A stretch of 40,105 nt of DNA from an uncultured Bacilli bacterium (GTDB lineage: Bacteria > Bacillota_I > Bacilli_A > RF39 > UBA660), in contig CANPXU010000008.1 of assembly GCA_947586825.1 (NCBI GenBank), positions 1 to 40,105 on the forward strand, given 5' to 3'. The notes beneath the pieces are model-generated. The model searched no databases. It worked only from the letters and a program-made list of their open reading frames with translations, and was not told the origin of the DNA. The first letter of the stretch is position 1; each line of letters starts with the position of its first letter. Both the position numbers and the translations under genes were made by a program. Shown piece after piece: positions 1-40,105 of this stretch.

Positions 1-20
1 CTCTGTCAATTTACGTGAAG
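1..20 (-). repeat. Right end of the inverted-repeat/poly-T element (partial copy)
   Basis: Bases 4-20 are identical to 32254-32270, the right end of the complete element behind rplT (17 of 17 bases, TGTCAATTTACGTGAAG on the plus strand). Here it lies 10 bases behind the efp stop codon; there it lies 5 bases behind the rplT stop codon. The rest of this copy would lie outside the window. Confidence 0.8.
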
Positions 21-30
21 TTTTATTTCA

Positions 31-591
31 TTAAGCTCTTGAAGAATATTTACCATCTTTTGTAGAGATAATAATTTTTTCTCCTTCATTAATAAACATA
101 GGCACTTTAACTACATAACCTGTTTCAATAGTTGCATCCTTTTGGGCATTATTTGTGGTATTACCCTTTACTGCTGGTTCAGTAGCTGTAACTGTGTATT
201 CAACTTTTTCTGGTAATGTAACTCCTAAGATCTCACCATTATAAAAGTCAATTTGAATTTCTAATCCTTCTTTTATAAATGGTTTTTCATCTTTAAGTTT
301 ATCGCCACTTACTTCTATTTGTTCATAAGTTTGATTATTCATAAATGTATAAGTATCTCCTGATGCATATAAGAATGAAACATTTACTTTATCAATATGA
401 GCTTTAGTTACTTTTATATTAGTGTTAAAAGTATTTTCGGTAGTAGATCCTGTTCTTAAATTTTTTAATTTAATTCTTACAAAAGCAGGTCCTTTACCAG
501 GCTTTACATGTTGAAATTCTTGGATAACATATAAGTTACCATCCATTTCAATAGTCATTCCATTTTTAATATCATTAATATTAATTTGCAT
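31..591 (-). CDS. efp: Translation elongation factor P
   Basis: EF-P binds the ribosome E site and relieves stalling at proline runs. The 186-residue product has the normal family length and the full three-domain layout: an N-terminal KOW-like domain with the loop HVKPGKGPAFV, whose Lys33 is the residue that is modified in this family, then two OB domains, the last ending near GEKIIISTKDGKYSSRA. The start ATG follows a GGAGGG Shine-Dalgarno that overlaps the end of rpmG, so the two genes are probably co-transcribed. The end of a repeated poly-T element lies directly downstream, at the window edge. Assignment is firm from sequence conservation. Confidence 0.97.
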   Translation of the reverse strand: MQININDIKNGMTIEMDGNLYVIQEFQHVKPGKGPAFVRIKLKNLRTGSTTENTFNTNIKVTKAHIDKVNVSFLYASGDTYTFMNNQTYEQIEVSGDKLKDEKPFIKEGLEIQIDFYNGEILGVTLPEKVEYTVTATEPAVKGNTTNNAQKDATIETGYVVKVPMFINEGEKIIISTKDGKYSSRA

Positions 592-605
592 AATAATTCA
601 CCCTC

Positions 606-770
606 CTATTTCTTTTCTTTTGCTACAGTATGTTTACGACAATTTGAGCAGTATCTTTTAAGCTCCATCTTTTCAGGATGGTTCTTTTTATTCTTGTTAA
701 TAGGGCGAAGCTCTTTACCACACTCACTACATCTAGTTGTTACATAAACTCTATTTTCATTTTTAGCCAT
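606..770 (-). CDS. rpmG: 50S ribosomal protein L33 (zinc-ribbon type)
   Basis: A 54-residue protein beginning MAKNENRVYVTTRCSECGKEL. It has two CxxC pairs (CSEC and CSNC), so it is the zinc-binding form of L33, and it ends in the usual basic tail (RKHTVAKEKK). The start has a GGAGG Shine-Dalgarno 10 bases upstream. Its stop codon lies next to the efp Shine-Dalgarno, suggesting an rpmG-efp operon. A sigma-A-type promoter lies just upstream at 803-831. Found by translating the minus strand between efp and the PBP gene; the family match is clear. Confidence 0.95.
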   Translation of the reverse strand: MAKNENRVYVTTRCSECGKELRPINKNKKNHPEKMELKRYCSNCRKHTVAKEKK

Positions 771-802
771 AGTTAAACTACCTCCTTTTTTTGGTCGCTC
801 TT

Positions 803-831
803 ATTATATCAATTAATTACAACTTTAGCAA
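803..831 (-). promoter_or_regulatory. Sigma-A-type promoter for rpmG-efp
   Basis: Minus-strand TTGCTA, 17-base spacer, TATAAT, placed about 35 bases upstream of the rpmG start. The -10 hexamer is perfect. Confidence 0.65.
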
Positions 832-877
832 ATATATTCCTACATTTTACGTGATAAATCGCTTTAAAAAGTGGTTT

Positions 878-2812
878 TTAGGAAATAGTATCTAAATAAT
901 TGGTTACTTCTCTACTTATTTTCGCCGGCATTACATAAATATAGTCACTACTGGCACCCACGAAGGAGGCATTAGGTGATAAAATAACAAAACTATACTC
1001 TGGATTATCATAAGGATAATAAGAGGCTATTGTTAAAGTTATGGTTTCCGTATCAATCACCCCATCATTATCAGAATCTAAAAAGGACTCACTAGTGCCG
1101 GTTTTACCTGCCGCATTATATTTAGGATCAATAAAGCCTGCTCCTGTACCCTCGGGTTCCATTACGGCCTTAAATCCCTCCTTAATAAGGGCCATACTAT
1201 CAGGTGATATATCTACAGTTTCTTTAGTATCATGATTATTTTTAAAGACTATATTACCACTACGGTCTTTGATATACTCTACTAAGCTTGGTGATCTTCT
1301 TTGACCATTATTAGCTACAGTATTAATATAGGTCATTATTTGCATTGGGGTATATGTATCATACTGGCCTATAGCTAAGTTTAAAAGTAAATCTCCACTT
1401 ATCTTTTTACCTTTTTGGCCAGTGACTTCGCCTGGCAAATCAATACCTGTTTTAATGCCAAGGCCGTAAGATGCCAGCATACTACGATACTTATTAAAAT
1501 CTTCCTTTGTGGCATCAAAATACATCCCAGGCACATATTCCTGATTGGCAGCATGTAAAGCAATTAAAAACTGATAATAATTAGAACTATACTTTAAAGC
1601 ACTAATAGCATTGATATAGCCCAAGGATTTAAATGAACACTTCGCCGGCTGATAAGCAAGTTTAATACAGCCATCTAAAATATATTCATCAGGATTAATT
1701 AAATCATATTTGTATCCCACGGATATAGTTGCCCCCTTAACAACAGAACCGACCGTATATGATGATGTTATTGTGCCTACATTAATATCATTAAACGTAT
1801 TATCTTTAAGATAACGTTTTCCAACTAAAGCGATTATTTCGGAGGTATTTGGTTTAGTTAATATTAAATAAGTATCATTTAGATAGTTAGTATTAGGCAT
1901 CATTTTGGCAAGAGCAAGATTATCTTCAACAATTTTTTCTAAGTTTTGTTGAATATTAATATCGATAGATAAATATAAATCATTTCCTCTTATCTCGGGA
2001 GATAACTGCGTTAATGTATAATCTTCATTGACTAAATATTTTGCTTTGGTACCTTTCAAATAATCTTCATAATACTCTTCAAGATAAGAGTTTCCTACTT
2101 CATCATTTAAGCTATAACCTTTATTTAAATAAGCTTCTTTTTCTTCAGCCGTTATTCTTCCCACGGAGCCAAAGATATCTTTTAAAGTATTGCCAAAAGG
2201 ATAATATCTTTTATATCCTACTTCAATCTCAATGCCAGGAATATCTTCTCTTAAGATACTTTCGATTAATTCTTCGCTAGCATCTTTAACAATAATCTTA
2301 CTTTCATATAAATAGCCATTGGTAAGCATACTATATAACTTAGCAAGATTTCTTTCTTCAGGTGATATAGTATCTTTTAAAGCTAAAATTTTTTCTTTTA
2401 ATAATTTATCTTTATCTTTTTTCCTTTGGGATATAAGCTCTTTTTCTTCTTTAGTAAGGAGTCTATCTGCATCATAATAAGCTTTATAGTAAGTAATAAT
2501 ATCAGTATCCGAAGTATTATCATCATAAATATATTTAGCTAAAAGACTAACTGTACTTTTAATATCAAAGCCTTTTTGATATTTATAAACGATATTTTTA
2601 ATGGCTATATTATCTACTAAAACGATGCCATTACGATCCAAGATTCGACCACGGGGAGGACTTCCTAGTTCCACGATTTGATTAGTCTTAGATAAAAGCT
2701 TTTCTTCATAATCTTTATTCTTTGTTATATAAATAGCTATTATATAGCTAAGTAAAGATATAGATAGTACATATATGATAATTTTATAGATATTACTAAA
2801 CTTATTCATCAT
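878..2812 (-). CDS. Class B penicillin-binding protein (PBP2/FtsI/SpoVD family transpeptidase)
   Basis: A cell-wall transpeptidase that cross-links peptidoglycan on the outer face of the membrane. It has an N-terminal membrane anchor (about residues 8-30), the class B dimerisation motif PPRGRILDRNG near residue 53, and a C-terminal penicillin-binding domain. All three active-site motifs are visible: SVVK (SxxK) near residue 355, SSN (SxN) near 407 and KTGT near 569. The length of 644 residues is typical. Which paralogue it is (elongation, division or spore cortex) cannot be told from this locus. No good Shine-Dalgarno precedes the start; ATG-ATG at 2812/2809 are both possible. It is divergent from the DUF2624-like gene. 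Confidence 0.9.
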   Translation of the reverse strand: MMNKFSNIYKIIIYVLSISLLSYIIAIYITKNKDYEEKLLSKTNQIVELGSPPRGRILDRNGIVLVDNIAIKNIVYKYQKGFDIKSTVSLLAKYIYDDNTSDTDIITYYKAYYDADRLLTKEEKELISQRKKDKDKLLKEKILALKDTISPEERNLAKLYSMLTNGYLYESKIIVKDASEELIESILREDIPGIEIEVGYKRYYPFGNTLKDIFGSVGRITAEEKEAYLNKGYSLNDEVGNSYLEEYYEDYLKGTKAKYLVNEDYTLTQLSPEIRGNDLYLSIDINIQQNLEKIVEDNLALAKMMPNTNYLNDTYLILTKPNTSEIIALVGKRYLKDNTFNDINVGTITSSYTVGSVVKGATISVGYKYDLINPDEYILDGCIKLAYQPAKCSFKSLGYINAISALKYSSNYYQFLIALHAANQEYVPGMYFDATKEDFNKYRSMLASYGLGIKTGIDLPGEVTGQKGKKISGDLLLNLAIGQYDTYTPMQIMTYINTVANNGQRRSPSLVEYIKDRSGNIVFKNNHDTKETVDISPDSMALIKEGFKAVMEPEGTGAGFIDPKYNAAGKTGTSESFLDSDNDGVIDTETITLTIASYYPYDNPEYSFVILSPNASFVGASSDYIYVMPAKISREVTNYLDTIS

Positions 2813-2819
2813 TTATTAG

Positions 2820-2848
2820 TATTATTTAATTAAAATAAATCATACACT
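2820..2848 (+). promoter_or_regulatory. Possible sigma-E-type promoter for the DUF2624-like gene
   Basis: CATACACT fits the sigma-E -10 consensus (CATAcanT) and TATTATT, 15 bases upstream, fits the -35 pattern with one mismatch. The implied leader is very short, so this is only a suggestion; sigE itself lies at 26743-27423. Confidence 0.3.
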
Positions 2849-2864
2849 TAAGTAGGGTGATAAA

Positions 2865-3125
2865 ATGTTTAATATGGTCGATAAATTCATGCAAAATCTT
2901 ACCATGGAACAAGTAGATAATTTTGCTAAGAGTAAAAACGTTACTTTAAGTAGTGATGAACTAAGTTTTACCTATACTTTTGTTAAAAAGAATTATAAAG
3001 AAATCTTAAAAAATCCTGCTTTATTTGATATTGATAGATACCAAGGTAAATTTACGGAAGAAAATTTTAGCAAAATAAAAAAGGTATATATTGAATACCT
3101 TTCTAAATATAAAAACTTATTTTAA
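2865..3125 (+). CDS. Small DUF2624-like (YqfT-type) protein
   Basis: An 86-residue, largely helical protein with no signal peptide or membrane segment. The N-terminal pattern (MQNLTMEQVDNFAKSKNVTL) and the C-terminal stretch about advancing along a KVYIEYLSKY helix resemble the DUF2624 family, which in Bacillus subtilis (YqfT) lies beside nfo (YqfS). Here too it abuts nfo, converging with it and overlapping its 3' end by 9 bases. A GTAGGGTG Shine-Dalgarno lies 6 bases before the ATG. It is one of only two plus-strand genes in the window. Function unknown; the family match is by recall of pattern and context and is not certain. Confidence 0.7.
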   Translation: MFNMVDKFMQNLTMEQVDNFAKSKNVTLSSDELSFTYTFVKKNYKEILKNPALFDIDRYQGKFTEENFSKIKKVYIEYLSKYKNLF

Positions 3126-3989
3126 AACGTCTTCTTTTAAATGGTCATTAAACTTCTTTTCTAAGATGGATTTAATCTCATAATAATATGGAGCATGATC
3201 TTCAATATAAGGTGTTTCTAATATTTTAGGAACATCTTTTAATCTGGGATTATATGCAACATTTATTAAGCTTTCAAATCCTATAGTACCATAACCAATA
3301 TTAGCATGACGATCTTTATGAGAGCCTATAGGATTTAAACTATCATTTAAGTGCACACACTTTACTTTATCTAAACCGATTTCTCTATCAAACTCATCTA
3401 AATAATTATCAAATGAAGAAATATCAATACCTGAATCATTTAAATGGCAAGTATCAAGACATACACCTAATTTATTTTTAAATATTACGCCATTTAATAT
3501 TTGTTTAAGCTCAGATATATTAATACCACACTCTGTACCTTTTCCGGCCATAGTTTCTAATAAAATCATAACTTTAGTATCATTATCGACTACTTCATTT
3601 AAACCATCACAGATATTTTTTAAAGCTGTTTCTCTTTCTTCTTTTACACAGCTTCCTGGATGAAGAACAATATAGGAAACTCCTAAAAGCTCACAACGAT
3701 GTAATTCCTCTTTCAAAAAATTTACAGCAAAATCCCATGCTTCAGGTTTAGCTTTATTTGCCAGATTAATAATATAAGGAGCATGACAGATTACATTTGT
3801 CATAGGTATATTATTCTCTTTCAAAAGTTCTTGAGCTTTTTTCGTATTCTCTTCATCTATTTTTTTTCTAATGGAATTTTGAGGAGCGCCTGTATAAAAC
3901 ATAAAAGCATTAGCATTATAGCTTAATGTTTGTTTAACACAGCCAAGTAGAGACTCGCTTCCATAATTTACGTGTGAACCAATTATCAT
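3117..3989 (-). CDS. nfo: Endonuclease IV (AP endonuclease)
   Basis: Cuts DNA at abasic sites in base-excision repair. The 290-residue product shows the TIM-barrel family hallmarks: start MIIGSHVNYG, the metal-binding stretch YIVLHPGSC, LLETMAGKGTECG, the LGVCLDTCHLNDSGID motif, VKCVHLNDSLNPIGSHKDRHANIGYGTIG, and ILETPY near the end. All the usual zinc ligands (His, Glu, Asp) appear to be kept. A Shine-Dalgarno AAGGATG lies 7 bases before the ATG. A TGATAAAAT extended -10 element lies just upstream, overlapping the terminator of the prepilin gene. Confidence 0.96.
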   Translation of the reverse strand: MIIGSHVNYGSESLLGCVKQTLSYNANAFMFYTGAPQNSIRKKIDEENTKKAQELLKENNIPMTNVICHAPYIINLANKAKPEAWDFAVNFLKEELHRCELLGVSYIVLHPGSCVKEERETALKNICDGLNEVVDNDTKVMILLETMAGKGTECGINISELKQILNGVIFKNKLGVCLDTCHLNDSGIDISSFDNYLDEFDREIGLDKVKCVHLNDSLNPIGSHKDRHANIGYGTIGFESLINVAYNPRLKDVPKILETPYIEDHAPYYYEIKSILEKKFNDHLKEDVLK

Positions 3990-4014
3990 ATTTATACATC
4001 CTTACTACGCTTAA

Positions 4015-4023
4015 ATTTTATCA
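4015..4023 (-). promoter_or_regulatory. Extended -10 promoter for nfo
   Basis: Minus-strand TGATAAAAT (TGn plus TAAAAT) immediately after the U-tract of the upstream terminator, about 27 bases before the nfo start. No clear -35. Confidence 0.45.
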
Positions 4024-4049
4024 TAAAAAAAGTGATATTTCTATCACTT
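4024..4049 (-). terminator. Rho-independent terminator of the prepilin-like gene
   Basis: Minus-strand hairpin AGTGATA-GAAA-TATCACT (4048-4031) followed by a run of T, right behind the stop codon of the 4052-4555 gene. Confidence 0.85.
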
Positions 4050-4051
4050 AA

Positions 4052-4555
4052 TTAACTTACTACCTCACATTTTCCTTTATCTTTACCAGAAGCAGAACAT
4101 CTAACTACGCCTTTAAGATCGCCACATGTTTCGGAAGCAGTTGCACCATCTTCAGCTTGCTCATAGTCATAACCTTGTTGAGAAATATTAGCAAAAGTAT
4201 ATACACCATTAGATATCCAGAAACTATATGAATATTTTTTATCTTCGTATTTTACTAGAACAGAACCTGTATAACTATTATCGGAACCTTTTTCAAAGTA
4301 ATCATTATTGTGTAGCCATGCTAATGAGAAGCATACAGAACTTGTTGGTTTAATTGCTCCATTTGCTTTCATTTGTTCAAGTTGATAAGCATCTTTAGCA
4401 TTACCAATTAAACTAAGTCCTTCTTCACCAAGGGCACCCTTTCTAGCTCTTGTCATCAATGGTCCAACCATAGATACGGCAATGGTCATAACAACGGCAA
4501 GAATAACAATAACAGCTAAAAGTTCAACTAACGTAAAACCCTTAGTATCTCTCAT
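4052..4555 (-). CDS. Type IV prepilin-like / ComGC-type pseudopilin
   Basis: A 167-residue protein with a canonical class III signal: MRDTKGFTLVELLAVIVILA, in which a prepilin peptidase would cut after Gly6 and methylate Phe7, with Glu at mature position 5. The hydrophobic helix runs to about residue 32. The C-terminal part has several Cys residues (SSVCFSL, ETCGDLKGVVRCSASGKDKGKCE) that may form disulfides. No other pilus or competence genes are nearby, so it stands alone with its own terminator. It could act in DNA uptake or as a minor pilin. A GAGGTGAG Shine-Dalgarno precedes the ATG. Confidence 0.88.
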   Translation of the reverse strand: MRDTKGFTLVELLAVIVILAVVMTIAVSMVGPLMTRARKGALGEEGLSLIGNAKDAYQLEQMKANGAIKPTSSVCFSLAWLHNNDYFEKGSDNSYTGSVLVKYEDKKYSYSFWISNGVYTFANISQQGYDYEQAEDGATASETCGDLKGVVRCSASGKDKGKCEVVS

Positions 4556-4613
4556 CTAGACTCACCTCTATTATTCATATTAACATACATTAATTATTTT
4601 TTCAACATAAAAT

Positions 4614-4835
4614 CTATTTCATTGTATCAATAATGGATGAAATCATGTCAACGCCATCAAGCATATTATTAAGCTTATCGGTAGGCCTTTCTTTGTATAT
4701 AATTTCCATATCTTTTTTAAATATTTTAAAGTAATTTGGATTTCTATTTAAATACTTAACATAATAAGAATTTTCCATAAGTCTATTTAAAAGTTTCTCA
4801 TTTTCTAAGAATTCTTTACTTATTACTTTTTCCAT
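4614..4835 (-). CDS. ylbE: YlbE-like protein
   Basis: A 73-residue protein matching the YlbE family pattern: an N-terminal helix, then YYVKYLNRNPNYFKIF (family: WYRxLxRNP), and a C-terminal GVDMISSIIDTMK (family: xMASMMxxM). Its ATG overlaps the ylbD stop codon by one base (TAATG), so the two are translationally coupled. In Bacillus the ylbD-ylbE pair is likewise adjacent, and YlbD is a putative spore coat protein. Role of YlbE itself is unknown. Confidence 0.75.
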   Translation of the reverse strand: MEKVISKEFLENEKLLNRLMENSYYVKYLNRNPNYFKIFKKDMEIIYKERPTDKLNNMLDGVDMISSIIDTMK

Positions 4836-5176
4836 TAATCCTCGAAAAATTTATTTAAAGGCCTTGGCGAATCTACTACTGCTGCAGCACTTGGTGCCGC
4901 TTTACTAGTTAATTCTTGTACTAAATCCAAAGCTTTTTGAGCTGAAGAAATATGCTCTTTTATTGAGTCCATATCAATATTTTTTAATAAATCATTAATT
5001 TTAGTTGTGTCTCTTTCTGTCTTTACACTTTTATATTTGTTCCATACTTCATTATTGGGTCCATATAAATCATACATTTCATAAAACTTTTGCCAAGTCA
5101 TTTCTCCGGAATTAACATATGATGCAAATGTTGGATTTACTCTTATAAATTCTTTAAAATCATCTTTTAAAGCCAT
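4835..5176 (-). CDS. ylbD: YlbD-like putative spore coat protein
   Basis: A 113-residue acidic protein with the YlbD_coat family start (LKDDFKEFIRVNPTFASYVNSGEMTWQKFYEMYDLYG; the family has FVRxHPxLxxxVRxGxxTWQxxYEEWxLLG). The middle is helical (KINDLLKNIDMDSIKEHI) and the tail is Ala/Pro-rich. It lies 27 bases behind parC and is coupled to ylbE. Its presence together with sigE, spoIIGA and sigG in this window supports a spore-forming ancestry. A CATATAAT sequence at 5193-5200 could be a sigma-E -10, but no good -35 was found. Confidence 0.78.
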   Translation of the reverse strand: MALKDDFKEFIRVNPTFASYVNSGEMTWQKFYEMYDLYGPNNEVWNKYKSVKTERDTTKINDLLKNIDMDSIKEHISSAQKALDLVQELTSKAAPSAAAVVDSPRPLNKFFED

Positions 5177-5202
5177 TTGTCTTCACCAATAAATTATATG
5201 AA

Positions 5203-7707
5203 CTATATTTTAAAATTATTTATAAAGTTTTCAAATGATAACTGTTCTTGTTCTGAAGTTTCTCCTTCTTCTTTTGGCTCTTTTTCTTCCATAGTTATAA
5301 TGCTATTTTTAGGTTTGAAATCATCAATCTTATATTTATTTAATTGACTTCCTACTGAGGCAATATCCATAATTGGAATATCACTATTCTTTATTTCGGT
5401 AATCTCGCTATCACATTTCATAAGATTAATGGTTCTTGAGCTACTTACGAAACCAAAGACAATATGATATTCTTTAGTCTTAGCTTTCTTAAATAGCATA
5501 TTACCCTTTTTAGCTCTTGATAAGGTTACCAAATCATCTAGTTTTAATCTCTTACCTGTATTATAGTTAGTAACAACATTTAGATATTCACTAGCATCAT
5601 TTATTTGATCTGAGGCTATAACATAATCTTCTTTTAGATTAATTGCTTTAATACCAGATGCTTTAGGCCCAAGCAAAGAAATTTCATCGGTTTTATATCT
5701 TAAGTAGTAACCATTATGCGTAACGATAACTGTTTCACTTCCACTTGGTACAACAGATACAAGCTCATCACCATCTTTAAGTTTCATAGCCATAATAGGT
5801 TTAGTATATCTTTGGACCTCAAGATCAGATACTAGGATTTGTTTAATCATACCTAGTTTAGTAGTTAATACAAGTTTACTACGGTCTTTTTTAAATATTG
5901 TTGATGATATAACTTTTTCATCAGTAGTAATTGCAATAATATTACTTATGTGTTTACCTAGTTCTTTCATCTTAAGTTCCGGAATAATATGAACTGGTAA
6001 AAATAAATAATTTCCTAAATTAGTAAATAAAACTAAATTATCTAAAGTACTAACATCATAAACATTAGTAACAAAATCACCAGGTTTCATCGTCATTTGC
6101 TCAATTGGACTAGCCGCGAATGCTTTAGGAGATACTCTTTTTAAATAGCCTTCATTAGTAAGAATGACATATGCTCTTTCTTTAGGTATCATAGCTTTCA
6201 TATCAAGCTTAATTTCCGTTATTTCATCATTTATTTGCGTTCTTCTTGGGCTTGCAAATTCTTTTTTAACTTCCATGAGTTCTTGTTTCATTTGCTTCTT
6301 TAGTATTTCTTCATTATTTAAAATACTATTTAAGAAATCAATCATGCGATTTAAGTCATTTTGTTCACTTAAAAGAGCATCAACATCCGTATTTGATAAA
6401 GTATAAAGACGCATCATAACTATTGCAGTAGCCTGTTCTTCCGTAAAGGCAAACATACTAACTAAGTTATTAATAGAGTCTTGTTTATCACTGGATGATC
6501 TTATTACTTTAATTACTTCATCAAGAATATCTACTGCTTTTAAAAGACCTTCGACAATATGAAGTCTTGCTTTGGCATGCTCTAAATCAAAAGTAGTTCT
6601 TCTTAAAATAACTTCTTTTTGATGAGCTATAAAAGCATCTAAAATAGCTAGTAAGCCCAGTTGTTTAGGTCTATGGTTTACAATAGCCACAACATTAAAA
6701 TTATACCCTATTTGTAAGTCGGTATTCTTAAGTAAATAGTTAAGGATAAGTTCAGCATTGGCATCTTTTTTAAGATCAATGGTCATTCGAGCCATATGAT
6801 CTTTATCAGATTCATCCCATACATCAACAATGCCTTCGACTTTTTTATCAATTTTTATCTCTTCAATCTTCTTACGAAGGCCTTCCTTTAAAACACCATA
6901 AGGAATATCCTCAATAACGATTTGATGAGTTCCCTTTTCTTTAACTATTTTAGTAGTAGATTTAACTACTACTCTTCCTTTTCCTGTTTCATAAGCTTGT
7001 CTTAAGCCTTCTTTACCTTCGACAATTCCTCCAGTAGGAAAATCAGGTCCTTTAACAATTTCTAAAATTGTATCAAGACGGCAACCCGGATTATTAATAC
7101 GATGAATAGTGGCATCAATAACCTCGCCTAAGTTATGAGGAGGAATATTAGTAGCATATCCGGCCGATATACCAGTTGAACCATTGACAAGTAAATTAGG
7201 GAAATTCGCAGGTAAAACCGTAGGCTCTAAATATTCATCACTATAATTTAAAGCCATTTCTACGGCATTACGGTTAATATCCTTAAGCATTACTTGAGCT
7301 ATTTTAGTAAGCCTTGTTTCGGTATAACGATAAGCAGCCGGTGGATCGCCATCAATAGAACCATTATTACCATGGATATCAATAAAAATTTCACGCATAC
7401 TCCATGGTTGAGACATATTAATCATGGCACCATAGATAGATGAATCACCATGAGGGTGATATTTACCCATGACATCACCAACCGCTTTAGCACATTTACG
7501 ATATGGTTTATCAAAAGTATTATGGTCTTCCCACATTGTATATAATATTCTTCTTTGAACAGGCTTTAAACCATCACGAACATCCGGTAAAGCCCGATCT
7601 TGAATAATACTTTTAGCATATCTCCCAAAACGATCCCCCATTATATCTTCAAGAGTATAGTCATATATTTTTTCAATCAAAGTTTGATTTTCTTTTTTGT
7701 CTTTCAT
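5203..7707 (-). CDS. parC: DNA topoisomerase IV subunit A
   Basis: The DNA-cutting subunit of topoisomerase IV, which separates daughter chromosomes together with ParE. The 834-residue product has the breakage-reunion core (RALPDVRDGLKPVQRRILY; active-site Tyr in PPAAYRYTETRL) and a C-terminal beta-pinwheel. It lacks the GyrA box and reads more like ParC than GyrA (NTFDKPYRKCAK, HGNNGSIDGDPPAA). I chose the ATG at 7707 because GGAGG lies 5 bases upstream; a longer frame runs back into tdk. In the quinolone-resistance region the motif is HPHGDSSIYGAM: Gly stands where Staphylococcus GrlA has Glu84. The gene follows tdk, which follows parE. Confidence 0.95.
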   Translation of the reverse strand: MKDKKENQTLIEKIYDYTLEDIMGDRFGRYAKSIIQDRALPDVRDGLKPVQRRILYTMWEDHNTFDKPYRKCAKAVGDVMGKYHPHGDSSIYGAMINMSQPWSMREIFIDIHGNNGSIDGDPPAAYRYTETRLTKIAQVMLKDINRNAVEMALNYSDEYLEPTVLPANFPNLLVNGSTGISAGYATNIPPHNLGEVIDATIHRINNPGCRLDTILEIVKGPDFPTGGIVEGKEGLRQAYETGKGRVVVKSTTKIVKEKGTHQIVIEDIPYGVLKEGLRKKIEEIKIDKKVEGIVDVWDESDKDHMARMTIDLKKDANAELILNYLLKNTDLQIGYNFNVVAIVNHRPKQLGLLAILDAFIAHQKEVILRRTTFDLEHAKARLHIVEGLLKAVDILDEVIKVIRSSSDKQDSINNLVSMFAFTEEQATAIVMMRLYTLSNTDVDALLSEQNDLNRMIDFLNSILNNEEILKKQMKQELMEVKKEFASPRRTQINDEITEIKLDMKAMIPKERAYVILTNEGYLKRVSPKAFAASPIEQMTMKPGDFVTNVYDVSTLDNLVLFTNLGNYLFLPVHIIPELKMKELGKHISNIIAITTDEKVISSTIFKKDRSKLVLTTKLGMIKQILVSDLEVQRYTKPIMAMKLKDGDELVSVVPSGSETVIVTHNGYYLRYKTDEISLLGPKASGIKAINLKEDYVIASDQINDASEYLNVVTNYNTGKRLKLDDLVTLSRAKKGNMLFKKAKTKEYHIVFGFVSSSRTINLMKCDSEITEIKNSDIPIMDIASVGSQLNKYKIDDFKPKNSIITMEEKEPKEEGETSEQEQLSFENFINNFKI

Positions 7708-7717
7708 GATTACCTCC

Positions 7718-8299
7718 TTATTTCTTGGCATTATTTTTCTTCTTTAAATAACACTCTCCACATACAGATTCATAAGTCACATTATCTTCGCCATTATCAA
7801 TTACAACTTGGCTTCCCGAAAAAGTTGGTTTGCCACCCACAAAACGCATGTTTAAAGTTGCTTTTTTGCCACATCGACATATAGTCTTTATTTCTTCAAT
7901 ATCATCTGCGATTTCCAAAAGTCTTGAAGCTCCTGGGAATCCTTTCATTTGAAAATCGGTTCTAAGTCCATAGCATAATATAGGAATGCTTCGCGTTTTA
8001 GTTATATAGAAAAGCTCATCAACTTGTTTGGGAGTTAAAAACTGAGCTTCATCAACAATAATAGCATCTACTTTTTCAGAGTCAATATGAGGTAATACAG
8101 TGTCTTTAGCTGAAAGTAAAATATCTACTTCTCTATCAATACCAAGACGACTAACGACTTTATTATCACCTTTAGTATCAACTGCTGGTTTAATTAAAAG
8201 AACATTCATTCCTCTTTCTTCATAGTTATTAGCTACTTGAAGAATTGCCGTTGTTTTACCAGCATTCATTGCAGAATATCTAAAATATAATTTACTCAT
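7718..8299 (-). CDS. tdk: Thymidine kinase
   Basis: Phosphorylates thymidine to dTMP for nucleotide salvage. The 193-residue protein has a Walker A loop near its start (SAMNAGKTTAIL), a Walker B-like VDEAQFL, the substrate lasso region (YGLRTDFQMKGFPGASRLLEIAD), and the zinc-ribbon Cys pairs (ICRCGKKA and VCGECYLKK). This is the type II, short bacterial TK1-like form. It sits between parE and parC with short gaps, so the three probably form one transcript; parE and parC are usually adjacent, so this is an insertion into that pair. Confidence 0.95.
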   Translation of the reverse strand: MSKLYFRYSAMNAGKTTAILQVANNYEERGMNVLLIKPAVDTKGDNKVVSRLGIDREVDILLSAKDTVLPHIDSEKVDAIIVDEAQFLTPKQVDELFYITKTRSIPILCYGLRTDFQMKGFPGASRLLEIADDIEEIKTICRCGKKATLNMRFVGGKPTFSGSQVVIDNGEDNVTYESVCGECYLKKKNNAKK

Positions 8300-8315
8300 A
8301 ATACCACTCTTTTTA

Positions 8316-10220
8316 TTATTCTTTTCTAAAACTATCTTCTAAAGTAAAGTCAACATTTTCTTCAATCCAATCTTTTCTTGGCTCTACTTTATCTCCCATT
8401 AAAACAGATACTCTTTTTTCAGCTAAAGCAGCATCTGTAATATTAACTTTTATTAAACTTCTAGATTTAGGATCCATAGTAGTTTCATATAACTCTTCCG
8501 GATTCATTTCACCTAAACCTTTAAATCTTTGTACTTTATAGGCTCCTTTAACAGTCTTTTTTCTTTCTTCAAGTTCTTCATCAGTTGCCACATACTCTTT
8601 ATATTTACCAAAATCCAAGGCATATAAAGGAGGATTTGCTATATAAAGCATACCAGCTTCAATTAAAGGTCGCATAAAACGATAGAAGAAAGTAAGAAGC
8701 AGTATTTGGATATGAGCTCCATCATCATCGGCATCGGTCATAATTATAACTTTGCCATAGTTACTATCTTTAGGATCAAATTCATTACCTACACCGGCAC
8801 CAATAGCATAAATAAGCGTATTTAATTCTTCGTTAGCATGAATATCGTTATTTGATGCTTTTTCCGTATTTAAAACTTTACCTCTTAAAGGTAAGATTGC
8901 TTGCGTTTCCCTATTTCTACCTGTTTTAGCAGAACCACCTGCAGAATCTCCCTCGACTAAGAAAAGTTCATTTTTACTTAAGTCTTTACCTGTTGCTTTG
9001 GCAAGTTTACCACTTAGGATCTTATCTTTCTTTTCTTTGCCCTTGCCATTTCTTACTTGTTCACGAGCTTTACGAGCAGCTTCTCTAGCCTCCATAGATT
9101 TAGTAGCTTTATTAATAATATTTAAAGCTGTTTCCCTGTTTTCCTCTAAAAAGAATTTGATTTGTTCATAAGTTATACTTTCAGTTATGCTTCTTGCTTC
9201 CGGTGTTCCTAATTTAGATTTAGTTTGTCCTTCGAATTGAAGTGAAGCTTCAGGAACCTTAAGACTAATAATGGCACTTAAGCCTTCCCTTACATCAGAA
9301 CCATCAAAAACTGTATTACCTTTTAAGATATTATTGTTTTTAATATAATCATTAAAGGCTTTAGTAATACCCGTTTTAAAACCTACTTCATGAGTACCAC
9401 CATCAGGGGTTTTAACATTATTAACAAATGATAAGATATTTTCATTATAAGTATCAGTATATTGCATCGCAACATCTACTTCAATACCATTTTTAACTCC
9501 TGAGAAAGATACAATATTACTAAGAGGATTCTTTCCCTCATTGATATATTCCACAAAGTTATTTAAACCATTTTTATAAGAATATACTTCTTTTTTATCA
9601 TCTTCCTCATCTATTACTTCAATAGTAAGACCAGATATTAAGAAAGCACTTTCTTGCATTCTTTCACATATCGTTGTATAGGAAAAATGACAATTCTTAA
9701 ATATTTCATAATCGGGTTTAAAAGTTACCGTTGTACCCGTCTTTTTGGATTCTCCTACTTGCTTTAAAGGGATAGCTACTTTACCCCCATCCTCAAAACG
9801 AATATTAGATATTTTTCCATCACGATAGATAACAACATCCATAAAGGAACTTAAAGCATTAACAACGGAGGCACCAACACCATGAAGACCACCAGAGACT
9901 TTATAGCCTGCTTCTTCAAATTTACCACCTGCATGAAGGATTGTATAAATAACTTCAGGAGTTGATTTACCACTTTCATGCATTCCAATAGGTACACCCC
10001 GACCATTATCGGTAACCGTGATACTTTCATCTTTATTTAAAGTTATCTTAATATAATCACCATAACCATTTATAGCTTCGTCTATTGCATTATCAACAAT
10101 TTCCCAAACTAAATGGTGTAAGCCTCTTTTATCAGTAGATCCTATATACATACCAGGTCTTTTACGAACAGCTTCAAGACCCTCCAAGATTTTTATTGAT
10201 GTTTCATCATAATTTGCCAT
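8316..10220 (-). CDS. parE: DNA topoisomerase IV subunit B
   Basis: The ATPase subunit of topoisomerase IV. The 634-residue protein has the GHKL ATP-binding motifs (EIVDNAIDEA, DNGRGVPIGMH, GGLHGVGASVVNAL), the QTKSKLG loop, the TOPRIM domain (LFLVEGDSAGGSAKTGRNRETQAILPLRGKV in parts; DADDDGAHI) and the C-terminal RFKGLGEMNPEELYETTMDP motif. The pairing with parC supports ParE over GyrB, and the sequence ends like Gram-positive ParE. A promoter (10236-10264) overlaps the terminator of the preceding gene. Shine-Dalgarno GGTGAG. Confidence 0.93.
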   Translation of the reverse strand: MANYDETSIKILEGLEAVRKRPGMYIGSTDKRGLHHLVWEIVDNAIDEAINGYGDYIKITLNKDESITVTDNGRGVPIGMHESGKSTPEVIYTILHAGGKFEEAGYKVSGGLHGVGASVVNALSSFMDVVIYRDGKISNIRFEDGGKVAIPLKQVGESKKTGTTVTFKPDYEIFKNCHFSYTTICERMQESAFLISGLTIEVIDEEDDKKEVYSYKNGLNNFVEYINEGKNPLSNIVSFSGVKNGIEVDVAMQYTDTYNENILSFVNNVKTPDGGTHEVGFKTGITKAFNDYIKNNNILKGNTVFDGSDVREGLSAIISLKVPEASLQFEGQTKSKLGTPEARSITESITYEQIKFFLEENRETALNIINKATKSMEAREAARKAREQVRNGKGKEKKDKILSGKLAKATGKDLSKNELFLVEGDSAGGSAKTGRNRETQAILPLRGKVLNTEKASNNDIHANEELNTLIYAIGAGVGNEFDPKDSNYGKVIIMTDADDDGAHIQILLLTFFYRFMRPLIEAGMLYIANPPLYALDFGKYKEYVATDEELEERKKTVKGAYKVQRFKGLGEMNPEELYETTMDPKSRSLIKVNITDAALAEKRVSVLMGDKVEPRKDWIEENVDFTLEDSFRKE

Positions 10221-10235
10221 ACTCTCACCATTTTA

Positions 10236-10264
10236 ATTATAAACAAAAAAGAAGATTTTCGCAA
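10236..10264 (-). promoter_or_regulatory. Sigma-A-type promoter for parE-tdk-parC
   Basis: Minus-strand TTGCGA, 17-base spacer, TATAAT, ending about 16 bases before the parE start. The -35 hexamer lies inside the loop and arm of the terminator hairpin at 10249-10271, so terminator and promoter share bases. Confidence 0.6.
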
Positions 10265-10271
10265 TCTTCTT
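10245..10271 (-). terminator. Rho-independent terminator upstream of parE
   Basis: Minus-strand hairpin AAGAAGATT / AATCTTCTT with a 5-base loop followed by TTTTTT. It ends the transcript of the accessory block. Confidence 0.8.
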
Positions 10272-10288
10272 GACAGTTAATACTAAGT

Positions 10289-10627
10289 TTATTGATCTTC
10301 AACTTCATCTTCACTATCTAACATATCATATTTACTAGTTAATACATCATACACTTCTTTATTAACTTTAAATGGTCCTTCAGAATCTGTAGCTTTAACA
10401 ATTTCAATTGTTATATCTGGTAAAAATGTAAAAACATATATAAATGATGTTGCATCATTGTTAGGGCCGAAGAATATTACTGAAGTATCCCATATTTGAT
10501 CTATTAGCACATTTTCCATATAAGGGTTATTATCAAAATCATAATCTATATCTGAATCGCTGACAATAATGTTTACCCTGTCACCTTCTTTAAAAGAAAA
10601 ATCAGATATATTTTTTAAAAGCCTAAC
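10289..10627 (-). pseudogene. Truncated second copy of the CpaB/SAF-like membrane protein gene
   Basis: The frame is open from 10657 but the only ATG is at 10519, giving 76 residues. Similarity to the intact 169-aa protein at 11711-12220 clearly begins upstream of that ATG: NISDFSFKEGDRVNIIVSD here against NIDSFLFQKNERVNIIVTD there, then PYMENV in both, and KATDSEGPFKVNKEV against KPTDKNGAFKINKEL. The N-terminal membrane anchor is lost. The break lies next to a decayed copy of the 3' end of the HTH gene, so this is part of a degraded duplication. The short 76-aa frame might still be translated; no Shine-Dalgarno is obvious. Confidence 0.7.
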
Positions 10628-10639
10628 AAGATTTAAGAG

Positions 10640-10651
10640 TTTTGTACAAAA
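10640..10651. promoter_or_regulatory. 12-bp palindrome TTTTGTACAAAA (copy 1)
   Basis: Perfect palindrome, also present at 12289-12300 in the same position of the intact block (just behind the HTH gene 3' end). Operator-like; kept in both copies while flanking bases diverged. Confidence 0.45.
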
Positions 10652-10668
10652 TAGAGTCTACTTGTAAT

Positions 10669-10803
10669 TTAGTAATAAGCTCCCAAGCTAGAATTAAATA
10701 TTTTTTCATACGAATATAATTTATGAAAATTTAATTTATAATTATAAGTCTTATCTTTATTATTATCAAAGTAAATTGAAATAAAAATATCATCATTTAT
10801 ATC
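10669..10803 (-). pseudogene. Remnant of the 3' end of an HTH membrane regulator gene
   Basis: The minus strand encodes 44 residues ending FHKLYSYEKIFNSSLGAYY and then a stop. This matches the end of the intact 233-aa regulator at 12317-13018 (FHKLYAYEKIFNSSLGAYY, 18 of 19 identical). The whole DNA-binding domain and membrane segment are missing; the remnant is joined directly to a copy of the terminator at 10813-10840. There is no start codon or Shine-Dalgarno, so it is a fossil of a duplicated gene. Confidence 0.8.
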
Positions 10804-10812
10804 AAATAAATA

Positions 10813-10840
10813 AAGATTACACTTTTTAAAATGTAATCTT
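10813..10840 (-). terminator. Terminator hairpin (copy of 13053-13081)
   Basis: Arms AAGATTAC and GTAATCTT around an A/T-rich loop. It is the duplicate of the hairpin behind the lipoprotein gene and now probably terminates the 251-aa gene; the T-run is interrupted (TTTATTTATTT). Confidence 0.6.
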
Positions 10841-10844
10841 ATTA

Positions 10845-10904
10845 TTAATTTCTTAATAGTACTAAATTTTCCGGTAATTCCATAGAATCATTTATTATAA
10901 TAAA
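10845..10904 (-). pseudogene. Remnant of the 3' end of the lipoprotein gene
   Basis: Encodes NDSMELPENLVLLRN followed by TAA, identical to the last 15 residues of the 288-aa lipoprotein (13088-13954), in the same position relative to its terminator. Only the tail remains, and it directly follows the stop codon of the 251-aa secreted protein. Confidence 0.8.
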
Positions 10905-11660
10905 TTAATTCATTGATACAGAGGTAAAATCAAATGTTACACCATCAAAATTAGTATATAAAGATCTTATAGTTGAAGGATAATAAAACACATTCCCAAG
11001 GCCGGCAGAATTAAAAGTATATTCTTGTGATTGTTCAAGTGTTACATCCTTCCATGCGTGTTGATAGGAACCTGAAACTGTTGTTTCGGCGGATGATGTA
11101 AAATGTCCCGTAAATTCCATATAACAAAGTAATGCTCCTGTTGCATCATTAAGTAAATTCATTGAGGTACCAACACCATTGGAATTATATTTAGTGTTAT
11201 TTCCTGTTAGAGAATAGTTTATTACTCCATATCCATAATCTTGTTTAACTTTCCATTCATCAATAACAAGGTTATTGGACCATCTAAAGCCCATAATGTC
11301 AAAAGATTTCATATCTGGTAATGGGTTCCATATAGCACTTAATAAAAACAAATATTGTTTATTCGGTTTTAATAAAGATACATCAATATTTAAAGACAAA
11401 TCTGAAATAGGATGTATAGTTGCAATTGTCGACGGAACATAATTAGGCTTTATTTTTTCTACATCTCCATTTAAAGCACCATTTATAAAGTCTTCATTTG
11501 CTAAATCAGCAAAAGTTTTGCCAAAATTTCCTTCAATATAATCATATTCTTCTTGAGTCATAGAAACGCCATTTCTATTAACAATAATACTTGATTTTTC
11601 ACTTGCATATACATTTAAACAAGGTGTAAGTAAAATTAATATTATCAATGCTTTTTTCAT
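10905..11660 (-). CDS. Secreted protein of unknown function
   Basis: A 251-residue protein with a clear signal peptide (MKKALIILILLTPCLNVYAS, cut probably after the Ala-Ser region near residue 20). The mature part begins with a charged helix (MTQEEYDYIEGNFGKTFADLANEDFINGAL), then a long stretch rich in Ser, Thr, Asn and aromatic residues that looks like a beta-sandwich. No known domain was recognised. It lies last in the accessory block behind the CpaB/SAF-like protein, and its stop codon is fused to the decayed duplicate of the block. Probably exported together with the lipoprotein encoded upstream. Function not assigned. Confidence 0.75.
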   Translation of the reverse strand: MKKALIILILLTPCLNVYASEKSSIIVNRNGVSMTQEEYDYIEGNFGKTFADLANEDFINGALNGDVEKIKPNYVPSTIATIHPISDLSLNIDVSLLKPNKQYLFLLSAIWNPLPDMKSFDIMGFRWSNNLVIDEWKVKQDYGYGVINYSLTGNNTKYNSNGVGTSMNLLNDATGALLCYMEFTGHFTSSAETTVSGSYQHAWKDVTLEQSQEYTFNSAGLGNVFYYPSTIRSLYTNFDGVTFDFTSVSMN

Positions 11661-11710
11661 TTTATTCGTCTCACTTTCTTATCCTATTTTACTAATTAAA
11701 CTCACTTTTC

Positions 11711-12220
11711 TTAATTGGTAGCTTCTAAAGATTGGTAATTTTCTGCAAATAAATTATTTAGTTCTTTATTAATTTTAAAAGCGCCATTTTTGTCTGTTGG
11801 CTTTTCAATCTTAATAGTCATTGCTGAAGAAAACTGAGCTATAGTTAATATATTTAAATATTCATTAGGAATAGATACACATATATCTTCATCTCTAACA
11901 TTTATTATTTTAACATTTTCCATATATGGTGGAAGTTTTTCATAATCATATTCCGTATTTGTATCCGTTACGATAATATTTACTCTTTCATTTTTTTGGA
12001 ATAAAAAACTATCAATATTTGCTATTTCTGATTTGGCAATACAACTAATAGCAGAATTTTCTTCTCCTATTGTTTCATCATAGTTATCAAACATAGTACT
12101 TTCTTTTTTATTCGTTGCAATGATTATTACACCTATAGCTATAATTATTAATATAATGACTATAATACTACCTAACACTAATCTTGATCTTTCTTTTGGA
12201 GTTTTATTTATATTACTCAT
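11711..12220 (-). CDS. Single-pass membrane protein, weakly CpaB/SAF-like
   Basis: A 169-residue protein with a strong membrane helix at about residues 15-35 (VLGSIIVIILIIIAIGVIIIA) and an outside domain. The outside part contains FLFQKNERVNIIVTDTNTEYDYE, similar to the 'G-D-R-V-D-V-I-x-T' stretch of SAF domains in CpaB-type Flp pilus proteins; this resemblance is weak. A truncated paralogue lies at 10289-10627. It sits between the HTH regulator and the secreted protein. Upstream are two palindromes, TTTTGTACAAAA (12289-12300) and a 16-bp one (12238-12253) close to the start, so it may be the regulated target of the upstream HTH protein. Shine-Dalgarno AAAGGAG. Confidence 0.7.
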   Translation of the reverse strand: MSNINKTPKERSRLVLGSIIVIILIIIAIGVIIIATNKKESTMFDNYDETIGEENSAISCIAKSEIANIDSFLFQKNERVNIIVTDTNTEYDYEKLPPYMENVKIINVRDEDICVSIPNEYLNILTIAQFSSAMTIKIEKPTDKNGAFKINKELNNLFAENYQSLEATN

Positions 12221-12237
12221 TAAATTGTCTCCTTTCT

Positions 12238-12253
12238 ACTTTAAAAAGTAGCA
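12238..12253. promoter_or_regulatory. 16-bp palindrome upstream of the 169-aa membrane protein gene
   Basis: CTACTTT-AA-AAAGTAG, perfect 7-bp arms, 18 bases before the ATG at 12220 and just before its Shine-Dalgarno. Either an operator or a small 5'-UTR hairpin. Confidence 0.45.
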
Positions 12254-12288
12254 TGTAAAAGCATCCAAAATCCAACAAAACCTGATAA

Positions 12289-12300
12289 TTTTGTACAAAA
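12289..12300. promoter_or_regulatory. 12-bp palindrome TTTTGTACAAAA (copy 2)
   Basis: Perfect palindrome 17 bases behind the HTH regulator stop codon and about 69 bases upstream of the next gene. It recurs at 10640-10651 in the decayed duplicate. Candidate operator of the HTH regulator. Confidence 0.5.
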
Positions 12301-12316
12301 CCTCTCTAATTGTATT

Positions 12317-13018
12317 TTAATAATAAGCTCCCAAGCTAGAATTAAATATTTTTTCATAAGCATATAATTTATGAAATTTTAATTCATAAGTATAGTTTTT
12401 ATCGCCATAACTGATAGTAATAAATAGATTATTAGAAATATCAAAATCTTTATTAAAATGAATACTATCACTTTTTCTTTCTATGATATAAATATTATCT
12501 TGATATTTATTTCGATAAATAGATACCTTACTATCTTGAGATGATTTGTAGTATACATTTATATTATACTCGGCTTCTACTGGCGGAGTTATAGTACCTA
12601 ATTTTAATATATATTCATCACCTGTTTCAATAAATATTGAATCGCTCATACTAATAACATCACTATCAATACTAGCATAATAAACATTTATTTTATTCCG
12701 ATTTATTATTAGTACTGATGCTATTATTGGCATAACAATACACAATATTATTAAAAAAATTATTAAGACTCTTTTAATTATTATTTTACTTTTATCTAAA
12801 ACAATTTTTCTATCATAAAATTCTCTTTTTAATTGTTCAAAATTAATATCCAGCTCTTCGCACAAAGATTTTAATACCAAAATATCTGGCTTATTCTTAT
12901 CTTTTTCCCAATTAGCTATAGACTGCTGTGTAGTATTAATAATGTTTGCTAAAGCATTTTGACTTAAGTTATGTTTTTTTCTTGCTTCTTTGATAATAGT
13001 TCCTAAACTTTCCTTCAT
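12317..13018 (-). CDS. Membrane-anchored Cro/C1-type HTH regulator
   Basis: A 233-residue protein with an N-terminal XRE-family helix-turn-helix (about residues 8-62: IIKEARKKHNLSQNALANIINTTQQSIANWEKDKNKPD), a basic linker, one membrane helix near residues 86-108 (KRVLIIFLIILCIVMPIIASVLII), and a beta-rich domain of about 120 residues that would lie outside the cell. This layout suggests a one-component sensor that reads an external cue and acts on DNA directly. It has its own promoter (TGTTATAAT at 13036-13044). The tail is duplicated at 10669-10803. The target is unknown; neighbouring envelope genes are the best guess. Confidence 0.85.
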   Translation of the reverse strand: MKESLGTIIKEARKKHNLSQNALANIINTTQQSIANWEKDKNKPDILVLKSLCEELDINFEQLKREFYDRKIVLDKSKIIIKRVLIIFLIILCIVMPIIASVLIINRNKINVYYASIDSDVISMSDSIFIETGDEYILKLGTITPPVEAEYNINVYYKSSQDSKVSIYRNKYQDNIYIIERKSDSIHFNKDFDISNNLFITISYGDKNYTYELKFHKLYAYEKIFNSSLGAYY

Positions 13019-13035
13019 AATGGACTCCTAAAATA

Positions 13036-13044
13036 ATTATAACA
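13036..13044 (-). promoter_or_regulatory. Extended -10 promoter for the HTH regulator
   Basis: Minus-strand TGTTATAAT (TGn plus TATAAT) 17 bases before the start codon region, directly behind the terminator of the lipoprotein gene. No good -35, as expected for an extended -10 promoter. Confidence 0.55.
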
Positions 13045-13052
13045 AATTAAAA

Positions 13053-13081
13053 AAGATTACGCTTTTTAAAAATGTAATCTT
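13053..13081 (-). terminator. Rho-independent terminator of the lipoprotein gene
   Basis: Minus-strand arms AAGATTAC and GTAATCTT, A/T-rich loop, then TTTTTT. A duplicate lies at 10813-10840. Confidence 0.8.
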
Positions 13082-13087
13082 CCTTTA

Positions 13088-13954
13088 TTAATTTCTTAAT
13101 AATACTAAATTCTCAGGTAATTCCATAGAATCATTTGGATATAATAAATTATGAATTTTAGTTGCTAAATCAATATATGTTTCATATAAGCTTTCTTGTT
13201 CATTTAAAGTAGCATCTAAATGGCCAAATAATTCAAGCCATATGTTCATATCATAAATATCTGTAGGAGCTAAAGATAAAACATATAAATTTTCGAGTTC
13301 ATCTAAATAAACATCAATACTTGCTCCAGTTTTATTCATATCTTCTTTAATGCGAAGATATGCTGGATCATCTTTAAACATTTCATCTAATGCTTCTTCA
13401 ATAGGCATTGGTGTAACTTCTTTTAAAGCCTCTAAAATAGTAGGACAAACTAGCTTATCAAATTCATTTAAGCTATGCTCTTCAGCACACGTACATAAAT
13501 GTGTAACAGCAGCTAAAGGATAATATAGATAATATGCATTTTGCATTTCACTTAAAGTACTTTGTAAAGTTCCTACTGTTTGTTCATATTCTTCATCAGA
13601 TAGTCCCATAGGATAAGCGGCATATACTACGACATTTTTAAGTTCTTCTTGAACTTTACTATCATTAATATCAACTGATTTATTTTTTAAATTATCAAAG
13701 GTAGCTTTAGATACCTCTAAATTGGTATATTCTTCGGGAGTTTCTAATACCTCTTCGATATTTTCATCAGGAAGACTATCTAAATAACTATAATATTCTG
13801 CTAACTTATCATTAGTTGTTCCCTCAAAGGATGTTATTGCACTTTCTGTAGGTGCTACAGGTGCATTTATCTCATCTGAATTTGCACAACCTGGTATCAT
13901 ACCAAAAGCAATTGATGCACTTAAAAGAAAAGATAATAATTTTTTAGGTTTCAT
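13088..13954 (-). CDS. Lipoprotein of unknown function
   Basis: A 288-residue protein with a lipoprotein signal: MKPKKLLSFLLSASIAFG followed by MIPGC, where Cys23 would be lipidated (Pro at the -2 position is unusual). The mature protein is acidic and almost entirely helical (for example NDKLAEYYSYLDSLPDENIEEVLETPEEY), with a Cys pair at HLCTCAEEH. No family was recognised. It has its own strong promoter (13992-14019) and terminator. The last 15 residues are duplicated at 10845-10904. Its position upstream of the membrane HTH regulator suggests a shared envelope function. Confidence 0.8.
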   Translation of the reverse strand: MKPKKLLSFLLSASIAFGMIPGCANSDEINAPVAPTESAITSFEGTTNDKLAEYYSYLDSLPDENIEEVLETPEEYTNLEVSKATFDNLKNKSVDINDSKVQEELKNVVVYAAYPMGLSDEEYEQTVGTLQSTLSEMQNAYYLYYPLAAVTHLCTCAEEHSLNEFDKLVCPTILEALKEVTPMPIEEALDEMFKDDPAYLRIKEDMNKTGASIDVYLDELENLYVLSLAPTDIYDMNIWLELFGHLDATLNEQESLYETYIDLATKIHNLLYPNDSMELPENLVLLRN

Positions 13955-13991
13955 ATATTCCTTTATTTTCCCTTTTTCTTAACGGAAAGTT

Positions 13992-14019
13992 ATTATACTC
14001 TTCTATAAAAAAAAGTCAA
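13992..14019 (-). promoter_or_regulatory. Sigma-A-type promoter for the lipoprotein gene
   Basis: Minus-strand TTGACT, 16-base spacer, TATAAT, about 38 bases before the ATG. The -35 lies within the T-tract region of the upstream terminator. Confidence 0.7.
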
Positions 14020-14034
14020 GATAATCGTATTATC
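14020..14034 (-). terminator. Short terminator hairpin of the 406-aa gene
   Basis: Minus-strand GATAAT-ACG-ATTATC, followed after 5 bases by eight T. The stop codon lies inside the stem. Only 6 base pairs, so weak. Confidence 0.5.
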
Positions 14035-15250
14035 CGACTCTAGAGAAAAAATCATCCCACCAATAAATTCCATTTGAATACACTATTGAACTTTGAGGAG
14101 CAAAAGCAACCCCATTTTCATCCATTACAGTGGCATAATAAGTATTACCTTGTTGAGTCCAAGTACCGGTTAAAATCACAGGAACACCATTATTTACACT
14201 AGCCATACTATCCCAAGATACCACTAGTGTTCCACCAACATTAAAAGTAACACTACCTGGAGGCCCACTGAAAGTGCCTACAACAGAATATATTTGTGAA
14301 TCATCTATAATAGGCTCTTCTGTCTGAGGATAATAATTAACTGGAGGTAATTCTACAGAACCAGAATTAGATTCATTTTGATCATTATTATTAGTTTCTT
14401 CAATAGGCTCATTATCTTGAGGTATCTCATTAACACCTTCAATATAAGAAAAAGCATCTATTATTTTCTTTTCAAGATTCTTTTGCTCTGTTGCTGTTAA
14501 ATAATCTGAAGTCCTTATTAATACTGTACCAATAACAGTATGAGAACCTGAAGCTAAAATGCCACCATCAAATCCTGCTAAATAGTCTCTTCTTTTAATA
14601 GCATCTTCTTCCTTAGAATATACTTCTATTGTGCCTCCTGCATCTGTTCCTTTGTCTATTAATGTATTACCATATACTTCATATTGATTAACATTTGAAC
14701 TCGAAAAATAAACAGTAGCAGTGTATCCACCCGGTTTATTTAGTTGACCATTTGGATCATTATCTTCAGTTACAGCACTTACATCAGTGATTTCATCAAT
14801 AGTTTGTAATCTTTGAATAATAAATTCTTCTGTTGGGTTAGTTAATTGTTTATATACTTTAATACTGATTTCATAATCATTTATTGCTTTCTTTAAATCT
14901 TCTATAATATTTGTGTAATCGGGAGGTGTCTTTAGACTTTTTGTTTTTTCTTTAATTTTTTTAGTAGTAAAGGGCCTACTATCTAATACAACTCTTGAAG
15001 CTTGAGCCTTTTTCTTTGTAGCTTTAGCATTAGTCACGACTTCATCATTTACTACTTTTTCTTTAGAATTAATCAGTTGTTCTACTTTTTTTATATATTT
15101 GTCTAATTCACTATTTTTATCTTTTATTACATCTACCACTTTATTATATTCTTTTACGGCATTAATATATGGTCTTCCGACAAATAAAAAAGTTATTGTC
15201 CCTAATGCTATAACAATAACTAATACTGATATTAATAATTTCTTTTTCAC
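14030..15250 (-). CDS. Membrane-anchored extracellular protein of unknown function
   Basis: A 406-residue protein starting with GTG (Shine-Dalgarno AAGGAG). An N-terminal membrane helix (residues 4-24, LLISVLVIVIALGTITFLFV) is followed by a Lys/Glu-rich coiled coil (about 30-140) with an internal basic patch, then a compact domain (about 150-270, including GGYTATVYFSSSNVNQYEVYG and FDGGILASGSHTVIGTVLIR), an Asn/Glu/Pro linker, and a C-terminal beta-rich domain ending WWDDFFSRVG. No family recognised. It follows a small membrane protein gene and may be part of the same envelope block. Presumably surface exposed. Confidence 0.75.
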   Translation of the reverse strand: MKKKLLISVLVIVIALGTITFLFVGRPYINAVKEYNKVVDVIKDKNSELDKYIKKVEQLINSKEKVVNDEVVTNAKATKKKAQASRVVLDSRPFTTKKIKEKTKSLKTPPDYTNIIEDLKKAINDYEISIKVYKQLTNPTEEFIIQRLQTIDEITDVSAVTEDNDPNGQLNKPGGYTATVYFSSSNVNQYEVYGNTLIDKGTDAGGTIEVYSKEEDAIKRRDYLAGFDGGILASGSHTVIGTVLIRTSDYLTATEQKNLEKKIIDAFSYIEGVNEIPQDNEPIEETNNNDQNESNSGSVELPPVNYYPQTEEPIIDDSQIYSVVGTFSGPPGSVTFNVGGTLVVSWDSMASVNNGVPVILTGTWTQQGNTYYATVMDENGVAFAPQSSIVYSNGIYWWDDFFSRVG

Positions 15251-15265
15251 TGCTAACTCCTTATA

Positions 15266-15700
15266 TTATCTTTTTAACTTAGGAAGAACCATCTCTTTAG
15301 TATCTTCATATAGAAAATCAACGGTCTCTTCAGGCTTTTTCTTTGTTAGTTTTTCTAAGCTATCTAATTCTTTATCTATAGAATCTGAAATCTTATCGAA
15401 GTCATCAATATTAACGGTTTTTATCCCACTATCTTCATTTAATTTAGGAAGCTCTATTGTTCTTGTATATTCATAAGAGCTATCTTCTGGTTCTTTTACT
15501 TCTACCTTTTCTTTTTCACTAGTTTCTTTAAAGGCATCTTCAGCTTTCAATTTTTCTAATTTACGAGTTTCAACTAGTTTTTGATCTTTTCTGCCCCAAA
15601 AGTAAACAACGATAAAAGCAATAACTAAAAGAATTATAAAAAGGCCTAAAAATATAGGAAAGTTTTCATTAGAGTATAGGGAAATAACAAAATCTTTCAC
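15266..15700 (-). CDS. Small single-pass membrane protein with acidic cytoplasmic-type tail
   Basis: I place the start at the GTG at 15700 (144 residues), which has AGAGGTG as Shine-Dalgarno; a longer frame back to 15757 begins with a basic stretch that lacks one. A membrane helix near residues 15-37 (FLGLFIILLVIAFIVVYFWG) precedes a highly charged helical tail with two repeated short motifs, YEYTRTIELPKL and YEDTKEMVLPKL. Such paired motifs suggest a docking or interaction tail. It lies 15 bases upstream of the 406-aa envelope gene, so the two are probably co-expressed. No known family. Confidence 0.7.
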   Translation of the reverse strand: MKDFVISLYSNENFPIFLGLFIILLVIAFIVVYFWGRKDQKLVETRKLEKLKAEDAFKETSEKEKVEVKEPEDSSYEYTRTIELPKLNEDSGIKTVNIDDFDKISDSIDKELDSLEKLTKKKPEETVDFLYEDTKEMVLPKLKR

Positions 15701-15728
15701 TCTTAGACACCTCTTTATTCTAATTAAA

Positions 15729-15737
15729 ATTTTATCA
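15729..15737 (-). promoter_or_regulatory. Extended -10 promoter for the 15266-15700 gene
   Basis: Minus-strand TGATAAAAT about 28 bases before the GTG start, right behind the truB terminator. Confidence 0.45.
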
Positions 15738-15747
15738 CGAAGACTAA

Positions 15748-15766
15748 TAAAAAACAATAAAATTGT
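15748..15766 (-). terminator. Terminator at the end of the rimP-to-truB operon
   Basis: Minus-strand ACAAT-TTT-ATTGT followed by TTTTTT. The stem is only 5 base pairs of mostly A/T, so efficiency is uncertain, but the position right behind truB fits. Confidence 0.5.
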
Positions 15767-15771
15767 GAAAT

Positions 15772-16617
15772 TTAAATAAGCATTATTTGAGCTTTGTAAT
15801 AATTATCCTCTTTTTGATAGATTGCTATCTCTTTATCTTGGTACATTAATATTATATTATTGCTATCTTCATTTATGAATATCTTATTACCATTTTGAAC
15901 TTTTTTATATTCTTCATTAGTTAAATTATAAGTTTTAAAATCCAGAAAATCTTTAGCAAAATATAACTTATAATTACTAGATTTTATATCATCAATTAAA
16001 GATGAATCTTTATCTACATCAAAATTCCATTCTTTAGTTCTACGAAGGTCTTGCATTACACCAATAACATTTAATTTATCACATATAATTTGAATTAAGC
16101 TTCTGATATATGTACCCTTTTCTACAACAAACTTAATAGTGCATTCATCTTCTTTAAACTCAAGCAACTCAGTATCATAAATAGTTATGACATTTTTAGG
16201 TAGCTCTACAGCTATATTTTCTCTTGCATATTCATATAGTTTTTTACCATTAATCTTTTTAGCAGAGTAAATAGGAATCTCTTGCTCAATCTTACCCTTT
16301 AGATTATCAAGGGCTTTTAATAAATCTTCTTTATCTATATGGCACTTTCTTTCTTCAAGAACATTTCCTGTGATATCTAAAGTATCGGTCTTAATACCGA
16401 GCTTAATAGTAGCAATATATTCTTTTTTAGTATCTTGTAATAAGGGAACAAGTTTAGTGTATTTGCCTAAGCACACGATAAGGATGCCTGTAGCCAAAGG
16501 ATCTAACGTGCCTGTATGACCAATTTTCTTCATACCAAAAATATGGTTAAGTTCATTAACCATATCTCTACTTGTTTTATCTTTAGGTTTATCTAATAAA
16601 ATAATCCCATTTACCAT
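15772..16617 (-). CDS. truB: tRNA pseudouridine-55 synthase
   Basis: Makes pseudouridine 55 in the T-loop of tRNAs. The 281-residue protein begins NGIILLDKPKDKTSRDMV and has the catalytic motif KIGHTGTLDPLATGIL with the nucleophilic Asp, followed by KKEYIATIKLGIKTDTLDITG and the conserved PIYSAKKINGKKLYEYAR stretch. The length is normal for the family. It starts 6 bases behind rbfA and completes the nusA-infB-rbfA-truB operon; no ribF follows. Confidence 0.95.
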   Translation of the reverse strand: MVNGIILLDKPKDKTSRDMVNELNHIFGMKKIGHTGTLDPLATGILIVCLGKYTKLVPLLQDTKKEYIATIKLGIKTDTLDITGNVLEERKCHIDKEDLLKALDNLKGKIEQEIPIYSAKKINGKKLYEYARENIAVELPKNVITIYDTELLEFKEDECTIKFVVEKGTYIRSLIQIICDKLNVIGVMQDLRRTKEWNFDVDKDSSLIDDIKSSNYKLYFAKDFLDFKTYNLTNEEYKKVQNGNKIFINEDSNNIILMYQDKEIAIYQKEDNYYKAQIMLI

Positions 16618-16623
16618 ATAATC

Positions 16624-16968
16624 CTACTTTTCTTCATGTAATTTATTTATTATATTTTCAATATTTTGACCATAAGCAATAGACGTATCATAAACAAAAT
16701 GAAGCTCTGGAGTATTTCTAATATCCATGCACTTAGCAAGTTTTCCCCGAATGAAAGGAGCAGCTTCATTAGCCTCTTTTTCCATTTGTTTATTATCAAG
16801 ATTAGATACCGAAGTAAAATATACCTTACAATAACTTAAATCGTGCGATAAATCACAACCTGTTATTGTAATAGTTTTTAAAAGATCATCAGTAGTTTCC
16901 CGTTGAATAATCGTGGGAAGATACTTTTCAATATCTCTTTCAATTCTTTTGATATTAAAATTAGTCAC
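16624..16968 (-). CDS. rbfA: Ribosome-binding factor A
   Basis: A KH-fold factor for maturation of the 30S subunit (16S rRNA 5' end). The 114-residue product has the family core: RIERDIEKYLPTIIQRE, then DLSYCKVYFTSVSN, then APFIRGKLAKCMDIRNTPELHFVYDTSIAYGQNI in conserved order. Its start overlaps the infB end by 8 bases, so translation is coupled. Confidence 0.94.
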   Translation of the reverse strand: MTNFNIKRIERDIEKYLPTIIQRETTDDLLKTITITGCDLSHDLSYCKVYFTSVSNLDNKQMEKEANEAAPFIRGKLAKCMDIRNTPELHFVYDTSIAYGQNIENIINKLHEEK

Positions 16969-19066
16969 GAGCTACCTCTTGAAGTTCATAGATTTCTAAA
17001 GTATCATTTTCTCTAAAGTCATCAAATTTCTCTAGAGTAACACCACATTCATAACCTTTTTTAACTTCTTTAACACTATCTTTTTCTCTTTGAACGGAAG
17101 CTATCTTAGTATCTGTTAAAACAACACCATCACGAATAACTCTAGCACTGGCACTTGATTTAACTACACCATCCATTACATAACATCCAGCGATATTACC
17201 AATCTTAGAGAATTTAAAGATTTTTCTAACTTCCAAAGTACCAATAGTTTTTTCTTCGAATTCAGGATCAAGCATACCCTTCATAGCTTGTTCCATTTCT
17301 TCCACTAATTTATAAATAATCGTATATAGTCTAATTTCAACGTCATATTCCTTAGCCATTTCTTTAGCTCCAGGAGAAGAAATAACATTAAAGCCAATAA
17401 CAATAGCTTTAGAAGCACTAGCTAAAACAATATCACTCTCGGTAATTTGACCAATACCACTTCTGATAACCTTGACTTTAACACCATCAATATCAATTTT
17501 TTCTAAAGCGCCTTTAACAGCTTCTTCACTACCACGAACATCAGTCTTTAAAACAACAGATATTTCTTTTTGACCTTCATTAATACTATTAAATAATTCA
17601 TCAAGAGAAAGTCCTTTGTGTTTATTTTCGCTTTTAGCTTCATGTTCTTTTCTCTTAGCAGCAACATTCTTAGCTTCTTCAATTGTCTCAAATGCCATGA
17701 ATTTATCGCCAGCTCTTGGATTATCGTTTAAGCCTGTTATTTCAACTGGAGTAGATGGTCCAGCTTCAACAATACTTTGGCCTAAATCATTTTTCATAGT
17801 TCTAATCTTACCGTAAGTAGTACCTACAGCAACTGGATCTCCTAAACGAAGAGTACCATTTTGGATTAAGAATGAAGCTACTCCACCAATATTTTTATCA
17901 AGTCTTTCTTCAATAACAGCTCCTAAAGCATAACGCGATGGATTAGCTTTGAATTCTGAAACTTCACTAATAGCTAAAATAGTTTCTAATAAGTTATCAA
18001 CACCTTCACCAGTTTTAGCAGAAATGTTAATAAAAGGAACATCGCCACCCCAACTTTCAGGTGTAATATTTATTTCGGCCATTTCGGTATAAATACGATC
18101 GATATTAGCATCTGGTTTATCTATCTTATTAACAGCTACAATAATAGGTACTTTAGCAGATAATGCATGCTCAACAGCTTCTTTAGTTTGAGGCATAACA
18201 CCATCATCTGCTGCAACAATGATAATAACGATGTCAGTAACTGATGCTCCTCTGGCTCTCATTTGAGTAAAAGCCGCATGACCTGGGGTATCAATGAAAG
18301 TAATCTTATTATCATTATATTCTATTTGATAAGCACCGATAGCTTGCGTAATTCCCCCGAACTCAGTATCAACAACATGAGAATGACGAATATAATCAAG
18401 TAGTGTCGTTTTACCATGGTCAACATGGCCCATGATTGTTACAATTGGTGGTCTTGGTAATAAATCCTCCTCATTATCTATTACTTCATAGCTTTCAAAA
18501 TTTGAAACATCTTGGCTTTCCTCTTTCTTTAGAGTCTTACCATAGTCTAAAACTAATATTTCAGCATTTTCAAAGCTAATTGGATCATTGATATTAAGCA
18601 TTAAACCAAGATTAATAAGTTTCTTTATTACATCAGTAGCCGCTACATCTAAAGCGCTACTTAAATCAGAAACTGTCATATTATCTTTGTATATAACTAT
18701 GTTATCAGATGTATTACCCTTTAACTTAGTTTTATTTTTATACATTTGTTTCTTTAGGTTTTTGAATTCTTTATTTTCCTTAGCACTATCTTTCTTTTTT
18801 AACTTTTGTTTACTAGTGCTAATTGAGGATAATTTATCAATATTCTCACTTTCAAGAACACCTGTAACAACATCATCGATGGCCTCTTCTTCTTCATATG
18901 TAGTTTCTTTATCTGTGCTTATTAAATTAAGCATATTATCAAGAATAATAATATCATCATCCGTAAGTTCAGTATTATTATCAGCTTTAATACCTACTTG
19001 TTCACATTGCTTTAATACTTCCGCAACAGATAAACCCACATCCTTAGCATAATCTTTAATATTCAT
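16961..19066 (-). CDS. infB: Translation initiation factor IF-2
   Basis: The GTPase that places initiator tRNA on the 30S subunit. The 701-residue protein has the IF2_N helical domain at the start (MNIKDYAKDVGLSVAEVLKQ), a charged linker, a second IF2_N domain, and then the G domain with GHVDHGKTTLLDYIR (G1), DTPGHAAFTQMRARGA (G3) and NKIDKP (G4), followed by beta-barrel and C-terminal domains. I chose the second ATG (19066) because AAAGGTGG lies 6 bases upstream of it, whereas it directly touches the first ATG at 19072. The gene sits directly behind a dCMP deaminase gene instead of ylxQ. Confidence 0.96.
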   Translation of the reverse strand: MNIKDYAKDVGLSVAEVLKQCEQVGIKADNNTELTDDDIIILDNMLNLISTDKETTYEEEEAIDDVVTGVLESENIDKLSSISTSKQKLKKKDSAKENKEFKNLKKQMYKNKTKLKGNTSDNIVIYKDNMTVSDLSSALDVAATDVIKKLINLGLMLNINDPISFENAEILVLDYGKTLKKEESQDVSNFESYEVIDNEEDLLPRPPIVTIMGHVDHGKTTLLDYIRHSHVVDTEFGGITQAIGAYQIEYNDNKITFIDTPGHAAFTQMRARGASVTDIVIIIVAADDGVMPQTKEAVEHALSAKVPIIVAVNKIDKPDANIDRIYTEMAEINITPESWGGDVPFINISAKTGEGVDNLLETILAISEVSEFKANPSRYALGAVIEERLDKNIGGVASFLIQNGTLRLGDPVAVGTTYGKIRTMKNDLGQSIVEAGPSTPVEITGLNDNPRAGDKFMAFETIEEAKNVAAKRKEHEAKSENKHKGLSLDELFNSINEGQKEISVVLKTDVRGSEEAVKGALEKIDIDGVKVKVIRSGIGQITESDIVLASASKAIVIGFNVISSPGAKEMAKEYDVEIRLYTIIYKLVEEMEQAMKGMLDPEFEEKTIGTLEVRKIFKFSKIGNIAGCYVMDGVVKSSASARVIRDGVVLTDTKIASVQREKDSVKEVKKGYECGVTLEKFDDFRENDTLEIYELQEVARD

Positions 19067-19097
19067 AATCATCCACCTTTCTTTTTTTATTTAATTT

Positions 19098-19595
19098 TTA
19101 TTTTATAACTTTGCTTATTTCCTCGAGTAATTCCTTAGCATTTTTGCCTTCGTACTTTTCAATTTTAATGCCTACCTTTTTAGCTATCTCGCTAGAAAGA
19201 CTTGCATCATAATCAGCATCATACACAATTCTTTCAATACCAGCATTAATCAAAGAATTCATACAATCTTTACATGGAAAAGTATTAACATACGCTGTTG
19301 CTCCATCTAAAGATACACCATGACGAGCCGCAAAAGCTACAGCATTTTGTTCACCATGAGATGCCGGACAAATTTCTAAGTATTTACCACTTTGATAGTC
19401 AGGCATAGCTCTTCTTTTACAGCCACCGGTATCTTCACAATGCTCCATTTTACGAGCTGGTCCATTAAAACCAAAAGATACTGGACTATCGTCTTTAACT
19501 ATTACACACCCTACTTTTCTTGATAAGCAAGTTGATCTAATAGCAGCAACTTTAGCTAAAATCATATAATATTCATCTTTACTAGGTCTACTCAT
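19098..19595 (-). CDS. dCMP deaminase (ComEB-type)
   Basis: Deaminates dCMP to dUMP, feeding dTMP synthesis. The 165-residue protein has the zinc/catalytic motif HGEQNAVAFAA (His and the proton-shuttling Glu) and PCKDCMNSLINAGI with the two Cys ligands, plus the allosteric-type N-terminal region RSTCLSRKVGCVIVKDD. Its ATG overlaps the ylxR end by 8 bases and infB follows after 31 bases, so it is embedded in the nusA-infB operon. In most Bacilli the ribosomal L7Ae-like gene ylxQ holds this place. The pairing with tdk elsewhere in the window covers dTMP supply, but no functional link is shown. Confidence 0.93.
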   Translation of the reverse strand: MSRPSKDEYYMILAKVAAIRSTCLSRKVGCVIVKDDSPVSFGFNGPARKMEHCEDTGGCKRRAMPDYQSGKYLEICPASHGEQNAVAFAARHGVSLDGATAYVNTFPCKDCMNSLINAGIERIVYDADYDASLSSEIAKKVGIKIEKYEGKNAKELLEEISKVIK

Positions 19596-19848
19596 TTTCT
19601 AACCTCTCTAATAACATATCATATATTTCATCAGGAACTGTTACTTCAAGTAGTCTATCTAATACTTTATTCTTTTTAGCCTTAAGAATTACTTCTTTAT
19701 CTTTTTTTAAATATGCTCCTTTACCATTTTGCTTGCCAGTTTCATCATAAACGACTTCTTTTTCAGGGGTTCTTACGATTCTAAATAAATCCTTCTTTTC
19801 ACATTTTTCTTTGGTTACAGCGCATGATCTTAAAGGAACCTTCTTCAT
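19588..19848 (-). CDS. ylxR: YlxR family RNA-binding protein (RnpM)
   Basis: An 86-residue protein with the family features: PLRSCAVTKEKCEKKDLFRIVR at the start, a basic surface and the GKGAYLKKDKEV motif (family GRGAYxC; the Cys is replaced by Lys here). YlxR/RnpM has been reported to bind the RNA of RNase P in Bacillus. The ATG overlaps the nusA stop codon by one base (TAATG). The 3' end overlaps the dCMP deaminase gene. Confidence 0.9.
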   Translation of the reverse strand: MKKVPLRSCAVTKEKCEKKDLFRIVRTPEKEVVYDETGKQNGKGAYLKKDKEVILKAKKNKVLDRLLEVTVPDEIYDMLLERLENE

Positions 19849-20960
19849 TATTTATTTCCTTCTTCGTTAATTTGGCTTAATGTCTTAATGGAAATATGAT
19901 AATGAGTAAGCTTACTAGCAAGTTTAATATTGCTTCCCTTTTTACCAATAGCAAGTGATAAATTATCATCATTAACAATTGCTAGAGCTTCTTTATCTTC
20001 CTCACTTGTGATACTTACAATAACATCTTTCGCAGGAGCTAAAGCATTTTTAATAAATGTTTCAGTATCTTCAGAATATTGTATCAAGTCAATTCTTTCT
20101 TGGCCTAATTCCTTTAAAATACCTGCGATACGGCAACCTTTTTCACCAATACAAGCTCCGATAGGATCGACTTTATCATTATTAGAGAAAACCGCTACCT
20201 TACATCTTATACCAGGTTCTCTTACAACTTGATATATTTCAATAGTGCCGTTGATAATCTCTGGTATTTCTTGTTCAAATAATCTCTTAACAAAACCATA
20301 ATGTTTTCTTGATAACATTATAAGAGGTCCTTTAGTATTGCTTTCTACTTTAGTAATATATACCTTGATATTAGAACCCATCTTAATTTCTTCACCAGGT
20401 ATAATTTCACTCTTAGGAAGAATACCTCTTGTACGGCCTAAGTTAATATAGTAGTTTCTTTGGTCTTCCATAGCTACCATACCAACCATTATTTCAAACT
20501 CTTTACCATTGAATTCTTCAATAATACTATTTTTTTCAGCTTCTCTTATCTTTTGTGTAAGTACTTGTTTAGCAGTACCAGCAGCAACACGGCCAAAATC
20601 TTTTGGTGTAACTTCTACTTGAATTGTATCACCAACTTTAGCATCTTGTTTAATCTTAATTGCATCTTCTAAAAGAATTTGGGCATCAAGATTAATCTCC
20701 GGAGGAACAACAACTTTATTTCCTTCTTCATCAACAGTTTCTGTTCCTTCATCAATCTCATCAACAACTACTAAATAAGAATATACTTTAATATCACCTG
20801 TATCACGATTTATGTCTACTAATACGTTGGTTTTAGAATCAAAGTTTTTCTTATACGCCGTTGTAAGGGCGGCTGTTAATCCTTCATAAATAATATCCTC
20901 ACTGATATTTTTTTCATCTACAATAAGTTTTACTGCATTAATTAATTCTTTACTATCCAT
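19848..20960 (-). CDS. nusA: Transcription termination/antitermination factor NusA
   Basis: Binds RNA polymerase and stabilises pause and terminator hairpins. The 370-residue product is the short Gram-positive form: N-terminal polymerase-binding domain (MDSKELINAVKLIVDEKNIS), S1 domain (about 135-200), and two KH domains (GACIGEKGCRIAGILKELGQERIDLI and SLAIGKKGSNIKLASKLT). The acidic repeats of enterobacterial NusA are absent, as expected. It begins 1 base behind the rimP stop codon and overlaps ylxR. Confidence 0.96.
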   Translation of the reverse strand: MDSKELINAVKLIVDEKNISEDIIYEGLTAALTTAYKKNFDSKTNVLVDINRDTGDIKVYSYLVVVDEIDEGTETVDEEGNKVVVPPEINLDAQILLEDAIKIKQDAKVGDTIQVEVTPKDFGRVAAGTAKQVLTQKIREAEKNSIIEEFNGKEFEIMVGMVAMEDQRNYYINLGRTRGILPKSEIIPGEEIKMGSNIKVYITKVESNTKGPLIMLSRKHYGFVKRLFEQEIPEIINGTIEIYQVVREPGIRCKVAVFSNNDKVDPIGACIGEKGCRIAGILKELGQERIDLIQYSEDTETFIKNALAPAKDVIVSITSEEDKEALAIVNDDNLSLAIGKKGSNIKLASKLTHYHISIKTLSQINEEGNK

Positions 20961-20961
20961 C

Positions 20962-21210
20962 TTAACCTCTCTCCTTACTTGATATATCTAAAATAAAACT
21001 ATTATCTAAAGAATTACATTCTTTGTTAACAATCGGGTCAACCTTTTTGGTAGCTTCAACTATCGTATCCAAATCAATGCCTCCGACTTTATCAAGGATA
21101 ATATCAAGAAAATAATATTTTCCTTTTTTATAATAATTAATTGAATCAACAAAGATTTCATCTTTTTTTAAAGTTTCATTAATTTTTTGCTTTAGATTTT
21201 CAAAGTCCAT
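20962..21210 (-). CDS. rimP: Ribosome maturation factor RimP, N-terminal domain only
   Basis: RimP helps mature the 30S subunit. Here the product has only 82 residues against about 150 in the family. It contains the N-terminal alpha/beta domain (YYFLDIILDKVGGIDLDTIVEATKKVDPIV, with the GGI-x-LD motif) and stops right after FILDISSKERG, the point corresponding to LEVSSPGLDRPL. The C-terminal SH3-like domain is missing. nusA starts after only one further base, so there is no room for a frameshifted remainder. It starts behind GGAGG. Identification rests on sequence and operon position. Confidence 0.85.
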   Translation of the reverse strand: MDFENLKQKINETLKKDEIFVDSINYYKKGKYYFLDIILDKVGGIDLDTIVEATKKVDPIVNKECNSLDNSFILDISSKERG

Positions 21211-21233
21211 TTAGGCCTCCTTTTTATAAATAA

Positions 21234-21255
21234 AAGTGGGATTTTTGTCCCACTT
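21234..21255 (-). terminator. Hairpin in front of rimP-nusA: terminator and possible NusA attenuator
   Basis: Minus-strand AAGTGGGA-CAAAAA-TCCCACTT followed by an interrupted T-tract (TTATTTATAAA). It lies behind the TasA-like cluster and 24 bases in front of rimP, downstream of a promoter-like sequence at 21270-21298. Confidence 0.75.
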
Positions 21256-21269
21256 AAATTGCTAGTCAT

Positions 21270-21298
21270 ATTATAACACTATGATTTTTAATAGTAAA
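21270..21298 (-). promoter_or_regulatory. Possible promoter for the rimP-nusA-infB operon
   Basis: Minus-strand TTTACT, 17-base spacer, TATAAT. Transcripts from it would pass the hairpin at 21234-21255 before reaching rimP. Confidence 0.45.
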
Positions 21299-21314
21299 GT
21301 CTAATTTTGATGCA

Positions 21315-22088
21315 TTAGCAATGTACATTATCAACAGATATTGTACCTGCAAATGTCTTACCCATTAATTTAGTTTGATCTTTATTTAAATTGTAGAATT
21401 TTACTGTGAAAGTATAATTATGATAAGTAGGGTTTGAAGTACTAACACTTGTGATTTGTTGTCCTTCCTTTAATACTAAAACCTTTTTATCACTATCACC
21501 ATTCTTTAATTTAAACTCATCAATGTTAGTTTCGGTTATTTCTTCATATGTTCCAGTTCTATCTCCTGATGATTCTCCAACACCAGCACTTATGTCGCCC
21601 TCAATTGTTAGTTCTTTAAAGCCAGTAGAAACACCGCCTTCAGTTCTAATATAATATTCAGATGGATGTTCACTGCCAGTAGCCTCTGCATTTTCAGCTT
21701 CTTCAGCAAAGTTGGTTTTACTCTTATCATCCCAAGTAAATATTACATCATAAGTACATGTTGTTTCTTTATCATTTTCAGAAGCTAGTAAAGTAACGTT
21801 CAATGTAGAATTATCTGTTAGGCCAGAATCATATGTTCCATTAGCAGTTTGTTGACTACCATCACCTGCATCATTTTGTTGCATTTCAACTGAGTCAACA
21901 GTAATATTAATTCCTTTTCCCGCTGTTGCAACGAAAGCTGCAGTACTTTTTGAAGTATTAACATTTACTCCTACATTACTGTTTGTATTAATATTTGAAG
22001 CAAAGTATGCAAATGTAGCTCCTACTACAGCTACTAGTAAAGTAGCAATTGCAATTATTGATAATAATATTGTATTTCTTTTTTCCAT
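21315..22088 (-). CDS. TasA/camelysin-like secreted protein, copy 3 of the tandem cluster
   Basis: A 257-residue protein starting at 22088, where GGAGG lies 5 bases upstream. The N-terminus is the SipW-type signal found in TasA/CalY proteins (KRNTILLSIIAIATLLVAVVG then ATFAYFAS). The mature part is a predicted beta-sandwich rich in Thr, Asn and Ser. It has one internal Cys (ETTCTYDVIFTW) and a C-terminal Cys (VDNVHC), positions shared by both paralogues, so a disulfide that staples the C-terminus is likely. Related proteins form biofilm fibres; no sipW gene is in the window. It is last in a three-gene tandem array. Confidence 0.82.
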   Translation of the reverse strand: MEKRNTILLSIIAIATLLVAVVGATFAYFASNINTNSNVGVNVNTSKSTAAFVATAGKGINITVDSVEMQQNDAGDGSQQTANGTYDSGLTDNSTLNVTLLASENDKETTCTYDVIFTWDDKSKTNFAEEAENAEATGSEHPSEYYIRTEGGVSTGFKELTIEGDISAGVGESSGDRTGTYEEITETNIDEFKLKNGDSDKKVLVLKEGQQITSVSTSNPTYHNYTFTVKFYNLNKDQTKLMGKTFAGTISVDNVHC

Positions 22089-22104
22089 CGTAACCTCCAT
22101 TTTA

Positions 22105-22899
22105 TTAGCAAACTACATTTTCAACTGAAATGTGAGCTTTAAAATTCTTATCCATTAATGATGATTGATCTGTTGGTAAATTGTAGAATTTAATAGTAAA
22201 TTGATATTTAACATTGGCGTTAGTTGAAGTAGCTAAAGTCTCGCCTTCTTTAAGCATTAACTTTTGACAGTCTTGAAGATTTTCTTTACCATCAGCACAA
22301 GTAATAGTATCTAGGTTTTTCTCTTCTAAGAATTCACCAGATGTAGGTTTGCCTACTTCAGTACCACTTACTGTTTCACTACCAGATATAGTAAATTCTT
22401 TAAATGTAGGGGTATAATATTGACTTTCTCCCGGAATTTCCGTTCTAACATAGTATTTTGAAGGATAAATATTTTGGCTATTTACTTTACTTGTAGCATC
22501 AGATACAGAAGTACTAAAATCTGAACTTGTGTTATCCCAAACCCAAACTACGTCATATGTACATTCAGTTATTTTACCTTGGTCTGATGCAGTTAAGTTA
22601 ACACTTAAATTAGCAGTTTTTACTAATTCATTAGCTACATCTCCATTACTTGATGTAGTATCGCTTCCATTACCAGCATAAGCTTGTTGCATCATATATG
22701 AAGCAACATTAAGGCTGATAGATTCTGTAGATTCCGCAGTAAATACAGTCTTATTGTTTGATGTTTTAGCATTAAAATCAATATTTCCATTGCTTGTATT
22801 AATATTTGAAGCAAAATATGCAAATGTAGCACCAGCTACAGCGATTAATAAAGTAGCAATTGCAATAACCGTTAATAATATAGTATTTCTTTTTTCCAT
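22105..22899 (-). CDS. TasA/camelysin-like secreted protein, copy 2 of the tandem cluster
   Basis: 264 residues with the same signal region as its neighbours (MEKRNTILLTVIAIATLLIA, then GATFAYFASNIN). It shares the internal Cys (TECTYDVVWVW) and the C-terminal Cys (VENVVC), and has an extra Cys pair in a loop (DTITCADGKENLQDCQKL) that the other two lack. The motif VKYQFTIKFYNLPTDQ near the end matches the other copies (KFYNL). The gaps to its neighbours are 16 and 26 bases, so the three form one transcript. Confidence 0.82.
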   Translation of the reverse strand: MEKRNTILLTVIAIATLLIAVAGATFAYFASNINTSNGNIDFNAKTSNNKTVFTAESTESISLNVASYMMQQAYAGNGSDTTSSNGDVANELVKTANLSVNLTASDQGKITECTYDVVWVWDNTSSDFSTSVSDATSKVNSQNIYPSKYYVRTEIPGESQYYTPTFKEFTISGSETVSGTEVGKPTSGEFLEEKNLDTITCADGKENLQDCQKLMLKEGETLATSTNANVKYQFTIKFYNLPTDQSSLMDKNFKAHISVENVVC

Positions 22900-22925
22900 A
22901 ATAATTTTTCCTTACTTTCTAATAA

Positions 22926-23714
22926 TTAACATACAACATTAGCAATACTTACCGTACCACTAAAGGTCTTGCCAATTAATTTATCTTGATTAGTTCCTAA
23001 ATTATAAAATTTAATTGTTACTAAATAATCAACGTGACTCGCCTCAGTACTACTTGAACTTGTAATTGTCTCACCAGATTTTAAAATAAGTGTTTTGTTA
23101 GTATTATCTTTTTCAGATCTTTTCAATTCATCAAGATTTGTTTCAACAAGGGATGAAGCATTAAAACCTTGTTCTGGTGCAGAATTTCCAACATATACTG
23201 CAGTGTGGTCAAGCTCTATAGTAAATTCTTTAAAGCCTTCATTTTGTCCTTCTTGAGATCTAATATAATATTTAGATGGATAATAACTGCTTCCTGCAGA
23301 AGTAGTAGCGGAACTCACATCATCATCAGTAAAATTACTTTCAGATCCTGTCCAAGTATAAACGACATCATAAGAGCAAGTTGTTAGCTTATCATCACCT
23401 GTACCTGTTAATGAAACATTTAATGTCGCATTAGCAGTTAATAAATTTGCTATTTCTTCATTATTCGAAGGGGTTAAGTTATCTTGTGTTGCATATGATT
23501 CTTGCATCATATAAGCTTCAACATTTAGATTTAAATTACCACTTGCTGTTGCAATAAATGAAGCAGTTTTATTTGATGTATTAACACTAACTCCAACATT
23601 ACCATTTTTAGTATTAATGTTTGAAGCAAAGTATGCAAATGTAGCTCCAACCACGGCTACTAATAAAGTTGCTATTGCTATAACGGTCAGTAGTATAGTA
23701 TTTTTCTTTTCCAT
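22926..23714 (-). CDS. TasA/camelysin-like secreted protein, copy 1 of the tandem cluster
   Basis: 262 residues from the ATG at 23714, chosen because GCGAGGG lies 8 bases upstream and because the product then starts MEKKNTILLTV like its paralogues. SipW-type signal ending GATFAYFASNIN, internal Cys (TTCSYDVVYTW), conserved KEFTIELD and KFYNLGTNQDKLIGKTFSG, and C-terminal Cys (IANVVC). First gene of the cluster, behind a TTGACA/TATAAT promoter. Function in a surface fibre or biofilm is inferred from the family. Confidence 0.82.
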   Translation of the reverse strand: MEKKNTILLTVIAIATLLVAVVGATFAYFASNINTKNGNVGVSVNTSNKTASFIATASGNLNLNVEAYMMQESYATQDNLTPSNNEEIANLLTANATLNVSLTGTGDDKLTTCSYDVVYTWTGSESNFTDDDVSSATTSAGSSYYPSKYYIRSQEGQNEGFKEFTIELDHTAVYVGNSAPEQGFNASSLVETNLDELKRSEKDNTNKTLILKSGETITSSSSTEASHVDYLVTIKFYNLGTNQDKLIGKTFSGTVSIANVVC

Positions 23715-23741
23715 AAATTTTATCCCTCGCATTATACTTAA

Positions 23742-23771
23742 ATTATATTACATAACGAAAAAAGCTGTCAA
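23742..23771 (-). promoter_or_regulatory. Sigma-A-type promoter for the TasA-like cluster
   Basis: Minus-strand TTGACA, 18-base spacer, TATAAT, 28 bases before the chosen start at 23714. A second TATAAT at 23731-23736 offers an alternative -10. Confidence 0.7.
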
Positions 23772-23814
23772 GATACGATATAGCCAAATAACTAAAAGTA
23801 TACTAATTTTTTAA

Positions 23815-24327
23815 CTATTTCAGCAACCCATTTTGAACCATTTTCGTTTCACTTATAATTATAAAAGCGTTTGGCTTTTCTTTTTTAATAGCATTAGTTA
23901 GTTTTTTTATATTTTTCTTGCTTGTTTCAATTAAAAGCATTTCTTTTTTTATGGCATCAGCTTCTCCTTTTAAGGGAACAATTGATACGCCATAGCCTTC
24001 TTTGCGAATTTTATTAATTAACTTCTTATCATCCTTTTCAATAATTGCTTGTATCATAACAAGGCCATCAACGAAAAGATTGGAAATAGTGGTACCAATT
24101 AACGTACCTGTAGCATAACCTCCAGCATAAGATATAGCAATTAAAATTGGATGTTCTAATGGGCCACTTAAAGCTTCTCTTGCCACAATAAACCAAATTA
24201 AAACCTCGATAAAGGCAATGACAGAAGCAATTAGCTCCTTGCCTTTAACAGTATAAACTGTTCTTAAAGTTCCAAAAGAAACATCTAAAACTCTAGCAAA
24301 AAAGATACCTATACAAGTTAGTAACAT
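23815..24327 (-). CDS. UPF0316 (DUF5698/DUF2179) membrane protein
   Basis: A 170-residue protein with three membrane helices (about 2-20, 33-55 and 64-88; FFARVLDVSFGTLRTVYTVKG between the first two is the family hallmark) and a cytoplasmic C-terminal DUF2179 domain (KEGYGVSIVPLKGEADAIKKEMLLIETSKKNIKKL in pieces). Function unknown; DUF2179 domains occur in membrane proteins and may bind a small ligand. It starts 8 bases behind sigG on the same strand. Confidence 0.87.
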   Translation of the reverse strand: MLLTCIGIFFARVLDVSFGTLRTVYTVKGKELIASVIAFIEVLIWFIVAREALSGPLEHPILIAISYAGGYATGTLIGTTISNLFVDGLVMIQAIIEKDDKKLINKIRKEGYGVSIVPLKGEADAIKKEMLLIETSKKNIKKLTNAIKKEKPNAFIIISETKMVQNGLLK

Positions 24328-24335
24328 ATCATCAC

Positions 24336-25112
24336 CTATTTAATCATTTTTCTTATTTTTTCCATTGCCGCTTTCTCAACTCGTGATACTTGAGCCTGAG
24401 AGATATTTAACTCTTCAGCAATTTCTGACTGTGTCTTTCCTATAACAAAACGATCAAGTAATATATTTCTTTCTCTTGTGCTAATCATTTTTAAAGCTTT
24501 ATGCATCGATATTAACATATCCTTATCTTTATTTTGTTCTTTGACATCAGCGATTTGATCCTCTAAATAAATGGTATCTCCCCCATCATTATAAATTGGT
24601 TCAAAGATACTCATAGGTTCTTTTAAAGAATCTAGGGCATAACCTATTTCATATTCACTAATACCTAAAGCGCTTGCAATTTCACTATTCGAAGGGTCTT
24701 TTCCCATTCTATTCATATAGTCTTCTTTGAATCTAAGAATTTGATAAGCAAGGTCTTTGACGCTCCGTGATACCCGTACCATCGAGCCATCTCTTAAGAA
24801 TTTTTTTACTTCCCCCATGATAAGGGGTACACCATATGTTGATAGTTTTAAGTTAAAAGATAAATCAAAATTATCAATAGCTTTAATAAGACCGATTACC
24901 CCTACTTGAAATAAATCATCCATATTAACACCTTTATGATTAAAATTTCTTAAAACTGATAAAACTAGCTTTAGATTACCATTTATAAGCTTTTCTTTAG
25001 CACTTTTATCTCCCTCTTGTAAAGCTTTAAATAATGCTACATTTTCTTTATGACTAAGACTTTTTAGTTTACTAGTATTAATACCTGTTATATCAACTTT
25101 GTAATTACTCAT
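24336..25112 (-). CDS. sigG: Sporulation sigma factor sigma-G
   Basis: Directs late gene expression in the forespore. The 258-residue protein matches SigG along its length: N-terminal KVDITGINTSKLKSL (anti-sigma-binding region in the family), region 2 (NGNLKLVLSVLRNFN, DDLFQVGVIGLIKAIDNFDLS, LSTYGVPLIMGEVKKFLRD), region 3 (MSIFEPIYNDGGDTIYLEDQI) and region 4 (GKTQSEIAEELNISQAQVSRVEKAA). The FEPIYNDGGD stretch is diagnostic for SigG/SigF, and the N-terminus favours SigG. The usual order spoIIGA-sigE-sigG is kept, but a plus-strand gene is inserted between sigE and sigG. Confidence 0.93.
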   Translation of the reverse strand: MSNYKVDITGINTSKLKSLSHKENVALFKALQEGDKSAKEKLINGNLKLVLSVLRNFNHKGVNMDDLFQVGVIGLIKAIDNFDLSFNLKLSTYGVPLIMGEVKKFLRDGSMVRVSRSVKDLAYQILRFKEDYMNRMGKDPSNSEIASALGISEYEIGYALDSLKEPMSIFEPIYNDGGDTIYLEDQIADVKEQNKDKDMLISMHKALKMISTRERNILLDRFVIGKTQSEIAEELNISQAQVSRVEKAAMEKIRKMIK

Positions 25113-25145
25113 TTTCTTCCTTTCAAGTCTTATAATGTCTTAGGT

Positions 25146-25174
25146 TTGACTTTTTTATTCAAAAAGTATATAAT
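25146..25174 (+). promoter_or_regulatory. Sigma-A promoter for the 497-aa helical-repeat gene
   Basis: TTGACT, 17-base spacer, perfect TATAAT, followed by AAGGGG (25187-25192) 6 bases before the ATG. One of the strongest promoters in the window. Confidence 0.8.
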
Positions 25175-25198
25175 ATAGAGCCAATTAAGGGGATAAAA

Positions 25199-26692
25199 AT
25201 GATTAAAAGTATTAATGATAATTTAAGAAAAACTTTGTATGACAAAATATTAGCTGATAATAATCTAAGTAATTATGAACGCCTAACAGATATTGAAATG
25301 TATAAGCTTTTTAGTCTAGATGATAGAATCTTAAAAGCCTTAGATGCTTCTACTAATGCGCCTTCATTAAAGTATAGTATTTTAGTAGCATTAAAAGTTG
25401 CCTATTATATGAGTTGTGATGAAGTCTTAGAAGTAATAAATCTTATACAATCTATTGATATGTATCAAGAATATAAAATGAAATATATCTATAGCCTATT
25501 AAATAAACCTTTGGTTTTGCAAAGTGGTAACTTTTTAGCAAGTGCTAAAGTTATAGCTTCATGTCAAAGTGAATTTGTGGCTCGTAATGTTTTAGGAGTA
25601 TTAACTTCATCATTTTTAATAGATGCTCAAAGACAATATGAAGCTGCTGAGATAATAAAAAAAGCTAAAGAAAGCCATAATGCTGATTATGCTGCTAAAG
25701 TAATTTTAAATATGAATTCACAAAAGAATAACATTGCCTTTGCAGGTGCTCAAATCATGGTCGAAGCGAATAATATATGTGCTTGTGAAGCAATATATAT
25801 TATCTTAACTGATTTAAATGTCATCAATAATGTTGATGCCCTAAAAGCTGCAGATACAGTTAAAAGTTTTTCTGTAAATGGTGCTGAACTTGCCAAACGT
25901 GTATTTTTAAATAGTGAATTAGTAAATAGTCCTTATGCTTTAGATGTAGCAATTTTCTTAAATGAAGATAATCCATATGATATCGAAGGATATGCATATA
26001 CTATCCTTTCTAATTTTTATTTATATGATTTAGGAATTGCCTTTAATGTCGCAGAATTCGTAAAGCATACGAAATCTAGCCTTATTGCAAGATATATCTG
26101 TGATTTAGTAACTACCTTTAGATTTATTCCTAATATTCCATCTCTAGTTATATTAGAAAGTGCTAGATTATTAAGTGAAGCTACTGATGAAAATCAACTA
26201 GCTAATATCTTTAAGCTATTAACAAATACTAGCCTTATTGCCAAAGGTCTTTCAATTATTGGCGCTAATTTCATATCTTCTATCCAAGATTCAGAGCTTC
26301 AAAATATGGCTACCGCTGTTTTACAAAATGAATATTTCATAAATATAAATGTCGCTTTTGCCTTTGCTAAAATAATAGCAGGTTCCTACACTAACAGTGA
26401 TATGGAGCTTATTACTACAGCTTGTGAAAGTGCTGATGATTTAACGAAAATCATATTAGAATTATGGCAAACATTCTCTGAAAGCCCTGAAGAGTTAAGT
26501 GCAATGTTTAATATTTTAAGTAATCTTTTTGGCATTGACTTTACTTGCTTAAATAATGTTTTTAATAGTTACATGCCATTAGAAAACATTGAAATTGTTC
26601 AAAAGTTTATAGTAAGTGCTCAAAGGAAAGGCTTAAAAAGAGCTTTAAAAAAGAATCCACCTGCTCCTACCGATCAAATTTCAATATTTTAA
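25199..26692 (+). CDS. Large alpha-helical-repeat protein of unknown function
   Basis: A 497-residue protein with no signal peptide or membrane helix. Most of it appears to be tandem helical hairpins of roughly 34-37 residues with small residues at the packing positions (for example DYAAKVILNMNSQKNN, then FAGAQIMVEANN, later LQNMATAVLQNEYF), like an alpha-solenoid. It ends in a basic, Pro-containing tail. I do not recognise a family. It is on the plus strand between sigG and sigE, which are normally neighbours, with a strong vegetative-type promoter and a shared bidirectional terminator with sigE. Probably cytoplasmic and a protein-interaction scaffold; any role in sporulation is speculation from position. 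Confidence 0.8.
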   Translation: MIKSINDNLRKTLYDKILADNNLSNYERLTDIEMYKLFSLDDRILKALDASTNAPSLKYSILVALKVAYYMSCDEVLEVINLIQSIDMYQEYKMKYIYSLLNKPLVLQSGNFLASAKVIASCQSEFVARNVLGVLTSSFLIDAQRQYEAAEIIKKAKESHNADYAAKVILNMNSQKNNIAFAGAQIMVEANNICACEAIYIILTDLNVINNVDALKAADTVKSFSVNGAELAKRVFLNSELVNSPYALDVAIFLNEDNPYDIEGYAYTILSNFYLYDLGIAFNVAEFVKHTKSSLIARYICDLVTTFRFIPNIPSLVILESARLLSEATDENQLANIFKLLTNTSLIAKGLSIIGANFISSIQDSELQNMATAVLQNEYFININVAFAFAKIIAGSYTNSDMELITTACESADDLTKIILELWQTFSESPEELSAMFNILSNLFGIDFTCLNNVFNSYMPLENIEIVQKFIVSAQRKGLKRALKKNPPAPTDQISIF

Positions 26693-26701
26693 TAAAGCAT
26701 A

Positions 26702-26734
26702 AAAAAAGAGCTTTTTATAATAAAGTTCTTTTTT
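26702..26734. terminator. Bidirectional terminator between the 497-aa gene and sigE
   Basis: A 13-bp stem (AAAAAAGAGCTTT with AAAGTTCTTTTTT, one G-T pair on the plus strand) with T-runs on both strands, placed between two converging genes. Confidence 0.8.
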
Positions 26735-26742
26735 ATTTGTGA

Positions 26743-27423
26743 TCACATAGTTATAGTTTGTATGGAATTAATTACTTTCTTTTCGATACGTGAAATATAA
26801 GATTGAGAGATGCCTAATATTTTAGCCACCTCTTTTTGAGTATATTCTCTTGAATTATTAAGGCCATATCTAAGTATCATAATTTGTCTATCTCTTTGCG
26901 AAAGTTTAGCTATTTCTTTATTTAAGATTTCTTTATTCATATTATGTTCAAATTCTTTAGGTACTACATCATCTTCCGTACCGAGAATATCTTCAAGATG
27001 AAGTTCATTACCTTCAGCATCAAAATTAAGAGATTCTTCTAAAGATACTTCAGCTTTACGATTCTTATTTTTTCTTATGAACATAAGTATCTCATTAGAT
27101 ATACATCTACTTGCATAAGTAGCTAGTTTAATATTTTTAGATAGTTTATAAGTATTAATTCCTTTAATAAGGCCTATAGATCCAATTGAAACTAAATCTT
27201 CAATATCATAACCTGTTGATTCATATTTTTTAGCAAGAAAGACTACTAATCTTAAGTTATGTTCTATTAATTTATCTTTAGCTTTTGTATCACCATTTTC
27301 AGCTAAAATAACATATTTAGTTTCATCTTCTTTACTAAGTGGAGGTGGAAGTTTATCAGTAGCTCCCACGAAAAATACTTCTTTATACTTCCTTCTTAAT
27401 TTATCAAGTAGTTTTCTAAACAT
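26743..27423 (-). CDS. sigE: Sporulation sigma factor sigma-E (pro-form)
   Basis: Directs early mother-cell gene expression. The 226-residue product has the family start EVFFVGATDKLPPPLSKEDE, region 2 (HNLRLVVFLAKKYESTGYDIEDLVSIGSIGLIKGIN in parts, LATYASRCISNEILMFIRKNK), the linker VSLEESLNFDAEGNEL, and region 4 (LRYGLNNSREYTQKEVAKILGISQSYISRIEKK in parts). The basic pro-sequence (MFRKLLDKLRRKYK) is about ten residues shorter than in Bacillus subtilis. Its start overlaps the end of spoIIGA, its presumed processing protease, by 8 bases. Confidence 0.94.
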   Translation of the reverse strand: MFRKLLDKLRRKYKEVFFVGATDKLPPPLSKEDETKYVILAENGDTKAKDKLIEHNLRLVVFLAKKYESTGYDIEDLVSIGSIGLIKGINTYKLSKNIKLATYASRCISNEILMFIRKNKNRKAEVSLEESLNFDAEGNELHLEDILGTEDDVVPKEFEHNMNKEILNKEIAKLSQRDRQIMILRYGLNNSREYTQKEVAKILGISQSYISRIEKKVINSIQTITM

Positions 27424-28207
27424 AATTATCCTCCATTAATTTAACATTTAATAAACAATCTACTCCATCTGCAAACTTTGTCATGCTTTCGCCAATTAAA
27501 TAATTATATATTTTATGATTATTTAAAAGAATATAGCTTGGCTTAAAACAGCGCATTAAGCCCTCACTAGACACGGTTTTATAAATTACAAACACCGGAC
27601 TGCGAATATTATAAATATCTTTTAGATGCCTTTTATTTACAATAATAACGCCCTTTTTAGTAAGAGGATCTATTAAATGATTACCAGTATCCATTAAGGA
27701 TAATAATTTCAAATGAATATCATCAAATACAATTTCAATATGATAATACTGATTATATGTACTTTTTAATTTTTTAGAAGTATAAATATATATTCCTAAA
27801 ATAATGGGCGCAATAAATAATAGTAAAACATAATTAATAGACATTCCATCAAAGAAAAAGATTAACCCTTCATGTTTATATGATAATTCATTACTTAGAA
27901 AATATAGGAAACCTGCTAGAATCGTACTAGTCATATAAAGATATATTAAATTATTAACTAAGTAATTAAGGCTAACAAAGCCAAAAGCAATTAAACACAT
28001 GATAATACTAACTAAGATTTTCAAGAAAAATAATAAGATATTATTAATGTTTATAAAAAGAAGGAAGATAGATAATGCCCCGAATAAGGCTGCTAGCATA
28101 TAGTATCTTATTTTCCTTCTTCTTTTTAAAATGATGCTTATAGTTAATAAAAGCAAAAAATCATAAGCAAAATTAATAAAAAAAATTAGGTCAACATATA
28201 TTGTCAT
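27416..28207 (-). CDS. spoIIGA: Pro-sigma-E processing protease SpoIIGA
   Basis: A membrane aspartic protease that matures pro-sigma-E at the sporulation septum. The 263-residue product has five or so N-terminal membrane helices (to about residue 145) and a C-terminal protease domain with the catalytic motif LLSLMDTGNHLIDPLTKKGV near residue 170. The start is the ATG at 28207, with AGGTG 6 bases upstream; a GTG nine bases earlier lacks a site. It follows ftsZ by about 60 bases and overlaps sigE, the classic order. Confidence 0.93.
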   Translation of the reverse strand: MTIYVDLIFFINFAYDFLLLLTISIILKRRRKIRYYMLAALFGALSIFLLFININNILLFFLKILVSIIMCLIAFGFVSLNYLVNNLIYLYMTSTILAGFLYFLSNELSYKHEGLIFFFDGMSINYVLLLFIAPIILGIYIYTSKKLKSTYNQYYHIEIVFDDIHLKLLSLMDTGNHLIDPLTKKGVIIVNKRHLKDIYNIRSPVFVIYKTVSSEGLMRCFKPSYILLNNHKIYNYLIGESMTKFADGVDCLLNVKLMEDNYV

Positions 28208-28266
28208 ACATATCACCTAATTTTAATTTTATAATAATACTTTTAAAAATTTTGTCGGATTATGAA

Positions 28267-29322
28267 TTAGTCATTATTTCTTAAGAATGGAGGTATTTCA
28301 TAATCGCTATCTGTTAATTCGGGAGTCTTTCTTTTTGGCATTTCTTCATCGCCAAATAAAGCTTCATCTCCTACTGCATCATCAAAGCCCGTTGCAATAA
28401 CTGTTACGATAACTTCATCTTGAAGATTTTCATTTTTGATAGCACCAAAGATAATATTTACATCGCTGTTTGCAGCTTCTCTAACTGTCTCAACAGCATC
28501 TTCAATTTCAAATAAAGTTAAGTTATTACCACCTGTCACGTTAACGATTGCATTCTTAGCTCCTTCAATAGTCTCTTCAAGAAGAGAGTTTGATACAGCT
28601 TGTCTTGCAGCTTCAATAGAACGATTCTCACCAGCAGCACAACCGATACCAATAATTGCGGTACCACTTTTCTCCATTACTGTTTTAACATCAGCAAAGT
28701 CTAGGTTAATTACTCCTGTAACGGCAATTAAGTCTGATATTGATTGAACACCACGGTGTAAAACATTATCAACTTCTTTGAACGCATCATCAAAGAATGT
28801 AGTTTTATCAATAATATCTCTTAATCGATCATTTGGAATGACAATTAAAGTATCAACATGCTTACGAAGTTCCTCTAAACCTACTAAAGCATTTTCCATT
28901 CTCTTTTTACCTTCGAACTTAAATGGTTTAGTAACAATACCAACGGTTAAGGCTCCTAGCTCTTGAGCAATCTCAGCGATAATTGGTGCAGCACCAGTTC
29001 CGGTTCCTCCACCCAAGCCACAGGCAACGAAAATCATATCAGCTCCCGTTAAAGCTTCCTCTAGTTCAGATTTGCTTTCTAGGGCAGCAGCACGACCAAC
29101 TTCGGGGTTAGCACCTGCTCCACGGCCTCCCGTAATATTTTTTCCTATTTGAATTTTATTCTCGCAATAAGAATTATTTAAAACTTGTAAATCAGTGTTT
29201 ACAACATAGAATTCAACGCTTTGAACGCCTTCCTCTATCATACGGTTAACAGCATTACATCCGCCACCACCGACACCTACAACTTTAATCTTTGCGATTT
29301 GATCCATCATTAAATCTGACAT
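28267..29322 (-). CDS. ftsZ: Cell division protein FtsZ
   Basis: The tubulin-like GTPase that forms the division ring. The 351-residue protein has the nucleotide-binding motifs [15 protein letters not shown] and [18 protein letters not shown], the T7 loop [11 protein letters not shown], a short linker, and the C-terminal peptide [11 protein letters not shown], which binds FtsA and other partners. The linker is short compared with Bacillus. It starts 9 bases behind ftsA. Confidence 0.97.
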
Positions 29323-29331
29323 GTACCCTCC

Positions 29332-30576
29332 TTAATTGTCAAAAAAGTATCCATATATTTTTCCAAGTAATGAATTATCAGATATATTTACTCTTTTATG
29401 TGCCCCTCCGAATTCTTCTTGTTCATCTAATGAGAAAATTGAATATTCAGCATTTCTCATTTTTAAGCGACTATTATAGTATTTTATCATACCAAGTGCT
29501 ACGGAATATTTATTATGTCTTGCCCCAATTTCTGATGTATTTCCAACAATGCCTTTAGTACCAAAGACGCTTTCTAGGAAATTTGAAAATGAGCCAAGTT
29601 CACTTATTCCTCCTGAAACTATTATATAACTAATTTCTTTCTTTGTTAAGAGGTTAATTTGTTTTTTAATTAAATTAAATATCTCATTTAACCTTGAAAG
29701 AGCTACAGCACTTACGTCATATTGACTTACCTTTATGCTTTCACCATTAACATCTTCAAGCATAACACTTTCCGAAGGTTGAGCTATATGTAAGTCAGCT
29801 ACAACAAGCTTTTCTTTTAAATAAGTAGCATCTTTCTTAGATACCTTAAAGATATAAGCAATATCACTATCTATTGTACTTGACCCAATATCTATAACTT
29901 CACAAGAAGTAAGGATTCCTTTGTTAAAAATTGAAACTGTTGTACTACTACTTCCTAAATTAACAACAGCCCCGACTTCATGATTAGTGTCTTCATTTCT
30001 AAACTCATAGTAATCTGCTAAAGGAGACACAATAATATCCACTACTTTAATCTTAAGTTTTTCAAGAGATTTGAGAATTGCTTCAGCATTCTTTTTGGGT
30101 ATCACAACCGCTACATCATTAACTGTTAGTTTATTAGCTACCATCCCTATAGGGTTTGCTACTGTTTCTTCATCATTAATGATATATTTCGTAGGCAAGA
30201 TAGAAACAAGTTCTTGATTATCATTTATCTTATTATAGACACTTCCTTGCATTGCATGAGTTACATCACTATGTTTTATTATTTTGTCCTCACTTGTTAT
30301 TGTAGTAGATCCACTGGAAATAAAACAATCAAGATTATAGCAAGGAACACTAACTAAAACTTCTTTGATAGGTATTCCTATCATCTCTTCAGTCTTTGAG
30401 AAAGCTTCTTTTAATGCTAATTCAGCGCTTTCCGAATTTACTATAAATCCTTTTTTAATACCGCCAGATAAGACATCAACACATGATAAAACATTAAGCT
30501 TATTTTTTTGAATTTCTCCAACAATAAGTTTAATTGAATAAGAACCAATATCTAAACTAGCAAATATCTTTCTCAT
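29332..30576 (-). CDS. ftsA: Cell division protein FtsA
   Basis: The actin-like protein that tethers FtsZ to the membrane. The 414-residue product begins IFASLDIGSYSIKLIVGEI (phosphate-1 motif), contains the 1C insert of FtsA-type proteins, phosphate-2 VGAVVNLGSSSTTVSIF, and the adenosine motif SYIIVSGGISELGSF. It ends with a short amphipathic helix (SLLGKIYGYFFDN) for membrane binding. It has its own promoter (30597-30625). Confidence 0.95.
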   Translation of the reverse strand: MRKIFASLDIGSYSIKLIVGEIQKNKLNVLSCVDVLSGGIKKGFIVNSESAELALKEAFSKTEEMIGIPIKEVLVSVPCYNLDCFISSGSTTITSEDKIIKHSDVTHAMQGSVYNKINDNQELVSILPTKYIINDEETVANPIGMVANKLTVNDVAVVIPKKNAEAILKSLEKLKIKVVDIIVSPLADYYEFRNEDTNHEVGAVVNLGSSSTTVSIFNKGILTSCEVIDIGSSTIDSDIAYIFKVSKKDATYLKEKLVVADLHIAQPSESVMLEDVNGESIKVSQYDVSAVALSRLNEIFNLIKKQINLLTKKEISYIIVSGGISELGSFSNFLESVFGTKGIVGNTSEIGARHNKYSVALGMIKYYNSRLKMRNAEYSIFSLDEQEEFGGAHKRVNISDNSLLGKIYGYFFDN

Positions 30577-30596
30577 ATCTCACCTATTCTTTAATA

Positions 30597-30625
30597 ATTA
30601 TAACTAAAATCCCATGTGATATCAA
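30597..30625 (-). promoter_or_regulatory. Sigma-A-type promoter for ftsA-ftsZ-spoIIGA-sigE
   Basis: Minus-strand TTGATA, 17-base spacer, TATAAT, about 20 bases before the ftsA start; it lies just behind the terminator of the upstream surface-protein gene. Confidence 0.7.
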
Positions 30626-30633
30626 GCAAAGGT

Positions 30634-30657
30634 AAAAAAATCACCATTAAATGGTGA
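30634..30657 (-). terminator. Rho-independent terminator between the 468-aa gene and ftsA
   Basis: Minus-strand TCACCAT-TTA-ATGGTGA followed by seven T. Confidence 0.88.
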
Positions 30658-30683
30658 CTATTAAAAGAGTTAAATGTCAAGCC

Positions 30684-30713
30684 TGTCATTCAAATTTACA
30701 TTGTAGAATGACA
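30684..30713. repeat. Dyad TGTCATTC / GAATGACA
   Basis: 8-bp inverted repeat with a 14-base centre, between the 468-aa gene and its terminator. No T-run follows, so it is not a terminator by itself; it could protect the 3' end of the mRNA. Confidence 0.35.
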
Positions 30714-30729
30714 AATAAGCTTAATATTT

Positions 30730-32136
30730 TTATTTCAACACTATTTTATATGGCCTCATCATACTACCATCTGTAGTACCATCTGCTTTTATTTTCACAT
30801 CAGACTTTAGGTAAAAAACAGGTCGGACGCCAAAAGCAAGTGTTGTTGAATTATAGAAACGTACAGAAGAATTAAAACCAATACCAAATCCAAATACATC
30901 TGTTGGATGCCAGGTCCAACTTGAAATAGTCCATTCGTAAACACCATTAAATAACCAGTTAGTCACCATATTATTTTCATAGTTATAAGAATCTAATTTC
31001 ACAGTCCAATTCTTTTTATCATTTGCAAAAGCGTAATCATGGATATACATAAGTCCAATTTTGTGTTTTGCTTGGAGCCCTGCCCCCGTTGTATTTCCAT
31101 TTCCCTTTGTCGTTTCTACAACATACATTTCTTTGGGGATAAATGAAGCACTATTAGAACCGCCAACATTCCATTTTACTGTTTCTATTTTATCTATCCA
31201 TGTTATATCGTTTTTATTATTTTGGAGATATTTTATGTATTCATTATTTAAAGTTTCATTTAATGGTGCTTTTTTTATCATTCCATTATCTTCTTTCTCC
31301 CAATAATTATAATGTTCATCAGACCACATATTATCTTCAGAGTTCCAGTAAAAACCATATTCTATTTCCGGCGTGTGTACTCTGGCTATATTTTCATACT
31401 CATTAGAATCATTATATTTATATTTTCCTTTCAAAGCATTCTCTCCCATTTGTTCTGGAGTTGCATATTCACTTTGGATAAGTTTTACTAAATTTTGTTT
31501 TTCTCCTGTAGATATTTCAACTGGTACTATTCCTATGATTCGGTAAAGATTTTTAAAATCACAACCATTTGATTTATCCTTGCTATAATCTTCTGCTCCC
31601 GGCCCAAAACAAACAAAGTTATTAGGATTATCTCCAGAATAACGATAGCCATTATCACCTGCTCCATCTTTTAGCAATGAATTATGATGGTAAAGATATC
31701 CATCTCCATCAGCAAATTCTGCTTCTGCATTATTATCTAAACTTTTTATGCATTCTACTAAATCATCTCTTACTTCACAATTATCAAATACTGATGGCTT
31801 TTTTGGTTCAAAATATAAAGTGCATCTATCATTTTCATTACTTGTTAAAAGCACTGTATGTTTTTCATTATCCCAGTTTAATAAGAAAGGTGCACTATCT
31901 CCGTTACAGCTGCTTTTTTCTTTGTCTAAGACATAATCTGCATATTTGTCACTTAACCAATCCTCACCGCTTCCTGTAACTTCGCCATTATCGGTCTCAA
32001 AAATAAAAGTTAGATTTTGATCATTTATGTTAATATTTCTTAAAGACTTATCTTTGAAATTTTTTAAACGCAGCATACAAATTACTATAGACAGAATAAT
32101 TAATAAAGTAATTATTATAGTTATTTTCTTCTTCAT
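30730..32136 (-). CDS. Modular secreted or membrane-anchored surface protein
   Basis: A 468-residue protein with an N-terminal hydrophobic segment (MKKKITIIITLLIILSIVIC). Next comes a module of about 60 residues with two Cys (SSCNGDSAPFLLNWDN, then SNENDRCTLYF) that also occurs in the LamG-like protein at 39270-40006. The long C-terminal domain begins DGDGYLYHHNSLL, contains CDFKNLYRIIGIVPVE and ends with FGVRPVFYLKSDVKI and PYKIVLK; this resembles FISUMP/DUF6273-type domains of gut Bacillota, but I am not sure of the family. The Shine-Dalgarno (GGAG, 5 bases from the ATG) lies inside a repeated inverted-repeat/poly-T element. Own terminator downstream. Confidence 0.82.
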   Translation of the reverse strand: MKKKITIIITLLIILSIVICMLRLKNFKDKSLRNININDQNLTFIFETDNGEVTGSGEDWLSDKYADYVLDKEKSSCNGDSAPFLLNWDNEKHTVLLTSNENDRCTLYFEPKKPSVFDNCEVRDDLVECIKSLDNNAEAEFADGDGYLYHHNSLLKDGAGDNGYRYSGDNPNNFVCFGPGAEDYSKDKSNGCDFKNLYRIIGIVPVEISTGEKQNLVKLIQSEYATPEQMGENALKGKYKYNDSNEYENIARVHTPEIEYGFYWNSEDNMWSDEHYNYWEKEDNGMIKKAPLNETLNNEYIKYLQNNKNDITWIDKIETVKWNVGGSNSASFIPKEMYVVETTKGNGNTTGAGLQAKHKIGLMYIHDYAFANDKKNWTVKLDSYNYENNMVTNWLFNGVYEWTISSWTWHPTDVFGFGIGFNSSVRFYNSTTLAFGVRPVFYLKSDVKIKADGTTDGSMMRPYKIVLK

Positions 32137-32141
32137 AAGCT

Positions 32142-32270
32142 CTCCGTGTAAATTGACAAAAACTAGTCATTTTTCTATCCTTGATTTTCTTCATTTTCTC
32201 AAAAAAAAAAAAAAAAAAAAACAAGGTCTTGCGCTTAAAATCTTGTTTTTCTTTGTCAATTTACGTGAAG
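32142..32270. repeat. Inverted-repeat/poly-T element, complete copy (129 bp)
   Basis: Ends CTTCACGTAAATTGACAAA (minus, 32270-32252) and, inverted, UUUGUCAAUUUACACGGAG as RNA (32160-32142); 17 of 19 positions can pair. Inside are a 9-bp hairpin (32217-32225 with 32242-32250) and 21 consecutive A on the plus strand (32201-32221). The 59 bases at 32142-32200 match 40014-40072 with 6 differences, and 32254-32270 match 4-20 exactly. The element follows rplT by 5 bases and supplies the Shine-Dalgarno of the 468-aa surface protein. No target-site duplication was seen. Confidence 0.85.
32201..32250 (-). terminator. Terminator-like hairpin plus 21-T tract inside the element, behind rplT
   Basis: Minus-strand arms AAAAACAAG / CTTGTTTTT (weakly paired, 16-base loop) run into 21 T. 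It would end the infC-rpmI-rplT transcript, with efficiency perhaps depending on tract length. Confidence 0.6.
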
Positions 32271-32275
32271 CCTAA

Positions 32276-32872
32276 TTATTTTAAAGCTGCTAGTAATTCA
32301 TCTTTTTTCATAGTTGAATAACCTTTGATGTTTTTATCTTTAGCTAAAGCTTTAAGTTCTGCTAAAGTTTTTGAAGATAAATCTTCCTTTTTAGCTGCAG
32401 GTTTTGCAGCTTCTTTTTTAGGTTCTTCACCTTTTACTTCTTTCTTAGCTGGAGCTTTAGGAGCTTCAATCTTTACAGCTTCTTTTTTGCTTGTTGTAAT
32501 TTCTTTTTTAGGAGCTTCTGCAGGTGCTTTTTTAGCAGTTTCTACTAAAGCTGCAAATGCTTTAGGATCATCGATTGCAAGTTCTGATAACATCTTACGG
32601 TTAATTTCGATACCAGATTTAGCAAGACCATTTATGAATTTAGAATAACTAATATCATTTAAACGGCAAGCTGCATTAATTCTTGTAATCCATAATTTTC
32701 TAAAGTTTCTCTTATTTTGTTTACGGTCACGATAAGCATAAGCACCACTGTGGAATAATTGTTCTTGAGCAGTCTTATATAATCTATGCTTACTACCAAA
32801 ATAACCTTTAGCTTCTTTTAAAACTTTTCTTCTTCTGTTTTTAGAAACAGTTCCGCCTTTAACTCTTGTCAT
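32276..32872 (-). CDS. rplT: 50S ribosomal protein L20 with an added C-terminal Rho-N/SAP-like domain
   Basis: L20 binds 23S rRNA early in 50S assembly and controls its own operon. Residues 1 to about 117 are a complete L20 ([25 protein letters not shown] at the start in pieces, [22 protein letters not shown]). The family normally ends there. This protein has about 80 more residues: a Lys/Ala/Pro/Glu-rich linker, then [20 protein letters not shown] and [11 protein letters not shown], which fits the Rho N-terminal/SAP-type helical nucleic-acid-binding motif. Last gene of infC-rpmI-rplT; the repeated poly-T element follows the stop codon by 5 bases. Confidence 0.93.
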
Positions 32873-32884
32873 AGTTTACTCCCC

Positions 32885-33079
32885 CTATATAACTTGTGAA
32901 AGTCTCTTGCTTTCACCCTTTGCTAAAGTGCCTTTATTTCTTCTTTGTCTAACTGCTTTAGCACTATCTTTTGCAGTTTTATGATTTCCATTACCTTTTT
33001 TATAAGTTAATGTTCCATTTTTCTTTTTGTTTAATACTTTACTTGATGCCTTATGTGTTTTTTGTTTAGATTTTCCCAT
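32885..33079 (-). CDS. rpmI: 50S ribosomal protein L35
   Basis: A 64-residue, very basic protein with the L35 pattern: KQKTHKASSKVLNKKKNGTL near the start and NHKTAKDSAKAVRQRRNKGTL in the middle. The length is normal. It lies between infC (5-base gap) and rplT (12-base gap), the standard order. Confidence 0.95.
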   Translation of the reverse strand: MGKSKQKTHKASSKVLNKKKNGTLTYKKGNGNHKTAKDSAKAVRQRRNKGTLAKGESKRLSQVI

Positions 33080-33084
33080 ATTTA

Positions 33085-33618
33085 TTACTTCCTTTCTGTT
33101 TTTTTAGGCGATAACATCATGTATACTTGACGGCCATCAATTGTTGGTTTAGTCTCGATATCTGCTACCTCAGATAATGAATCGGCAAAGCGCATTAGAA
33201 CATCGATTCCTAGTTCTGGATGGGCAATTTGTCTTCCTTTAAAACGAATAAATGCTTTAATCTTATGTCCTTTAACTAAATAGCTTTCAGCATTTCTACG
33301 ACGGGTTTCAAAATCACCAACATCTATCGTAACTGATAAACGATATTCTTTAACTTCTTTGCTAGTTTCTCTTTGTCTTTTTTGTTGTTCTTTTAGTTTC
33401 TTTTGTTTTTCATAACGATACTTATTATAGTCCATTACTTTAGCTACTGCAGGTGTTGCAGTACCGCTCATTAAAACTAAATCAAGTCCTGCATAACTAG
33501 CAAGTGTTAATGCATCATTTAAATTTTTCATTCCTAATTTTTCACCATTAGGGCCAATAACCATTAGTTCTTGAACCTTTATCTGATTATTAATTGGTAG
33601 CTCATCATTCTTTGCTAT
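33085..33618 (-). CDS. infC: Translation initiation factor IF-3 (ATA start)
   Basis: Checks initiator tRNA and keeps ribosomal subunits apart. I place the start at the ATA codon at 33618-33616: GGAGG lies 9 bases upstream (33628-33632), and translation from there gives AKNDELPINNQIKVQELMVIG, the normal IF-3 N-terminus, for a total of 177 residues. The first ATG in frame (33564) would remove 18 conserved residues. The rest matches the family (GEKLGMKNLNDALTLASYAGLDLVLM in parts, DYNKYRYEKQKK, RLSVTIDVGDFETRRRNAESYL in parts). infC genes are known for AUU-type starts through which IF-3 limits its own synthesis. Confidence 0.93.
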   Translation of the reverse strand: MAKNDELPINNQIKVQELMVIGPNGEKLGMKNLNDALTLASYAGLDLVLMSGTATPAVAKVMDYNKYRYEKQKKLKEQQKRQRETSKEVKEYRLSVTIDVGDFETRRRNAESYLVKGHKIKAFIRFKGRQIAHPELGIDVLMRFADSLSEVADIETKPTIDGRQVYMMLSPKKTERK

Positions 33619-33644
33619 ACTTAATCGCCTCCATACAATTTAAA

Positions 33645-33733
33645 AGGTGGATATATAATATCCACCTAAAAGCTCTAAGATAATAATTACTCGGCCTTTT
33701 ACCTATTGACTTATTTATCAATCAGGTGGATAT
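33645..33733 (-). promoter_or_regulatory. L20-type leader attenuator of infC-rpmI-rplT
   Basis: On the minus strand, AGGTGGATAT (33667-33658) can pair with ATATCCACCT at 33654-33645, giving a 10-bp hairpin with 3-base loop followed by TTTAAATT, or with an identical ATATCCACCT located 5' at 33733-33724. The two structures exclude each other, the hallmark of terminator/antiterminator control. Autogenous L20 leaders precede this operon in other Bacillota. Confidence 0.7.
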
Positions 33734-33753
33734 ACATCGCTTTCCTTTAAACA

Positions 33754-33787
33754 ACAACCATATTTTATAACACTAATATATGGTTGT
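33754..33787 (-). terminator. Dyad behind recA, possible terminator overlapping the infC promoter
   Basis: 10-bp arms ACAACCATAT / ATATGGTTGT with a 14-base centre. It lies right behind recA, with TGTTT following on the minus strand (weak T-tract). It encloses the infC -10 element. Confidence 0.45.
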
Positions 33788-33790
33788 CAA
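33762..33790 (-). promoter_or_regulatory. Sigma-A-type promoter for infC-rpmI-rplT
   Basis: Minus-strand TTGACA, 17-base spacer, TAAAAT. The -35 overlaps one arm of the dyad at 33754-33787. The leader to the infC start is about 140 bases. Confidence 0.65.
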
Positions 33791-33796
33791 GCTAAT

Positions 33797-34846
33797 TTAT
33801 TCATTAGCGGTTTCTTTTTTACTTTTATCTTTTACTTTATTTGGCTTAAAGCCATAATGTTCTCTAATTTTATTTTCAAGTTCATCAGCTAGGCCAGGAT
33901 TTTGTTTTAATAATAAACGCACATTTTCCTTACCTTGGCCAATTTTCTCACCATTGTAGGCATACCATGCACCACTTTTTTCTAATATATCAATATCAGC
34001 GGCTAGATCAACAATTTCACCTTCCCGAGAAATTCCTTCACCATATAGAATATCAACAGTTGCCGTTTTAAATGGTGGTGCTACTTTATTTTTTACAACT
34101 TTTATATTGGTTTTATTACCACTTATTTGATCGGCCACTTTAATTTGTTCACCTTTTCTAACATCCAAACGAATAGATGAATAGAATTTTAAAGCTCTTC
34201 CTCCGGGAGTAGTTTCGGGATTTCCAAACATAATTCCAACCTTTTCTCTAAGTTGATTAATAAATATGGCCGTAGTTTTAGTTTTATTCATATTGCCAGA
34301 TAGTTTTCTTAAAGCTTGTGACATAAGTCTTGCTTGAAGTCCTACATGGCTATCACCCATTTCCCCATCAATTTCTGCTTGAGGAACTAGGGCTGCAACA
34401 GAGTCAATAACTATTAAATCAACTGCTTCGCTTTTAACTAAAGCGTCACATATTTCTAAAGCTTGTTCTCCAGTATCTGGTTGTGATAATAATAACTCAT
34501 TAATATCAACGCCAAGATTTCTAGCATATACAGGATCTAAGGCATGTTCAGCATCGATGAAAGCCGCTCTTCCACCGTTTTGTTGGACAGATGCTATCGC
34601 ATGTAAAGCAATAGTGGTTTTACCACTTGACTCAGGGCCAAATATTTCAATTATTCTTCCTTTGGGATATCCACCAACACCCAAGGCAATATCAAGTGAT
34701 AAGCTGCCTGAAGATGTTGTATCAATCTCCATATGCTCTTCAGAGCCTAGACGCATTATTGATTCTTCACCAAATTGTTTTTTTATATCAGCAAGGACTT
34801 GCTCTAAAGCCTTATCCTTGTCTTTTACTTCTTTGTTAATTTTCAT
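33797..34846 (-). CDS. recA: Recombinase RecA
   Basis: Strand-exchange protein for recombination and the SOS response. The 349-residue product has the N-terminal polymerisation motif, Walker [16 protein letters not shown], Walker [13 protein letters not shown], loop L1 ([25 protein letters not shown] in parts), loop L2 ([27 protein letters not shown] in parts) and the C-terminal domain. Own promoter at 34877-34905. A degenerate SOS-box-like sequence lies further upstream, but I do not count it as supported. Confidence 0.97.
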
Positions 34847-34876
34847 TTTGTCTCCTTATTTAACTCTGACAAATTA

Positions 34877-34905
34877 ATTGTAACTTAATATTTTTCAAAA
34901 GTCAA
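34877..34905 (-). promoter_or_regulatory. Sigma-A-type promoter for recA
   Basis: Minus-strand TTGACT, 17-base spacer, TACAAT, about 30 bases before the ATG; Shine-Dalgarno AAGGAG. Confidence 0.7.
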
Positions 34906-34937
34906 CAAAGAAGTGCAAATGAATGTTCGTATATTGC

Positions 34938-36134
34938 TTATTGTGCTAACCAATTAGCAATATCAATGATTTGAATTCCTTCATATTGATAATTATCATG
35001 CTTAGTTCTTGCTATTAATATTTTAGGATAAGCGTCTTTTATTTTTAATAAAGGATTTACTTCTCGTTTAAATGTACTACTTTCAAAATCGTTTCCTATA
35101 TCGTCTGACACCTGAATATATATTTTTTCATTTCTTTTCATTGCTACAAAATCTATTTCTTTATCATATAAGATTCCAACATACACTTGATATCCTCTGC
35201 GAATCAATTCCATAGCAACTATGTTTTCATAGATATTGCCATAATTCATATTTTTTGTTCCCTGAATAGCATATTTTACTGCATGATCTGACAAATAATA
35301 TTTATCTTGCGTAGACAAATATCTTTTACCTTGAATATCATATCTTCTGACCTTATAAAAAGCAAAGGCTTCACATAGATATTTAATGTATGTTCCAACG
35401 GTTTTATCATTAGTATTTACTTTGTTAAAATTTAGAGTATCAGTAATACTGCGATATGAAGTAATTCTTGCAACATTATCAATTAAAAAATCGCTGATAC
35501 TATCTAATAAAGGTTCATTTTGAATTTGATTCCTTTGAACAATATCCCTTACTATCATAGTTTTATAGACATCTGATATATAATTATATTTTTTATCAAT
35601 ATCTTTGTAATAATAAGAACCAGCAAAACCCCCTTCTAAGACATATCTATCAAAGTTTTCGCTACTGTTTTTTAAATTATAATATTCTAAAAATTCTTTA
35701 TATGAAAATGGATAAACCTCAATACTATATGTTCTACCTGTGAAAAGAGTTGCTAAATCACTTGATAAAAGAAAAGCATTGGATCCCGTTATGTAAATAT
35801 CATATTTATTTTCAGCATGAAAATTGTTTATTGCTTTTTCAAAACCATTGCACATTTGAACTTCATCAATCATAATAAAATTATTCTTTTTAGGATTATA
35901 TTTTTTTGAAACATAGCTTATTAATTCTTTATATTCTTTTAAGTAATCGAATTCATCAAGATTATAATCCACATAAATAATATTGGCATTTTTATCCGTT
36001 TTTTCAACATAACTAATAAACATTTTAAGCAATTCTGATTTTCCACTACGTCTAACTCCTGTAATAACTTTTATGTCTGGAGTTCCCATAACATCAATTA
36101 TATCGTTTAAATATTTTCTTTCAATTATTTTCAT
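34938..36134 (-). CDS. AAA-type ATPase with DUF4143 domain
   Basis: A 398-residue protein from the ATG at 36134, which has AAGGTGG 9 bases upstream; a longer frame to 36212 has no site. It shows Walker A (VITGVRRSGKSELL), Walker B with FIMIDEVQMC, a sensor ITGSNAFLLSSDLATLFTGR, and PFSYKEFLEYYN, then a C-terminal DUF4143 nuclease-like domain with DKEIDFVAMKRNEKIYIQVS, which keeps the D...D/E-x-K-type order (Asp, then a Gln-Val strand). Such proteins are common, often horizontally moved, and of uncertain function. It sits between recA and pflA with its own operator-like promoter. Confidence 0.85.
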   Translation of the reverse strand: MKIIERKYLNDIIDVMGTPDIKVITGVRRSGKSELLKMFISYVEKTDKNANIIYVDYNLDEFDYLKEYKELISYVSKKYNPKKNNFIMIDEVQMCNGFEKAINNFHAENKYDIYITGSNAFLLSSDLATLFTGRTYSIEVYPFSYKEFLEYYNLKNSSENFDRYVLEGGFAGSYYYKDIDKKYNYISDVYKTMIVRDIVQRNQIQNEPLLDSISDFLIDNVARITSYRSITDTLNFNKVNTNDKTVGTYIKYLCEAFAFYKVRRYDIQGKRYLSTQDKYYLSDHAVKYAIQGTKNMNYGNIYENIVAMELIRRGYQVYVGILYDKEIDFVAMKRNEKIYIQVSDDIGNDFESSTFKREVNPLLKIKDAYPKILIARTKHDNYQYEGIQIIDIANWLAQ

Positions 36135-36157
36135 ATCAGTTAACCACCTTATATATA

Positions 36158-36185
36158 AGTATACTATCCATTTCGCAAAAGTCAA
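36158..36185 (-). promoter_or_regulatory. Promoter of the DUF4143 ATPase gene
   Basis: Minus-strand TTGACT, 16-base spacer, TATACT. The spacer contains one arm of the large dyad at 36168-36208. Confidence 0.65.
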
Positions 36186-36208
36186 TTTTTTTTGATTTTG
36201 CGAAATGG
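36168..36208. promoter_or_regulatory. Operator-like dyad over the ATPase promoter
   Basis: 13-bp perfect arms CCATTTCGCAAAA (36168-36180) and TTTTGCGAAATGG (36196-36208), extended inward by TCAA/TTGA with one bulged base. The arms flank the -35 hexamer, so a repressor bound here would block the promoter; it could also form a strong hairpin. Confidence 0.6.
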
Positions 36209-36213
36209 GCATC

Positions 36214-36245
36214 TAAATAAAAAAACTATTAGACTAAATCTAATA
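36214..36245 (-). terminator. Rho-independent terminator of pflBA
   Basis: Minus-strand TATTAGA-TTTAG-TCTAATA followed by GTTTTTTTATTT. The pflA stop codon lies in the stem. Confidence 0.85.
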
Positions 36246-36959
36246 ATTTTCATTTTTATATATTTGCATAAACTCTTTATAAAGTTCCTCACATTTATCT
36301 TTATCCATCGCTGGCATATTCTCATAGGGATTATATATTTTTAAAGCTTCATACTTTTCTGTTCCTAATTTATGATAAGGCAAAAAATCTATTCTAGTTA
36401 CGTTCTTAATATTTTTAATAAAGTTATTTAAACTAATTAAGTAATCTTTATTATCGTGTAATCCTGGGACAATGACTTGTCTTATCCATACTTCTTTTCC
36501 ACTTGCATTTAATTCAGAAATAAATTTAAGAGTTTCATTAATATTTCCACCTGTTAGATCTTCATAATTTTGGGCATCGGTATGTTTAACATCAAGTAAT
36601 ACTAAATCAACCATATCTAAAATCTCTTTATAATCACCAAGTCCAACACCCGCGGTATCAAGTGCTATATGTATATTTTCTTTTTTTAATATCTTACAAA
36701 CTTCAATAACAAACTTACTTTGTAATAAAGGTTCTCCTCCCGAAAAGGTAACACCTCCTTTATCACCAAAATAATTTTTATTTTTTAATATTCTTTTAGC
36801 CAAATCTTCCGGAGTATAGTTATCCTCACCTTTTACCCACATCTCAGGATTATGGCAATATTTGCATCTAAGAGTGCAACCTGATAAAAAGACAACTGTT
36901 CTAATGCCTGGGCCATCGACAAGGCCAAAGCTTTCAATAGAATCTAGTGCTCCCATCAT
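36240..36959 (-). CDS. pflA: Pyruvate formate-lyase activating enzyme
   Basis: A radical-SAM enzyme that installs the glycyl radical on PflB. The 239-residue protein has the CxxxCxxC iron-sulfur motif (GCTLRCKYCHNPE), GGVTFSGGEPLLQ for SAM binding, and LLDVKHTDAQNYEDLTG. The ATG overlaps the pflB stop codon by one base (TAATG), so the two are coupled. The length is typical. Confidence 0.96.
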   Translation of the reverse strand: MMGALDSIESFGLVDGPGIRTVVFLSGCTLRCKYCHNPEMWVKGEDNYTPEDLAKRILKNKNYFGDKGGVTFSGGEPLLQSKFVIEVCKILKKENIHIALDTAGVGLGDYKEILDMVDLVLLDVKHTDAQNYEDLTGGNINETLKFISELNASGKEVWIRQVIVPGLHDNKDYLISLNNFIKNIKNVTRIDFLPYHKLGTEKYEALKIYNPYENMPAMDKDKCEELYKEFMQIYKNENY

Positions 36960-39187
36960 TACATCTTCTCATGGAATGTTCGAGAAATTACTTCTTCTTG
37001 TTGTTTTCTTGTTAAACGATTAAATCTTACAGCATAACCTGATACTCTTATTGTTAACAAAGGATATTTATCAGGATTATTCATTGCATCAATTAGAGTT
37101 TCTCTATTTAAAACATTGACATTTAAGTGATGAGCTCCTTGTTTAAAATAGCCATCAAGTAATGCTACTAAATTTTCTTTTTGATTTTCTTCATCCATAC
37201 CTAAGGCTGATGGAATAATGGAAAAAGTATTTGATATACCATCTTTACAACAAGTAGCATATTCAAGTTTAGCAACACTGTTTAAACTTGATATAGCACC
37301 ATTTTCATCTCTTCCATGCATTGGATTAGCACCCGGAGCAAATGGTTCACCTGCTTTTCTTCCATCAGGAGTAGCTCCTGTTTTAGAGCCATATACTACA
37401 TTTGAAGTAATAGTTAAAACTGACATAGTAGGCTCGGCTTTACGATAGCAATAATACTTTTTAAGTTCACTAAAGAATTTATTTAAAACCTCTTTAGCTA
37501 TATCATCTACCCTGTCATCATCATTACCATATTTAGGGAAATCACCTTCGATTATAAAATCAGTAGTAATACCCTCTCCATTTCTTATCGGTCTTACTTT
37601 AGCGTATTTTATTGCAGATAGAGAGTCCGCAACTACCGAAAGCCCTGCGACACCATAGGCCATATAACGATGAACATTTGTATCATGAAGAGCCATTTGA
37701 CCAGCTTCATAAGCATACTTATCATGCATATAATGAATAATATTCATGGCATCACTATATATTTGAGCAACTTTTTCAAGTACTTTAAAATAAGCATTTT
37801 TTACTTTATCATAATCTAGATATTCATCAGTATTCTTGGGAACATTTTCTAAAACTAAATCACCTGTCATTTCATCAATACCACCATTGATAGAATAAAG
37901 AAGTGATTTAGCAAGATTACAACGAGCACCAAAGAATTGCATATCTTTGCCTAGTCTCATCGCAGATACACAACACGCTATAGCATAATCATCGCCATAG
38001 ATTGGCCGCATTAAATCATCGCTTTCATATTGAATAGAATCCGTTTTAATGCTCATTTTAGCACAATACTTTTTCCATGCACTAGGTAATTCATTGCTCC
38101 ATAAAACCGTCATATTAGGCTCAGGTGCTGGATCTAAATTAGTAAGCGTATTTAAAATACGATATGAAGTTTTGGTAACCATACTATTTCCTTCAGTAGT
38201 GATACCGCCAATAGAACATGTTACCCAAGTTGGATCGCCAGAGAATAATTCATCATATTCAGGAGTTCTTAAATGTCTTACTAAACGAAGTTTAATAACA
38301 AACTGATCAATTAATTCTTGAGCTTCTTCTTCAGTAATAAGGCCATTTCTTAAATCTCTTTCAATATAAATATCAAAGAAAGCATCTACTCTACCAAGAC
38401 TCATAGCAGCCCCATTATTTTCTTTAACAGCCGCTAAATAACCAAAATAAGTCCATTGAATAGCTTCTTTAGCATTAGTCGCAGGGCTTGATATATCAAA
38501 ACCATAACTTTGAGCCATTTGTTTCATTTTATCTAAAGCTCGATATTGCTCAGATAACTCTTCTCTTTCTCTAATTAAGCCGCTATTCATTCGGCCACAT
38601 GGTGCATCCCACTCTTTTTTCTTTTGCTCCATCAAAAAATCGATACCATATAAAGCTACTCGACGATAATCACCAATTATACGACCTCTTCCATAAGCAT
38701 CTGGAAGACCCGTTAACAAACCTTCATGTCTTGCTTTTCTTATTTCTTCCGTATAAACATCAAATACCCCTTGATTATGAGTCTTACGATATTCATTAAA
38801 ATAATGATCTACATCAGGATTTAATTTATAATTATATGCATTTAAAGAAGAATAAACCATTCTTATACCACCATAAGGGTTTATCATTCTTTTAAGAGGT
38901 TTATCTGTTTGAAGTCCTACTATTACATCATCATCTTTACAAATATAACCTGGTTCAAAATTATTAATACCAGACATATGATCAGTATCAATGTCTAATA
39001 CTCTTTTCTTAAGTTCTTCTTTTAATAAATCAGAACATTTATTCCATACTTTCTTAGTCTTATCTGTAGGCCCTGTTAAAAATGATTCATCTTCATTATA
39101 AGAGGTATAATTTCTTTTAATAAAGTCTGATACATTTATTTCAGTACACCATAATCCATCATTAAATCCTTGCCATTCTTCTCTCAT
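36959..39187 (-). CDS. pflB: Formate C-acetyltransferase (pyruvate formate-lyase)
   Basis: Splits pyruvate with CoA into acetyl-CoA and formate under anaerobic conditions. The 742-residue enzyme has the two adjacent catalytic Cys ([13 protein letters not shown], near residue 404), and the glycyl-radical loop [14 protein letters not shown] near residue 716, followed by the usual C-terminal RTFHEKM. It points to a fermentative, anaerobic host. Expressed with pflA. An extended -10 (TGCTAAAAT) lies at 39214-39222. Confidence 0.97.
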
Positions 39188-39213
39188 TTTATACTCTCCT
39201 ATTATCCTTAATT

Positions 39214-39222
39214 ATTTTAGCA
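39214..39222 (-). promoter_or_regulatory. Extended -10 promoter for pflBA
   Basis: Minus-strand TGCTAAAAT about 27 bases before the pflB start, with GGAGAG as Shine-Dalgarno. No good -35 was found. Confidence 0.45.
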
Positions 39223-39269
39223 TAATTAACTTTAAAAAAGATAAAATTAAAGATGATTAACAAATTTGT

Positions 39270-40006
39270 TTACTTATCAAATTTATACCATAATATTGGT
39301 TTGCCAGAAGCATCAGTAATTTTTAAGTTATAGATAAAGCCATGAAAATAAGCATCAGCGGTCCAATTTGACTTACCTAAAAAATTTTCAGTTCTATTAG
39401 TATTTCGAACATACGATGTTACATTATAAGTTTTGGTTAAAATCAAAGCATCATCTTTATAAATATTATGAGTATATGAAGTTTCATTTTTGATTACTTC
39501 TATCCGATAATGAGTCTTTTGATTTAAGGTTATCGCTGCACTTGCTGTAGTACTTCCTCGCGTTGCTTCCGTACCATAACGGCTATCAATGTTAAGATTG
39601 CTTGAAGTTCCTTGATTTGCAACAAAAATATTATCATTATATTGACCATTACCAAAATCCATAATTCTTGACCAGTTTTTAAATGACAACCATTTGGCCT
39701 CAAAATCAATTGTAGTACATTTATCGCTTTTATTGTTATCTAAACTAATATTTTCCGTTTCTTCATTCCAATGCAAAAATTCATCATCACAATTAGTTTT
39801 ATTATAATTATAAATATATCCCTCCCCAGGCCAATATTCCTCATTCCACACATGATAGTTATTACCACCACTTTCATCTTGAACCATTATAGCTAAGGCA
39901 TTTGAATTTGACTTAATAGTTGCCTTATTATTTTGCGTATAAAGAAAAATACAAAAAATTACTAAAATAATAACCAATATTGATATCAATATATTTTTTT
40001 CTTCAT
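39270..40006 (-). CDS. LamG/concanavalin-like surface protein with a frameshift at codons 3-5
   Basis: The natural start is the ATG at 40006-40004, 7 bases behind the GGAG carried by the repeated element. From it the frame reads MKKKIY and stops, because the run at 39994-40000 has seven A; eight (or five) would give MKKKNILISILVIILV, a normal membrane anchor that stays open to 39270. The open frame can otherwise begin only at a TTG at 40031 without a Shine-Dalgarno, or at an internal TTG. The rest has the two-Cys module shared with the 468-aa protein (TNCDDEFLHWNEE, then SDKC) and a LamG-like domain (SRIMDFGNGQYNDNIFVANQ, HYRIEVIKN, FHGFIYNLKITD). About 245 residues. Confidence 0.75.
39994..40000 (-). 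repeat. A7 homopolymer after the start codon of the LamG-like gene
   Basis: Seven T on the plus strand. One more base restores the frame between the ATG at 40006 and the body of the gene. Candidate phase-variation tract or sequencing indel. Confidence 0.6.
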
Positions 40007-40013
40007 ACTTAGC

Positions 40014-40105
<92 letters not shown>

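Follow-up and report, generated by a model that had tools for sequence, protein, structure and literature searches.

Comparison of the window, here meaning the whole 40,105-nucleotide stretch of DNA analysed, with the rest of its genome and with related genomes indicates that a dispersed element behind rplT is probably a composite expression module carried 5' of the genes of a surface-protein family, in which switching by a T-tract, masking by two arms and homogenisation among copies are combined. The element places a stem-loop and U-tract behind the upstream core gene and a ribosome binding site in front of the next gene, which always encodes an exported protein. In the proposed mechanism, the T-tract would also be the spacer between a -35 box (TTGNTT) and an extended -10 box (TGA-NANNAT), and slippage would shift their spacing into or out of the usable 16-18 bp, turning each gene on or off independently. 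In read-through transcripts the left arm would pair with the right arm and hide the Shine-Dalgarno sequence, so that only transcripts started in the element would be translated, and recombination between copies would also make it possible for sites to gain, lose or exchange cassettes (module plus gene). The most ambitious form of this reading gives one homopolymer two jobs, as U-tract of the core-gene terminator and as spacer of the surface-gene promoter, its length setting both read-through and initiation, within a module that has arms to silence read-through messages and that gene conversion has carried to about twenty loci, yielding a genome-wide combinatorial on/off surface repertoire in uncultured gut Bacilli; this is put forward tentatively, as an idea that could well prove wrong.

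The host genome (G000) is a metagenome-assembled genome (MAG) of an uncultured member of the Bacilli, with 1.196 Mb in 51 contigs and 82% completeness. The window is one entire contig of it (C8), which terminates within the repeats and also carries recA (33797-34846). The related named genomes are likewise MAGs of uncultured Bacilli, several from a 'Lapin' (rabbit) series and others from ruminants. All features of the complete copy lie on the minus strand, where the element (32142..32270) and its surface-type gene (30730..32136) sit between the upstream core gene rplT (32276..32872) and the downstream ftsA-like gene (29332..30576), the latter following immediately after rplT in G006, G002 and G005. 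The left arm CTTCACGTAAATTGACA (32254..32270) begins 5 nt past the rplT stop codon and is followed by the terminator stem-loop CAAGATTTTAAGCGCAAGACCTTG (32222..32245), whose stem CAAGATTTT..AAGACCTTG has one mismatch (a perfect stem CAAGATTTT..AAAATCTTG is found in many other copies) and leads into a tract of 21 T (32201..32221), at once the U-tract of the terminator and the proposed promoter spacer. After the -10 region and a conserved block comes the right arm TGTCAATTTACACGGAG (32142..32158), which terminates in the Shine-Dalgarno sequence GGAG; the ATG at 32136 follows after 5 nt. Pairing between the 17-nt arms extends over 15 of 17 positions, including one G-U, and the minus strand of the whole element folds at -31.9 kcal/mol (z = -3.8), with none of 200 shuffles as good. 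The inverted ends, internal hairpin, T21 and terminal ribosome binding site reported in the first-pass annotation are thus confirmed, with arms of 17 nt. The partial copies that it placed at both window ends are also real, and are there because many contigs start or end within a copy: a second copy is represented by its left arm only (4..20, minus strand), after efp (31-591), the contig ending within the element, and a third by its right part (40014..40105, minus strand), with a tract of 33 T up to the contig end and its right arm at 40014-40030. The surface gene of this third copy (39270..40006, minus strand) has a frame interrupted after codon 6: it begins (window 39930-40105) with ATGAAGAAAAAAATATATTGA, in which a stop after six codons stands beside an A7 run, the remainder being open in another frame, and this may reflect an assembly error, a pseudogene or a second slippage site.

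Searching the host genome returned 25 element matches, whole or partial, of which 12 span all or nearly all of its length at 77-100% identity, with E-values down to 4e-43 among matches other than self, far beyond chance. Many contigs break inside the element, and many copies lie at contig ends. The right end precedes the start of an exported-protein gene, recognised by its N-terminal signal or anchor, by about 5-12 nt in 18 of 18 host copies, and all 14 right ends examined among the 29 matches in G007 likewise lie in front of such a gene. Left ends begin mostly 2-19 nt past the stop codon of an upstream gene, named by sequence resemblance as rplT, efp, pnp, topA, recO, mnmA, a dnaI-like gene or thioredoxin, or belonging to a tandem surface gene; for instance, contigs C27, C33 and C37 read element-gene-element-gene, and C15 reads element-gene-element. 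The expectation that a wider search would find many copies in front of secreted-protein genes is therefore borne out, and sister species hold different genes at the same site. Left-arm remnants with no following surface gene were also seen (L026:2146, L027:4712, L075:5705, L190:564 and L192:4678), some of which keep the stem-loop, and these probably mark places from which cassettes were lost, the remnant being retained as a terminator.

The 468-aa protein of the window has an N-terminal membrane anchor and a shared domain (W60, Y68, S75, C77, C105), belongs to no Pfam family, and its predicted structure (mean pLDDT 72.5) matched no PDB entry at E 0.001 or lower. Most proteins behind copies share an N-terminal module consisting of a signal or anchor helix followed by ..AIMV..W(P)..Y.LN..S.C....C.LYFDK, with four invariant residues. 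Beyond this module, the variable parts of 23 proteins from three species include a glycine-rich ALK/LTK-type domain in three, SprB repeats in three, and, in single members each, a lectin-like laminin-G domain, GLUG motifs, a HINT/intein-like domain and DUF6273. A profile search with the N-terminal module found 24 members in the host, of which 16 carry the element, 6 do not and 2 are cut at contig ends, so that it is absent from 6 of the 22 assessable members; the family numbers 22-24 in the host and G007 versus 0-7 in relatives that lack the armed element. A second small exported family, of 136-139 aa, lies behind two further elements. By eye, several element-free members (L298, L299 and L302, on host contigs C31, C9 and C21) appear to face divergent regulator genes, probably of the helix-turn-helix type, which suggests a second mode of control.

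A stem-loop followed by a U-run, the signature of an intrinsic terminator, is present in the form of 8-9 bp stems of -5 to -8 kcal/mol in most copies, followed by 9 to 24 T. In the host, a stem of the CAAGATTTT..AAAATCTTG type enters the T-tract at nearly all copies, whereas G007 has CAAGATTA-GGAA-TAATCTTG instead; because the stem letters differ and both pair (GATTTT/AAAATC versus GATTA/TAATC), the stem itself is kept. At the element-free rplT-ftsA site of G006, rplT has its own terminator (AAGAAGGAAATCCTTCTTTTTT). The tract numbers 9-24 T in complete copies of the host and 17-23 in those of G007, counts which near 20 are unreliable, coming as they do from assembled metagenome consensus; in G007 this range is seen even though the left halves are 96% identical. 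Variation in tract length where the flanks are near-identical suggests, at the level of assembled sequence, slippage-driven phase variation. MutS is present in the genome, which does not favour high slippage, and loss of mismatch repair was accordingly rejected as its source. Across 274,822 bases of the host genome, scanned as stretches whose neighbours overlap slightly, every homopolymer of at least 10, of any base, falls inside an element, counting as elements two long-homopolymer copies with an AAAGGAG variant right end. All five genomes that have the module contain runs of 14 T, and none occurs in G001, G002, G005, G006 or G008. Long T-tracts in other Bacilli (G039, G057 and G051) lie mostly behind terminator-like sequence, and the module is not seen there.

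The strongest hint that the tract may be more than a U-tract is given by relatives in which parts of the element are missing. G003 and G004 lack both arms and keep TTGA-T(16-22)-GA-TATTAT (or TAGTAT, TAATAT), followed by a conserved GGAAAAATNAAGGGTA-like block, and at the dnaI site of the element-free G006 there is TTGAGT-TTTTCATTTATTTTTGA-GATAAT, with a 17-nt T-rich spacer containing no homopolymer, and then the right end TACATGGAGGCTA; for comparison, an ordinary promoter, ahead of ftsA, reads TTGATA-17-TATAAT. From the boxes in G003 and G004 and the 17-nt spacer in G006, the T-tract seems to occupy a promoter spacer. The placement of the homopolymer between -35 and -10 boxes is clear in G003 and G004 (TTGATT-T-GA-TATTAT), has a homologous 17-nt counterpart in G006, and would involve weaker boxes in the host (TTGTTT, GACAAT). 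In the window copy, the candidate -35 hexamer is TTGTTT (32219..32224, minus strand; TTGATT in G003 and G004) and the candidate extended -10 is TGA-GAAAAT (32193..32198, minus strand), the -10 varying as GACAAT in most copies, GATAAT in G009 and G006, and TATTAT in G003. The last T of the tract would supply the TG of the extended -10, and the spacing would equal the T count in G003 and G004 and the T count minus 1 in the host and G007. The window copy, with a predicted spacing of 20, would then be off in this assembly. A predicted spacing of 16-18 is reached by 3 of 12 complete copies in the host, 3 of 6 in G007 and 4 of 4 in G004, assembly counts that only illustrate what a mixed on/off state might look like. 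It speaks against the spacer reading that the -10 of the host (GACAAT/GAAAAT) is weak and that another candidate promoter, TTGAGA-19-TATAAA, is found a short way downstream. A conserved leader peptide (MGKMKGI..) after the tract was considered and rejected, its frame and start not being conserved in several copies (ATA and an in-frame TAA in C4; shifted in C33, C26 and C2). The terminator, the promoter around the T-tract and the six members without an element had escaped the first-pass annotation; its reading of the repeat as an expression cassette is supported.

With respect to the arms, folding of read-through RNA predicts pairing at 9-15 arm positions, with the Shine-Dalgarno sequence paired at a mean probability of 0.56-0.99 in 17 of 19 copies, while in RNA predicted to start inside the element it is mostly open. 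These folds are consistent with a model in which the arms may mask the Shine-Dalgarno sequence in read-through RNA only. Comparison of the arms across copies found no compensatory changes, position 9 being unpaired in G007 and C6, and compensatory evolution of the two arms was thus rejected.

Two other accounts of the tract have to be considered. It may serve only as the U-tract in a strong terminator and be conserved because the surface genes follow core genes that are highly expressed, with a promoter downstream (TTGAGA-19-TATAAA) and a length that is neutral or affects only read-through. Stem-loops do abut the tract at nearly all copies in the host, G009 and G007, unrelated Bacilli also have long T-tracts behind terminators, and a TATAAA-like box is found downstream in many copies. 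However, several tracts in G003 and G004 have no clear stem-loop and come after a separate terminator, yet are preceded by TTGA and followed by TATTAT-like boxes; moreover, the promoter at the same position in the element-free G006 has a 17-nt spacer, and the downstream box is poorly conserved (GATGAA, TACATA); this account is considered unlikely. The tract could instead lie upstream of the core promoter and tune its strength through the shape of the DNA upstream of -35, as in Helicobacter pylori sabA (PMC4081817). This precedent and the TTGAGA/TATAAA pair directly after the tract in the host and G007 speak for tuning of this kind, but the pair is spaced 19 bp and is missing in G003, where the start codon is too close, and we consider it rather improbable.

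It is also conceivable that the inverted ends are read by a transposase, and that a MITE-like element spread by transposition and became a leader secondarily. The 17-bp ends and the many dispersed copies would fit, but no target duplication is seen at the flanks, the orientation is always the same, the right end is fused to the Shine-Dalgarno sequence and ATG in all copies, and copies at random sites are lacking except for a few left-end remnants, so that the probability of such an origin appears very small; the transposon reading was rejected on orientation, ribosome binding site fusion and the missing target duplication. Among the element matches (the genome being 82% complete), none was a longer parent in which the same ends enclose an ORF, and pattern scans of named genomes and of viral contigs for the right half of the element gave no match. 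Only two tyrosine recombinases occur in the host, as open frames of 296 and 290 aa, a XerC/XerD size seen in most of the genus, including element-free relatives, and integrase-driven cassettes were rejected on this ground; a recombinase specific to the element was not found in the host.

Returning to the expression module as the preferred reading, its history can be followed at sites common to the host, G009 and G007, namely rplT-ftsA, before pcrA, after pnp, after the thioredoxin gene and next to trmL, along with others common to two of the three genomes (for example, one flanked by a 352-aa gene and a polC-like gene). Core flanks at shared sites are mostly 81-99% identical, whereas the resident surface proteins are at most about 46% identical or of a different type, and surface proteins that resemble each other turn up at different sites (host C26 and G009 C22, 69% over 144 aa). 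The pnp-rmuC site of G009 has one cassette; in the host, a cassette comes after pnp, then an additional element at the end of the contig, and a second contig opens with a cassette that reaches to rmuC, so that the host site probably holds two. In G006 the rplT-ftsA, pcrA and efp sites are empty, and the thioredoxin, mnmA, pnp-rmuC and dnaI sites hold surface-type genes without the T-tract module, which implies that some sites are old and others were gained (or lost in G006), with the module laid over them. The elements themselves evolve in concert: left halves are 96% identical within G007 versus 59% to the host, the within-minus-between difference in left-half identity is 0.27 against a permutation maximum of 0.13, and identity drops along the following gene (85, 75, 69, 62, 63 and 59%). 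Different surface genes at shared sites, together with concerted evolution, would imply recombination, and homologous (RecA-type) recombination between copies would be the simplest and most likely cause of the homogenisation. The earlier description of a recombining expression cassette is hence supported by the exported genes behind the copies, by concerted evolution and by site swapping; mobility in the transposon sense is not supported, given the lack of target-site duplication, the fixed orientation and position, the lack of an element-specific recombinase, and the several G006 sites that already have surface genes without the module.

Related designs are known from other bacteria. According to PMC10502178, citing Citti and Wise 1995, a homopolymeric adenine tract is present in the promoter region of every vlp gene of Mycoplasma hyorhinis; going by that account, the two systems share a surface lipoprotein-like gene family, a long-homopolymer promoter for each gene and a small-genome, low-GC host. 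Unlike vlp, the present element has its T-tract on the sense strand, its copies (about 20) are scattered behind core genes and do not form one cluster, it contains a built-in terminator and predicted masking arms, and its switching is inferred from sequence. Control of surface proteins, as in vlp and porA, is matched by the 18 of 18 host right ends that precede signal- or anchor-bearing genes, their surface location being predicted. Repeats between -10 and -35 underlie phase variation of Neisseria porA (poly-G) and Haemophilus hifA/B (TA) (PMC3899988), and promoter-spacer phase variation is described for Mycoplasma mycoides vmm in PMC10502178; as in these cases, repeat length would alter box spacing, but they concern single genes or one divergent pair and the element is a module repeated genome-wide. 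In sabA, an adhesin gene, a slippage-prone T-tract likewise adjoins a surface-gene promoter and acts as a rheostat from upstream of -35, whereas comparative evidence puts the tract of the element in the spacer. The vlhA family of Mycoplasma gallisepticum also has many members, each with a repeat-bearing promoter, but its variable GAA repeats (PMC6258824) are trinucleotides located upstream, not a homopolymer. Finally, like MITEs and integron attC cassettes, these are repeated segments with inverted ends, and element plus gene form a recurring, sometimes tandem, unit; unlike them, there is no target duplication, no integrase beyond the two Xer-size proteins, and the element is 5' and not 3' of the gene; tandem repeat-plus-gene cassettes are found here, attC at the 3' end and IntI are not. 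A limited literature search found no paper on such a module in this lineage. If the proposal is true, an uncultured lineage of Bacilli from the mammalian gut would have Mycoplasma-like surface switching, its roughly twenty switches acting independently from ordinary places in the chromosome. Tract lengths in metagenomic long reads would then give a direct readout of phase variation, and the system would be an example of how recombination can spread a regulatory module and keep it uniform even as the genes behind it are replaced.

Some further observations concern neighbouring or comparable genes. In G039, a genome of the same class (0.85 Mb), a lipoprotein-like gene (in L332) has CTTG-T16-GCAATAAT in front of it, which may represent a parallel T-tract promoter of a different family. 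The surface protein at L026:2223-3560 has the shared N-terminal module and a C-terminal end that looks like the HINT/intein-like domain known from one family member. Within the window, three tandem paralogues of 261, 264 and 268 aa (21315-23732) have a common N-terminal MEKRNTILL..ATFAYFASNINT region and no element in between, and two pairs of direct repeats at 89-94% (10657-10755 with 12305-12403, and 10842-10893 with 13085-13136) surround a helix-turn-helix regulator and small lipoprotein-like genes, in what looks like a decayed duplication.
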